NCBI GenBank assembly: GCA_016842005.1
Contig: JAENYD010000017.1
Coordinates: 1 to 51,831, forward strand
From: Clostridium thermobutyricum
GTDB lineage: Bacteria > Bacillota > Clostridia > Ch29
Length of the DNA: 51,831 nt
Reading direction: 5' to 3'
The translations under genes were made by a program, and so were the position numbers. The stretch's first letter is position 1. Every line of letters begins with the position of its first letter. Shown here in pieces: positions 1-51,831 of this stretch. The notes below the pieces were generated by a model. That model was not told the DNA's origin. It did not search any database and worked only from the letters and a program-made list of their open reading frames with translations.

Positions 1-53
1 TTTGGGGCATTTAACACCGTCAATTTCCGGATATCATAGGCCAGCAGCAACAA
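1..53. repeat. Terminal inverted repeat of the window, left copy
   Basis: These 53 bases are a perfect reverse complement of positions 51778-51830. Homology to an IS256 transposase starts right after base 53, and the bases before it do not encode the expected upstream transposase residues. The simplest reading is that this is the outer end of a multicopy element that interrupted the transposase gene, and that the assembly stopped there. A true genomic inverted repeat cannot be excluded. Confidence 0.8.
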
Positions 54-526
54 CAGAGATACAGCTTTGTGTAATACACCAGATAAGGAATTCCCTTAAA
101 TATGTATCATACAAGGCCAGGAAAGAGTTTATGAAGGATTTAAAGAAAGTGTACCAGGCATTGACCCTGGAAGAAGCAGAACTTGCCTTTGAACAGTTTA
201 AGGAAAAGTGGGAGAGTAAATACCCCATCGTAATCCGGTCCTGGGAGAAAAACTGGGTGGAGCTAACAGCATATTTCAAATATCCGTATGAACTGCGAAA
301 GATAATATACACCACAAATACCATTGAAGGGTACCATAGGCAGCTGCGCAAGGTGACTAAGACAAAGACCGCCTATCCAACGGATGAAGCACTGCTTAAG
401 ATAATTTACCTTGCAACAATGGATATATCAAAGAAATGGACCATGCCGGTCAGGGAGTGGAAAAAGTGCATCTCCCAGCTAGCTATATACTTTGGGGATA
501 GGCTGGATGGGGAACTGGCAATATAA
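54..526 (+). pseudogene. IS256-family (mutator type) transposase, C-terminal fragment
   Basis: About 157 codons remain of a transposase of roughly 400. Visible family features are TEIQLCVIHQIRNS near the start and the block TTNTIEGYHRQLRKVTK, which holds the last acidic residue (E) of the DDE catalytic triad. The two aspartates and the N-terminal DNA-binding part are missing. The open frame runs in from base 2, but residues before TEIQ do not look like transposase and come from the 53-bp terminal repeat. The protein cannot be active as it stands. It was either interrupted by another element or cut by the contig end. Confidence 0.85.
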
Positions 527-570
527 CGGGCTGGGGCTTCGCCCCAGGAGTTTTCCGCTTTTGTTCTCCT

Positions 571-625
571 CGAGGATGTAAAAAAAGAAAAGAGGCAACT
601 TCGAAAGAGCTGCCCCTCATCCTCG
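571..625 (-). terminator. Intrinsic terminator with an outer clamp stem
   Basis: Read on the minus strand, GGCAGCT and AGTTGCC pair around CTTTCGA and are followed by TCTTTTCTTTTTTT, a classic intrinsic terminator. An outer 8-bp inverted repeat, CGAGGATG (571-578) with CATCCTCG (618-625), brackets the whole. It would end transcription coming leftward from the promoter-like site at 700-728. Confidence 0.6.
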
Positions 626-693
626 GCAGAACTTTACCAGGCGCTCAGGATGCTCTCCAGCAGAGCCTTATCCTCCTGGTAAGTAAGAGCCAT
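583..693 (-). ncRNA. Candidate short structured RNA
   Basis: A promoter-like pair at 700-728 would start a minus-strand transcript near 693. It would fold into a long hairpin at 682-634: TTACCAGG with CCTGGTAA, AGGAT with ATCCT, and GCTCT with AGAGC, all nested. It would end at the terminator near 583. A 19-codon frame starts at 693, exactly at the expected transcript start, so it lacks room for a ribosome site and is unlikely to be translated. The segment lies between the IS256 remnant and the 3' side of a group II intron. It could instead be a folded end of a mobile element. No family was recognised. Confidence 0.35.
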
Positions 694-699
694 GTATAG

Positions 700-728
700 T
701 TTATCCAACAATTGGTAAACTAATACAA
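700..728 (-). promoter_or_regulatory. Promoter-like site before the hairpin-rich segment
   Basis: On the minus strand TTGTAT (723-728) and GATAAA (700-705) are separated by exactly 17 bases. Both hexamers differ from the sigma-A consensus. The downstream hairpin and terminator make a short transcription unit plausible. Confidence 0.35.
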
Positions 729-884
729 AAGCCCCTTAAAATTTACATGAGGGAAAAGCCATTGTCGAGTAGAAGTGCGCCTCTCTAACTTTAGGAACAG
801 GTTTGTTTTCACCGTTTCTCCCCGTTTCCTCTGGGAGTGCCACAATATTTGCTCCATGGCTAAATTGAACACACAACCCTCTCA

Positions 885-917
885 GAACCGTGCTTGCGCT
901 ATTCACGCACACGGCTC
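885..917 (-). ncRNA. Group II intron domain V
   Basis: On the minus strand the 33 bases begin GAGCCGTGTGCGTGAA and end GCAAGCACGGTTC. They form the short hairpin with an AGC-type catalytic triad region (here GAGCC/GGTTC pairing) and a bulge expected of domain V, the most conserved part of these ribozymes. Its position just after the maturase stop fits the usual order. Confidence 0.85.
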
Positions 918-945
918 CTCACTTGGAGTTTCACACTTATGCCGG

Positions 946-1600
946 TCACTGCTGACCGTAAAATATACTGACGTATATTTTCGGTGTGGGCAGTGGCTTG
1001 ACTTTGAGTAACAAGAGAAATTTTTCCCAGGTGTAGCTGTTACGCTGGCTCCTTCTATTGAGCCATTTGAACAGCAGTTTCGTTACCTCGTACCAGTATC
1101 GGGACAGCATTGGCCCGTTATCTGTAATGCCATAATACCTGTAATGACCTATAAGTTTGGCTCCGATTTCTTCTATGAGTTGGCTAACGGGGGTAGTACG
1201 ATTGGCTTTTATCCATTGCTTCATTCTGTATATCGCAACCCTGAATTTCTTACTGCTGGTCTTTCGTTTTACTCTGAACTTACCGTTACGACTTTGGCTG
1301 CAGTAATGGGTAAAGCCAAGAAAGTCAAATGTTTCCGGATTACTCTTTCCTCTTCTCCTGGCGTTTCGGGTGTTTATATGCCATCTTCTTTAGGGATGCA
1401 TGTAGCATTTTGATATTCTCTAAAAGGTTTTCCTCGTATTCGGCTTTAGTTACTTCGTCTATGCCGGATGCTTTGTTCCCATTAAGCTCATGATGGCATT
1501 TCAGCAGCATATCCACATCAATTAAATGGACCAGACTTGTAAACTTTTCCCCGGGTCGTTCTTTTGCTACTTGTGCTATCCTTGCAAGTTTTGTTTCCAA
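946..1600 (-). pseudogene. ltrA: Group II intron reverse transcriptase/maturase, catalytic core deleted
   Basis: The reading frame opens at a TTG (1600) with GAGGTGG seven bases upstream. Its first 77 codons are the N-terminal part of a group II reverse transcriptase (METKLARIAQVAKERP, then HHELNGNKASGIDEVT). At about 1355-1370 it jumps to the end of the thumb in another frame (ETFDFLGFTHYC, then GKFRVKRKTSSKKF) and continues through maturase domain X to the stop at 946. The fingers and palm, including the YADD active site, are absent, about half of the protein. There is no HNH endonuclease domain. It cannot support splicing or mobility alone, though it could be mobilised in trans. Confidence 0.85.
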
Positions 1601-2119
1601 TTAGCTTCCACCTCTGTGTATGGTAATTGTGTCCTTTGCAAAGGTCTCCTTGTGTGACTGCCTTTTCTCCACAGCCATTACGCCGCTTCATCGATACTAT
1701 TCAGCCATCCGACTCCCTGCCTCTCTTTTGCCTTCCTTGCTTGATTATCGCTTGTAGGGCATACCCGTTATCAGGAAAAGACAGGGTCTCCCGGGTTACC
1801 GCCAATTCTCGATGTTAGCGTGCCGAGCTCTTAGACCCCGGAGCGTCAGTAAAGACTCACCATATCGTCTGCACTGATATTGCCTTCTGTGTGTGTAACC
1901 ACATCGGCCATTCTCGACTAACATTTCGAGGCTCAATCACTTCAGCTTACGCTTTCGGCCCGCTATTTTGCCGTTCTACGCTTAAAACTTTCAGTTACCT
2001 GAAAGCCTCCAAGAACTGGCTACAGGGCTGCTGGTTAAGCATTACCCTGGTGGGGCTTACACCCACTAGAATTAACGACCTTGCCCGGCCGCACTACACA
2101 AACTTTGGGATAGTCTTCC

Positions 2120-2154
2120 AAAAATCAATAAATACGGTTAAGTAAAGTTAACCG
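2120..2154 (-). terminator. Terminator of the higBA pair
   Basis: CGGTTAA (2135-2141) and TTAACCG (2148-2154) form a perfect 7-bp stem with a 6-base loop. On the minus strand it is followed by TATTTATTGATTTTTGG. It lies nine bases after the antitoxin stop, and the group II intron begins about 25 bases beyond. Confidence 0.6.
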
Positions 2155-2162
2155 CAGAGATG

Positions 2163-2432
2163 CTAATTGAACTTTATCTCAACTTCTTTACCCAGAGCAA
2201 GGGCAATTTTATTCAAGAATACTATGCTGGGATTATAAGTACCATTTTCAAGACGGGATATAGCAGATTGTTTAGTGCCAATCCGTTCCGCCAATTCTTT
2301 CTGGCTTATACCTTGTTCTATCCGAAGTCTTATAATCTCTTTTTGAATTTTATACAAAAGTTCCAATTCATCATATTCTTTTCTGGTATCAGGATTTTGC
2401 AGCAGTAACTTTTTAACTTCATCGTGCTTCAT
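2163..2432 (-). CDS. higA: HTH-type antitoxin (HigA-like, XRE family)
   Basis: This 89-residue protein is the second gene of a toxin-antitoxin pair and probably binds both the toxin and the operon's operator. Its C-terminal two thirds is a compact helix-turn-helix of the Xre/Cro family: IRLRIEQGISQKELAERIG, then TKQSAISRLENGTYNPSI. The ATG at 2432 was preferred over the GTG at 2441 because AAAGGA stands ten bases upstream of it and almost touches the GTG. The gene starts inside the end of the toxin gene, so the two are translationally coupled, with the toxin first as in higBA modules. The promoter-overlapping palindrome at 2811-2828 is its likely target. Confidence 0.85.
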   Translation of the reverse strand: MKHDEVKKLLLQNPDTRKEYDELELLYKIQKEIIRLRIEQGISQKELAERIGTKQSAISRLENGTYNPSIVFLNKIALALGKEVEIKFN

Positions 2433-2781
2433 AATTGTCACATCCTTTTAAAAAATTATGTAATCTTTTTAAAGCAATATCTACTTCTTTCATAGGAATT
2501 TTACCGGTAGTTTTCCTTATGGCATGCAGCAGAACAAACTGACTTCCTGTAAAGCAAAAATAGAATATCCTAAAGTTATCTGTACTATGTTTTATTCGTA
2601 ACTCCCATAAGTTCTTTGTGCCCTTTATCTTTTTAATATGAGGTGTACCAAGAGAAAGACCGAATTCTTGAAGCAGATCAATTTCCCGTAATATTTTAGC
2701 CTGAATTTTGGGAGTTTGTGCTTTAATAAACTCCACCACAGGAGTTCTGCCTTTTAGAGTATAATATCGTATTTCATACAA
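2419..2781 (-). CDS. higB: RelE/HigB-like toxin (phage Gp49-like family)
   Basis: This 120-residue protein matches the HigB/Gp49-like branch of the RelE superfamily, ribosome-dependent mRNA endonucleases. Recognisable blocks are the N-terminal YEIRYYTLKGRTPVVEFI, the central GTPHIKKIKGTKNLWELRIK and DNFRIFYFCF, and the C-terminal HAIRKTTGKIP followed by a helix with IALKRLHNF. The likely start is the TTG at 2781, six bases after GAGGTG. Its 3' end overlaps the antitoxin gene by 14 bases. The pair is compact, self-contained, and at the edge between mobile DNA and the core operon, a usual place for such modules. Activity is inferred, and no truncation is visible. Confidence 0.85.
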   Translation of the reverse strand: MYEIRYYTLKGRTPVVEFIKAQTPKIQAKILREIDLLQEFGLSLGTPHIKKIKGTKNLWELRIKHSTDNFRIFYFCFTGSQFVLLHAIRKTTGKIPMKEVDIALKRLHNFLKGCDNYEAR

Positions 2782-2806
2782 GGCTATCACCTCAATTTAT
2801 ACTATT

Positions 2807-2828
2807 ATTATATAACATATATGTTATA
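2807..2828 (-). promoter_or_regulatory. Promoter and palindromic operator of higBA
   Basis: TATAACATATATGTTATA at 2811-2828 is a perfect 18-bp palindrome. It overlaps a minus-strand TATAAT (2807-2812) about 26 bases before the toxin start. A dyad over the -10 box is the expected binding site for the HTH antitoxin acting as autorepressor. The -35 box is not clear. Confidence 0.55.
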
Positions 2829-2950
2829 ATTACTACAAAAAAATAGTCAGTGGAGTCTGAAAATATATTTCTTCTGATCAACAAAAATTCCTGTTCACCC
2901 ATCTTAAGTTCCCATTCACATAATAAAAGTTTCTTTTCACGGAAAAACCA

Positions 2951-2979
2951 TTAAAAATATACAAAATCTATGCGATAAT
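2951..2979 (+). promoter_or_regulatory. Promoter-like site for the SurA_N-like gene
   Basis: TTAAAA (2951-2956) and GATAAT (2974-2979) are 17 bases apart, about 50 bases before the start codon. The -35 hexamer is weak. Confidence 0.4.
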
Positions 2980-3028
2980 GTATAAGGGGATTGAACAGGA
3001 GAGACTACCTTCACAGGGAGGTTATGGA

Positions 3029-3701
3029 ATGAATAATAAACCTAAGTTAATAATTGCCGTTGTTATGTTATTGCTGGCAGGCCTTTGCCTGAGTACAACA
3101 ATATTTGGTGATGAGGCTTTCAAAATATTCAAACAGGCCGGTAGTAAAGTTAAAAGTATCAATATTGAAGATGACTATATTACTACTGTAAACGGCAAAT
3201 CGATACTGGTTAAAGAATTTAAACAACATCTAATCCTTGAAGAAGCTACTAAAAAAGCCTCCTTCAGCCCCGAGGAAAGCTATGAAGAGCTGCAGGAAGA
3301 AATATATTAATGAACTGATGCTGCAAGAGGCTGAAAAGAAAGGTATGGGTGTTAGTCAGACTGAAGTAGTGGAGGCAGTTGAAAAGGCAAAAAAATATAT
3401 AAACATGAACGAGAATATTGATGAGAAAAATGCTATTGACGCCTTTATTGATGGTTTGGATATAACCGAAGACGAATACTGGAATCTCGTTCAAAAAGTA
3501 TATTACAGGCTTTTAACAAGAGATAAATTACAGCATCACTTAAGACAGCAGTTTAAATCCCGGCATGATTATGAAACTCAGGAACAGCTTGAGAGTGCTT
3601 TCTCCAAGTATATACAGAATTATAAACAGGAGCTCTTTGATAATGCTGAGATTAAGTACAACCATAAATATGTAAAAGATAAAAAAATAGTATTGGAGTA
3701 A
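3029..3701 (+). pseudogene. SurA_N-like exported protein, frameshifted
   Basis: The ATG at 3029 follows GGGAGG by seven bases and opens MNNKPKLIIAVVMLLLAGL, a signal peptide or signal anchor. The frame then gives VNGKSILVKEFKQHLILEEA, the usual opening of SurA/PrsA-type N-terminal chaperone domains, and stops at 3310. The rest of the domain (YINELMLQEAEKKGMGVSQ onward) continues in the next frame to 3701. Removing one A from the AAA run near 3300-3305 joins them perfectly as EELQEEYINELMLQEAEKKG, about 220 residues. No PPIase domain follows, so this would be a SurA_N-only protein outside the membrane. The shift may be a real mutation or a sequencing error. Confidence 0.7.
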
Positions 3702-3707
3702 ATCAGG

Positions 3708-4616
3708 CTAACCCAGGATTGCCTCAACGAAACTGTTTCTGTCGAAGGGCTGGAGGTCTTCCACCCCTTCTCCCATCCCTACATACTTAACAGGTATGCC
3801 CAGTTCCTTTCCAATGGCAAAGACTATGCCGCCTTTTGCCGTACCGTCAAGTTTGGTAAGAATAATACCGGTCAGGTCCACCGCCTCTTTGAACATCCTC
3901 GCCTGGGCCAGCGCATTCTGACCGGTTGTTGCGTCCAGTACGAGATAAGTCTGCCTGTTGCTGTCTTCCAGTTCCCTGTTGATGACCCGCTGAATCTTTC
4001 TCAACTCTTCCATCAGGTTCTTCTTGTTATGAAGTCTTCCGGCCGTATCACAGAGTACAACATCAACCTTCCGGGCTTTGGCCGCCTGGATGGCATCGTA
4101 TATAACAGCGGCAGGGTCGGAACCCGAATAGTTTTTCACAATCTCCACCCCCACCCTGCGGCTCCACTCTTCCAGCTGCTCTGTTGCGGCGGCCCTGAAG
4201 GTGTCTCCCGCTGCCATCAGTACCCTTTTGCCCTCTTTTTTGAACATGGCGGCAAGTTTTCCCACAGTAGTGGTTTTCCCCGTTCCGTTCACCCCTATTA
4301 TAAGGATGGGTACCGGCCCAGGTCCTGAAATCACTTCAGTTTCTTCATCGGGAAGTATCCCGCATAATATACTTTTCAGGACATCCTTGAACTCCGTTGG
4401 ATTTGTGAGTTTTTGCGCCTTTACTTCATCTCTCAGTCTGTCTATTATTTCAAAGGTAGTATTTACTCCTACATCCGATGTGATAAGTATTTCTTCCAGC
4501 TCTTCCAGGGTATCTTCGTCAATCCTGCCCCTGATAGCCAGAACCCGGTCAATCTTAATGGACATGTTTTCCCTGCTTTTTCTTAAGCCGTCTTTAAATT
4601 TATCCAGCAAACCCAA
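3708..4616 (-). CDS. ftsY: Signal recognition particle receptor FtsY
   Basis: FtsY is the SRP-receptor GTPase at the membrane that docks ribosome-nascent chain-SRP complexes at the Sec translocon. The 302 residues are almost only the NG domain: a helical N domain (1-95), Walker A GVNGTGKTTTVGKLA near 108, DTFRAAATEQLEEW, DTAGR (G3) and TKLDGTAKGG (G4). The long acidic N-terminal extension seen in E. coli is absent, as usual in Firmicutes. It starts 17 bases after the smc stop and ends the rnc-rSAM-smc-ftsY operon, the same rnc-smc-ftsY order as in Bacillus. It converges with the frameshifted gene on the plus strand, only six bases away, and no terminator is visible between them. Confidence 0.97.
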   Translation of the reverse strand: MGLLDKFKDGLRKSRENMSIKIDRVLAIRGRIDEDTLEELEEILITSDVGVNTTFEIIDRLRDEVKAQKLTNPTEFKDVLKSILCGILPDEETEVISGPGPVPILIIGVNGTGKTTTVGKLAAMFKKEGKRVLMAAGDTFRAAATEQLEEWSRRVGVEIVKNYSGSDPAAVIYDAIQAAKARKVDVVLCDTAGRLHNKKNLMEELRKIQRVINRELEDSNRQTYLVLDATTGQNALAQARMFKEAVDLTGIILTKLDGTAKGGIVFAIGKELGIPVKYVGMGEGVEDLQPFDRNSFVEAILG

Positions 4617-4632
4617 ATCAGCAACCCCTTTC

Positions 4633-7600
4633 TCAGCTTACTTTGTCCTCCAGCCTTATGGAAACCATCTTGGAAATGCCCTTCTCTTCCATGGTAATGC
4701 CGTAGAGAGTGTCCGAAATCTCCATGGTTCTTTTCCTGTGGGTAATCACAATAAACTGGGTAGCCTTTGACAGGTTTCTGAGAAAATTACAAAATCTGTC
4801 AACGTTCGCATCATCCAGGGCGGCCTCAATCTCGTCCAGTATGCAAAAAGGAGTGGGCTTCACCATCAGTATGGCAAACAACAGCGCTATAGCTGTCAGG
4901 GCCTTTTCACCACCCGAGAGCAATGTGAGATGCTGCAGTTTTTTGCCTGGAGGCTGGGCCACAATGTCAATCCCTGATTCAAGGACATTGTCTTCCTCCA
5001 GTAAAACCAGCTGTGCCTTACCCCCGCCGAACAGTTCGCCAAACACCTCGTTGAACTTTTCATTTATTATCCTGAACTGTGAACTGAACTGTTTTTTCAT
5101 GCTGGCAGTCAGCTCGTCTATTACCTTTGTGAGGGAATTCCTGGCCTCCACCAGGTCATCCTTCTGCGTGTTCAGGAATTCGTACCTGGTTTTAACCCTG
5201 TCATAGTCTTCAATGGCGTTAATATTGACATTTCCAAAGGATTTAATCTTATTTTTGAGGAATATTACCTCTTTTTCGGCCTTATCGTAATCATCTATAT
5301 CCTTTTTATAATCCAGGGCTTCAATGTATGTTATCTCATATTCTTCCCATATTTTGTCATGAAGGTTGTTCAGTTCGGTTTCCACCCTTGCCAGTTTGAG
5401 CTCGCTCTTATGGCATTTTTCCTCCAGACGGTCTATTTCGCTGTCAACCGCCTTTGTGGCTTCTTCTTTTTCTATAAGTCTTTGCTGACAGCTGTCTTTC
5501 AACTGTTGAAGCCTTATTATTTCCTGATTGTCCCTTGCGTCTTCCTCCTTAAGCTGCTGAATTTCCTCTAAAACAGCCTCCTTCTGATGTTCCAGATGCA
5601 GTATATTCTTCTTATTGAGTTCCATGTCCTTTTCCTTTTCCAGAATGGTCTGCTGATACTTCTGGATGGATGTCAACGACTGCTGGAGTGTATCCTGCAG
5701 GTCTTCCAGTCTCTGGGACAGCCGCGCTATCTCAACACGGTTTGAGGTTATCTGCTGAAGGATATTCTCTCTGTCCTGCTTCTTTTCACTTGTTTTCTTC
5801 TGCAGAGCCTTTATGTTTTCCTGGTATTCCCTGTTCTGCTTTTCTATCTCGCTGATCTCCTCCTGTATCCTGTCAATAGTACACAATGTCTCCTGGTAAT
5901 CCGACTCCAGTTGCTCCTTTTCTCTCAGAAGCTGGCCTACTTTCTCCTCCCTGTCGGCAATATCTTTCTTCTTACCTTCCAGCCCTTCCTTTATCCTGGT
6001 TTGCTCCAGGTCAAGGCTGTGCATCTGCTGTTTCACTTTTTCCAGAGTGCTTAGAGTATTCTGCATCTCTGCCATGACCAGAGCCAGGGATTTCTCCTCT
6101 TCCCCCACTCTTTCTTCCAGGCCGGATATCCTGCTCTCCATCAATTCAATCTCCCGCTTGCGCTGCAGCAATCCACTGTCACCGGACAGGCTGCTGCCCC
6201 CCGATATAGAACCGCCGGTATTAAGCACATCCCCTTCGACTGTTACAATTTTGAAACTGTATCCGAAGGACCTGGCCATTGCAATTCCGTTGTCCATGTT
6301 ATCAACTATTACTACCCTTCCCAGCAGGTTGTCGATTATATCCCTTATCTTTTCAGGACATTGCACCAGTCCGCTTGCATTCCCGATACACCCTTTCATG
6401 CTGAGGGCTGCCGTTTCCTTATCCGACAGGCGTCTGGGTCTTATTGAAGAAATGGGCAGGAAAGTAGCCCTTCCCAGTTTATTTCTTTTCAAAAATTCAA
6501 TGGCCCGTTTTGCGTCCTCTTCCGTGTGTGTTACCAGATTCTGCACGCTGTATCCCAGGGCTACCTCTATGGCTTTCTCCAGGTTCTGCGGTACATGGAT
6601 CAACTGAGCCACAGTTCCGACTATACTGTCATGCAGTTTTCTGTCGTTTTTTCTGGCCGACAGCAGCGCTTTTACGCTTTTCGTATAGCCTTCGAAGCTG
6701 CTTTCCATGTCCTGCAGCACCTGATGTCTCGAGACTGCGGACCTTAATTTGTTCTTTATGCTTTCAACGGTTTCCCGCAGTGTCTTTTCCCGTTGACTTA
6801 ATTGCTCTATTTTCTTTCTCAGTCCATGCATGTTCTTTTCATGACTTTTATACTGGGTTGTGATGCTGTCAATTCTGCTGCTGAATGTATCTATCTCTTT
6901 TTTTATTCCGGAAATCTGTCCTTCCGTCTGCTGTATTTCATCCATAATCTGCATCTTGCGTTTGTACATACTCTCGTTGAGGGTTTTCAGGCTGTTTGCC
7001 TTACTGTTCAGAGAGGAAACCCGGTTCAGGTTATCAATAATCTGTGACTTGTGCATCTCTATATTCTGGTCGTCCTCCCCCACCTGCACGCCTATGCTGT
7101 CGAAATTTTCCTGAAAAGCCGCCAGTATCTCTTTCTTTTCGTCAATATCGTTTTTTAAGAATGCAATTGCCTTGCCCTTATCTTCCTTTTCCCTTTCAAG
7201 CAATTCAATCTCTTCCTTAAGGCCGGCTATTTCGTTCATATGTAAACTGTTCTTTTCATTCAGGCTTTCTATTTTCTGGTTGATTACTTTTATTTCGCCT
7301 TCTTTCTTCTCAACCAGATTCAGCCTTGAATACAGCTTTTCCCGGATATTCTTCAGTTCTTCCTCTATCTGCCCTGTTCTGTTTTTAAGGATATTGAAGG
7401 CTTCATCCTGGGCGGCTTTCATATTGTTTTTTTCATATACAGACTGACGGTATTCTTTTATATTCTCTGACAGGAGATTTTTCTGGCGGCTTAACCTCTC
7501 AATATGTCTGACCAGGATGTTTATCTCCAGTTCGCTCAGCCTCTCCTTCAGTTCCAGATACTGCCTGGCTTCCCTGCTTTGTCTCTCCAGGGGGTCCAGC

Positions 7601-8202
7601 TGCTTTTGCAGTTCGTCAATTATATCATTAAGCCTTATGAGGTTTTCCTTGGTTTTTTCCAGCTTCTTCTCCGCTTCTTCTTTTCTGGATTTGTATTTGA
7701 CTATACCGGCCGCTTCTTCAAAAATCTGTCTCCGGTCCTCGGATTTCGAACTGAGTATCTCATCTATTCGTCCCTGCCCGATAATAGAATATCCTTCTTT
7801 GCCCACTCCCGTATCCATGAACAATTCGACAATATCCTTCAGTCTGCATCCTGTTTTATTGAGATAGTACTCGCTTTCTCCCGACCTGAAGACCCGACGG
7901 GTAACCATTACCTCCGAATAATCAATGGGAAGGATATTGTCCCTGTTATCAATGGTCAGGGATACTTCGGCAAAACCCAGGGCCTTCCTGTTCTCTGTTC
8001 CGGCAAAGATTACGTCTTCCATCCTGCTGCCTCTCAGGGACTTTGCACTTTGTTCCCCAAGGACCCATCTCACCGCATCGGCAATATTGCTTTTCCCGCT
8101 GCCGTTAGGTCCTACTACGGCAGTAATCCCCGGCCCGAAATCCATTTCTATTTTATCCGCAAAGGATTTAAACCCTTTTATTTCTGCTCTCTTAAGATAC
8201 AT
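4633..8202 (-). CDS. smc: Chromosome condensation ATPase SMC
   Basis: SMC forms the ring-shaped core of the condensin that organises and segregates the chromosome with ScpA and ScpB. The 1189 residues have the full architecture: an N-terminal ATPase lobe with Walker A GPNGSGKSN near residue 32, a long coiled coil, a hinge near 510-680 ending in a glycine-rich GGSISGGSSLSG, a returning coiled coil, and the C-terminal lobe with signature LLSGGEKALTAIALLFA and Walker B FCILDEIEAALDDANV. The ATG at 8202 was chosen over the GTG at 8220 because a G-rich Shine-Dalgarno lies between them. It stands between rnc and ftsY as in other Firmicutes. A repeat-like structured segment of about 130 bp precedes it. 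Confidence 0.97.
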   Translation of the reverse strand: MYLKRAEIKGFKSFADKIEMDFGPGITAVVGPNGSGKSNIADAVRWVLGEQSAKSLRGSRMEDVIFAGTENRKALGFAEVSLTIDNRDNILPIDYSEVMVTRRVFRSGESEYYLNKTGCRLKDIVELFMDTGVGKEGYSIIGQGRIDEILSSKSEDRRQIFEEAAGIVKYKSRKEEAEKKLEKTKENLIRLNDIIDELQKQLDPLERQSREARQYLELKERLSELEINILVRHIERLSRQKNLLSENIKEYRQSVYEKNNMKAAQDEAFNILKNRTGQIEEELKNIREKLYSRLNLVEKKEGEIKVINQKIESLNEKNSLHMNEIAGLKEEIELLEREKEDKGKAIAFLKNDIDEKKEILAAFQENFDSIGVQVGEDDQNIEMHKSQIIDNLNRVSSLNSKANSLKTLNESMYKRKMQIMDEIQQTEGQISGIKKEIDTFSSRIDSITTQYKSHEKNMHGLRKKIEQLSQREKTLRETVESIKNKLRSAVSRHQVLQDMESSFEGYTKSVKALLSARKNDRKLHDSIVGTVAQLIHVPQNLEKAIEVALGYSVQNLVTHTEEDAKRAIEFLKRNKLGRATFLPISSIRPRRLSDKETAALSMKGCIGNASGLVQCPEKIRDIIDNLLGRVVIVDNMDNGIAMARSFGYSFKIVTVEGDVLNTGGSISGGSSLSGDSGLLQRKREIELMESRISGLEERVGEEEKSLALVMAEMQNTLSTLEKVKQQMHSLDLEQTRIKEGLEGKKKDIADREEKVGQLLREKEQLESDYQETLCTIDRIQEEISEIEKQNREYQENIKALQKKTSEKKQDRENILQQITSNRVEIARLSQRLEDLQDTLQQSLTSIQKYQQTILEKEKDMELNKKNILHLEHQKEAVLEEIQQLKEEDARDNQEIIRLQQLKDSCQQRLIEKEEATKAVDSEIDRLEEKCHKSELKLARVETELNNLHDKIWEEYEITYIEALDYKKDIDDYDKAEKEVIFLKNKIKSFGNVNINAIEDYDRVKTRYEFLNTQKDDLVEARNSLTKVIDELTASMKKQFSSQFRIINEKFNEVFGELFGGGKAQLVLLEEDNVLESGIDIVAQPPGKKLQHLTLLSGGEKALTAIALLFAILMVKPTPFCILDEIEAALDDANVDRFCNFLRNLSKATQFIVITHRKRTMEISDTLYGITMEEKGISKMVSIRLEDKVS

Positions 8203-8221
8203 GTCAGACCCCCCGGTCACA

Positions 8222-8349
8222 ACTTTCAGGTTGTTTACCCGATGGCTACCGCCGCTAATACTCCCGTCCTCTCAGGCGGGCGATAAGCGGCGCTACGCCC
8301 CTGGATAACGGATTCTGAGCTTCAGAAGGGGTAAAACCCCCGCCTGAAG
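8222..8349 (-). repeat. Structured repeat, resembles a solo IS200/IS605 end
   Basis: This 128-bp segment separates the radical SAM stop from smc. On the minus strand it holds a hairpin at 8349-8320 (CTTCAG with CTGAAG outside, GGGGT with ACCCC inside) that begins right after the stop. A second hairpin lies at 8292-8250 (CGCCGCT with AGCGGCG, CCCG with CGGG). The CTTCAGGCGGGGG motif and paired subterminal hairpins recall the ends of IS605/tnpB elements, but no transposase is present. That match rests on memory, not on alignment. It could also be an mRNA-processing or attenuator structure. Confidence 0.4.
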
Positions 8350-9429
8350 TTAAGAATCCTTTTTATCTCTCAACAATGCCCTATAGTTGATATCCATACT
8401 ATTACCGCCATGGCTGAATCTTATACTGGTTTTATCCAGGTCCGTGTTGGCCGTTACTTTGAATCTCATGTGAGGATAAAGGCTGTTCAGCTTGTCAATA
8501 CTCTCCCTGCCAATTCCTATCACAGTTGACACCATTGAAGGATGTACCTCCAGCCGCATTTCACCCGAACACAAATCCTTTTCCTGTTTTAGAACTTTCA
8601 GTATAATCTTTCGCAGGAGGGCCGACTCTACCAGCTGGCGGAAGGCAGGATGAAAGGGCCCTGCCACTATGTCTCCGCCCGAAGTTATCCGGTCTGTGGG
8701 CTGCAGTCCTATCCGTATGACAGCAATATCTTCCCTTAAGAAAATCTCCATGAGATCCCGGCAAATATCTACTGCTTCCTCTATATCAAGGGGTACGTAC
8801 TCCCCCTTTTTATACATGTTCTCCAGTCGGGTATCTTTAATAACAAGGGTGGGATATATTCTTACAAAGTCAGGTTTAAGGCGGGCTATCTCTACGGCTG
8901 TTTTTACATCCTTCTCCCGTCTGTCCCCCGGTAGTCCAATCATCATCTGGAGCCCCAGCCTGAATCCCCGGTCATGAATCATGCCGGCGGCTCTCCTTAC
9001 ATCTTCGGAAGTATGTCCCCTGCAGCTTTTTTCTAATACATGGTCATCCATGGACTGGACCCCGATTTCTATGGTCTCCACTCTATAGCATCTGAGCATT
9101 TCAAGTATATCGCTGTTTATATAGTCCGGTCTTGTGGACAGCCTTATGGCATCAATCAGTCCCCTGTCAAGGGCGGTCTTTGCCTGCTCCAGCAGCTTTT
9201 GCTGAAGCTCCAGGGGAATCCCTGTGAAACTGCCTCCGAAAAAAGCCGCTTCCACCCGTTCAGGTACCGATTTAAACGTGGCCACATACTGCTCTATGGT
9301 TGGCATTATCTCGTCCGGGGTGACACCCTCATCCTGACCGGTTATCCGGTTCTGATTACAGAATACGCAGTCAAAGGGGCACCCTGTATGGGGAATAAAA
9401 AACGGTATGATATAATAAGATTTTGACAT
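8350..9429 (-). CDS. Elp3-like radical SAM protein
   Basis: The protein (359 residues) has the radical SAM cluster Cys17-X3-Cys21-X2-Cys24 in GCPFDCVFCNQ, the GG-type motif FFGGSFTGIP, and a barrel with IEIGVQSMDD and LGLQMMIGLPGD. These are the hallmarks of the Elp3 catalytic subfamily. Elp3 proteins modify wobble uridine in tRNA, but that activity also needs a C-terminal acetyltransferase domain. Here the C-terminal 110 residues do not show a GNAT motif, so the substrate is unknown. The ATG follows the rnc stop directly, so the two genes are coupled. Relatives in this place in Clostridia suggest a housekeeping role in RNA or protein metabolism, which is inference. Confidence 0.85.
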   Translation of the reverse strand: MSKSYYIIPFFIPHTGCPFDCVFCNQNRITGQDEGVTPDEIMPTIEQYVATFKSVPERVEAAFFGGSFTGIPLELQQKLLEQAKTALDRGLIDAIRLSTRPDYINSDILEMLRCYRVETIEIGVQSMDDHVLEKSCRGHTSEDVRRAAGMIHDRGFRLGLQMMIGLPGDRREKDVKTAVEIARLKPDFVRIYPTLVIKDTRLENMYKKGEYVPLDIEEAVDICRDLMEIFLREDIAVIRIGLQPTDRITSGGDIVAGPFHPAFRQLVESALLRKIILKVLKQEKDLCSGEMRLEVHPSMVSTVIGIGRESIDKLNSLYPHMRFKVTANTDLDKTSIRFSHGGNSMDINYRALLRDKKDS

Positions 9430-10134
9430 TTACTTCACCAGCTTGTCCAGGGCTTCGCGGGCGGCATCCTGCTCCGCTTCTTTCTTGCTTTTGCCTGTGC
9501 CTTCACCCCATATTTCATTTCCTATCCATACTTTGACATAAAATGTCTTGTCATGGTCGGGACCTGTCTGGCGGACCAGCCTGTATTCTATCGGTTTGCC
9601 GGTCTCGGACTGTATTTTTTCCTGCAGACAGGTTTTGAAGTCATAATGAACGTCACCATTCACAATGTCTATTGTCCCGTCTTTAATATGCTTGATGGCA
9701 AATTCCTTTGCCTTCTCATATCCGCCGTCAAGGTATATGGCACCTATGACTGCCTCAAAGGCATCGGCTAGTATGGACGGCCTTTTCCTGCCTCCCGTGG
9801 CATCTTCGCCTTTGCCCAGCAGCAGGAAGCGACCCAGTCCGATTCTTTGTGCATACACGGCAAGGGCTTGTCCCCTCACCGCCGAAGCCCTCATCTTTGT
9901 GAGACTGCCTTCGGAATAATGCGGAAAACGGTAGTAAAGATATTCGCTGGCAATCATTTCCAATACTGCATCTCCCAGAAACTCCAGTCTTTCATTGTAC
10001 TCCTGGACCGACAGCTCTTTTTCGTTTGCAAAAGAACTGTGAGTAAGAGCATAATTCAGCAAATGGACATTTCCGAAAGAATAACCTATCCTGTCCTGAA
10101 ATTCTGCCAGTTCAGCCAATCTTTCATCCTTCAT
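9430..10134 (-). CDS. rnc: Ribonuclease III
   Basis: RNase III cuts double-stranded RNA in rRNA and mRNA processing. The 234 residues carry the signature ERLEFLGDAVLEMI with catalytic acidic residues, the second acidic site DAFEAVIGAIYLDGG, and a C-terminal double-stranded RNA-binding domain ending GKSKKEAEQDAAREAL. The ATG at 10134 gives the usual family length. The open frame extends upstream, but those residues are not family-like. AAAGGA lies 12 bases before the ATG, rather far. It is the first gene of the rnc-rSAM-smc-ftsY operon, with its own promoter at 10213-10240, separated from the fab operon by a strong terminator. Confidence 0.95.
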   Translation of the reverse strand: MKDERLAELAEFQDRIGYSFGNVHLLNYALTHSSFANEKELSVQEYNERLEFLGDAVLEMIASEYLYYRFPHYSEGSLTKMRASAVRGQALAVYAQRIGLGRFLLLGKGEDATGGRKRPSILADAFEAVIGAIYLDGGYEKAKEFAIKHIKDGTIDIVNGDVHYDFKTCLQEKIQSETGKPIEYRLVRQTGPDHDKTFYVKVWIGNEIWGEGTGKSKKEAEQDAAREALDKLVK

Positions 10135-10212
10135 AGCCAAAAGTGATCCTTTCCTTTCCTTATGTCCTCTGCAAAACAATGCTGTTGACATTATCCTGCA
10201 CAAAACACAGTG

Positions 10213-10240
10213 ATTATAGTACATCTTTTTCTTTAACCAA
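10213..10240 (-). promoter_or_regulatory. Promoter for rnc-rSAM-smc-ftsY
   Basis: Minus-strand TTGGTT (10235-10240) and TATAAT (10213-10218) are 16 bases apart. The -10 box is perfect. It lies between the fabF terminator and the rnc start, about 80 bases upstream of rnc. Confidence 0.6.
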
Positions 10241-10325
10241 GGAATAGTATAACATAACACTATATAGTTTAACTGTTCAGCAACTTATTTTCAACACCTG
10301 AAATACCTTTCGCCCATTCCGCCCC

Positions 10326-10363
10326 AAAATGTAGAGAATAGGGACAGTGCCCTATTCTCTACA
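10326..10363 (-). terminator. Terminator after fabF, 14-bp perfect stem
   Basis: TGTAGAGAATAGGG (10330-10343) and CCCTATTCTCTACA (10350-10363) pair perfectly around ACAGTG. On the minus strand TTTT follows. The fabF stop codon (10359-10361) lies inside the stem. The stem is long enough for RNase III, whose gene comes next. Confidence 0.65.
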
Positions 10364-11597
10364 CAAATTTCCTGAAACAGAGGGTTGCGTTATGTCCGCC
10401 GAAGCCCAGGGAATTGGAGATAGCTATATCTATCTCCTTTTTAATCCCTTCATTGGGAACATAGTAAAGGTCACATTCAGGGTCCGGGGTTGTGTAATTT
10501 ATTGTTGGTGGTATAAATCCATCGTATAATGCCAGTATTGAAGCTATTGCCTCTATGGCTCCTGCCGCCCCCAGCAGGTGGCCGGTCATGGATTTGGTGG
10601 AACTGACAGCCAGTTTGGGAGCATGGGCTCCGAAAACGGATTTTATGGCTGCAGTTTCAAATTTATCATTAAGCTCTGTTGAAGTGCCGTGGGCATTGAT
10701 ATAATCCACTTCCTCAGGTGAAACTCCGGCATCATCCAGGGCCATTCTCATTGCTCGGGCTGCCCCTGTTCCTCCGGGAGCCGGCGCGGTTATGTGATAG
10801 GCATCGGCGGTCATCCCGTATCCGGCTATTTCTCCGTATATGACTGCTCCTCTTTTCAGTGCGTGTTCCAGTTCTTCCAGGATCAGCACCCCGGCGCCTT
10901 CTCCCAGGATAAATCCGTCCCTGTCCTTATCAAAGGGCCTGCTGGCCCCTTTCGGGTCGTGGTTCCGTGTTGACAGGGCCTTCATGGAACAGAATCCTCC
11001 GATGGCTATAGGGGTAACCGCTGCCTCTGAACCACCGGTAATCATCATGTCGGCGTCCCCTCTCTGGATTACCTTGAAGGCATCACCAATCGCATTGGTA
11101 CCGGAGGCGCATGCGGAAACCACCGTTTCGTTGGGACCTTCGGCGCCAAATATTATGGAAATCTGACCGGCAGCCATATTTGAAATCATCATGGGAATAA
11201 AGAAAGGACTTATCCTGGACGGGCCTTTGTCAAACATTACGGCAAATTGATTTTCCAGTGTTTCAATGCCGCCTATTCCGGAACCCAGGACCACACCAAG
11301 CCTGTTCCTGTCAATCTGGTCCATATTTATCCGCCCGTCTTCAAAGGCCATTCTTGTAGCTGCAATAGCATACTGGGTAAACGTATCCATTCTCCTGGCC
11401 TCTTTTTTGTCTATAAAATCAACGGGATTAAAGTCGTTAACCTCAGCGGCAATCTGGGTTGTAAAATTCTGAGCATCGAATTTTGTTATTCTGTCAACTC
11501 CACACACTCCGTTCTTTATCGCATCCCAGAATTTGTTCTTTCCCATTCCCACCGGGGTGACCGCTCCCAATCCTGTGACCACAACTCGTCTCTTCAA
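10359..11597 (-). CDS. fabF: 3-oxoacyl-[ACP] synthase II (KAS II)
   Basis: FabF condenses malonyl-ACP with growing acyl-ACP in fatty-acid elongation. The protein of 412 residues has the Cys-His-His triad in order: [25 protein letters not shown] and [15 protein letters not shown]. It ends with the glycine-rich [15 protein letters not shown]. The start is the TTG at 11597, with GGGGAGGG seven bases upstream, giving [17 protein letters not shown] as the mature-looking N-terminus. The 26 codons that could precede it lack family similarity. It is the last gene of the FapR operon, 110 bases after acpP, and its stop is buried in the terminator stem. Confidence 0.96.
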
Positions 11598-11675
11598 ATG
11601 GTATCCCTCCCCTGATATATATGAGCTGTATATATTATCAAATCCATGCGATATGTGATTTGATGCATACTTCAT

Positions 11676-11703
11676 GAAAGCCCCGATATGTATCGGGACT
11701 TTC
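11676..11703 (-). other. Long hairpin between acpP and fabF
   Basis: GAAAGTCCCGATA and TATCGGGGCTTTC (minus strand) form a 13-bp stem with one G-U pair and a 2-base spacer. No T-tract follows, so it is not a normal terminator. It may be a processing or stabilising stem that sets acpP apart from fabF in the mRNA, or a partial attenuator. Confidence 0.5.
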
Positions 11704-11707
11704 CGGT

Positions 11708-11935
11708 TTACTTGTTATTCTTTATGTAGTCAACAACATCTCCGACAGTAACAATTTTTTCGGCGTCCTCATCGGGAATCTCCATATCGAATTCCTCTTC
11801 CAGGGCCATTATAAGCTCAACTATATCCAGAGAATCGGCTCCCAGGTCATCTATGAAAGAAGCCTCAGGAACAACTTCATCCTCATCAACGCCTAACTGT
11901 TCGGCAACTATTTCCTTTACTTTATTCAGCGGCAT
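11708..11935 (-). CDS. acpP: Acyl carrier protein
   Basis: ACP carries acyl chains on a phosphopantetheine arm through fatty-acid synthesis. The 75 residues are highly acidic, and the arm attaches to Ser35 in [11 protein letters not shown]. The start at 11935 follows GGAGGTGA by six bases. The larger open frame upstream is not real. It lies between fabG and fabF, as in many bacteria, with a strong hairpin just downstream. A separate stable acpP message, which cells need in excess, would fit that hairpin but is inference. Confidence 0.97.
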
Positions 11936-11984
11936 TTTGTCACCTCCTTCCAGGGACTTACTACTAAAATATATATTAAATATA

Positions 11985-12731
11985 TTACATAACCATTCCA
12001 CCGTCAACGTTAATTGTTTGACCTGTAATATATGCAGCTGCATCACTGCACAGGAACGCCACAGCAGCAGCCACATCCTCCGGCTTCCCCGCCCTTCCGA
12101 CGGGTATGCTCCCAAGCATGGATTCCCGAATTTCAGCCGGCAGCACATCAGTCATGTCCGTTTCAATAAATCCGGGGGCAACGGCATTAACGGTTATCCC
12201 TCTGCTGCCCAGTTCCCGGGCCGCCGCCTTTGTAAGACCTATAACCCCTGCCTTTGACGCACAGTAATTGACCTGGCCTGCGTTGCCCGTAATGCCCACC
12301 ACCGAAGACATGTTTATAATCCTTCCCCATTTCTGTTTCATCATTATTCGGGTAACCGCCCTGGTACAGTTGAACACTCCCGACAGATTGGTATCTATAA
12401 CCTCCTGCCAGTCGCTGTCCTTCATCCTCATGATCAGTGTGTCCCTTGTTATCCCGGCATTATTAACAAGTATATGAACTGTCCCGAATTTTTCCACTGC
12501 CCTGTTCACTAATTCTTTTGCCTGGTCAGGGTCTGCTACATCGCCCTGAAAGACCGCAGCTTTCACCCCCGTCTTTTCGATTTCGCGGGCTACTTTCTGA
12601 GCTGCATCCATATTCCGGGAATAGTTGATCACTATATTGGCTCCCAGTTGCCCGAGGGTCAGGGCAATAGCCTTGCCAATACCTCTTGAACCCCCCGTTA
12701 CCAGGGCAACCTTTCCTTTTAAATCGAACAT
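11985..12731 (-). CDS. fabG: 3-oxoacyl-[ACP] reductase
   Basis: FabG reduces 3-ketoacyl-ACP with NADPH. This is a short-chain dehydrogenase of 248 residues with the cofactor loop TGGSRGIG (12-19), NNAG near residue 89, the catalytic Ser in MSSVVGITG, and the YxxxK pair in YCASKAG. The C-terminus has the usual [13 protein letters not shown]. Its first 13 bases overlap the end of fabD, showing translational coupling in the fab operon. Confidence 0.97.
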
Positions 12732-13669
12732 TTCACACCCTCCAGCCTGTATAAAGTTTTTTCAAGGCTTTGCATATCTTCTATATTGTATACATTGACA
12801 TTCCTGTCCATTTTCTTCAGGAAAGCAGTCAGCGCCCTGCCAGGCCCCAGTTCGATAAAGGTGTCCGCTCCCATGTCAAGCATCTTTCTCATGCTGTCTT
12901 CCCATAATACAGGACTGCTTACCTGCTCCACCAGATTATTTACAATGTGGTCGCTGCACAGTTCTTCCATAGCATTCACATTTGCTATAACCGGTATACT
13001 GGCATTTTTTACTTCTATTTCTGCCAGGTCCCGGGACAGCCTCTCTCCTGCAGGTTTGAGAAGGCTACAGTGGAAAGGAGCACTTACCGGCAATATAACG
13101 GCCTTTTTTGCACCTTTTTCCCGGGCAATCTCCACTGCCTTTTCCACAGCCGCCACTTCGCCGGATATGACAATCTGTCCCGGACAGTTATAATTGGCAG
13201 CTTCCACCACGCCCAGATCTGAAGCCAGCCGACAGCATTCCAGCACCTTATCCCTTTCCAGACCCATTACTGCCGCCATGGTGCCAACCCCCATCGGAAC
13301 TGTCTCCTGCATGTATTTGCCCCTTTTTTTCACCAGCCTTACCGCATCTTCAAATTCCATTACCCCGGCAGTAACCAGGGAAGCATACTCACCGAGACTT
13401 AGTCCCGCAGTCACACAAGGCTTTATACCCCTTGCAACCAATTCCCGCATAACTGCAACACTGAAAGTCAGGATTGCCGGCTGGGTATTCTCGGTTTCTT
13501 TCAGCCTATCTTCCGGCCCTTGGAAGCAGAGCTCTTTAATACTGAAACCCAGGGCACGGTCGGCCGTGTCAAATGTTTCCGCTACTACAGGCAGATTATC
13601 GTACATCTCTTTCCCCATGCCAACGTACTGGGCCCCCTGTCCCGGAAAAACAAATGCAATATTTGTCAT
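12719..13669 (-). CDS. fabD: Malonyl-CoA:ACP transacylase
   Basis: FabD moves malonyl from CoA to ACP, supplying the extender unit. The 316 residues begin [19 protein letters not shown]. The nucleophile Ser is in [11 protein letters not shown], where Leu replaces the His of the common GHSLG motif. The catalytic His is in [11 protein letters not shown], and the region with VIANVNA follows. The ATG at 13669 has GGGAGG seven bases upstream, and a TTG two codons before is too close to it. The gene overlaps fabG and follows fabK by 33 bases. Confidence 0.96.
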
Positions 13670-13702
13670 GTTCAAACCTCCCTATGGATACTGTGGTTCT
13701 TC

Positions 13703-14695
13703 TTATTCGTAACCTGACCAGATATTGGCATACACAGACCCGTTATTCCGGTCAGATACCAGCTTCTTCATCATCTCTACCACCGGAACTGTTTCACTTA
13801 TCAGTTCCTCCATTATACTTTTAACAGGCTTTATATCCTTAATCATGCCTGCCACCTGTCCGGCCATTACCGAACCACCTTTTGTGTTGCCTTCCACAAC
13901 AGCTTCTCGTAACTTGCCGGCCCCCAGTTTTTCAATTTCTTCTACAGAGGCGCCTTTTTGTTCCAGTTTTTCAAAATCCCTTGTCAGTTTATTCTTGAGG
14001 CATCTTACCGGATGGCCGGTACTCCTGCCGGTAACCACAGCATCCCTGTCCTTTGCTTCCACTATTGCCCTCTTATATTCAGGGTGGGCTGTGCATTCCT
14101 CTGTACACACAAAACGGGTTCCCAGTTGAACCCCTTCCGCCCCCAGGGCAAAAGCCGCCACTATCCCCCTGGCGTCCGCTATGCCCCCGGCTGCAATCAC
14201 GGGAATGCTCACCGCATCCGCTATCTGGGGAACAAGGACCATGGTTGTAAGCTCCCCAATGTGCCCGCCGGCTTCGGTACCTTCAACCACCAGTGCATCC
14301 ACTCCAAGGGTTTCCATTCTCCTGGCAAGGGCCACGCTGGGAACCACAGGGATAATCTTAGAGTTTATTCCTTTTAGTCTTGAAATATATTTACCCGGGT
14401 TTCCCGCACCGGTGGTAACTACAGGTACCCTGCTACTGCATATAACATCCATCACTTCTTCCACAAAGGGAGAAAGCAGCATTACATTTACGCCAAAAGG
14501 CTTGTCGGTCATCTGTTTTGCCTTCTTGATCTCCTTTTCAACGACCTCTGCCGGAGCATTGCCTGCCCCTATAAGTCCCAATCCACCCGCATTGGAAACA
14601 GCGGCAGCCAGTTCGGCTGTTGCCACCCAGGCCATACCGCCCTGTATGATAGGGTATTTTATTCCCAGTATATCGCACACTCTGGTATGCAGCAT
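13703..14695 (-). CDS. fabK: Enoyl-[ACP] reductase II (FMN-dependent)
   Basis: FabK performs the last reduction of each elongation cycle with FMN and NAD(P)H, in place of FabI. The 330-residue TIM-barrel protein begins MLHTRVCDILGIKYPIIQGGM. It has SNAGGLGLIG, VEGTEAGGHIGE, the FMN-phosphate region VIAAGGIADARG, and LGAEGVQLGTRFVCTEE, all typical of the nitronate monooxygenase/FabK family. The ATG at 14695 has GAGGTG six bases upstream. Its place between fabH and fabD separates it from nitronate monooxygenases, which are the alternative by sequence. Confidence 0.93.
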   Translation of the reverse strand: MLHTRVCDILGIKYPIIQGGMAWVATAELAAAVSNAGGLGLIGAGNAPAEVVEKEIKKAKQMTDKPFGVNVMLLSPFVEEVMDVICSSRVPVVTTGAGNPGKYISRLKGINSKIIPVVPSVALARRMETLGVDALVVEGTEAGGHIGELTTMVLVPQIADAVSIPVIAAGGIADARGIVAAFALGAEGVQLGTRFVCTEECTAHPEYKRAIVEAKDRDAVVTGRSTGHPVRCLKNKLTRDFEKLEQKGASVEEIEKLGAGKLREAVVEGNTKGGSVMAGQVAGMIKDIKPVKSIMEELISETVPVVEMMKKLVSDRNNGSVYANIWSGYE

Positions 14696-14713
14696 TAACA
14701 GCACCTCACTTCT

Positions 14714-15721
14714 TTATGTTGTTGCCTTGTTCCATTTCATTACACATGAGCCCCAGGTGAGACCTCCTCCGAATCCAACCAGTACAAGTACATCGTCTTT
14801 TTTAACCTTGCCCTCTCGGACTGCTTCATCCAGAGCGACCGGTATTGAAGCAGCTGACATATTACCGTATTTCTGAAGATTAACATATACTTTATCCATA
14901 TCCACTTTCAATCTTTTGGATGCTGCCTTGACAATCCTTATATTGGCCTGGTGCGGTATCAGATAATCTATATCGCCGGTGGACATGCCCGTATTCCCGA
15001 GGACTTTTTCTGTAGCTTCAACCATAATATTTACTGCAAACTTATATACCTCCTGACCATCCATATATATAAAATGCTTTTTGTTTTTAACAGTCTCAAC
15101 GGTTGCAGGCATTCTCGAACCCCCGGCGGGCTGCGTTAGAACATGCCCTTTCCAGCCTTCGGCTCCAATTGCGACCGACAATATTCCACTACCTTCATCC
15201 ACTTCTTTCAGTACTGCCGCTCCGGCGCCATCTCCGAATAATACACAGGTATTTCTGTCCTCCCAGTTGGTTATCTTTGAAAGGGTATCCGCCCCGATAA
15301 CAAGAACGGTTTTTACTCCTCCTGCCAGAATGAATTTTTCGGCAATAGATATGCCGTATAAAAATCCGGTACATGCCGCCTCAATGTCAAAGGCCGATGC
15401 ATTTACAGCTCCCAGATTGCTCTGCACTATGCAGGCAGTAGATGGAAATGCCATATCGGGGGTAACTGTAGCGACAATAATCATATCGATTTCTTCCGGT
15501 TCCACCCCCGCATCCTCCAGCGCCTTTCTGGCGGCACATGTGGCAATATCCGAGGTTGCCGTTTTATCATCTGTTATACGCCTTTCTTCTATCCCGGTCC
15601 TGCTTCTTATCCATTCATCACTGGTTTCCACTATTTTCTCCAGGTCAAAATTTGTCAAAACCCTTTCAGGAAGGCATGCGCCTGTTCCCACTATGCCAAC
15701 AGATTTTGCAGTGTTCTTCAT
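14714..15721 (-). CDS. fabH: 3-oxoacyl-[ACP] synthase III (KAS III)
   Basis: FabH starts fatty-acid synthesis by condensing an acyl-CoA primer with malonyl-ACP. In its 335 residues the Cys-His-Asn triad is clear: [20 protein letters not shown] and [10 protein letters not shown]. The N-terminus has [16 protein letters not shown] and the end [14 protein letters not shown]. It begins right after plsX, with only a one-base gap between them, and so is strongly coupled to it. Confidence 0.97.
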
Positions 15722-15722
15722 C

Positions 15723-16712
15723 TTATACCTCCATATTCACGTCTGACTTGATTTTTTCGAGTACTTTCATGTCTATAAACTTTACAGCCTGCATTACGGC
15801 GTTTTGAACGGCTTTTGCGTCAGAACTGCCATGGGCTTTAATACAGCCTCCGTCCACTCCCAGCAGCGGAGCTCCGCCATATTCTTTGTAATCCATCCTG
15901 GCTTTAAATCTTGTCAATCCCGGTTTAAGCACAGCGGCAGCAATCTTCGCCCCTGTGTTTGCAGTGAATGTCCTTTTCAACTCTGAAAATATGGACATGG
16001 CCAGGCCTTCTGTAAGCTTTAATATTATGTTCCCAACAAAACCGTCACAAACCAGTACGTCTGCCTTTCCCTCGGGTATATCCCTTGCTTCAATGTTCCC
16101 GATAAAGTTCAACCGGGATGTCTGCAAGAGCCTGTAAGTTTCCTTGGTCAACTGATTACCTTTCCCCGGTTCAGTCCCTACATTGACAAGGGCAACCCGC
16201 GGGTTGTCCACAGCCAGTACTCTGTTCATGTACGCAGACCCCATAAGAGCGAACTGCAGCAGATTATTTGGTTTGCAGTCGGCATTTGCTCCTGCATCTA
16301 TTAGCATGGCTCCTCCGCTTAAGGTAGGAATAACGGGAGCCAGAGCAGGCCTGTCAATCCCTTTGATTCTGCCTATACGGAACAGGGCCCCGGCCATTAA
16401 TGCCCCGGTATTACCCGCAGAAATAAAGGCATCGGCTTCACCCTTTTTAACCATATCCATTCCCACGACCATAGAGGAATCTTTCTTTTTCCTGATTGCT
16501 TTTACGGGTTCATCTTCATTAGAGATTACCCCGGGTGCGTCCACAATTGTCAGCCTGTCACCCAAATGATTTTCAGCCAGATTATGTATAACATCTTTTC
16601 GGCCTATCAGTGCAATTTTACATCTTTCATCTTTATCCATGACGCTGATACAGCCTTTTACAATCTCATGGGGAGCATTATCACCGCCCATGGCATCAAC
16701 AGCAATTAACAC
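15723..16712 (-). CDS. plsX: Phosphate acyltransferase PlsX
   Basis: PlsX converts acyl-ACP to acyl-phosphate, the donor for PlsY in phospholipid synthesis. The 329 residues open [20 protein letters not shown] and include [26 protein letters not shown] and [15 protein letters not shown], the family blocks. It follows fapR by about 30 bases, the conserved fapR-plsX order, and is the first enzyme gene of the operon. Confidence 0.97.
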
Positions 16713-16744
16713 AACCTCACCCCCTGGGGATTAATTTAATCACA

Positions 16745-17308
16745 TCATTCATCCATAGCCACCAGTATAAATTTGCCTCTGAATACTTCTTCCAGCTTCA
16801 GCTTTATCTTAACCCAGACGAAAAATTTATTTCCTCTCTTTCTCACCACTTCTGCGCTGGCCACCAGTTTGTTTCCCGACCTGACCGGCCTTTTATACTT
16901 TATGTTGGCTACACCGATGAGGGCGACATCAGCATCAATAACTGCAATTGCCAGGGACTCCGCCTGTGCATAAATAAACTGCCCCCTTACGATGTTTGTT
17001 TTTTCAAAAACCATGGTACTGTCAGGCTCAAGTATGGAAATTCCCCTCTTGCCCAGCTCAAGGTCCACCAGTTCACCTACAATTTCTTTGCCGGTAATGG
17101 ACCTCACTCTGGAATAATTTTTCTCGGCCACATTTTTTATTCGTTCCCGAAGTTCGGGTATTCCCAGTTCCATTCTGTCCAGTCTGATTGTCTGTATGCT
17201 GACAGAAAACAATTCCGAGAGCTCTTCATCCGTTACAAAAGGATCCTTTTCGATTCTGTCCATCAGACTTTTCTGTCTCTCTTTTTTTGCCATTCCCCTT
17301 CTGGCCAA
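16745..17308 (-). CDS. fapR: Fatty-acid and phospholipid regulator FapR
   Basis: FapR represses lipid-synthesis genes and is released by malonyl-CoA. Its N-terminal third has the winged HTH ([24 protein letters not shown]), and the rest is a hot-dog fold with [11 protein letters not shown] and [20 protein letters not shown]. The TTG at 17308, six bases after GAGGTG, gives 187 residues, close to the Bacillus length. GTG at 17317 and ATG at 17293 are alternatives. It leads the fab operon, and a FapR box lies over its predicted transcription start, so autorepression of the whole operon is expected. Confidence 0.95.
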
Positions 17309-17334
17309 ATGGCTCACCTCATTTGTTACTTGTA

Positions 17335-17386
17335 TTTAGTACCTGATACTAATAATAAGTATACATTAATCGCTCATGGAAATCAA
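17335..17386 (-). promoter_or_regulatory. Promoter and FapR operator of the fatty-acid operon
   Basis: Minus-strand TTGATT (17381-17386) and TATACT (17358-17363) are 17 bases apart. Immediately downstream, TTAGTATCAGGTACTAA (17336-17352) matches the FapR box, an inverted TTAGTA repeat with a central TACC-type core. The box would cover the transcription start, so bound FapR should block initiation. Confidence 0.85.
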
Positions 17387-17400
17387 CACAAAAAAAGATA

Positions 17401-17431
17401 AAAAAAATAGTAACGGTTAAACCATTACTAT
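17401..17431 (-). terminator. Terminator after rpmF
   Basis: ATAGTAATGG and CCGTTACTAT pair around TTTAA on the minus strand and are followed by a run of T. It ends the yceD-rpmF unit just before the fapR promoter and overlaps the bases next to the rpmF stop. Confidence 0.75.
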
Positions 17432-17608
17432 TTATTCGTTGCTTACAATTTCTTTACCCTTATAGTATCCACAGGATTTGCACACCCTATGGGGTAATTT
17501 TAACTCATGGCACTGGGGACAGCTTATAAGGTTGGGTTTTTCCAGCTTCCAGTGAGTTCTTCTTTTATCTCTCCTGGATTTGGATATTCTCCGTTTTGGT
17601 ACTGCCAT
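17432..17608 (-). CDS. rpmF: Ribosomal protein bL32
   Basis: This 58-residue protein of the large ribosomal subunit starts [20 protein letters not shown], the typical basic bL32 N-terminus. It has a zinc ribbon formed by CPQC (30-33) and CKSC (43-46), so it is the zinc-binding form. The start at 17608 has GGGAGG some nine bases upstream. It follows yceD by 17 bases, the widely conserved yceD-rpmF pair, and lies next to the lipid operon as in many bacteria. Confidence 0.95.
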
Positions 17609-17625
17609 TCTATCTTCCCTCCCTT

Positions 17626-18126
17626 TTAATCATTTTGGCTTTCAAAAAATTCCTTAAGTGATGCAAGCCTTGGGTCAACCATTTCCCGCCTGCATTCACA
17701 CTCTTCAATATTCCGGTCTTTTCCGCAGACAGGGCAGAGACCTCTGCATGCTTCCGAACAAAGAGGCTTTATGGGTATTTCCAGGATCAAACTTTCCAGG
17801 ACTATGCTCTCAAGGTCTATAATATCTCCTTTCAAGCCCATTGCATCTTCCTGGTCCGGCTCCCTTTTAAACCTCTGGTTAAACGATGTTCTTATCTCAT
17901 GGGGAAAATCTGACAGACATCTGGAACACTGCATTATAAAAACAGCTTTTACTTTTCCCGAAACCAGATAGCTGTCATCCACCTTCTTCACTTCCCCTTT
18001 AACTTTCACCGGACCCTCAAACTCCAGGGTGTCTCCTTTGAAAAGCAGAGGCTTCAAAACCTCAGATAGCAGGAAATCCATTTTCCCTGTCAGGTTGCCC
18101 TCAAGTTCCCTTATATTCAGTTTCAT
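17626..18126 (-). CDS. yceD: YceD/DUF177 family protein
   Basis: The 166 residues match the YceD (DUF177) family, commonly encoded next to rpmF and linked by others to 23S rRNA accumulation. Its biochemical role is not settled. The N-terminus is [18 protein letters not shown], the middle has [17 protein letters not shown], and the C-terminus bears a Cys cluster, [19 protein letters not shown] and CEC, that may bind zinc. The ATG at 18126 has GAGGTGG five bases upstream. The longer upstream frame crosses the promoter and is not coding. Confidence 0.9.
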
Positions 18127-18154
18127 GCATACCACCTCATAGTCAACAAGCACT

Positions 18155-18183
18155 ATTATATAGACCCATCCGCCCTTTGTCAA
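18155..18183 (-). promoter_or_regulatory. Consensus sigma-A promoter for yceD-rpmF
   Basis: On the minus strand a perfect TTGACA (18178-18183) and a perfect TATAAT (18155-18160) are exactly 17 bases apart, about 30 bases before the yceD start. This is the strongest promoter by eye in the window and fits a ribosomal protein gene. Confidence 0.9.
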
Positions 18184-18206
18184 GATAAGGACTGCACTAT
18201 ACATAC

Positions 18207-18249
18207 AAAAAAGAGGCAGAAAAAAGGCTATTATTATTATTTCTGCCTC
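18207..18249 (-). terminator. Terminator after ackA
   Basis: GAGGCAGAAA and TTTCTGCCTC form a perfect 10-bp stem around 17 bases, and TTTTTT follows on the minus strand. It lies eight bases after the ackA stop and separates ackA from the yceD promoter. Confidence 0.8.
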
Positions 18250-18257
18250 CTGCATTT

Positions 18258-19451
18258 CTATCCGATTATATCTACCGTTTCCTTCGCAATCATCAATTCT
18301 TCATTGGTGGGTACCACCAGCACCTGTGTCTTTGAACCGGCCTTGCTGATAATTTTTTCCCTGCCCCTGACGTTATTGGCTTCCCTGTCAATTTCCACGC
18401 CAAGATAGTCCAGGCCTTCGCATATTTTTTCCCTCATGGAAACAGAATTTTCACCCAGGCCTGCTGTGAATACTATTGCATCAACACCGTTCATTACTGC
18501 CGAATAAGACCCTATATAGGACTTAACCCTGTAGGCGAATACATTTATAGCCATTTGAGCCCGTTTATTCCCTTCCGTCGCAGCTTGCTCCAGGTCCCTG
18601 AAATCGCTGCTTACTCCGGATATACCCAAAACCCCTGACCTTTTATTAAGTATATCATTCACCTGCTCGGCGGTCATATTCTCTTTTTCCATAAGAAATG
18701 CAACAATGGCTGCGTCTATGCTTCCGCACCTGGTTCCCATGGCCAGCCCCTCCAGGGGAGTAAAGCCCATGGTGGTTTCTACCGATTTACCCCTGTCTAC
18801 GGCAGTAATACTGGCACCATTGCCCAGATGACAGGTTATAATCTTAAGGCTTTCATAGGGCTTTTCCAGCAGTTGTGCCGCCCTCAAAGAAACGTACTTG
18901 TGGGATGTGCCGTGAAAACCATATTTTCTTATGCCATATTTCTCGTAATACTCATAGGGTAACGGATAAATATAGGCATAATCGGGCAATGTCTGATGAA
19001 AGGCCGTATCAAATACTCCCACCATTGGCACGTCGGGCATCAACTGCCTGCAGGCTTCAATACCCATTATATTGGGTGGGTTGTGAAGGGGTGCCAGGTC
19101 AGCACAATCATACAACGTTTTCATAACCTCGTCATTTATCCTTACAGAACCTGAAAACTTCTCACCGCCGTGAACCACCCTGTGCCCAACAGCTGCTATC
19201 TCGCTCATGTCGTCGATAACTCCCCGCTCTTTGTCAACAAGGATATCTGAAAGCAACTTAAAGGCCGCCTTATGGTCAGGAAGTTCCTTTTCAATAACAA
19301 CTTCATCTTTTCCCGGTACCTCGTGCTTTAATCTTGAACCTTCTATTCCTATTCTTTCCGCCAGCCCTTTCGCCATCAACGTATCATTTTCCATGTTCAG
19401 CAACTGGTATTTCAGCGATGAGCTTCCGCAGTTCACTACAAGTACTTTCAT
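18258..19451 (-). CDS. ackA: Acetate kinase
   Basis: Acetate kinase interconverts acetyl-phosphate plus ADP with acetate plus ATP, the main ATP-yielding step of acetate fermentation. The protein of 397 residues opens [19 protein letters not shown]. It has [47 protein letters not shown] and FTAGLGENS, the standard motifs with catalytic residues present. GGAGGGA precedes the ATG. No pta gene is adjacent. It is a single-gene unit with its own terminator, divergent from tmcAL. Confidence 0.97.
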
Positions 19452-19604
19452 CTTAATCCCTCCTAGATAGTATACGGTTACAATACCTGATATAATATTT
19501 TATTAAATATCAAAAAACAAACCTATATAGATTTCTTCATTTATGATTAATATCCTTCAACAGGAATTAAAAAAAATAGCGATTATTCTCCCGTATAATT
19601 AGTT

Positions 19605-19632
19605 TTGAAAAAAATGTGTTAAAATATATGAT
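19605..19632 (+). promoter_or_regulatory. Promoter-like site for tmcAL
   Basis: TTGAAA (19605-19610) and TATGAT (19627-19632) are 16 bases apart, about 35 bases before the start. Each differs from consensus by one or two bases. Confidence 0.5.
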
Positions 19633-19668
19633 AAACTATATTTCAAATAAATCTATTCGGGGGATGAA

Positions 19669-20928
19669 TTGATTAAAATGAAAGTGCTTGGGATAATAGC
19701 CGAATACAATCCTTTCCACAACGGACACCTGTATCATCTGAATAAATCCCTGGAAATCACAGGAGCAACCCATTCGGTAGCCGTCATGAGCGGCAGCTTC
19801 CTGCAGAGGGGCGAACCGGCTGTATTTAACAAATGGGCAAGGGCGAAAATGGCTGTAACATCCGGCATCGACCTGGTCATTGAGCTTCCGGTTGTGTACT
19901 CCTGTCAGAGTGCGGAGACTTTTGCCCGTGGTGCCATAAGTATTCTGGACAAAACCAGCTCGGTGGACTTCCTTTCCTTTGGCAGTGAGGCAGGAGACCT
20001 GAAACTGCTTGATTACATATCCGCTATTCTTTTCGAAGAGCCGGACAGTTTTAAAGAGTATCTCCGGTTTTATCTGAATAAAGGGCTTTCTTTCCCGGCA
20101 GCCCGTTCAAAAGCCCTTCAACGATATGACAGAGCACTCAAGGGTCCATCCCTGGCAGCTTTAAACAGCCCCAACAACATCCTGGCCCTTGAATATATGA
20201 AAGCCCTCCGACATCTGAACAGTCCCATTGTCCCCTGTTCTGTCAAAAGAATCAAAGCCGGTTACAATTCAACAACCATAAGGGGTACCATCGCCAGCGC
20301 AACTGCCATACGAAAGGCCTTACTGACAACCCGGAAACATACCTGTAAGCTTGGCAGGGTTATCCCGGAGAGCAGCATGAAAATATTGAAAGCTGAGTTA
20401 ATGGCCGAAAGAGGTCCTGTACATGACGACCTGTTCAGTTCACTGATTATAGGCAACCTTAGAAAATCAAAACCGGAGGATATTGCTGAATATCCGGATG
20501 TATCGGAGGGCCTGGAATACAAAATCTGGAACGCTGCAAGGCATAACGTAAACATATCTGAATTGGTCAAAGAAATCAAATCCAAAAGGTATACCCTTAC
20601 CAGGCTTAAACGCCTCATGATTTATTCTCTGCTGGATATACGCCGGGATATGGTCAGCCGTTTAAGGAACAACCTGTTTCCGGGATACGTGAGGGTCCTT
20701 GCCTTCAATAATAAAGGAAGGGATATACTGCGAAAAATGAAACACAATTCATCCATACCGGTTATAACAAAGACTGCGGTACATGGACTGGAAGAAGGCG
20801 CACTGCCTTTTCTGGCGCTGGAAAAAGACCTGCTGGCCACCGATATATATGTCATGGCCTATAAAAATCCTAAGTACTCCTGCGCCGGCCAAGATTTTTT
20901 AACAAGCCCCATCTGGGTGGGGGATTGA
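19669..20928 (+). CDS. tmcAL: tRNA(Met) cytidine acetate ligase
   Basis: TmcAL (YlbM) makes N4-acetylcytidine at the wobble base of elongator tRNA-Met, using acetate and ATP. The nucleotidyltransferase-like N-terminus has AEYNPFHNGHLYHL, with the HxGH motif, and MSGSFLQRGEPAVFNKW. The middle and C-terminus contain SNN-type NSPNNILALEYMKAL and a helical RNA-binding part. The TTG at 19669, four bases after GGGGGA, is the likely start. The ATG three codons later also fits. Its neighbour ackA also handles acetate. The last 59 bases overlap the end of the convergent patatin-like gene. Confidence 0.93.
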   Translation: MIKMKVLGIIAEYNPFHNGHLYHLNKSLEITGATHSVAVMSGSFLQRGEPAVFNKWARAKMAVTSGIDLVIELPVVYSCQSAETFARGAISILDKTSSVDFLSFGSEAGDLKLLDYISAILFEEPDSFKEYLRFYLNKGLSFPAARSKALQRYDRALKGPSLAALNSPNNILALEYMKALRHLNSPIVPCSVKRIKAGYNSTTIRGTIASATAIRKALLTTRKHTCKLGRVIPESSMKILKAELMAERGPVHDDLFSSLIIGNLRKSKPEDIAEYPDVSEGLEYKIWNAARHNVNISELVKEIKSKRYTLTRLKRLMIYSLLDIRRDMVSRLRNNLFPGYVRVLAFNNKGRDILRKMKHNSSIPVITKTAVHGLEEGALPFLALEKDLLATDIYVMAYKNPKYSCAGQDFLTSPIWVGD

Positions 20929-21688
20929 GGACATTTCTTATATCATCAATTGCATCCAGGGCGGCTTTACGTCCCGCCCTTACACATTCTCCCACCTGGT
21001 TGAAAGCAATGGGGTTTATATCTTTCAGATCGGGTTCAATAACAACATCGGCTTCTATTCCTCTCAGCCTGTTAATCTCATTTTGCATTATATCTATACT
21101 CTGAATGATTGTATGATATATATTCTCAATTTTCTTCTCGGCATAATGGGCCCCCAGGTTTACGCCGATTATCATTTCAGCCCCCATATACCTTGCCAGG
21201 TCCACGGGTACGGCATCAACTATGCCGCCGTCCGCCAGCAGGCGCCCCTCCATCTCTACCGGCCTGAAAATACCCGGGATAGCTATACTGCATCTCACCG
21301 CTTTATAGACATACCCTTGATCCAAAATACACCTTTCTCCCGTATGCAAATCGGTGGCCACAACAGACAGAGGGATTTTCAGGTCATCAAAAGTTTTGTC
21401 GTCAGTATGCATTCTGACCATTTTCTCTATTTTCTTTCCGAATATAAGCCCCTTTCCCGGCGGTGAAAAATCTATCATCTGCCAGGTGTCTGTATCTTCA
21501 GCCAGTTCAATAATCTCATCCACCTTCATGCCAGAACAGTAAAGAGCTCCTACAAGGGCCCCAATACTGCATCCTGAAATAAAATCAATGGGTATGCCAT
21601 TCTCTTCCATCACCTGCAGAACCCCAAGATGTGCAAACCCCCTGGCGGCTCCGGATCCTAGTGCAAGCCCCACCTTTTTCCTTTTCAT
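20870..21688 (-). CDS. Patatin-like phospholipase (RssA family)
   Basis: This 272-residue protein is a predicted serine lipid acyl hydrolase. The oxyanion loop GSGAARGFAHLG, the nucleophile in GCSIG, and the catalytic Asp in LLADGGIVDAVPVD form the complete Ser-Asp dyad. It resembles the short RssA/YchK proteins, whose substrates are mostly unknown. The ATG at 21688 has AGGAGG seven bases upstream. It is divergent from ylbJ and overlaps the 3' end of tmcAL by 59 bases in the opposite direction, so its C-terminus is read antisense to TmcAL. Confidence 0.88.
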   Translation of the reverse strand: MKRKKVGLALGSGAARGFAHLGVLQVMEENGIPIDFISGCSIGALVGALYCSGMKVDEIIELAEDTDTWQMIDFSPPGKGLIFGKKIEKMVRMHTDDKTFDDLKIPLSVVATDLHTGERCILDQGYVYKAVRCSIAIPGIFRPVEMEGRLLADGGIVDAVPVDLARYMGAEMIIGVNLGAHYAEKKIENIYHTIIQSIDIMQNEINRLRGIEADVVIEPDLKDINPIAFNQVGECVRAGRKAALDAIDDIRNVLNPPPRWGLLKNLGRRRST

Positions 21689-21776
21689 GATATTACCTCC
21701 TGAATCATTCATAATACATATTACTTAAAAATATATTAAAATAGCAGCCTTAAATACATGTCAAGGAGAGAATTCT

Positions 21777-23003
21777 ATGCCTCAGCGCAGAAAAAACCGG
21801 TTCTATCTTATTATGACTTCGATGCTGGTAAGTTTTTTTGTTTTAAGCCTGCTGCTGTCACCTGAAGAATGTTATAATGCTGCAGCGGACGGGGTGAACA
21901 TCTGGTTCACCACTGTTTTCCCCGCCCTTCTGCCTTTTTTTATAGGCGCGGAACTTCTGATCGGGCTGGGTGTCATCGACTTCATGGGCGCCCTGCTGGA
22001 GCCTTTTATGCGTCCGGTATTCAAAGCGCCGGGTATAGCTTCATTTGTATATATACTGAGCATAACCTCAGGCTATCCTGTTGGAGTTAAACTTACATGC
22101 AAGATGAGACAGGAGAAGATGTGCTCCAGGACCGAAGGCCAGAGGATGCTTGCTTTTTGCAGTACTTCAGGCCCCCTTTTTATGATTGGGGCAGTAGCAG
22201 TAGGTATGCTGCACAGCGCCCCGGCAGGAACCGTTATTGCGGTTTCCCATTACATTTCTTCCATTATTGTAGGAGTGTGTTTTAGTTTTTTTCTGAAGGA
22301 TACAAACAATGCAAATCGCATGTTTACGGGCATGCCGGCCATTAAAACAGGCCTGGAGGAAATGTACCGCAGGAGGCTCCGGGACGGAAGACCTTTTGGA
22401 GTCCTGATGGGAGATGCTGTACGCGAGAGTGTAAACACACTGCTTGTAATAGGTGGCTTCATTACCGTGTTCTCGGTCGTAATCAATATCTTCTCCATAA
22501 CGGGAATAATTGACCTTTTGTCGCGGCCTTTCGTAAAGATACTTAATATATCACGGCTTCCCTCAGACCTCGTTAAGCCTGTTATCAGCGGGCTGCTCGA
22601 AATCACCATAGGCAGTCGCCAGATTTCATTAGTCCCGGCTTCATTCATAAGCAAGATTGTGGCTGTAAGTTTTATCATCGGCTGGAGCGGATTTTCCATC
22701 CATGCGCAGGCTGCCAGTTTTATAAGCAAAACTGACCTGAGTACGTCAATTTATGTTTTGTCCAAAATATTACACGGGATACTGGCATCCATCATATCAT
22801 ACATTCTTGGCATATTCATGCTGACCGGCCAAACCCAGCAGGTTTTCGGGCCTGAAGACAGCCTTTTTTCATATCCTGCATTTGTTTCCCGGTTAATATT
22901 CTCTACAAAAACTTTTTTTATCCAGATTTTCATACTGATTTTTACAATAGTGCTATGTAAACTTATTGGCAGGATCTTCGGCTTTAAAATAAAGAGAAAC
23001 TAA
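21777..23003 (+). CDS. ylbJ: Sporulation integral membrane protein YlbJ
   Basis: YlbJ is a polytopic membrane protein needed for proper spore cortex or coat formation in Bacillus. Its transport role is inferred from its nucleoside-gate-like fold. The 408 residues hold about eight hydrophobic spans, the Gate-like segment WFTTVFPALLPFFIGAELL, and SITSGYPVGVKLTCKMR. AAGGAGAG precedes the ATG by eight bases. It is the only plus-strand gene between 21 and 29 kb. In Bacillus it also lies near ylbM and coaD. Confidence 0.9.
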   Translation: MPQRRKNRFYLIMTSMLVSFFVLSLLLSPEECYNAAADGVNIWFTTVFPALLPFFIGAELLIGLGVIDFMGALLEPFMRPVFKAPGIASFVYILSITSGYPVGVKLTCKMRQEKMCSRTEGQRMLAFCSTSGPLFMIGAVAVGMLHSAPAGTVIAVSHYISSIIVGVCFSFFLKDTNNANRMFTGMPAIKTGLEEMYRRRLRDGRPFGVLMGDAVRESVNTLLVIGGFITVFSVVINIFSITGIIDLLSRPFVKILNISRLPSDLVKPVISGLLEITIGSRQISLVPASFISKIVAVSFIIGWSGFSIHAQAASFISKTDLSTSIYVLSKILHGILASIISYILGIFMLTGQTQQVFGPEDSLFSYPAFVSRLIFSTKTFFIQIFILIFTIVLCKLIGRIFGFKIKRN

Positions 23004-23009
23004 GGCGAC

Positions 23010-23459
23010 CTAGCTTCTCATGTTTCTTACTTCTTCCCTGTTCTTTGCGACAAGACCCAGATAATTTTTTAAAAAATTCTCCAGTTCCACCAGCAGGTTA
23101 TCCACATACTCCTTTGTGCCCAGTCTTATCTCTCTGGCATTCTCCTTGGCGTTTTCTATGATTTCTTCCGCCTGCTGGTAAGCCCTCCTGGTTATCTCAT
23201 TATCCTCCACCAGACTGTTAATACGTTCTTCTGCTTCTTTAATAATCAGGTCGGCCTGTTTTTCAGCTTCAACAAGAATCCTGTTTTTTTCTTCATTGAT
23301 TCTCCGGGCCTCTTTGATTTCCTCTGGAAGAATATCAACAGCCAGCTCAATAATTCTCAAAACCTTATCCCTGTCAAGCAGTACCTTATCAGAAAAAGGT
23401 ACCGAAACCCCTTCGTCAACAATGTGTTTGAGCTGTATCAGCAGTTCGGTTAACTCCAT
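23010..23459 (-). CDS. Coiled-coil protein of unknown function
   Basis: The product has 149 residues. The N-terminal 40 (MELTELLIQLKHIVDEGVSV onward) precede a long charged helix, EIKEARRINEEKNRILVEAE through NAKENAREIRLGTKEYVDNLL. It resembles the stalk of ATP synthase subunit b, and proteins of this kind are often labelled ATPase in Clostridia without evidence. No catalytic motif or membrane span is visible. AGGGGA precedes the ATG by seven bases. It lies 14 bases after coaD in the rsmD-coaD cluster. A scaffold role is only a guess. Confidence 0.75.
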   Translation of the reverse strand: MELTELLIQLKHIVDEGVSVPFSDKVLLDRDKVLRIIELAVDILPEEIKEARRINEEKNRILVEAEKQADLIIKEAEERINSLVEDNEITRRAYQQAEEIIENAKENAREIRLGTKEYVDNLLVELENFLKNYLGLVAKNREEVRNMRS

Positions 23460-23473
23460 AGGCCAATCCCCTC

Positions 23474-23953
23474 TTAATAATTGAATTTTTCCTTCAGTTT
23501 CTCTCCCACGTATTTCGGAACAAGACCATCGACACATCCACCAAGCATAGCCACTTCCTTAACTAAACTGGAGCTTAAAAAGGAATATTGGGCACTGGTC
23601 ATCATGAAGACCGTTTCAATGTCTTCATTTAACTTTCTGTTCATGGAAGCCATCTGCAGCTCGTACTCAAAATCTGATACAGCCCTTAACCCTTTGACAA
23701 TGATATTGGCATCCTTATTCACCATATAATCTATAAGCAGACCCGAAAAGCTGTCCACTTCTATCCCTTTCAAACCTCTGGTAGAGACACAGAGCATGTC
23801 CATCCGCTCTTCGGGAGTAAAAAGATATTGTTTTGAACAGTTGTTCAAGACAGCAACTATCAAGCGGTCAAAGAGTTTTGTGCTTCTGTTGATTATGTCC
23901 ATATGACCATTTGTAACCGGGTCAAAACTGCCTGCATACACTGCAACCTTCAT
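23474..23953 (-). CDS. coaD: Phosphopantetheine adenylyltransferase
   Basis: CoaD makes dephospho-CoA from phosphopantetheine and ATP, the fourth step of CoA synthesis. The 159 residues have [15 protein letters not shown] with the HxGH-family motif, [20 protein letters not shown], and [16 protein letters not shown] in place of the ISSTxVRE block. The start overlaps the rsmD stop by four bases. Together with coaBC at 44 kb it shows that CoA synthesis genes are split in this region. Confidence 0.97.
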
Positions 23954-24510
23954 CGGGCATCCTCCTTTATATATATGGTTACACTGGTGTTTCCGTACTT
24001 CTTCCTTTTTAACATAGCCATGCCTTTAAAGTTTTCTTCGGGATGGTAATGGGATGAATGCTCCAAAATCACCATACCGTTCTCATCTATAATATCTTCC
24101 CTGACCAAATCTGACACAATTTTGTTGTAAATATTATCACCGTATGGAGGATCTATGAAAATGATATCATATTTTTTGTCCATACTGCCAAATTTTTTGA
24201 CCGCCTTAAAGGCATCTGTCAGATAAACCTCTGCCTGTTCTTCAAAACCCAATAGCTTTACATTATGTTTGATAACGTTACAGGCATCGGTATTATTATC
24301 AATGAAGGTAACCATTGATGCCCCTCTGCTCAAAGCCTCCAGCCCGAGATTCCCGGTGCCTGCAAAAAGGTCCAGTACCCTGCCCCCGGAAACTGCAAAC
24401 CCCAGCATGCTGAATACAGCCTCTTTAACCCGGTCGGAGGTGGGTCTCACCTTGCGTCCCTCCAGAGATTTGATTTTTCTGCCCTTTGCCTGCCCTGCAA
24501 TAATCCTCAT
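23950..24510 (-). CDS. rsmD: 16S rRNA (guanine966-N2)-methyltransferase
   Basis: RsmD methylates G966 of 16S rRNA with SAM. The protein of 186 residues has the SAM-binding [19 protein letters not shown], the acidic FIDNN, and the catalytic DPPY in [15 protein letters not shown]. The start region [17 protein letters not shown] and [15 protein letters not shown] are family hallmarks. It overlaps coaD by four bases, the common rsmD-coaD pair. Confidence 0.96.
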
Positions 24511-24587
24511 TATAACAGCACCTGCCCGTTAATATTCTAACACAGCAGCCATTTTTAGACAAAATATTTTAGAATATTTTTTACTGT

Positions 24588-24627
24588 AAAAAAAAAAGGA
24601 AGAACCTCAGAAGGTCCTTCCTTTTTT
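24588..24627 (-). terminator. Terminator after the first spore-protein gene
   Basis: AAGGAAGGACCT and AGGTTCTTCCTT pair around TCTG on the minus strand (two G-U or mismatched pairs), with a run of T after. It stands about 15 bases after the stop at 24643. Confidence 0.8.
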
Positions 24628-24642
24628 AGATTTATATTAAAA

Positions 24643-24843
24643 CTATTTGCCGCTCAGCTGTCTTTCCGCCATTTCAACAAGTCTCTTGGTAATATTTCCG
24701 CCAACATAGCCGGCATCTTTAGCAGTAAGGTCTCCATTATAACCTTTTTTCAGGTTAACACCCACCTGACTGGCTATTTCATACTTCATCTGGTCAAGGG
24801 CTGCCCTTGCCTCAGGCACCACCTTTTTATTGGTTCTTGCCAA
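24643..24843 (-). CDS. Small acid-soluble spore protein, alpha/beta type
   Basis: These proteins coat spore DNA and protect it from UV and heat. The 66-residue product has KVVPEARAALDQMKYEIASQ, with the germination-protease site region, and GYNGDLTAKDAGYVGGNITK, the two family signatures. The TTG at 24843 is chosen because GGAGGTGA stands seven bases upstream. A longer frame exists but is not family-like. It has its own terminator, and its upstream region shares two blocks with that of the next spore-protein gene. Control by sigma-G is expected from the family, but a clear sigma-G promoter was not seen. Confidence 0.95.
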   Translation of the reverse strand: MARTNKKVVPEARAALDQMKYEIASQVGVNLKKGYNGDLTAKDAGYVGGNITKRLVEMAERQLSGK

Positions 24844-24867
24844 CTCGCTTTCACCTCCTGTTTCCTG

Positions 24868-24914
24868 TTGTAATATTAATTTAACCACTGAAGATTTTTT
24901 TAAACTAGTAATTA
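24868..24914 (-). promoter_or_regulatory. Conserved upstream blocks, spore-protein gene 1
   Basis: Block A, TAATTACTAGTTTAAAAAAA (24895-24914), and block B, TATTACAA (24868-24875), are about 20 bases apart. Near-identical blocks precede the paralogue at almost the same distance from its start. They probably mark the promoter region, but they do not match a clear sigma-G consensus by eye. Confidence 0.45.
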
Positions 24915-24978
24915 TTGTTTCTGCATGTAAAATTAAAAAGATGATCTGCTGGCTGACAAAAAACCGAAAACTGTCTCC

Positions 24979-25227
24979 TTAACGGCCTATAAGCTGTCTC
25001 TCCGCCATTTCAATCAGTTTCCTGGTCATAAATCCGCCAACGTATCCTGCATCCCTGGCAGTTAAATCTCCATTATATCCTTCTTTCAGATTCACTCCGA
25101 TCTGGGTGGCAACTTCAAATTTCATTTTGTCCAGCGCAGCTCTTGCTTCGGGTACAACCTTTCTATTGGTACTTTCGCCGCCGGCAACACCTCCGAAGCC
25201 GCCGCCGGCACCTGTAATATTAATCAA
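24979..25227 (-). CDS. Small acid-soluble spore protein, alpha/beta type, with Gly-rich N-terminus
   Basis: This 82-residue paralogue of the neighbouring gene has KVVPEARAALDKMKFEVATQ and GYNGDLTARDAGYVGGFMTR. It differs by an extra N-terminal stretch, MINITGAGGGFGGVAGGEST, which is glycine-rich and unusual for the family. The TTG at 25227 follows AGGAGGTGA by six bases, so the extension appears to be translated. It would enlarge the unstructured N-terminal arm. The two genes look like a tandem duplication. Confidence 0.92.
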   Translation of the reverse strand: MINITGAGGGFGGVAGGESTNRKVVPEARAALDKMKFEVATQIGVNLKEGYNGDLTARDAGYVGGFMTRKLIEMAERQLIGR

Positions 25228-25250
25228 AAAATATCACCTCCTGCGTTTTA

Positions 25251-25298
25251 TTGTAATAATAGTTTACGCATAGAGGTTTTTTTTTAAACTAGCAATTA
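25251..25298 (-). promoter_or_regulatory. Conserved upstream blocks, spore-protein gene 2
   Basis: Block A (TAATTGCTAGTTTAAAAAAA and two more A, 25277-25298) and block B (TATTACAA, 25251-25258) repeat the arrangement upstream of the first spore-protein gene, with 18 bases between them. Block A starts 50 bases before the start codon. Confidence 0.45.
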
Positions 25299-25313
25299 CT
25301 GTCGCAGCTGTTA

Positions 25314-27362
25314 CTAAATTGTACCCTGTGGCAGATTATTCTCATTGCACAGCTTCTCAATCTTTTCAAAGGCCTGTCTCCATTTTGCATCTGTACGGGC
25401 ATCAGGCTGTTTTATAATTTTCAGCGCCAGTTGCTGGGCATCCTTTAAAATATCCATATCCGCCGGCAGTCTGGCTATTTTCAGATCAGGCAAGCCGTGC
25501 TGCCTGGTACCGAAGAAATCCCCCGGCCCCCTTAATGTCAGGTCTTTTTCTGCTATTTTGAAACCATCACTGATGGTACACAGGGTCTTTATGCGTTCAC
25601 CGGCAACTCTGCTGCTGCAGTGGTTCACCAGAATGCAGTATGACTGGTATTTCCCCCTGCCAACCCGTCCCCTCAGCTGATGAAGCTGTGCCAGTCCAAA
25701 TCTTTCGGCATTTTCAATCACCATAATATTTGCATTTGCAACGTTAACCCCGACCTCTACAACAGTTGTGGACACAAGGGCATTGATTTTTCCGTCCCTG
25801 AATTCCCGCATGATTTCTTCTTTCTGAAGGCCCGTCATTCTCCCGTGCATTAGCTCAATCCTATAGCCTTTCAAATATTTTCTTTTAAGTTCCTCATACA
25901 GGACTGCCGCCGGAACTGCCTCAATAACATCCGACTCCTCTATTAACGGGCAGACAATATAAGCCTGCCTTCCCTCCGAAAGCTGTCGCCCTACAAACTT
26001 ATATACCCTGTCCCTGATCTTTTTATCCACTGCATAGGTTTCAACCGTCTTTCGCCCCGGAGGCATTTCATCGATTATGGAAATATCCAGGTCGCCATAC
26101 AGTATAAGCGCCAGGGTCCTTGGAATCGGGGTGGCTGTCATTACAAGGACATCGGGATTTTTGCCCTTGCCAAACAGCAAAGCCCTCTGCCTTACTCCGA
26201 ACCTGTGCTGTTCATCGGTTACAACAAGTCCCAGACGCGCAAACTCAAGGGGCCCCTGTACCAGCGAATGGGTCCCCACGATTATATCCGCATGTCCTTC
26301 TCTTATATCACTGTATATTCTCTCCCTTTCCTTTTTAGAACAACTCCCTGTCAGCAGCCGGGCTTTTACATCAAAACCCTTCAATAGATCTGTAAGAGTG
26401 GAATAATGCTGTTCGGCAAGTATTTCGGTAGGCACCATCAAAGCTCCCTGGTACCCGTTTGCAACCGCCTTAAGCAGTGCCATAACGGCTATTACCGTTT
26501 TCCCGGACCCGACATCTCCCTGTACGAGACGGTTCATGATCCTGCTGCTCTCCATGTCTTTTTTTATTTCCCCATATACCCTTTTCTGAGCAGCAGTAAG
26601 GTCAAAGGGCAGTTTCTTCAAAAATATTTCTTCTACTTCCTTTTCTGCAAAAAATATACCTTTCTCAACATCCTCAACAGACTTTTTTATCTGCAAAAGT
26701 CCCATCTGCAACAGGAAAAGCTCTTGAAACACAAGTCTCCTCCTGGCCTGCCGGAGACTGTTATAATCTTCGGGGTAATGTATGTTCTTAAGACAGTAGT
26801 TTATTTCTCCCAGGTCATAATGAACCCTGATTTCCTCGGGGAAAACATCTTTTATCTTACCTGAAGCCAGTTCCAGAGCGGTTCGGATAAACCTTTCAAA
26901 CTCCCCGGGCGTCAGCCTTCCTCTGGAAGGGTATACGGGAACAATCCCCACCCGCTGGTCCGCTTTTTGCACGTCCGGATTTAACAGTTGTATTTCAAAT
27001 CTCCTGTCCCCTTTGCCAAAGAAAAGGTACTCACTGCCTGTTTTTAACTGCCGGGCAGGATATGGATTATTAAACCATACAGCCCAACCTCTTCCGCTGT
27101 CGTCCTCAATAGCAACCTTAATAACCGTAAGTCTCCGGTTTATTCTTTTCTCAACCGGACCGCCTATAACCCTAGCCCTCACTCCGACCCTCTGCTTATG
27201 GGGAATCTGAACCAGGGGGTACAGCCGAGACCTGTCTTCATAGCTTCTGGGAAAATAATACAGTAAATCTTCTAGTGTTTTTATCCCGGCAGAATGGAGG
27301 TAAACCTGTTTTTTGGGTCCCACCCCTTTTATACCGGATACCGGCATTTCAAGTATATCCAT
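25314..27362 (-). CDS. recG: ATP-dependent DNA helicase RecG
   Basis: RecG remodels stalled forks and branched DNA. The 682 residues have the N-terminal wedge/OB domain (HhH-like GIKGVGPKKQVYLHSAGI, then PRSYEDRS), Walker A VQGDVGSGKTVIAVMAL, the DEQHRFG box, MTATPIPRTLAL, and the C-terminal LRGRVGRGKYQSYC. The ATG at 27362 follows GAGGTGG by four bases. It is the last gene after asp23 and fakA, a cluster order (asp23-fakA-recG) also seen in other Firmicutes. Confidence 0.97.
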   Translation of the reverse strand: MDILEMPVSGIKGVGPKKQVYLHSAGIKTLEDLLYYFPRSYEDRSRLYPLVQIPHKQRVGVRARVIGGPVEKRINRRLTVIKVAIEDDSGRGWAVWFNNPYPARQLKTGSEYLFFGKGDRRFEIQLLNPDVQKADQRVGIVPVYPSRGRLTPGEFERFIRTALELASGKIKDVFPEEIRVHYDLGEINYCLKNIHYPEDYNSLRQARRRLVFQELFLLQMGLLQIKKSVEDVEKGIFFAEKEVEEIFLKKLPFDLTAAQKRVYGEIKKDMESSRIMNRLVQGDVGSGKTVIAVMALLKAVANGYQGALMVPTEILAEQHYSTLTDLLKGFDVKARLLTGSCSKKERERIYSDIREGHADIIVGTHSLVQGPLEFARLGLVVTDEQHRFGVRQRALLFGKGKNPDVLVMTATPIPRTLALILYGDLDISIIDEMPPGRKTVETYAVDKKIRDRVYKFVGRQLSEGRQAYIVCPLIEESDVIEAVPAAVLYEELKRKYLKGYRIELMHGRMTGLQKEEIMREFRDGKINALVSTTVVEVGVNVANANIMVIENAERFGLAQLHQLRGRVGRGKYQSYCILVNHCSSRVAGERIKTLCTISDGFKIAEKDLTLRGPGDFFGTRQHGLPDLKIARLPADMDILKDAQQLALKIIKQPDARTDAKWRQAFEKIEKLCNENNLPQGTI

Positions 27363-27375
27363 CCAACCACCTCTG

Positions 27376-28980
27376 TTACTCCACAGCAAATATATAATAG
27401 TACACCGGCTGGCCGCCATAATGCACCTCTATTTCAGTATCCTGGTTCTCTTCTTCCAACCGGGCTGCCAGCTGCCTGGCATCCTCCTCTTTCATCTCTT
27501 CACCATAGAAAATTGTTACTATCTCACTGTCTTCGTCAATCAATGATTTTAACAACTCGTAGGCAACATCCTGTATGTCCTTTCCCTTATTTTGTATTCT
27601 TCCTTCCCCTATACCCATTATGTCTCCCTGGCGGATTTGCACATTATCAAAAACAGAATCCCGTACGGCATATGTAACCTGACCTGTCTTGACCTCTTCA
27701 ATGGCACTGATCATATTATTGAAATTATCAGTTCCGCTTTGCATCCCGTTGAAGGCTATCATTGCCGATATACCCTGGGGCATGGTTTTGGTAGGAACAA
27801 CGAAAACATTTTTTTCTGAAAGCTCCTTTGCCTGGTTGGCTGCCATTATTATATTGCTGTTATTGGGTAGAATAAAGATATTCCGGGCATGCAAGTCATT
27901 TATGGCCTTGAGAAAATCCTGAGTACTGGGGTTCATTGTCTGACCGCCCTGAATTATTATATCGACTCCCAGGTCCTTGAAAAGATTATCAAAGCCCTGA
28001 CCCATAGCAACACTGATAATGCCGTATTCCTTTTCTTCTTCCGTATTATCGAAAAACCCTGTATCCCTGTGCTGTTCTTTCATGTTATCTATTTCAATCC
28101 TGGACAGTTCTCCCAGTTTAAGCCCTTCTTCCAGTATCTTATGGGGTCTATCAGTGTGTATATGTACCTTTATGGCCTTTTCATCGCCCACTACCAGCGT
28201 GGAATCCCCCAGAGACATAATGGCCTTCTTCAGTTCCTGGGCCGTCCCTGATGGACACTTTATGACAAACTGCGTGCAATACGGATAAATCAGGCTTTCC
28301 TGACCTTCCACTTCTTTCTTCTCGGTCACCGGAATGCTTTTTGCAGTGTCCGGCTGTATCTCTTCTCCCCTAAACGCTTTAAGGAATCCCTGAAGTATAA
28401 AAACAAATCCTTTCCCGCCTGCATCAACCACCCCTGCCTGGGCCAACACCTTCAGCATCTCCGGGGTCTTGTCCAGGGTGATACTGGATTGCTTCAGAAT
28501 TTCTTCCAGAAAAATATTGAAATCTCTGGTACTGCCGCATATTTCTTCAGCCTTCAGAGCAGTTTCCCTTGCCACCGTCAGTATTGTCCCTTCAGTAGGT
28601 TTCATTACCGCTTTATAGGCAGTCTCAACTCCTCCCGTTAATGCCCGGGCAAAGGCAGCAGTATTAATTCTGTCCTGCCCTTTCAGGCTCTTTGCGAAGC
28701 CCCTGAAAAGCTGGGAAAGAATAACTCCGGAATTACCCCTTGCACCCATTAGGGAACCGTTAGCTATAGCTTCTGCAACATCTTCTACCGTTTCGGAACC
28801 GGCTTTTTTCAACTCTTCCACTGCTGATATCATGGTCAGAGCCATATTTGTTCCGGTATCTCCGTCCGGTACGGGAAAAACATTGAGTGCATCAACCGCT
28901 GCCTTATTTCTATCCAGAACATTTGCTGCAGCGATAAACATATTCTTCAGCATGGTACCTTTTATGTATTGTTTCTCCAA
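27376..28980 (-). CDS. fakA: Fatty acid kinase ATP-binding subunit FakA (YloV)
   Basis: FakA phosphorylates fatty acids held by FakB proteins, so that exogenous fatty acids enter phospholipids. The protein of 534 residues has an N-terminal DhaL-type kinase domain with DALNVFPVPDGDTGTNM, MGARGNSGVILSQLFRG and VDAGGKGFVFILQG. A middle domain and a C-terminal DegV-like part (IIQGGQTMNPSTQDFL, ILPNNSNIIMAA) follow. The start is a TTG at 28980. No fakB is in the window. The enzyme complements the FapR-controlled synthesis genes upstream. Confidence 0.93.
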   Translation of the reverse strand: MEKQYIKGTMLKNMFIAAANVLDRNKAAVDALNVFPVPDGDTGTNMALTMISAVEELKKAGSETVEDVAEAIANGSLMGARGNSGVILSQLFRGFAKSLKGQDRINTAAFARALTGGVETAYKAVMKPTEGTILTVARETALKAEEICGSTRDFNIFLEEILKQSSITLDKTPEMLKVLAQAGVVDAGGKGFVFILQGFLKAFRGEEIQPDTAKSIPVTEKKEVEGQESLIYPYCTQFVIKCPSGTAQELKKAIMSLGDSTLVVGDEKAIKVHIHTDRPHKILEEGLKLGELSRIEIDNMKEQHRDTGFFDNTEEEKEYGIISVAMGQGFDNLFKDLGVDIIIQGGQTMNPSTQDFLKAINDLHARNIFILPNNSNIIMAANQAKELSEKNVFVVPTKTMPQGISAMIAFNGMQSGTDNFNNMISAIEEVKTGQVTYAVRDSVFDNVQIRQGDIMGIGEGRIQNKGKDIQDVAYELLKSLIDEDSEIVTIFYGEEMKEEDARQLAARLEEENQDTEIEVHYGGQPVYYYIFAVE

Positions 28981-28997
28981 ACCAGCAGCCCCCTCCC

Positions 28998-29348
28998 TTA
29001 AACCCTTACACCCTGTACATTTACATTTACTTTATCAACCTTCATCCCGGTCATGGTCTCCACACTGTATTTCACTTTTTCAATTATATTTTTGGCCACC
29101 TCCGAAATTTTTGTTCCGAACTCAACAACTATATAGAGATCGATTATCAGCCTGTCTTCCTCCGTGTATACCTTTACACCTTTACTCAGGTGTTCTCTCT
29201 TCAATAACTCGACAATACCGTCAGCACTATTTCTTGAAGCCATTCCCACCAGCCCGTAGCACTCCATTGTGGCAATACCCGAGATGATTGCCAGGACCTC
29301 GTCACTGATCAATATGTTCCCAAATTTGTTGGTCAGTTTAGCTGTCAT
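28998..29348 (-). CDS. asp23: Asp23/YloU family protein
   Basis: The 116-residue Asp23/Gls24-type protein belongs to an envelope-stress-associated family that is usually encoded beside fakA, and its molecular role is unclear. Visible blocks are TNKFGNILISDEVLAIISGI, ECYGLVGMASRN, and VKVYTEEDRLIIDLYIVVEF. The ATG at 29348 has AGGAGGG eight bases upstream. It begins the asp23-fakA-recG unit and is divergent from rpmB. Confidence 0.92.
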   Translation of the reverse strand: MTAKLTNKFGNILISDEVLAIISGIATMECYGLVGMASRNSADGIVELLKREHLSKGVKVYTEEDRLIIDLYIVVEFGTKISEVAKNIIEKVKYSVETMTGMKVDKVNVNVQGVRV

Positions 29349-29557
29349 AAACACAACCCTCCTGTAAATCTTATTGTTATCATATACATGCTTTCTTCAT
29401 TGCATCTCTTTAAGGTGTTTGCATCAACTATGGGCATTAAGGCCAGCTTAACCCCAGGATATTTATATTCTACAGTATAACAATCTTTTTTACAATAAAC
29501 CGGAAATAAAAGGCATAGTGTAAAGTTATTGCAGGTGAAAAATAAAAGGACCTAATA

Positions 29558-29586
29558 TTGTCAAGACTATATTTGTGTGTTAAAAT
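29558..29586 (+). promoter_or_regulatory. Promoter for rpmB
   Basis: TTGTCA (29558-29563) and TAAAAT (29581-29586) are exactly 17 bases apart, about 40 bases before the GTG start. Both are close to the sigma-A consensus. Confidence 0.7.
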
Positions 29587-29626
29587 ATTGATGTTTGCAC
29601 TGTCACAGGTATAAGGAGGTGTTTTT

Positions 29627-29818
29627 GTGTCTACCGTTTGTTATATATGCAACAAGGAACGTCAAAAAGGCAGTAAAGTAAGTCACTCGAACAGGCACAG
29701 CAAAAGAAGCTGGAAGCCTAATATCAGAAAAGTAAAGGCTGTTGTAGACGGCCGTCCCATGCGGATAAGCGTGTGTACCCGCTGTCTGCGTTCCGGTAAA
29801 GTGATAAGGGCCCAGTAG
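29627..29818 (+). CDS. rpmB: Ribosomal protein bL28
   Basis: The 63-residue protein of the large subunit starts at a GTG with AAGGAGGTG about five bases upstream. Basic KVSHSNRHSKRSWKPNIRKV and the two CxxC pairs, CYIC near the start and CTRC near the end, identify a zinc-binding bL28. It is a single plus-strand gene with its own promoter and terminator. The rpmB-spoVM facing arrangement is the same as in Bacillus. Confidence 0.96.
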   Translation: MSTVCYICNKERQKGSKVSHSNRHSKRSWKPNIRKVKAVVDGRPMRISVCTRCLRSGKVIRAQ

Positions 29819-29824
29819 CAAAAA

Positions 29825-29863
29825 AACGTGCAGAGTATTATTTCTCGGCACGTTTTATACTTT
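29825..29863. terminator. Bidirectional terminator between rpmB and spoVM
   Basis: AACGTGC (29825-29831) and GCACGTT (29848-29854) form the stem. A T-rich tract follows on the plus strand (TTATACTTTTT) and a run of T on the minus strand, so it can end both converging genes. Confidence 0.8.
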
Positions 29864-29941
29864 TTAACCCTTTTTGGCTCTGAAAATCTTTCTTAAAAAA
29901 GTCCTGAAGAATTTCGGCGGCTTAAAAACATATACTTTCAT
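29864..29941 (-). CDS. spoVM: Stage V sporulation protein M (SpoVM)
   Basis: SpoVM is a tiny amphipathic helix that marks the curved forespore membrane and anchors SpoIVA to start coat assembly. The 25 residues open MKVYVFKPPKFFRTFLRKIF and closely follow the Bacillus pattern MKFYTIKLPKF...R. They keep Lys7, the key Pro9 and Lys10, with an added proline at position 8. GGGAGGTG stands five bases before the ATG. Position gives strong support: in Bacillus spoVM also lies between rpmB and thiN-rpe-rsgA-prkC. The gene is easily missed because of its size. Confidence 0.88.
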   Translation of the reverse strand: MKVYVFKPPKFFRTFLRKIFRAKKG

Positions 29942-30066
29942 CCCCGCACCTCCCAAAGCTTATTCCTTTCGCCCGGTCCATAATATGCCATCAATGAAAC
30001 CAGTCCAAACATCCCCTGCAACAGGTCAATATTTATAATATGCATTATGCCGCAAAAATGTTACAG

Positions 30067-30285
30067 CTAGCAGAAATAAATTCTGTATGCAATATACCCC
30101 GAAAACAGCAATAATACCACAAGCAGTATTAACCAGAACCATATCGGAACAAACAGTATGACTGACACGGCTCCGATCGCCATCAACAGCGCTGCAGCTG
30201 GTTTTTTAAGATTGACACGTCCGAATTTATATGTTTTGGTTTTTAACTTGCGGAGTTTGTACCTCATTATCTTATATCTTTTCAA
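30067..30285 (-). CDS. Small basic membrane protein, unknown
   Basis: This is a product of 72 residues from the TTG at 30285, four bases after AGGAGGGGGG. The ATG at 30267 is an alternative. The N-terminal half is very basic (KRYKIMRYKLRKLKTKTYKF). The C-terminal half is two hydrophobic spans, PAAALLMAIGAVSVILFV and WFWLILLVVLLLFSGYIAY, separated by a tight PI turn, so a membrane hairpin is likely. It stands between thiN and spoVM. No family was recognised. Its place next to spoVM makes a sporulation role possible but not shown. Confidence 0.6.
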   Translation of the reverse strand: MKRYKIMRYKLRKLKTKTYKFGRVNLKKPAAALLMAIGAVSVILFVPIWFWLILLVVLLLFSGYIAYRIYFC

Positions 30286-30338
30286 CCCTGCCCCCCTCCT
30301 CATTATCCCGGTGCAACCGTCTATAACTCCAGGTCAGA

Positions 30339-30485
30339 CTATGCCAGCAAGGCGGCAAGCTTTACTTCGGGGCCTCCGATTGTTTCGGGAGGTGAAGTAT
30401 GGGATGTGTGAGACTGAGGGTAATATGCCTGTTGGAATTTGTCATGGACCAATCCATTCTTCTGTTCCCACTTCCCACTTCTCAT
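30339..30485 (-). CDS. Possible 48-residue protein, doubtful
   Basis: A frame starts at ATG 30485 (MRSGKWEQKNGLVHDKFQQA) and ends AALLA at 30339. GGGAG lies nine bases upstream, inside the thiN terminator stem. The composition, rich in Ser, His, Pro and Gln, is unlike a folded core protein, and no family was recognised. The region between thiN (30543) and the membrane gene (30285) holds nothing else except the terminator. Confidence 0.2.
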   Translation of the reverse strand: MRSGKWEQKNGLVHDKFQQAYYPQSHTSHTSPPETIGGPEVKLAALLA

Positions 30486-30488
30486 ATT

Positions 30489-30521
30489 AAAAAACTCCCT
30501 GATTCTATGATATTCAGGAAG
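30489..30521 (-). terminator. Terminator after thiN
   Basis: CTTCCTGAAT and AATCAGGGAG pair around ATCATAG on the minus strand, with TTTTTT immediately after. It lies about 20 bases after the thiN stop. Confidence 0.75.
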
Positions 30522-30542
30522 CTGACATTTGTTTCTTGAAGG

Positions 30543-31169
30543 TTAATCCCTTGCAATTATCACCAGCAGCAGGCCGCTGCTTATTTTTATATAGCCTTTC
30601 TCTTCCAGCAGCTCATTGCTGATACAGCGAGAATCGCCGCATCTCAAGGTAAAATCTTTTAACGGATATTTAAATCCTCTTAAGGTAATCCCTGTCACGT
30701 CACCGGAACAGGGAAGAAGTGAAATAAAATTCCCTTTGCCCTCTACTTCTATACTGTCTTTTATCAGGAAAATCCTGTTCTTATGGTTGATTATCTCTCC
30801 CCATATCCCCCTGTCCAGCATAGCCTTCAAAAGTCCGATATTAGCCAGGGTATGGTCCAGCCGGGAACCGGTTGAGCCCAGCAATATTATGTGACTGTGG
30901 CCTTTCCCGGCAGCATAGTCCACCGCAAGCTCGGTATCGGTTTTATCTTTGTTGCTTGGATATTTTATGATTTCGGCATTTTTAAACCTCTGCAGAAAGC
31001 TCTCATCACAGGAATCAAAATCCCCTACTATAACCTGGGGTTCTATACCCATCCTGTCCGCATGATATGCTCCCCCGTCCGCACATATCACCAGGTCACA
31101 GGTCTGCAGAACCTTTCTGTGAAATTCCAGATCTTCAAGGCTTCCATGAGAAATTACTGCTGCAGTCAT
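30543..31169 (-). CDS. thiN: Thiamine pyrophosphokinase
   Basis: ThiN makes thiamine pyrophosphate from thiamine and ATP. The 208 residues have the family blocks [44 protein letters not shown] and [20 protein letters not shown], then the C-terminal thiamine-binding barrel. The start overlaps the rpe stop by four bases. It ends the prpC-prkC-rsgA-rpe-thiN run. Confidence 0.95.
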
Positions 31170-31834
31170 ATTAAACTCTCCTGTTTGAACAGCTCTCTAA
31201 ATTCCCGTATTCTTTGTTCCACCGGAGGAACACCGTATACGGCCGAGCCTGCCACAAGCACATCAGCTCCTGCCCTTATGACCTCAACGGCATTTTCCAG
31301 ATTAATTCCGCCGTCCACTTCTATTAAATACTTCAGACGGTACTCCCTTTTCATACCGTCCAGCTGTCTTATTTTGTCCAGGGACCTGGGAATAAACCTC
31401 TGACCGCTAAATCCGGGATTAACGCTCATCACAAGGACCAGGTCCAGTTCTTCCAGTATATCCTCCAGTAAACCCACCGGCGTTGCAGGATTGATGGATA
31501 CCCCCGCTTTAATGCCGAAACCTTTTATGTTTTGTACTATTCTATGCAGATGGCAGGAAGCCTCCTGGTGCACCGTAATTATATCAGCTCCCGCCTTTGC
31601 GAATTCCTCAATATACCGTTCCGGTTCCTCAATCATCAAATGCACGTCAAAAGGCAGAGCAGTAACCCTTCTCAAACTTTCTATCACCGGAGGTCCTATT
31701 GTCAGGTTGGGAACAAAATGCCCGTCCATTATATCAATATGAATCCAGTCAGCTCCACCGGTTTCCGCCTTCCTTATTTCACTTCCAAGGTTGGAGAAAT
31801 CAGCCGATAGTAATGACGGAGCCAGTTTAATCAT
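31166..31834 (-). CDS. rpe: Ribulose-phosphate 3-epimerase
   Basis: Rpe interconverts ribulose 5-phosphate and xylulose 5-phosphate in the pentose phosphate pathway. The TIM barrel of 222 residues has [13 protein letters not shown], the metal and catalytic site [30 protein letters not shown], and [15 protein letters not shown] with the late Asp in IEVDGGI. It overlaps rsgA by eight bases and thiN by four, so it is tightly coupled to both. Confidence 0.97.
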
Positions 31835-32729
31835 ATCTTTTCCTCCTGCCCTTCTGAAGTTCGTTCATCAATGCAGTATAGTTCATATATCTCCATCCCG
31901 CTATGTCCCCTTTCTTCACCGCAGCCTTAATCATACAGTCCGGTTCATCAATATGCCTGCAGGAACTGAACCGGCACTTACCGGCCAGCGGCTGAAATTC
32001 AGGAAAATAATAACAAAGGTCATTTTCATCCAGTTCAACACCGTCCGCAGCATCCAGTTTTATTGAACTGAAGCCGGGAGTATCCACCACCATTCCCCCC
32101 TGCTCAAGCTCCATCAATTCCGCATGCCTGGTCGTATGTCTCCCCCTTTTCAGCTTACTGCTTATGTCTCCGGTTTTCAACTTCAACCGTGGCTCTATAC
32201 GGTTCAGAAGACTGCTTTTACCTACCCCCGAAAGACCTGATAATACAGAAATCTTTCCCGTCAGGGTTCTCTTCAGAGTCTCGATCCCCTCACCTGTTAA
32301 GACACTGGTACACACTACGGTATAACCTATCTTACCGTACCCCTGGGCAAATTCTTCATATTCACAAGGGTCAACCAGGTCAATTTTGTTAAAACATATA
32401 ACAATATCAAGATTGCTGGCTTCCGCCAGTACCAGAAGTCTGTCCAGAAATAACAGGTCGGGTTTCGGCTGCTCAACAGCCATAACCACAATGCACTGTC
32501 CCACATTGGCAACAGAAGGCCTTGCAAGTATTGTTGACCTGGGCAGAATTTCATCAATTACTCCCGGGGACCGGTCATTGCCGGAAAGGGATATCCTGAC
32601 CATATCACCAACCAAGGGTGTAATCTGTCTTTTCCTGAAAATCCCCCTTGGCTTGCATTCAACCAGTCCCTGCTCGGTTTTTACATAATAAAAACCTCCT
32701 ATGCCTTTTACAATCCTGCCCTTTATCAT
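31827..32729 (-). CDS. rsgA: Ribosome small subunit GTPase RsgA
   Basis: RsgA (CpgA) is a GTPase of 30S maturation. The 300 residues have an N-terminal OB fold, then a circularly permuted G domain: NKIDL (G4) comes before the P-loop [12 protein letters not shown] and VDTPGFSS (G3). The C-terminus has a zinc-binding [14 protein letters not shown]. It begins immediately after prkC. In Bacillus the same protein is a substrate of PrkC, which makes the linkage meaningful. Confidence 0.97.
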
Positions 32730-32730
32730 C

Positions 32731-34674
32731 TTATTCCTCCTTGGAGAAATCTATGGTCCGTTCATTTTGGGGAATATCATTGAAGAGTACCACAACCCTG
32801 ACTATTCCCCTTCCCCTGACTTCCACATATAAGGGGCCTTCATCACCGTCGTGCCTGCGCTGGTAGACTGTTTCCTCCACTCCGCTCTCATATTTTTTTA
32901 CGGTTACCTTTATGTTTTCCGCATTCTCAGGCAGGTCAATCTTCAGCAACTCACTTCCTTCCACCTGGGAGGGAGGTGATTCCTCCACGATTTCGCTTCC
33001 ACTGCTTACACCCAGTACAAGGGAAGTGCCTTCTTCAACCAGGCTTTCTGGCTCTATGCTCTGGCTTATCACATAACCTTCCGGAACAATGGCGCTTTCC
33101 TGGTAATAATGACTCCCCAGTATCAGTCCTGCATTCTCTATCAGTTTCTTGGCGGTATCAAACTTCAGGCCTATGACATCCGGCACTCTCGTTTCGACGG
33201 GCTCCTCCCCTGCACTGACCACCAGGTCTATGGCGGTCCCCTGGTCTACACTCAGACCCGGCCTGGGATTTTGGTCCATTATAAATCCTATAACAAACTG
33301 CTCGCTGTATCTCAGCTCAACTTCGCCTTCTTTAAGACCGGCTTCCTGAAGCAGCAGCTGTGCTTCATAGGAGCTTTTGTTTATCAGGTCCGGGACTTCT
33401 GTTTTTTCCGGCCCCCGGCTTACAATTACCAGTACGGGATTGGTAACCTTGTTTTTTTCGCCGGCCTTGGGATACTGTGATATTATGGTTCCCTCAGGAA
33501 ATTCAATATGATGCCGTCTCTCATTTATGTCAATGTCCAGGCCCCTGGACGCCAGTTTTTCTGTTGCCTCTTCCACTGTATCGCCTACAATATCAGGCAC
33601 TTCCACAGCCTTTACATACAGGAGCTCCTTCACTAAATACATGCCTGCCAGCGTCGCTAGCACCAGAGTAGCCACAATTGTCAATCCTATAAGCATCTTT
33701 TTTCGTCTTTTTTTCTTTGCTTTAACAGTCATATTGTCCATTTTCATTTCCCCGTTATCCTTGTTGATTTTGTTCTGGTCAACAGCCGGTATTACGATGG
33801 TGGGACTGTCATCGTTATTAAGCACCTGGTAGTCAAATACTGCAGCATGATTATTTATAAATGCGTTCAGGTCCTGGAGCATTTCCCGGGCGCTGTTATA
33901 CCGTTCAGCGGTTTCTTTCTTTGTTGCCTTGATAATGATCTGCTCCAGTCCCCGGGGTAAATCTGCTGCCAGTTCACCCGGTGGAACGAAGGGTTCCTGC
34001 AGATGTTTGAGAGCGATTGATATGGGGCTTTCTCCTTCAAAAGGCACTTTGCCTGTTACCATTTCATACATTACAATTCCCAGCGAATACAGGTCGGATT
34101 TTTCATCGATATATCCTCCCCTGGCCTGTTCTGGAGAAAAATAATGCACAGACCCTATCACATTACCCGTGTTGGTCACCGTAGAGTCAGTAACAGCTCT
34201 TGCAATGCCAAAGTCGGTTACCTTTGCTGTACCGTCTTTTGTTATCAGTATATTGTGCGGTTTAATGTCCCTGTGTATTATATGGTTTTTATGGGCATGT
34301 TCAAGGGCTTTACACACCTGCTTTGCTATTTCAGCGGTTTCCCCGGGCATCAGTCTTTGCTTTTCTTTGATTACCTGTTTTAAAGTCTTTCCTTCCACAT
34401 ATTCCATCACTATATAGTATATGTCTCCATCAATACCTACATCATAGATGCTGACAATATTCTGGTGTGAAAGACTGGCTGCCGCCCGGGACTCTCTCCT
34501 GAATTTCTTAACGAACTCCTCATCGGCGGTAAATTCCGGTCTCAGGACTTTCACAGCCACATATCTGTTCAGCAGACGGCATCTGGCTTTGTATACATAA
34601 GACATTCCGCCACTGCCAATTTTTTCAACTATTTCATACCTGTTGCCCAGCACTTTTCCTATCAATTCTCCCAC
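32731..34674 (-). CDS. prkC: Ser/Thr protein kinase PrkC with PASTA domains
   Basis: PrkC is a membrane kinase sensing muropeptides or lipid II outside. The 647 residues have the cytosolic kinase (P-loop IGSGGMSYVYKA, VAVKVLRPE with the Lys, HRDIKPHNILI, DFGIARA), a basic juxtamembrane stretch and one membrane span (MLIGLTIVATLVLATLAGMY). Three extracellular PASTA repeats follow, starting at VEVPDIVG, TEVPDLIN and TRVPDVIG, and then a C-terminal tail. It overlaps prpC by 13 bases. Kinase, phosphatase and RsgA together form a conserved signalling cassette that controls germination and cell wall in relatives. Confidence 0.97.
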   Translation of the reverse strand: MGELIGKVLGNRYEIVEKIGSGGMSYVYKARCRLLNRYVAVKVLRPEFTADEEFVKKFRRESRAAASLSHQNIVSIYDVGIDGDIYYIVMEYVEGKTLKQVIKEKQRLMPGETAEIAKQVCKALEHAHKNHIIHRDIKPHNILITKDGTAKVTDFGIARAVTDSTVTNTGNVIGSVHYFSPEQARGGYIDEKSDLYSLGIVMYEMVTGKVPFEGESPISIALKHLQEPFVPPGELAADLPRGLEQIIIKATKKETAERYNSAREMLQDLNAFINNHAAVFDYQVLNNDDSPTIVIPAVDQNKINKDNGEMKMDNMTVKAKKKRRKKMLIGLTIVATLVLATLAGMYLVKELLYVKAVEVPDIVGDTVEEATEKLASRGLDIDINERRHHIEFPEGTIISQYPKAGEKNKVTNPVLVIVSRGPEKTEVPDLINKSSYEAQLLLQEAGLKEGEVELRYSEQFVIGFIMDQNPRPGLSVDQGTAIDLVVSAGEEPVETRVPDVIGLKFDTAKKLIENAGLILGSHYYQESAIVPEGYVISQSIEPESLVEEGTSLVLGVSSGSEIVEESPPSQVEGSELLKIDLPENAENIKVTVKKYESGVEETVYQRRHDGDEGPLYVEVRGRGIVRVVVLFNDIPQNERTIDFSKEE

Positions 34675-35408
34675 CTCACTCTCACTGCGATAACTGTTAT
34701 ATTGTCCCTGCCACCTCTGATATTGGCTTCAGAAACCAGCTTGTTGCAGAGCAGCTGGGGCTGGTCGGTCTCCCGGCACATCAGCTCTATCTCCTTATCA
34801 TTTAACATGGTGGTAAGACCGTCGGTACACATCAGCAGCATGTCCCCCTCTTCCAGTTTTCTACAGTCCAAATCAATTACCACATTGTTCTGAGTACCCA
34901 GGGCCCGTGTAATTATATTCCTTTGAGGATGGTTATACGCCTCTTCGGGGGAAATGCTCCCGTTTTTCACCAGTTCTTCCACAAGAGAATGGTCTTCTGT
35001 CAGTCTTTCCATATTGCCTTTTCTATACAGGTATATCCTGCTGTCCCCTATATGGCCTGTATAAAGCATGTATCCTTCAATCAGCGCCATTGTAAGGGTT
35101 GTTCCCATTCCCCTGAGTTCATCGCACCCCTCCGACAGGCCAAATACTTCCTGATTGCCCTTCAGAAAGGCCTCTTTAACCAAGCCCTTCCTGTCGTTCT
35201 TGTACCGTTCCTTACTGTAGTTCTCGATTACATAATCCTTTACAACATTTACCGAAGTCTTGCTGGCTACTTCTCCGGCATTATGTCCCCCCATTCCGTC
35301 TGCAATAATATAGAGATGAACCCCTGAGTTGTTTTCAGAGCAATAATAATAGTCCTGATTCATATGCCGGATTTTACCTGAATCGGTTGCCGCACCCACA
35401 AGCATCAA
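34662..35408 (-). CDS. prpC: PP2C-type protein phosphatase PrpC
   Basis: PrpC removes phosphates placed by PrkC. The 248 residues have the metal-binding PP2C motifs: HMNQDYYYC, IADGMGGHNAGEVAS, RGMGTTLTMAL, HIGDSRIYLYR, CTDGLT and GGRDNITVIAV. It overlaps rlmN by four bases at its start and prkC by 13 at its end. Start Met 1 or 2 cannot be told apart. Confidence 0.97.
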   Translation of the reverse strand: MMLVGAATDSGKIRHMNQDYYYCSENNSGVHLYIIADGMGGHNAGEVASKTSVNVVKDYVIENYSKERYKNDRKGLVKEAFLKGNQEVFGLSEGCDELRGMGTTLTMALIEGYMLYTGHIGDSRIYLYRKGNMERLTEDHSLVEELVKNGSISPEEAYNHPQRNIITRALGTQNNVVIDLDCRKLEEGDMLLMCTDGLTTMLNDKEIELMCRETDQPQLLCNKLVSEANIRGGRDNITVIAVRVRWEN

Positions 35409-36469
35409 ACCTTACCCCCATTCTTTTCGCTTAATTCCAGATGTCCTGCCCTTAACTGTCCACAGGCCCCGTTTATATCCCTTCCCATCTCCCGTCTGAC
35501 AGTAACTGGAATCCCCCTTTGTACAAGCATTTCTTTAAAATTATTGACCTTTTGCATATCCGGCCGTTCAAGTCCGATCCCCCGGACGGGATTTAGCGGG
35601 ATCAGATTCACATGGCATAGCAATCCTTTCAAAAGTTCAGCAAGCCTTACAGCATCTTCCTCACCGTCATTTATTTCCTTTACCAGCGCATATTCAATAG
35701 TCACCCTGCGCCCGGTTCTGGATATATACCTTTCACATGCCTTGATTACCTCTTTTATTTTATATTTTTTCGCAACAGGCATCAACTTTTTCCGGGTCTC
35801 ATCATCCGCCCCGTGGAGGGAAACAGACAATGTAACAGGCAGCCCTTCAGCGGATAAGCGGTCAATTCCTTCCACCAGCCCGCAGGTGGACAGGGTCACA
35901 TGCCTCAAGCCGATATTCAAACCTTTCTCCTGGTTTATTATCCTGATGAATTTTATCACATTGTTATAATTATCCAGGGGCTCACCGCTGCCCATGATAA
36001 CAATGTTTGATATCCTCTCACCGGTATCTTCCCGGGACACCAGTATCTGACCCACCATTTCTCCCGGGGTTAAATGCCGCACAAGTCCTCCCTTTGTGGA
36101 TGCGCAAAATAAACATCCCATCCGGCAGCCTACCTGACTGGATACGCACAGTGTATTGCCGTGGCAGTATGTCAGCATAACGCATTCAATCAGACTGCCG
36201 TCAATCAGCCTGAGCAGATACTTGGCGGTACCATCCAGCTTTGATACCTGTTTTTCGACTATCTCCGGCATCCCCGTATAAAACTGTTCTGAGAGCATTT
36301 CCCTGAGCTGCAGTGGTATGCTGGACATTTCATGAAAGCCCCTGACGCCCCTGTGCAACCACTGAAAAATCTGGCCTGCTCTGTATTTTGGCTGATGGTG
36401 GTCAAACATTACCTTTTCCAGGTCAGCCAGATTCATATCCAGTGCATTTTCCTTCCTCAAAGGATTCAC
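35405..36469 (-). CDS. rlmN: Dual-specificity RNA methyltransferase RlmN
   Basis: RlmN methylates C2 of A2503 in 23S rRNA and A37 in tRNA by radical SAM chemistry. The 354 residues have the Cys cluster in CRMGCLFCAST, GSGEPLDNY, a Cys in STCGLVEGI, and the methyl-carrying Cys near the end in NGACGQLRAGH. It is coupled with prpC and follows rsmB by about 110 bases. Confidence 0.97.
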   Translation of the reverse strand: MNPLRKENALDMNLADLEKVMFDHHQPKYRAGQIFQWLHRGVRGFHEMSSIPLQLREMLSEQFYTGMPEIVEKQVSKLDGTAKYLLRLIDGSLIECVMLTYCHGNTLCVSSQVGCRMGCLFCASTKGGLVRHLTPGEMVGQILVSREDTGERISNIVIMGSGEPLDNYNNVIKFIRIINQEKGLNIGLRHVTLSTCGLVEGIDRLSAEGLPVTLSVSLHGADDETRKKLMPVAKKYKIKEVIKACERYISRTGRRVTIEYALVKEINDGEEDAVRLAELLKGLLCHVNLIPLNPVRGIGLERPDMQKVNNFKEMLVQRGIPVTVRREMGRDINGACGQLRAGHLELSEKNGGKV

Positions 36470-36580
36470 CTCTTAACCGCCCGTAGCTGTATGCCTGTAT
36501 GTCGCATATCCATATTATAACACGTCTGTATATGCCTCTCAACTGCACAGTTCATTCGATGCGGGTGGAAGCCTGTGTCC

Positions 36581-37936
36581 TTACCCTTTTCTTACCATTT
36601 TGCCAATAAAAAAACCGTCTGTGCCGTGAATGTTCGGGAAAAGCTGTATGAAACCCTTTTTGCAGCTGTCCGACTTGAGTGCGGGAGAAACCAGTCCGGT
36701 TATATCACATGGAGCAAATTCGGGATTATTTTGCAGAAAGTCCAGAAAGACCTCATGGTTTTCTTCCGGCATAACGGTGCAGGTGCTGTAAACCATCATC
36801 CCTCCCGGTTTCAAATATTTGGAGGCATTATGCAGTATCTTTTTCTGTTTGCCTGCAAGGACCGAATAATGCTCCCTTTCCTTCTTCCATTTTATATCCG
36901 GTTTCCTCCTTATAATTCCCAGACCGGAACAAGGCGCATCCACAAGCACCCTGTCCGCCCTGCCTATCAGCGAGGGGTCCAATTTTTCTGCATCGTATAC
37001 TGCAGTTTCAATGGACTTTATCCCCAGCCGGCGGTAGTTTTCCTCGACCATGGCCAGCTTTTTCCGGCTGATATCCCTTGCAACTATCCGGCCTTTGTCC
37101 TCCATTATTTCGGCAGCATAAGTTGTCTTTCCCCCGGGGGCACTGCAAACATCCACCAGGAATTGACCCGGCTCCGGGTCCAGCACCTCCACGCAGAGCA
37201 TGGAGCTTTCATCCTGAACATACAGGAGGCCTTCCCTGTAGGCTTTCAATCTATCAATACCTGCCCCTTTGTCCAGCACAAGAGCAACAGGAGAATACCT
37301 GCCTCTTTTTGCCTGTATTCCTTCCTTTTGCAGGAGACCTGCCAGCTGCCCCGCCGTAACCTTCAAGGTGTTTGCCCGGATAACCGTCTCAGGGGGATTA
37401 TTACCGGATTTGCACAGTGCCTCAGTGAAATCCTGCCCGAAATGCCTGATCCAGTCTTCCACCATCCACAACGGGTAGGAATATTTCAGGCTTAGATACC
37501 GGCCGGGCTCTCTACCGCCAGTCTTTACCTCCGCTTTTCCCGGGTCTCTTATAATACTTCTCAAAATTCCGTTCACAAAGCCGGCCGCTCTCTTGCCTCC
37601 GTACTTCTTTGCCAGTTCTACCCCTTCGTTTACGGCGGCAAAATCCGGTACCCTGTCCATAAAAAAAACCTGATAGATGGAAATCCTCAGCACATTCATT
37701 ATCCATGGTGAGATATTACCGGATTTTGTCCTGGAATACCTGTCAATGACCCAGTCCAGGTATATCTTGTTTTCCAGCACCCCGTACACCAGCATGGTAA
37801 TAAAAGCTCTGTCTTCAGGCGAGAAATGTCCTGAAGACAGAGAATTATCAAGAAGAATGTTTGAGTAGCCCTGCTTTTCTATGGTTTTGTATATTATTTT
37901 CAGTGCCGTATCCCTGGAAATAATCTTTTTCACCAT
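36581..37936 (-). CDS. rsmB: 16S rRNA (cytosine967-C5)-methyltransferase
   Basis: RsmB methylates C967 of 16S rRNA. The 451 residues join an N-terminal NusB-like RNA-binding domain (about 1-140) to a SAM methyltransferase with VDVCSAPGGKTTYAAE, DAPCSGLGIIRRKPDIKW and YSTCTVMPEENHEV. The two Cys in PCSG and STCT are the nucleophile and its helper. It starts about 20 bases after the metallopeptidase gene. Confidence 0.96.
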   Translation of the reverse strand: MVKKIISRDTALKIIYKTIEKQGYSNILLDNSLSSGHFSPEDRAFITMLVYGVLENKIYLDWVIDRYSRTKSGNISPWIMNVLRISIYQVFFMDRVPDFAAVNEGVELAKKYGGKRAAGFVNGILRSIIRDPGKAEVKTGGREPGRYLSLKYSYPLWMVEDWIRHFGQDFTEALCKSGNNPPETVIRANTLKVTAGQLAGLLQKEGIQAKRGRYSPVALVLDKGAGIDRLKAYREGLLYVQDESSMLCVEVLDPEPGQFLVDVCSAPGGKTTYAAEIMEDKGRIVARDISRKKLAMVEENYRRLGIKSIETAVYDAEKLDPSLIGRADRVLVDAPCSGLGIIRRKPDIKWKKEREHYSVLAGKQKKILHNASKYLKPGGMMVYSTCTVMPEENHEVFLDFLQNNPEFAPCDITGLVSPALKSDSCKKGFIQLFPNIHGTDGFFIGKMVRKG

Positions 37937-37959
37937 CGCATCTCCCAGCGTACCTCGTA

Positions 37960-38655
37960 CTATTCTCTTCTGCTGGCAAGCAAGACAAGCCTTAGCAGTT
38001 GAATCAGACCTGTTACTGCAGCCGCCACATAAGTAAGGGCTGCCGCATTAAGAACCTTTCTGGCCGGTACAAGTTCTTCCCCGGCCACCAGTCCGCTGTC
38101 ACCCAGCATGGCTATGGCCCTGCTGCTGGCATTAAATTCCACAGGTAGAGTGATCAACTGGAATACCACCACCGCCAGGAAGAAAATTATGCCAATCTCA
38201 AGAAAACCTGTTGCCGGCCATATGAATCCCACGAGAATTAACATCCACGCCATCCTTGAGCCAAAGCCTGCCACGGGCGCAATGACATTTCTTGCCACAA
38301 GGGGCAGGTATCCCGTTGAATGCTGGACAGCGTGACCGGTTTCATGGGCCGCTACCCCTATGGATGCTATGGAAGAACTGCCGAAAACGCTGTCCGACAG
38401 TCTCAGTACACGGGTCCGGGGATCGTAGTGGTCTGTAAGGTGACCGCCGATCCTTTCTATCCTGACATCGTGAAGCCCGTTCATATCAAGCAGTCTCCGG
38501 GCTACCTCGCTGCCGGTATGACCGTACCGGCTTCTTACCCTTGAGAATCTCCTGAAAGTACCGGAGACTTTGGACTGGGCATACAGGCTAAGGATTATAG
38601 CCGGAATAAGCAATATTATAGTTGGGTCTCCCCAGAAAAATCCGTATGGATACAT
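37960..38655 (-). CDS. yugP: Zinc metallopeptidase, YugP type
   Basis: The 231-residue membrane protein has the zinc motif HETGHAVQH in SIGVAAHETGHAVQHSTGY. An N-terminal membrane span (TIILLIPAIILSLYA) and further hydrophobic spans near 130-170 and the C-terminus are visible. The substrate is not known. The ATG at 38655 overlaps the stop of the DUF116 gene as TAATG, with GGGAGGTG six bases upstream. It stands between fmt/DUF116 and rsmB, a frequent order in Clostridia. Confidence 0.92.
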   Translation of the reverse strand: MYPYGFFWGDPTIILLIPAIILSLYAQSKVSGTFRRFSRVRSRYGHTGSEVARRLLDMNGLHDVRIERIGGHLTDHYDPRTRVLRLSDSVFGSSSIASIGVAAHETGHAVQHSTGYLPLVARNVIAPVAGFGSRMAWMLILVGFIWPATGFLEIGIIFFLAVVVFQLITLPVEFNASSRAIAMLGDSGLVAGEELVPARKVLNAAALTYVAAAVTGLIQLLRLVLLASRRE

Positions 38656-39461
38656 TAACTGCACCTCCCGTTACAAAAATAGTTTATTGCCTCTTCTATT
38701 TTGCCAACATCAACATTTGTATTAAAGCATGGCCCGTTTGGCCTTTCATTGAAAATACCCGCAACCGGAAGCAAGTGTCCTGTATCACGGATACCGCTTG
38801 CCAGGTCCCTCTCACAAGCGACCGCTACCACAGCCTTTGGTCTCAGGTTGTTAACCATCTTCCTTGCCAGTGTGCCTCCCGGGACAACCGCAACCTTCAC
38901 AGGATATCTGCCGGTCAGCTCAAGTATGTCTTTAATGGAACATTTGCCGCATTTTACGCAGTTACCGATATCACCAATAATCCTGTGGGGACATTCATTA
39001 TTCTGCAGGCAGTGGGGCAGAAGCAGCAGGATGTCCCGGGGCATAAGGTGGTATTCTGCCGAGTATACAATGCTATTGTTCAGATTGGCATAAGCCCTTT
39101 GTATTCTTTCTTTGTCTATACCCGCCAGCCTCCCCAGGAATATAACCGGGACAATCAGAAGGTTTATGGCTTTTAATGCCGCCTTTCTCATTGTCCTGGA
39201 CGAACGCCTGTTTCGGATTATATATAAAATACCCAACAGGGATACGGCAATGAAAACCACCTTCAATGCAGATAAGATCAATAAAACTGTTACCAGCATC
39301 CTATACATTACCTCACTGTATTTTAATAAAATATTTATTGCAATGCATATTACCGATATTGCCAGGACCAGCAGCCCAATCAGTATTTTAATAATAAGAC
39401 TGTTTTCCTCAATCAATTTTCCTTCCCCGGATTTCACAACTATCACCCAATGTCTCTCCAT
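38655..39461 (-). CDS. DUF116 family membrane protein
   Basis: The 268-residue protein has two N-terminal membrane spans (IIKILIGLLVLAISVICIAI and a second near 55-80) and a cytosolic part rich in cysteine: LLLLPHCLQNNECPH and IGNCVKCGKCSI. This is the DUF116 pattern, and the cysteines could hold a metal or iron-sulfur cluster. Function is unknown. It overlaps the end of fmt by 53 bases if the ATG at 39461 is used. A start farther in, such as the TTG at 39416, would shorten the overlap and is as likely. Confidence 0.85.
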   Translation of the reverse strand: MERHWVIVVKSGEGKLIEENSLIIKILIGLLVLAISVICIAINILLKYSEVMYRMLVTVLLILSALKVVFIAVSLLGILYIIRNRRSSRTMRKAALKAINLLIVPVIFLGRLAGIDKERIQRAYANLNNSIVYSAEYHLMPRDILLLLPHCLQNNECPHRIIGDIGNCVKCGKCSIKDILELTGRYPVKVAVVPGGTLARKMVNNLRPKAVVAVACERDLASGIRDTGHLLPVAGIFNERPNGPCFNTNVDVGKIEEAINYFCNGRCS

Positions 39462-40371
39462 TGTTCATGGTATTGCCTCTCAAATATTCATCCACAGTCA
39501 TCCTCCGGGAAGAAGGCATTTGTATTTCCTCGATCACCAGCAGCCCTTTTCCCGTCTGTACCTGAATTCCGTCCCGTCCTGCATGGATTATCGTACCCGG
39601 CCGTTCCCGGCTGTCACGGTTCAGAATACCGGCCTTCCATATTTTCATCCTTCTCCCGCGGTAACAGGTAAAACACCCGGGCCATGGACTGGTGCCCCTT
39701 ATTAAATTGACTATACTTTCCCCGTCATTATCCCAGTGTATTTCCCCTAAATCCCTGTCAAGCTGGGGGGCATAACTGGCCTTGGAGTTATCCTGGGGCA
39801 ACCGGGGGGCTACCCCTGTCTCAACCGCCCTCAGGGTTTTCACCAGTACTTCTCCCCCAAGAACCGCCAGTCTGTCATGGAGTTCTCCCGCAGTTTCCCG
39901 GTCCCCTATACGGGTCTCCTCCTGAAATATTATATCTCCGGTATCCAGCCCCTTATCCATATACATTGTCGTAATCCCTGTGGTTTTATCCCCGTTTATT
40001 ATTGCCCAGTTTATAGGTGCAGCCCCCCTGTATTTCGGCAGGAGCGAAGCATGAACATTAATACATCCCATCGGCGGAAAATCCAGTATATCCTCGGGCA
40101 GGATCTGTCCGTAGGCTACAACCACAACAATATCGGGGTTCATCCTTTTTATATTGTCCAGTACCGCTTTATTCCGCAGCGCCACAGGCTGATAAACCTG
40201 TATTCCCAGTTCCGCCGCCTTCACCTTTACCGGAGGAGGTTGAATTTTCTTACCCCTTCCCTTGGGCCTGTCAGGCTGTGTCACGACTCCTGCAACCTCC
40301 CAGCCCCCGTCAACAATTTTTTCAAGGCTTTCCACGGCAAACTCCGGGGTACCCATAAACAGTACCTTCAC
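39409..40371 (-). CDS. fmt: Methionyl-tRNA formyltransferase
   Basis: Fmt formylates initiator Met-tRNA with 10-formyl-tetrahydrofolate. In the 320 residues VKVLFMGTPEFAVESLEKI opens the protein, and catalytic blocks are HASLLPKYRGAAPINWAI and GDKTTGITTMYMDKGLDTGDI. A C-terminal OB domain follows. The GTG at 40371 has AGGTGA four bases upstream. The upstream codons overlap def and do not fit the family. def lies directly upstream, so removal and addition of formyl groups are encoded together. Confidence 0.95.
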   Translation of the reverse strand: MKVLFMGTPEFAVESLEKIVDGGWEVAGVVTQPDRPKGRGKKIQPPPVKVKAAELGIQVYQPVALRNKAVLDNIKRMNPDIVVVVAYGQILPEDILDFPPMGCINVHASLLPKYRGAAPINWAIINGDKTTGITTMYMDKGLDTGDIIFQEETRIGDRETAGELHDRLAVLGGEVLVKTLRAVETGVAPRLPQDNSKASYAPQLDRDLGEIHWDNDGESIVNLIRGTSPWPGCFTCYRGRRMKIWKAGILNRDSRERPGTIIHAGRDGIQVQTGKGLLVIEEIQMPSSRRMTVDEYLRGNTMNNGETLGDSCEIRGRKID

Positions 40372-40375
40372 CCGA

Positions 40376-40828
40376 TCACCTGCTTTCTTCATCAGTAATT
40401 CTGTCAATGAACAATATCCCGTTCAGGTGGTCTATCTCATGGCACAGTGCCCGCGCCAGCAAGCCCTCACCGGTTATCTTCACCTCTTCACCTTTTCTGT
40501 TAAGCCCCTTTACGACAACTTTCTCCGGCCGTTCCACCAAGCCTACCTTTCCCGGTATACTGAGACAACCTTCCTCCCTCGTTATTCCTCCATGAGCCTC
40601 GATCAACACCGGATTTATCAGCTCGATAGCCCCTTCCCCCACGTCTATTGTTATGACCTGTCTCAGCACTCCAACCTGGGGAGCTGCAAGGCCGACGCCG
40701 TCCTCCTGCTTCATCGTCTCCATCATGTCATCCAGAAGGACAATAATCCTGTCATCTATCCGGTCAACCTTTCTGGACTTTTTCCTTAAAATAGGGTCCC
40801 CCAAAGTCCTTATACCGCGTACAGCCAT
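40376..40828 (-). CDS. def: Peptide deformylase
   Basis: Def removes the formyl group from new proteins. The 150 residues have the three motifs: [19 protein letters not shown] (metal Cys) and [11 protein letters not shown] (two metal His and catalytic Glu). It starts 22 bases after priA. This is the ordinary priA-def-fmt-rsmB order of Firmicutes, here with two membrane proteins between fmt and rsmB. Confidence 0.97.
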
Positions 40829-40850
40829 GATTTACCTCCTTCACTTTTCT

Positions 40851-43289
40851 CTATAGCATCTGATAAGGGCCAACATCCACTATTATATTAACACCTTTGG
40901 GCAGTTTCTGCATCAGATTAAACCGGATCTTTTTTACCTCTTCCTTTATTATTTCCATATTGCCGGCCTTGATTATTATTTGCCACCTGTATCTGTTTTT
41001 TATTTTGGAATGCAGCGCAGGAGACGGTCCGTAAATATTGAGCCTATTATCTGCCATACTTTTCAAACTTTTTTCCAGCTTTTCATACATCATCCTGCAT
41101 CCCTTGACCACCCTTTCGGCATTGGCACCGGTTACCATGATATTCAGCAATTCCGAAAATGGGGGATACCCGAACTGCTCTCTGACCTGGATTTCATTTT
41201 TATAGAATTCGGCGAAATGATGATGCTGGGCTGCCCTTATACTGTAATGCTGGGGCGAATATGTCTGCACCACCACTTCCCCCGGGGCTTCTCCTCTCCC
41301 CGCCCTCCCTGAAACCTGGGTCAAAAGCTGGAAGGTCCTTTCAGCCGACCTGAAGTCAGGGATGTTCAGACTGAAGTCCGCCAGTATCACCCCTACAAGG
41401 GTTACGGCCGGAAAGTCAAGCCCTTTTGCAATCATCTGGGTGCCAAGAAGGATTTCAGCCTCTTTATTCTTGAAGGCCTTGAGAATCCTGAAATGTTCTC
41501 CCTTTTTCCTTGTAGTATCCACATCCATCCTTAATATGCGGACACCGGGAAAAATCCGGGATACCTCCTTTTCCAGCTTCTGCGTCCCTGTTCCCATATA
41601 TTTTATTTTACCGCTGCCGCATTCCCTGCAGTTCTCAGGCATCCTTTCCCTGTAGCCGCAGTAGTGACATAAAAGCCAGTTTCCCTGACTGTGATAGGTC
41701 AGGGATATGTCGCAGCTGGGACACTTTATTACTGCACCGCAGTCCCTGCAGGAAACATATGTTGAATACCCCCTCCTGTTCAGCAGCAGCATGACCTGCT
41801 CTCCCCTGTCAAGGGTATTCTTCATCTCTTCCTGCAGCAGCCTGCTGAAAACCGACCTGTTTCCTTCTCTCAGTTCTTCTCTCATATCCACTATATGCAC
41901 ATGGGGCAGGGGTCGGCTCTCAACCCTCTCACTCAACTGCACAAGCCCTATTTCATTTCGGGCGGCTCTGTGATATGTCTCCATGGAAGGCGTTGCGGAG
42001 CCCAGCACCAGCAGGCCGTCATAATACCTGCACCGCTCCCGGGCCACATCTCTTGTATGAAATCTGGGAGAAGTCTCTGATTTATATGTATACTCGTGTT
42101 CTTCATCAATTATGATAAGTCCTATATCCTTGAAAGGGGCAAATACCGCTGACCGGGCGCCGATTGCCACATCAAATTCTCCCCTGCGTATTCCCTCCCA
42201 CTGGTCATATCTTTCACCGGGAGACAGCTTGCTGTGAAAAAGGGCAGCCCTGTCCTGAAACCTTCTGTGGTACCACTCCACCATCTGGGGGGTCAATGAT
42301 ATCTCCGGGACGAGGACTATGGCCTTTTTCCCTTTTTTCACGGTATCCCCGATAAGTCTCATATAAACCTCGGTCTTTCCGCTGCCCGTAACGCCGTGCA
42401 GCAGTATTTCTCTGGTACCGGCATCATACATCTGCTTTATTTTCGCAACCGCATCCTTTTGCTGGGAGGTAAGTCTTTCCACCCTGTCATTAACCAGACC
42501 GGTCTGTATACCGGGGATTCTCTCTACCCGTTTTTTGTATATCCGAACAAGGCTCTTTTTCTGCAGGGCGTACAATACACTCATTTCGGCACCGGTTGCC
42601 TCCATCACTTCGCTGCAGGATACATCTTCTCCTGCCTCCTCCAGATACAACAGTACCGACTTCTGCCGGACAGCATTCCGGGGCAACTGCCAGTCATCGC
42701 TACCGGCTATAAGCTTTGCGTAAAGCAGGTATTTGGGATTAACCGGAGCATCCATAACAAAGTCCTCGGTCAAAACGCCCTCCTCAATCATCTCTTTTAT
42801 AATGGTCCGCAGCCCTCTGATGGAAACTAAAGTCTTTAATCTGTCAAACTCCATTTTGCCTCCCGCATCTCTCAGGGCCTCTACAATTGTCCGGTATGCT
42901 TTATTTTCCCTCCGGCCTGTCTCTTCCCCCGTGAGGGCTACCATCCTCCTGCCTTTTTTCTTGATATGGGACGGCATTATACATTGTAAGGCATCAGCCC
43001 AGGTTGAAAGATAATTTTCTTTCATCCATCCTGCGAGACTGACAAGCTCCTCGGAAAAAATAGGCACCCGGTCTATAATATCTATTACTTCTTTGGTTTT
43101 ATCCTCATCCACAGGGCACCGGGGCGATACCCCCACAACATATCCCTCCAGAACCCTGTCCGAAACCCCAAAGGGTACCGCTACCCTGGAGCCGGTCCTC
43201 AAATCTCCCGCCAGCCTGTCGGGAATCCTGTAATGAAAAGGTTTGTCGGTATTCAGTCCCGGATTATCAACTATAACAAGGGCATACAC
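40851..43289 (-). CDS. priA: Primosomal protein N' (replication restart helicase)
   Basis: PriA restarts stalled forks away from oriC. The 812 residues have an N-terminal 3'-DNA-binding domain (MYALVIVDNPGLNTDKPFHY), Walker A LHGVTGSGKTEVYM, DEEH in LIIDEEHEYTYKS, a zinc domain with eight cysteines (CRDCGAVIKCPSC, CHYCGYR, CRECG), and helicase motifs GTQMIAKGLDFPAV and VSGRAGRGEAPGE. It is the full family length. It follows coaBC by about 75 bases, with a terminator between. Confidence 0.97.
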   Translation of the reverse strand: MYALVIVDNPGLNTDKPFHYRIPDRLAGDLRTGSRVAVPFGVSDRVLEGYVVGVSPRCPVDEDKTKEVIDIIDRVPIFSEELVSLAGWMKENYLSTWADALQCIMPSHIKKKGRRMVALTGEETGRRENKAYRTIVEALRDAGGKMEFDRLKTLVSIRGLRTIIKEMIEEGVLTEDFVMDAPVNPKYLLYAKLIAGSDDWQLPRNAVRQKSVLLYLEEAGEDVSCSEVMEATGAEMSVLYALQKKSLVRIYKKRVERIPGIQTGLVNDRVERLTSQQKDAVAKIKQMYDAGTREILLHGVTGSGKTEVYMRLIGDTVKKGKKAIVLVPEISLTPQMVEWYHRRFQDRAALFHSKLSPGERYDQWEGIRRGEFDVAIGARSAVFAPFKDIGLIIIDEEHEYTYKSETSPRFHTRDVARERCRYYDGLLVLGSATPSMETYHRAARNEIGLVQLSERVESRPLPHVHIVDMREELREGNRSVFSRLLQEEMKNTLDRGEQVMLLLNRRGYSTYVSCRDCGAVIKCPSCDISLTYHSQGNWLLCHYCGYRERMPENCRECGSGKIKYMGTGTQKLEKEVSRIFPGVRILRMDVDTTRKKGEHFRILKAFKNKEAEILLGTQMIAKGLDFPAVTLVGVILADFSLNIPDFRSAERTFQLLTQVSGRAGRGEAPGEVVVQTYSPQHYSIRAAQHHHFAEFYKNEIQVREQFGYPPFSELLNIMVTGANAERVVKGCRMMYEKLEKSLKSMADNRLNIYGPSPALHSKIKNRYRWQIIIKAGNMEIIKEEVKKIRFNLMQKLPKGVNIIVDVGPYQML

Positions 43290-43353
43290 CAGGAACCACT
43301 TCCTTTCGCTCTCCGGACTTTTGGATACCCGTATATCCGGTATTACAGCTATT

Positions 43354-43379
43354 AAAAAGACAGCCTAAAACTGTCTTTT
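43354..43379 (-). terminator. Terminator after coaBC
   Basis: AAAAGACAG and CTGTCTTTT pair around seven bases on the minus strand, and the T run continues TTTAAT. The coaBC stop lies in the loop, so the gene ends within the structure. Confidence 0.7.
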
Positions 43380-44567
43380 CAGTAGCACAGCAACTTTATC
43401 CAGGATAATATGGGCCAGTTCGGACTTGCTCATCATGGGCAGGTATTCCGCCTTTCCCTCACTGTCGATAATAGCCGCCACATTGGTATCGGTATTGAAT
43501 CCCGCCCCTTCAAGGGTGATATCGTTTGCCACAATAAGATCCAGGTTTTTTTTCCTTATTTTCTCCCGGGCATATTCTTCAACATTATGGCTTTCCGCAG
43601 CAAATCCTACCAGTATGCAATTCCCTTTGTATTTTCCCAGTTCCAGCAGAATGTCAGGGTTCCTTTCCATTTCCAGAATCAACCGGTCATCAGATTTTTT
43701 GATTTTCTCACCGGACTTCCGGGCAGGCCGGTAGTCCGAAACTGCTGCAGCCTTCAGCACCACGTCACATTGAGGATAATATTCCATCACCGCCATGTAC
43801 ATCTCCAGGGCGCTTTCCACCCGGACCAGTTCCACTCCTGACGGCGGTTCCAGCTGGGTGGGACCGCTGATCAGTACTACCCTCGCTCCTCTCCCGGCTG
43901 CTGCCTTTGCAAGGGAATACCCCATCCTGCCGGAGGAGGCATTGGTCAAAAATCTTACAGGGTCCAGCGCTTCTCTGGTTGGCCCTGCTGTTATCATAAC
44001 AGTCCTGCCGTCAAAATCTTTATCACGGTTAAGGGTTGAGTGAATAAATGCTACTATTTTTTCAGGTTCCTCCATCTTCCCTTCTCCGGTCTCGCCACAG
44101 GCCAGCCTGCCTTCAACGGGGCCTACAAACTGGTATCCTCTGTTCTTCAGGGCATTTATATTCCTTTGAACCAGTTCATTTGAATACATGTTTGTATTCA
44201 TGGCAGGGGCCATTATCACCGGTGCCTTTACAGCCATAACCGTAGTTGTAAGAAGGTCATCGGCTATACCTGCCCATATCTTTCCGATAAAATTAGCTGT
44301 GGCCGGGGCTATCAGCACACAATCAGCCCATCTGGCAAGGGATATATGCTCCACTTCCCAGTTTTTCGGTGATGAAAAGAGGCCAGTTGCCACATAATTC
44401 TGTGAAAGGGTCTGGAAGGTAAGGGGTGTTACGAACTCCCGGGCGGAAGCTGTCATTATCACTTTTACCTGGGCCCCTTTTTTCTTAAGCCGGCTGACAA
44501 TATCTGCTGTCTTATATGCTGCAATGCCCCCGCATACTCCTACCAGAATCTTCTTGTCTTCCAGCAC
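43365..44567 (-). CDS. coaBC: Phosphopantothenoylcysteine decarboxylase/synthase CoaBC
   Basis: CoaBC makes 4'-phosphopantetheine from phosphopantothenate and cysteine. The 400 residues have the flavin decarboxylase half (GVCGGIAAYKTADIVSRL, MAPAMNTNMY with the substrate Asn, and GRLACGETGEGKM), then the CTP-dependent ligase half (ITAGPTREALDPVRFLTNAS, VLKAAAVSDYRP, LVGFAAES). It is the last gene after rpoZ, 14 bases away, and has a terminator downstream. Confidence 0.97.
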   Translation of the reverse strand: MLEDKKILVGVCGGIAAYKTADIVSRLKKKGAQVKVIMTASAREFVTPLTFQTLSQNYVATGLFSSPKNWEVEHISLARWADCVLIAPATANFIGKIWAGIADDLLTTTVMAVKAPVIMAPAMNTNMYSNELVQRNINALKNRGYQFVGPVEGRLACGETGEGKMEEPEKIVAFIHSTLNRDKDFDGRTVMITAGPTREALDPVRFLTNASSGRMGYSLAKAAAGRGARVVLISGPTQLEPPSGVELVRVESALEMYMAVMEYYPQCDVVLKAAAVSDYRPARKSGEKIKKSDDRLILEMERNPDILLELGKYKGNCILVGFAAESHNVEEYAREKIRKKNLDLIVANDITLEGAGFNTDTNVAAIIDSEGKAEYLPMMSKSELAHIILDKVAVLLKRQF

Positions 44568-44581
44568 AAATTCCCCCTCCC

Positions 44582-44788
44582 TTACTTGATCCCGTTTTTC
44601 TTTCTCACATACGACACTTTACCCTCACTGATCTCCTTCACTGCCAGCGAAACAGGTTTTCCGGACAGTTCCCCCTCCGTATCCCTGTTACTCTCTGTGA
44701 GCTGTCTGGCCCTTTTTGCAGACAAAACAACGAGAGTATACCTGCTGTCAACCTTCTTCAGCAGGTCCTTCATGGAAGGATATAACAT
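44582..44788 (-). CDS. rpoZ: RNA polymerase omega subunit
   Basis: Omega supports assembly of the beta-prime subunit. The protein of 68 residues is short but has the core SRYTLVVLSAKRARQLTE and KPVSLAVKEISEGKVSY. GGAGGAATCAGG stands before the ATG. It lies 11 bases after gmk and before coaBC, the conserved gmk-rpoZ-coaBC order, which supports the call for so small a protein. Confidence 0.95.
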   Translation of the reverse strand: MLYPSMKDLLKKVDSRYTLVVLSAKRARQLTESNRDTEGELSGKPVSLAVKEISEGKVSYVRKKNGIK

Positions 44789-44799
44789 CCTGATTCCTC

Positions 44800-45399
44800 C
44801 TATTCTCCTATAAGTTTCATCTTAAATCTGTCAACCCTGCACTTTTCGGCGATCAGAACCGCTTGCAGCTTTTCTGCGGCCGCGTCTACCCGGTCATTTA
44901 TAATGAAGTAATTGTACCGCGAAACATAGTTTAATTCTTTGTAAGCAGATTCAAACCTTCTCAGTATCTCTTTCTCGCTTTCGGTGCCCCGGTTAATTAT
45001 CCTGTTTTTCAGTTCTTCCATGGAAGGGGGCAGAATAAAAACGAACACGCCCTCCTCAAATCTCTCCTTTACCTTCAGCGCTCCCTGTATGTCAATCTCC
45101 AGCAGCACGTCTTTACCCTTATCCAGGTTTTCTTCGACAAATTTCCTGGGCGTACCGTAGTAATTGCCGTACACTTCCGCAAATTCAATAAACCCGTTGT
45201 TCTCTACCATATCAATGAATTTATCGCGGCTTATGAAAAAATAGTTTTTCCCGTGAACCTCACCTTTTCTCGGGGCCCTGGTAGTACATGAAACAGAAAG
45301 CATAACATCCCTGTTCATCTCCATCAGCCTCTTGCATATTGTACCTTTACCCGCTCCTGAAGGGCCTGACACTACTATCAAAAGACCTCTTTCCATCAT
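44800..45399 (-). CDS. gmk: Guanylate kinase
   Basis: Gmk phosphorylates GMP to GDP with ATP. The 199 residues have the P-loop VVSGPSGAGKGTICKRL, SVSCTTRAPRKGEVHGKNY for GMP binding, and FAEVYGNYYGTPRKFVEE. The C-terminal lid and helix end IAEKCRVDRFKMKL. It is separated by three bases from remA. Met1 or Met2 may start the protein. Confidence 0.97.
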   Translation of the reverse strand: MMERGLLIVVSGPSGAGKGTICKRLMEMNRDVMLSVSCTTRAPRKGEVHGKNYFFISRDKFIDMVENNGFIEFAEVYGNYYGTPRKFVEENLDKGKDVLLEIDIQGALKVKERFEEGVFVFILPPSMEELKNRIINRGTESEKEILRRFESAYKELNYVSRYNYFIINDRVDAAAEKLQAVLIAEKCRVDRFKMKLIGE

Positions 45400-45402
45400 G
45401 GC

Positions 45403-45675
45403 TTATTCACTGCCCGAGGCATTCTCCACTGATTCCTTTGAATAGAGACGATGGGCTACTGTTTCAGGCTGTACCGCTGAGAGGATTATATGGTCGCTGT
45501 CGGTAATTATTACCGCTCTGGTCCTTCGTCCATAAGTTGCATCAACCAGCATGCCCCTGTCCCTTGCGTCCTGTATTATTCTTTTAATAGGGGCCGACTC
45601 AGGACTGACAATCGCTATCAGCCTGTTGGCGGATACAATATTTCCAAAACCTATGTTTATAAGTTTTATATCCAT
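45403..45675 (-). CDS. remA: Extracellular matrix regulator RemA (DUF370)
   Basis: RemA is a DNA-binding regulator of biofilm matrix genes in Bacillus. In Clostridia its targets are not known. The 90 residues start [20 protein letters not shown] and include [18 protein letters not shown] and [20 protein letters not shown]. The ATG at 45675 follows AAGGAGG by nine bases. yicC-remA-gmk-rpoZ is the common order. Confidence 0.95.
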
Positions 45676-45688
45676 GGGCACTTCCTCC

Positions 45689-46567
45689 TTATTCAATATT
45701 TTGAACCTGTTCCCTTATCTTCTCGATTTCGCTTTTTATATCCACAACCCTTGAGGATATATCCTTGTCATTTGCTTTAGATGCTATGGTATTAATCTCC
45801 CTGTTCATCTCCTGGACAAGAAAATCAAGCTTTCTTCCCACCGCACCAACCCCGTTCAAAGTATTATGGGTCTGGGAGATATGACTTCTAAGCCTGACTA
45901 TCTCTTCGGCTATATTGCTCCTGTCCGCAAAAATTACTACTTCCTGGTACAACCTGTCACTGTCCAGTTCTATGCCCCGGGAAAGTTCTCCAACTCTCTT
46001 TTCCAGTTTATCCCTGTATTCCAGGATTACATTCCGGGACCTCCCCTCGATCTCCGAAACCAGCCGGCCAATAGTCTCCAGCCTGGTCATAACATCCATC
46101 TTCAGGTTTTCCCCTTCCCTTCTTCTCATTTCCACCAGCACCTCAACCGCCTGCTCAAGGGCAGGACAAATCTGGTTCCATACCTCCTCTTCATCCAGTT
46201 CTCCCTGTCTTTTATTGATGACATCCGGCAAAGAGGCCAGGAAAGAAAGGGTTATATCATCCTTCAACCCCATACTTTCCCTGAGGGACGACAGGGCGGA
46301 CATGTAATTTCGGGCAAGCTGGCTGTCAACACGTACTTCCAGCATCTTCTGCTCCAGTATTTCGTATGTAATGAACAAGTCCACCCGTCCCCGGTATATC
46401 CGATGCTGTATGTATTCTCTGACCTTTTCTTCAAGGAAGGAGAGATATCTAGGCATTCTTATGGATATGTCGCTGTACCTGTGATTGACAGACCTTATTT
46501 CCACCGAAACTTCCACTTCTCCGGTCTTGTACTGCCCTCTTCCGAAGCCGGTCATGCTGCATATCAT
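45689..46567 (-). CDS. yicC: YicC/YloC family endoribonuclease
   Basis: This family contains endoribonucleases, and YicC of E. coli helps degrade small RNA. The protein of 292 residues has the family N-terminus [37 protein letters not shown], and the C-terminal [20 protein letters not shown] and [20 protein letters not shown]. Length and motifs are complete. It heads the yicC-remA-gmk-rpoZ-coaBC run, about 130 bases downstream of dapF. Confidence 0.95.
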
Positions 46568-46695
46568 AAAAATATTTCACCCTTCCATATAGCTTAGTAT
46601 TTTCAGGGTCTTCACAAAATAACCACAAATTACAAGCGAGAGCCACCCCTCGCTATATTCTATAATTTAACACATTTTCACACCTTTGCAAAGCT

Positions 46696-47538
46696 TTATT
46701 TTGCTGTGCCATGCCATACTCCGCTGCAAATAATCTCTGCCGGTCCTTCCATGTACACGTGTCCGTTTTGCCGCCATTCAATCAGCAAACTGCCCAGAGG
46801 AAGTTCCACTTTCACTTTCCTGTCGGTTTTCCCCAGCAGTGAGGAGACTACCACCGCTGCACAACAACCTGTGCCGCAGGCAAGGGTTTTCCCCGCCCCC
46901 CTTTCCCAGGTTCTCACCTTAATCCTTCCCCTGTCCCAGACCTGGACAAAATCCACGTTGGTTCCCGCGGGGAACAGCGCATGTCTTTCAACCTTCATCC
47001 CCAGACCTTCCACATTTACCCTGTCAATATGATCAGTAAACACTACTGTATGGGGGACACCCATTAAAACAGCGGACATCCTGGTGCATTCCCCGCCAAC
47101 ATCAACAGGTATTTCTAAAAAATTGTCACCTACATGGTTTACAGGAATTCTCCCGGGGTCAAACACAGGCTCTCCCATATCCACAACAACACTTTTAATA
47201 CTGCCGTCACTGTCCATAACAACGGCAGGCTTCATTATCCCTCCCAGCGTCTCTACGGTAAAATCGGTATCCTTTACTATTCTCTGTTCCACCACAAACC
47301 TTGCAAAACACCTTATACCGTTACCGCACATTTCCCCCTCGCTTCCGTCAGAATTAAAATACCGCATACGTATATCCGCCCTGTCCGAAGGCAGCACAAT
47401 AATAAACCCGTCTGCACCAACACCGGTATGCCTGTCACATATTCTACGGCAGACAGACCCCGGGTTTTCGATAATCTCCTTTCTCCCGTCCACCAGTACA
47501 AAATCGTTTCCCAGGCCGTGCATCTTTATGAAATTCAG
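46696..47538 (-). CDS. dapF: Diaminopimelate epimerase
   Basis: DapF converts LL- to meso-diaminopimelate for lysine and peptidoglycan. The two active cysteines are in EMCGNGIRCFARF and LACGTGCCAAVV. The N-terminus is odd: the usual NFIKMHGLGNDFVLV begins at a CTG (47538) which stands eight bases after AAGGAGG. The only upstream ATG (47568) lies before that ribosome site and would add ten non-family residues. A CTG start giving 280 residues is the best reading, and the ATG at 47523 is too far from the site. Confidence 0.94.
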   Translation of the reverse strand: MNFIKMHGLGNDFVLVDGRKEIIENPGSVCRRICDRHTGVGADGFIIVLPSDRADIRMRYFNSDGSEGEMCGNGIRCFARFVVEQRIVKDTDFTVETLGGIMKPAVVMDSDGSIKSVVVDMGEPVFDPGRIPVNHVGDNFLEIPVDVGGECTRMSAVLMGVPHTVVFTDHIDRVNVEGLGMKVERHALFPAGTNVDFVQVWDRGRIKVRTWERGAGKTLACGTGCCAAVVVSSLLGKTDRKVKVELPLGSLLIEWRQNGHVYMEGPAEIICSGVWHGTAK

Positions 47539-47672
47539 GGGTATTCCCTCCTTACAACATGTTTTCATATGTGTATATTATACTTTAATTTTCTCCTTTA
47601 ACCATAGTATATTTTGTTTCCGGGCTTTTTCTGCTATACTATTCTAAGAGATTTCAAAAGCAGGTGATTGGA

Positions 47673-49427
47673 ATGGCTATGGATGGCTATACATTAAAGG
47701 CCCTAGTTATGGAACTGGAGGAAAAAGTTCTGCACGGCCGTATAGAGAAAATATACCAGCCCCGAGGTAATCTTCTGGTGCTTAATATCCGCACAAAATC
47801 CGGCAGGGAAAGACTGATTCTTTCCGCCGACCCGTCGGCTCCCAGGATCCACCTTACCCGGGAAACATTTATGAATCCGGAGCACCCTCCTGTATTCTGC
47901 ATGCTTCTCAGGAAACATATACAGAACGGAACCATTGACCTCCTACAGCAGCAGGGCATGGACAGGATAATAGAGATAGGGGTTAAAGTCTATGATGAAC
48001 TGGGGATATTATCAACCAGGTATCTTGTCTGTGAGATAATGGGGCGGCACAGCAATATTATTCTTCTCGACCAGGAGAGGAACGTAATTGATGCAGTAAA
48101 GCGTATAACCGAGGATATAAGCTCCTTCAGGCATATCATCCCCAAAGTCCCCTATAAAACGCCACCCCGTCAGAATAAAATCAATATCCTTGACGCGGAT
48201 GCCGGTTTGCTGAAAGAAGGGATTGCCATGCAGCAGAACAAAAAAGCGGAAAAGGCCCTGATTGGCTCCCTGGAAGGAATAAGTCCCTCTATCGCCAGGG
48301 AAATATGCTACAGGTCAGGCGTTGATCCCGACCTGCCTGTCAATGAGCATTATGCTGCCGCTCTTGCAGACACCGTCCTGGACTTTAAGCATATATTATC
48401 CGAAAGACGGTTTAATCCTGCCATATACTACAAGGGTGACAAAGTGATGGAATTCAGTCCTGTGGCATTAAGACACCTTCAATTGCCCTCCCGTCCCCAG
48501 GACAGTATCAATTCAATGGTTGACAGTTTTTTCAGTATGAGGATAAATGCTGCCAGATTAAACCAGGCAAAAGACGTACTGCTCAAGGCACTGAAATCCA
48601 TCCACCAGAGGTCCGGGCGCAAGCTCCTGCTCCAGCAAGAAGAATATCAGAAGGCGGCCGATTATGAAGAATACAGGCTGTACGGTGAACTATTGACCGC
48701 CAATCTTTTCCGGATAAAGGAAAACAGCGATAGGGTGGTCCTTGAAAATTTCTTCGTCCCCGGGGCAGACCCCGTTGAAATTCCGCTAAATCCCCATCTC
48801 TCTGCATCTGAAAATGCACAGAGATTTTTCAAAATATACAATAAGAAAAAAAGGGTTGTCCAGAATCTGTCCGAACAGATCAGAAAAACTGAGGACGAAA
48901 AAAAATATATTGAAAGCCTGATGTTTAATATTGAAAACAGCACTTCATACGATGAAATTGCCGAAACCAGAGAAGAACTGGTTAAGGGAGGCTACCTGAG
49001 GCCTGCCGGAAAAAAAGACAGGGACAAAACATCCCCCCGTTCCCAACCCCTTCATTTTCTGTCATCCGACGGGTTTCATATTTATGTGGGAAAAAACAAC
49101 TACCAGAACGATTACCTTACGCTTAAATTTGCCTCTAAGGATGACCTCTGGCTGCATACCAAGGATATACCGGGGTCCCACGTAATAATAAGGAGTGAAG
49201 GCAGGGAAGTCCCGGACACCACCATAGGTGAAGCAGCCCTCCTGGCAGCTTATCACAGTAAGGGCAGATATTCCGCTAACGTGCCGGTGGACTATACCTG
49301 TGTGAAACACGTAAGCAAGCCTTCCGGGGCCCGACCGGGTATGGTAATATACAGAGAGCATAAAACCCTCTTTGCCACTCCGGATGAGCATCTTGTGAAT
49401 GAGATTATGAAACGGAAGCAGCTTTGA
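47673..49427 (+). CDS. rqcH: Ribosome quality control protein RqcH (NFACT family)
   Basis: RqcH binds obstructed 50S subunits and adds alanine tails that mark stalled peptides for decay. It is also known as a fibronectin-binding protein. In the 584 residues the N-terminal NFACT-N domain has MDGYTLKALVMELEEKVLHG, IEKIYQPRGNLLVLNI and EIMGRHSNIILLD. A helix-hairpin-helix part and a coiled coil follow, and the NFACT-R domain has GFHIYVGKNNYQNDYLTLKF and DLWLHTKDIPGSHVII. The ATG at 47673 has AGGTG about seven bases upstream. It is divergent from dapF. Confidence 0.95.
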   Translation: MAMDGYTLKALVMELEEKVLHGRIEKIYQPRGNLLVLNIRTKSGRERLILSADPSAPRIHLTRETFMNPEHPPVFCMLLRKHIQNGTIDLLQQQGMDRIIEIGVKVYDELGILSTRYLVCEIMGRHSNIILLDQERNVIDAVKRITEDISSFRHIIPKVPYKTPPRQNKINILDADAGLLKEGIAMQQNKKAEKALIGSLEGISPSIAREICYRSGVDPDLPVNEHYAAALADTVLDFKHILSERRFNPAIYYKGDKVMEFSPVALRHLQLPSRPQDSINSMVDSFFSMRINAARLNQAKDVLLKALKSIHQRSGRKLLLQQEEYQKAADYEEYRLYGELLTANLFRIKENSDRVVLENFFVPGADPVEIPLNPHLSASENAQRFFKIYNKKKRVVQNLSEQIRKTEDEKKYIESLMFNIENSTSYDEIAETREELVKGGYLRPAGKKDRDKTSPRSQPLHFLSSDGFHIYVGKNNYQNDYLTLKFASKDDLWLHTKDIPGSHVIIRSEGREVPDTTIGEAALLAAYHSKGRYSANVPVDYTCVKHVSKPSGARPGMVIYREHKTLFATPDEHLVNEIMKRKQL

Positions 49428-49496
49428 GTGAAGTGCGTTTTTATCAATTATGATAATATCAATTAAGATATAAACTGCCGGGAACCTTGATAAATA

Positions 49497-49723
49497 ACGT
49501 TTGATCAGTCCTACCATTTCCAAAAGTTCTATTACCCTTTTCTTTCTTCCCCCGGAGTTCCCGATTTTGTGAACAAGAAGCATCTCCTACAGTCATTCTA
49601 GGATTTAGAGATGCAAAGGGATCCTGAAAAGTTTTAATTCCGTATTATCAAAACTCAGTACATTTTCCCTTCAAAAAGTACCTGACCTTCTATAGGTTCA
49701 ACTAAAAGAATATTACCCGAGTT
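49497..49723 (-). pseudogene. Decayed oligopeptide ABC-transporter ATPase (DppF/OppF type)
   Basis: On the minus strand, frames jump between recognisable pieces of a dipeptide-transporter ATPase: EPIEGQVLFEGK, then LSFDNTELKLF in a second frame, then FQDPFASLNPRMTVGD, then VHKIGNSGGRKKRVIELLEMVGLIKRYLSRFP in another. The Walker A region is reduced to a trace (NSGN before the first piece), and the signature SGGQ and Walker B are missing. Several indels prove decay. It is the only content of the 380-base space after rqcH apart from a small hairpin at about 49765-49785. Confidence 0.7.
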
Positions 49724-49810
49724 CGACAGTTGCTAGATAAACAAAGTCCCGGTGCGGCTTGCAGACTGCATTAGCAGTCTGTCAAATATTGGGCGTGTTT
49801 CTATGCATAT

Positions 49811-50889
49811 CTATGGGGTTTTTGCCTCGAAAGCCAGTATTTCCGGGGGCCTGACTATGTTTAGACGCTTGAAAATATTCTTTTGAATTTTATTTATTTG
49901 GGTCCGTTGTTTTACGTAACCGCCGTCCGTTAAGAATTCAACCAGGTGAATCTTATCTACAGCGTTGACAATCTCCCGCCATGTGTGGCCGGTTTCGTTC
50001 TCAGCAATACGTATCAGCAGTAATCCCAGCCAGCAAAGTAATACATGGGCTCTGATCCGGTCACTTAAACGGTGATAAACGGGACGGACCTCAAGGGTCT
50101 GCTTAATGGTACGGAAAGCGTCTTCAATGTCTATCAACTGTTTGTAGCCTGATGCTACATCCTCGGGCCCCAGGGTATCATCTGATGTGCGTATGAGATA
50201 TTTACCGTCCAGTTTTTCTTCCTGTTTGATTTTTGCCTTGTCCAGCCGGGGTTGGCCGTTACTGAGAAGCTTTATGTATCTCCCGTAGGTTGGATGTGCC
50301 ACAAGCCTGCAAATACTCTTTGTATGGGCCTGGCCTTTAAGTTCTCCTATGGCATCCAGTTCCTCCCGGAGGCGTTTGATTGTTTGTTCCCGTTTTTCCT
50401 TATCCCTTTTTTCCTGGGCCGGATTTCTGACCAGTACATAGCGTTTTCTGGCTTCGCCATCGCCTATGATGATTTCCTTGACCTCCATTGGGCTTCAAGG
50501 AGGAAGTCCATGGAACGATACAGGTTCTGGACCGGTATTTCAGACAGTCCATCAATATGGACATCCTGTTTCACCCAGTCTTCTGCAGCCAGTTTGCTGC
50601 CATGTGCAAGTACCCTGTTTGCTACCATGGCAAAGATAGCACGTTCTACCGGTATTTTATAATTTCTGGCCAATAGCAATGCCTCGATCTCCTGTTTAAT
50701 GTTCAGCCTTCTCCACAGCATATCCAGCAGATATGTACCGCCCATAGGACGGCTGGAAAGGCACTCTACATTCTGTTTGTCCCGGTTGCAATGCCTGACA
50801 AACTCCTCGGGTCCCAGGAATTTGGCAACACTGTTTAGAAGTCTCTCCAGAGCATCACGGTCGAACTCGGGATACATTTTCCTAAACAA
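49811..50889 (-). pseudogene. IS1634-like (IS4 group) transposase, middle deleted
   Basis: The first 133 codons (50889 to about 50490) are the N-terminal part: MFRKMYPEFDRDALERLL, GGTYLLDMLWRRL, NLYRSMDFLLEAQ. Directly at GCCCAATGGAG the sequence jumps frame to the C-terminal 225 codons (EVKEIIIGDGEARKRYVLV, LEVRPVYHRLSDRIRAHVLL, FEAKTP). The catalytic aspartates between these parts are lost, some 600 bases by comparison with the usual length. It lies directly downstream of the protease gene's terminator. The family name rests on memory of such transposases. Clear terminal repeats were not found. Confidence 0.8.
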
Positions 50890-50916
50890 AAAACCTGCAG
50901 AACTATCCTTGCAGGT
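50888..50916 (-). terminator. Terminator after the aspartic protease gene
   Basis: ACCTGCA and TGCAGGT form a 7-bp stem on the minus strand, followed by TTTTTTG. The protease stop codon lies in the loop and its last codons form the stem's 5' arm. Confidence 0.75.
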
Positions 50917-51283
50917 ACATTTTTAGCGTCTTTAAATCTATAATAAATCCAGCATTCAATAGTATATCCAAACCTAAAAGACCGTTTATATCTTCATACA
51001 GGAAACTTGTAAAATCTAATGAGCAATTATCTAAACAAAACTCTCCAACTTGAACTTTATCAATAGTCTTAACAAATGCATGTTCCTTACCACCGATACC
51101 ATAAGATGTAGTAATCTCATCCTCTCCACTAACCTTTATATCGATATCATCTACACAATCCTGAGATATCAACGATTGTGATGCCCCAGTATCAATTACA
51201 ATGTTTTCTATGATTTTGGATTTGCCTTTGTAAGAAATCTCAATGGATGTAAAAAGCAAACCATCCCTATACTCAATGTTCAT
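50903..51283 (-). CDS. Retropepsin-like aspartic protease
   Basis: This 126-residue protein has the catalytic signature IVIDTGASQSLIS near residue 28-40. The second hydrophobic-hydrophobic-Gly motif, GLLGLDILLNAGFIID, is near residues 97-112. It is a single-lobe clan AA protease that would act as a dimer. There is no signal peptide or membrane span, so it is cytosolic. GGAGAG precedes the ATG by nine bases. It overlaps the small upstream gene by 11 bases, so the two are cotranslated. The substrate is unknown; the partner is an obvious candidate. Confidence 0.85.
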   Translation of the reverse strand: MNIEYRDGLLFTSIEISYKGKSKIIENIVIDTGASQSLISQDCVDDIDIKVSGEDEITTSYGIGGKEHAFVKTIDKVQVGEFCLDNCSLDFTSFLYEDINGLLGLDILLNAGFIIDLKTLKMYLQG

Positions 51284-51527
51284 TTATATATACTCTCCTC
51301 AATCCAATCCTTGTCCTAAGCTTTAAAACAACATTATCCTTTGAGGTATGATATATAAGGATATTGTCCTTTGAACTCAGGAGTTCCTTAGTTGCTTCCT
51401 CGTCTGAAACAGGCCCAATAATTGCTATCTCGTCTACAAATTCCTTATCTTCTTCTATATGGGACTTTAAAACCTCAAGCTTAACGAACTGGTTGGGATA
51501 TATATTTCTAACTTCATTCCACTTCAT
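51273..51527 (-). CDS. Small partner protein of the protease, unknown
   Basis: The 84-residue acidic product begins MKWNEVRNIYPNQFVKLEVL and continues with IEEDKEFVDEIAIIGPVSDEE, ending VVLKLRTRIGLRRVYINEH. The pattern suggests a small beta-rich alpha/beta fold. No family name is recalled, though similar proteins seem to be encoded next to aspartic proteases in other Clostridia. AAGGTGA stands six bases before the ATG, and an extended TGGTATAAT lies about 37 bases upstream. It is the first gene of the two-gene unit. Confidence 0.7.
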   Translation of the reverse strand: MKWNEVRNIYPNQFVKLEVLKSHIEEDKEFVDEIAIIGPVSDEEATKELLSSKDNILIYHTSKDNVVLKLRTRIGLRRVYINEH

Positions 51528-51563
51528 AAAGAATCACCTTCCCAGAAATTTGTATCTAAAATA

Positions 51564-51572
51564 ATTATACCA
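51564..51572 (-). promoter_or_regulatory. Extended -10 promoter of the protease cassette
   Basis: TGGTATAAT on the minus strand is an extended -10 element with a perfect TATAAT (51564-51569). A -35 hexamer is not clear, which extended -10 promoters can tolerate. Confidence 0.5.
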
Positions 51573-51624
51573 TAAAAGCTTACCATCGGTAGCCCTACTC
51601 GCGCCTAAAATAAAGCGGAAAAAG

Positions 51625-51732
51625 AATTTTGTAGAACGGTCCCGGCTTCACGGCGCCCCTGAGCCCACAGGTGACCGCTCATGCCGGGGACCCTCTGGGT
51701 CGGCTAATGCGGTCATCGCCTAGTACAAAATT
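51625..51732. ncRNA. GC-rich structured element, RNA or small mobile element
   Basis: The 108-base segment is bounded by AATTTTGTA (51625-51633) and TACAAAATT (51724-51732), which pair perfectly. Inside, GGTCCCGGC (51639-51647) pairs with GCCGGGGACC (51683-51692) with one bulge, and TGAGC (51660-51664) with GCTCA (51677-51681). TGACCGC (51672-51678), partly in that hairpin's loop, can pair with GCGGTCA (51709-51715) as a pseudoknot. It is much richer in G and C than its surroundings. The rest of 51528-51831 holds a short hairpin near 51579-51594, the cassette promoter and the terminal repeat. Strand is undecided. Confidence 0.4.
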
Positions 51733-51777
51733 TCATAAATAACTATATGGTTTCCTCTTGCTGTAACCTTTAAATAA

Positions 51778-51830
51778 TTGTTGCTGCTGGCCTATGATAT
51801 CCGGAAATTGACGGTGTTAAATGCCCCAAA
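51778..51830. repeat. Terminal inverted repeat of the window, right copy
   Basis: These bases are the exact reverse complement of 1-53. Read outward it starts TTGTTGCTGCTGGCC, and a frame LLLLAYDIRKLTVLNAPN is open through it, which might belong to a transposase end. The flanking base to the left differs from that at the other copy, so the repeat edge is sharp at both places. Confidence 0.8.
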
Positions 51831-51831
51831 T

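Follow-up and report, generated by a model that had tools for sequence, protein, structure and literature searches.

A probable integron attC remnant in Clostridium thermobutyricum and its array-borne relatives in the Bacillota

The window (the whole stretch of DNA analysed here, 51,831 nucleotides) was one entire contig (G000:C16) of the draft genome of Clostridium thermobutyricum (2.62 Mb in 55 contigs), which also encodes a protein that is presumably Spo0A-like, named from its sequence; a relative of the same family was deposited as a Bacillota MAG. Both contig ends carried the same repeat (positions 1-53 and ~51777-51831), which recurs at the termini of further contigs and is common to six other places; it is probably the terminus of an insertion sequence at which the assembly broke. 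On the minus strand at 764-2060 lay parts of a group II intron (RF02005 at 1826-2060 and RF00029 at 764-919), apparently degraded, with only short reading frames between the parts. Towards the other end, two minus-strand genes encoded an 84-aa protein with no assigned function and a retropepsin-like aspartyl protease, preceded by a GC-rich element (Table 1).

Table 1. Features of the element and the adjoining gene cassette, in window coordinates.
Feature	Position	Strand	Basis
Probable 5'-truncated attC	51625..51732	-	Low-coordinate part and middle homologous to attC; no L''-L' pairing left
R' box GTTCTAC, core GTT	51631..51637	-	Sequence; same junction in G003:C34
L' arm with the GGGCTCAGGGGCGCCGTGAAGCC block conserved in the attC family	51638..51666	-	Homology to attC of G002 and G260
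attC terminal hairpin	51672..51715	-	Outer stem TGACCGC/GCGGTCA, conserved tip GCCGACCCAGAGGGTCCCCGGC; homology to two G318 attC
Breakpoint zone in place of the R''-L'' arm, with the second half of the 9-bp repeat	51716..51732	.	No L' pairing above shuffled
Cassette gene 1, 84 aa, no assigned function	51273..51527	-	Homologues in G003:C34 and G003:C29, both attC loci
Cassette gene 2, retropepsin-like aspartyl protease	50903..51283	-	PF13650, PF13975

A sequence-only reading had proposed that the element forms four helices and a possible pseudoknot. All of the segments it named were present: sequences able to form a closing 9-bp stem (AATTTTGTA at 51625-51633 with TACAAAATT at 51724-51732), the letters of a long internal stem (GGTCCCGGC at 51638-51646 with GCCGGGGACC at 51683-51692), a hairpin, and a 7-bp pairing (TGACCGC at 51672-51678 with GCGGTCA at 51709-51715). 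Fold stability was mildly unusual, with z = -2.15 on the plus strand (7 of 200 shuffles as good) and z = -2.38 on the minus strand (4 of 200). That reading recognised no RNA family, and Rfam likewise gave no match to the element, at gathering threshold or at E up to 5.

A first DNA search of relatives returned many weak matches, of which those to AT-rich flanks were taken as chance; the element itself was matched in its low-coordinate part only (~51635-51666). These matches fell in attC sites of same-family genomes, occurring in spaced pairs in G003 and G005, and the matched sites were ~165 bp long, with GCCTAAC-like and GTTAGGC-like ends, and lay between unrelated genes, which is the layout of integron attC. 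Identity across the L' arm region was 91% over 32 bp to G002 and 93% over 29 bp to G260. In a wider search the middle of the element had two matches among the attC sites arrayed in G318, with single-genome E values of 6e-10 and 9e-8; in the hairpin region the alignments covered 56 bp at 84% identity and 35 bp at 94%. The G318 sites contained both parts of the element in matching order, so the two belong to one attC. The hairpin core was present in only the host genome and G318 among the 391 genomes searched, and a similar truncated copy lay just outside the array of G155. Phage and plasmid collections gave no DNA match to the element, and the hairpin core had no exact counterpart in viral contigs.

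The homologues also sorted the proposed helices. The 7-bp pairing matched the outer stem in the terminal structure of attC, and in one G318 site (G318a) TGACCGC/GCGGTCA was replaced by CAGCTAC/GTACCTG, keeping six of seven pairs, five by double change, around a conserved tip; the other site kept four of seven. The terminal hairpin was thus supported by the homologues, and the claim of a real, structured element with relatives is borne out by attC homology and this compensatory change. Neither homologue had the long internal stem, and the pseudoknot of which it is a partner is therefore rejected; the 7-bp pairing was nested in the minimum-energy plus-strand fold.

Read on the minus strand (the attC top strand, the plus strand being the bottom strand that would fold), the element ran terminal hairpin, L', R', the order of the 3' part of an attC, and an L'-R' arm with core GTT was present. 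An R''-L'' arm able to pair with it was not found: the duplex scored -8.1 against a shuffled mean of -9.9 (sd 2.2), and the sequence beyond 51715 paired with L' no better than shuffled and showed no homology to that arm in relatives. The element ended 99 bp from the contig end, which is itself repeat, putting anything beyond out of reach of a search for the missing arm. A whole-site attC covariance model gave 6.2 bits (E 0.6), not above background, a low score expected if one arm was lost but also if the element is unrelated. Since this model misses the element, its assignment to attC depends on the two partial homologies and the cassette context.

That context was specific. Bases following G^ in the R' box were the first bases of the next cassette, and an attC in G003:C34 was followed by both cassette genes, the cassette there beginning at the same G^TT point (GTTACACAAAAT in G003:C34, GTTCTACAAAAT in the window). 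In G003:C34 the cassette ended with a matching R'' (GTGTAAC), while that of the window had lost its own attC and adjoined a weak transposase match. This correspondence with G003 indicates that the attC remnant of the window has a real cassette after it. From homology and cassette context, as read in the sequence, we identify the element as a decayed integron attC recombination site, with a probability of roughly 0.88. On this reading it is a DNA site, not an RNA, and marks what is left of a Bacillota chromosomal-integron cassette array. With no L''-L' pairing left, the site is unable to form its R/L stem and has probably lost its activity.

The 9-bp closing repeat counts against a decayed attC: it is uncommon both among shuffled sequences (P = 0.005) and among equally spaced segments of the window (P = 0.002), and truncation does not account for it. 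One half of it, at the low-coordinate end, forms the beginning of the downstream cassette; as a speculation, the other half might stem from miscopying templated by a hairpin. The repeat also brackets the element and shares bases with the R' box, and the plus strand, which would be the recombining strand, folds as one hairpin closed by it, as would suit a complete, functional and unusually short attC in which the repeat replaces the normal R stem. We consider this improbable, given that L''-L' pairing is absent, that the complementary stretch continues beyond R' into the following cassette without taking in the AAC/GTT core of the opposite side, and that relatives of the same subfamily have a normal R''-L'' arm. 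A new structured RNA, namely a pseudoknotted riboswitch or ribozyme that would act upstream of the operon for the 84-aa protein and the protease, is more doubtful still: a mildly stable fold and one stem with compensatory changes would fit it, but its homologues are attC sites, single-stranded DNA folds at cassette junctions, located 3' of many unrelated cassette genes; in G003 the gene pair follows a different attC; the long stem that the pseudoknot requires is absent in both homologues; and Rfam has no match. The suggestion of a small non-autonomous transposable element, prompted by a GC-rich core between 9-bp inverted repeats, can practically be dismissed, as the element is single-copy in 2.62 Mb and 55 contigs rather than dispersed, no relative has both ends together, the core is that of an attC, and at the low-coordinate end the repeat forms the beginning of the downstream cassette.

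A covariance model built from 14 sites recovered 142 attC sites in 26 loci, and 31 of the 391 sampled genomes of the class, in 23 genera, carried such sites. The largest arrays held about 35 sites; the single-contig genome G318 had ~35 over 65 kb, and G155 and G111 had long arrays too. These relatives had a conserved folded stem with covariation, numbering 385 double-change cells against 108 in shuffled and 38-101 in slid controls, a count somewhat inflated by fitting the alignment to the model. At consecutive sites the outer R' complemented the R'' of the next site perfectly in 64% of cases, against 15% within the same site and 6% at random (0 of 2000 permutations), and this match is the trace expected of integron cassettes closed and exchanged at G^TT. 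No extrahelical base was found within the L stem, the modelled stem having equal 9-base arms in 131 of the 142 sites. The large arrays kept one orientation throughout (G318:C1 2.086-2.150 Mb, G155:C9 64-87 kb and G111:C9 1-19 kb). In known integrons extrahelical bases set strand choice, and the single orientation is unexplained given stems that have none. At G003:C33 (L071 2435-2601) a group II intron domain (RF02003) adjoined a disrupted attC, an arrangement reminiscent of the group IIC introns that target attC sites.

Elsewhere in the host genome, contig C9 held another intact attC, and at the end of contig C23 a partial attC lay beside an integrase remnant of about the last 107 residues, directly after spo0A. 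This C-terminal fragment (L069 5236-5570) started a few bases from the spo0A stop codon, which points either to a deletion that fused them or to a misassembly. A 109-bp stretch of cassette end plus attC was 100% identical between G000:C23 and G003:C48, which belong to two genera, suggesting recent exchange or draft contamination. Clusters of attC lacking an integrase are known as CALIN (PMC9024848); the host genome resembles them in having attC remnants and an integrase surviving only as a fragment, but differs in that the window has one degraded site and the relatives have full arrays with an integrase.

In G318, G155, G003 and G380, the distance from an integrase with an open reading frame to the first attC was at most ~0.9 kb, and the 3' end of the integrase gene pointed towards the array. 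The best solved relative of the array integrases was VchIntIA (2a3v), a likeness that includes the C-terminal SPLD motif, and in a tree they grouped with IntI apart from host Xer proteins; that tree left most inner branches unresolved and contained just two IntI, so we claim no branching order. Unlike IntI, five of five aligned array integrases had no IntI-specific I2 (patch III) insertion, four of the five had an extra N-terminal domain, and no integrase in the 12 genomes examined reached the curated integron-integrase cut-off (TIGR02249). Those of G001 and G003 did exceed the cut-off of NF040815, 'site-specific tyrosine recombinase/integron integrase', a family whose name is silent on attC arrays and which includes a Chryseobacterium plasmid member. 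A Chryseobacterium plasmid recombinase (L167 2968-4011) was 42% identical and shared the extra N-terminal domain.

Integron attC sites comprise R''-L'' and L'-R' arms, an unpaired spacer, extrahelical bases and a variable terminal structure (PMC2727003). The window element shares the core GTT, the L' arm, the terminal hairpin, the position at a cassette junction and a next cassette beginning at G^TT, but lacks the R''-L'' arm; its intact relatives depart from known attC in having no extrahelical base within the L stem and in being unusually alike in sequence. By analogy with known integrons, one DNA strand of an intact site would fold as a long hairpin, whose paired R and L boxes the integrase would bind, swapping that strand at G^TT so that a gene cassette is inserted or removed. 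Here the L'-R' half and the terminal hairpin are retained and the R''-L'' half is lost, with the downstream cassette (the 84-aa protein and the aspartyl protease) still beginning exactly at the crossover point.

I2, supposedly essential for the use of attC hairpins, is regarded as a defining trait (PMC9668308), and in the published account I2 and the extrahelical bases are co-evolved hallmarks of integron recombination, I2 being gained by integron integrases to recognise the extrahelical bases of attC, which poses a chicken-and-egg paradox (PMC4792948, PMC7790495). Almost no integrons have been reported from the Firmicutes/Bacillota, with one complete integron and a few CALIN reported (PMC9024848), and the part of the literature that we covered held no description of integrons without I2. 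We give even odds to the proposal that a class of the Bacillota has true cassette-shuffling integrons with an integrase naturally devoid of I2 and attC stems devoid of extrahelical bases, representing either a pre-I2 state or a second solution to folded-DNA recombination, of which the window element would be a fossil. The intact relatives would then recombine as folded single strands without I2. As a broken site the element is of modest interest in itself, and the family that it exposes matters more. If the proposal is true, arrays that combine the cassette signature, an I2-less integrase and the absence of extrahelical bases would make the paradox directly testable, and sizeable chromosomal integrons would be extended to the Bacillota.
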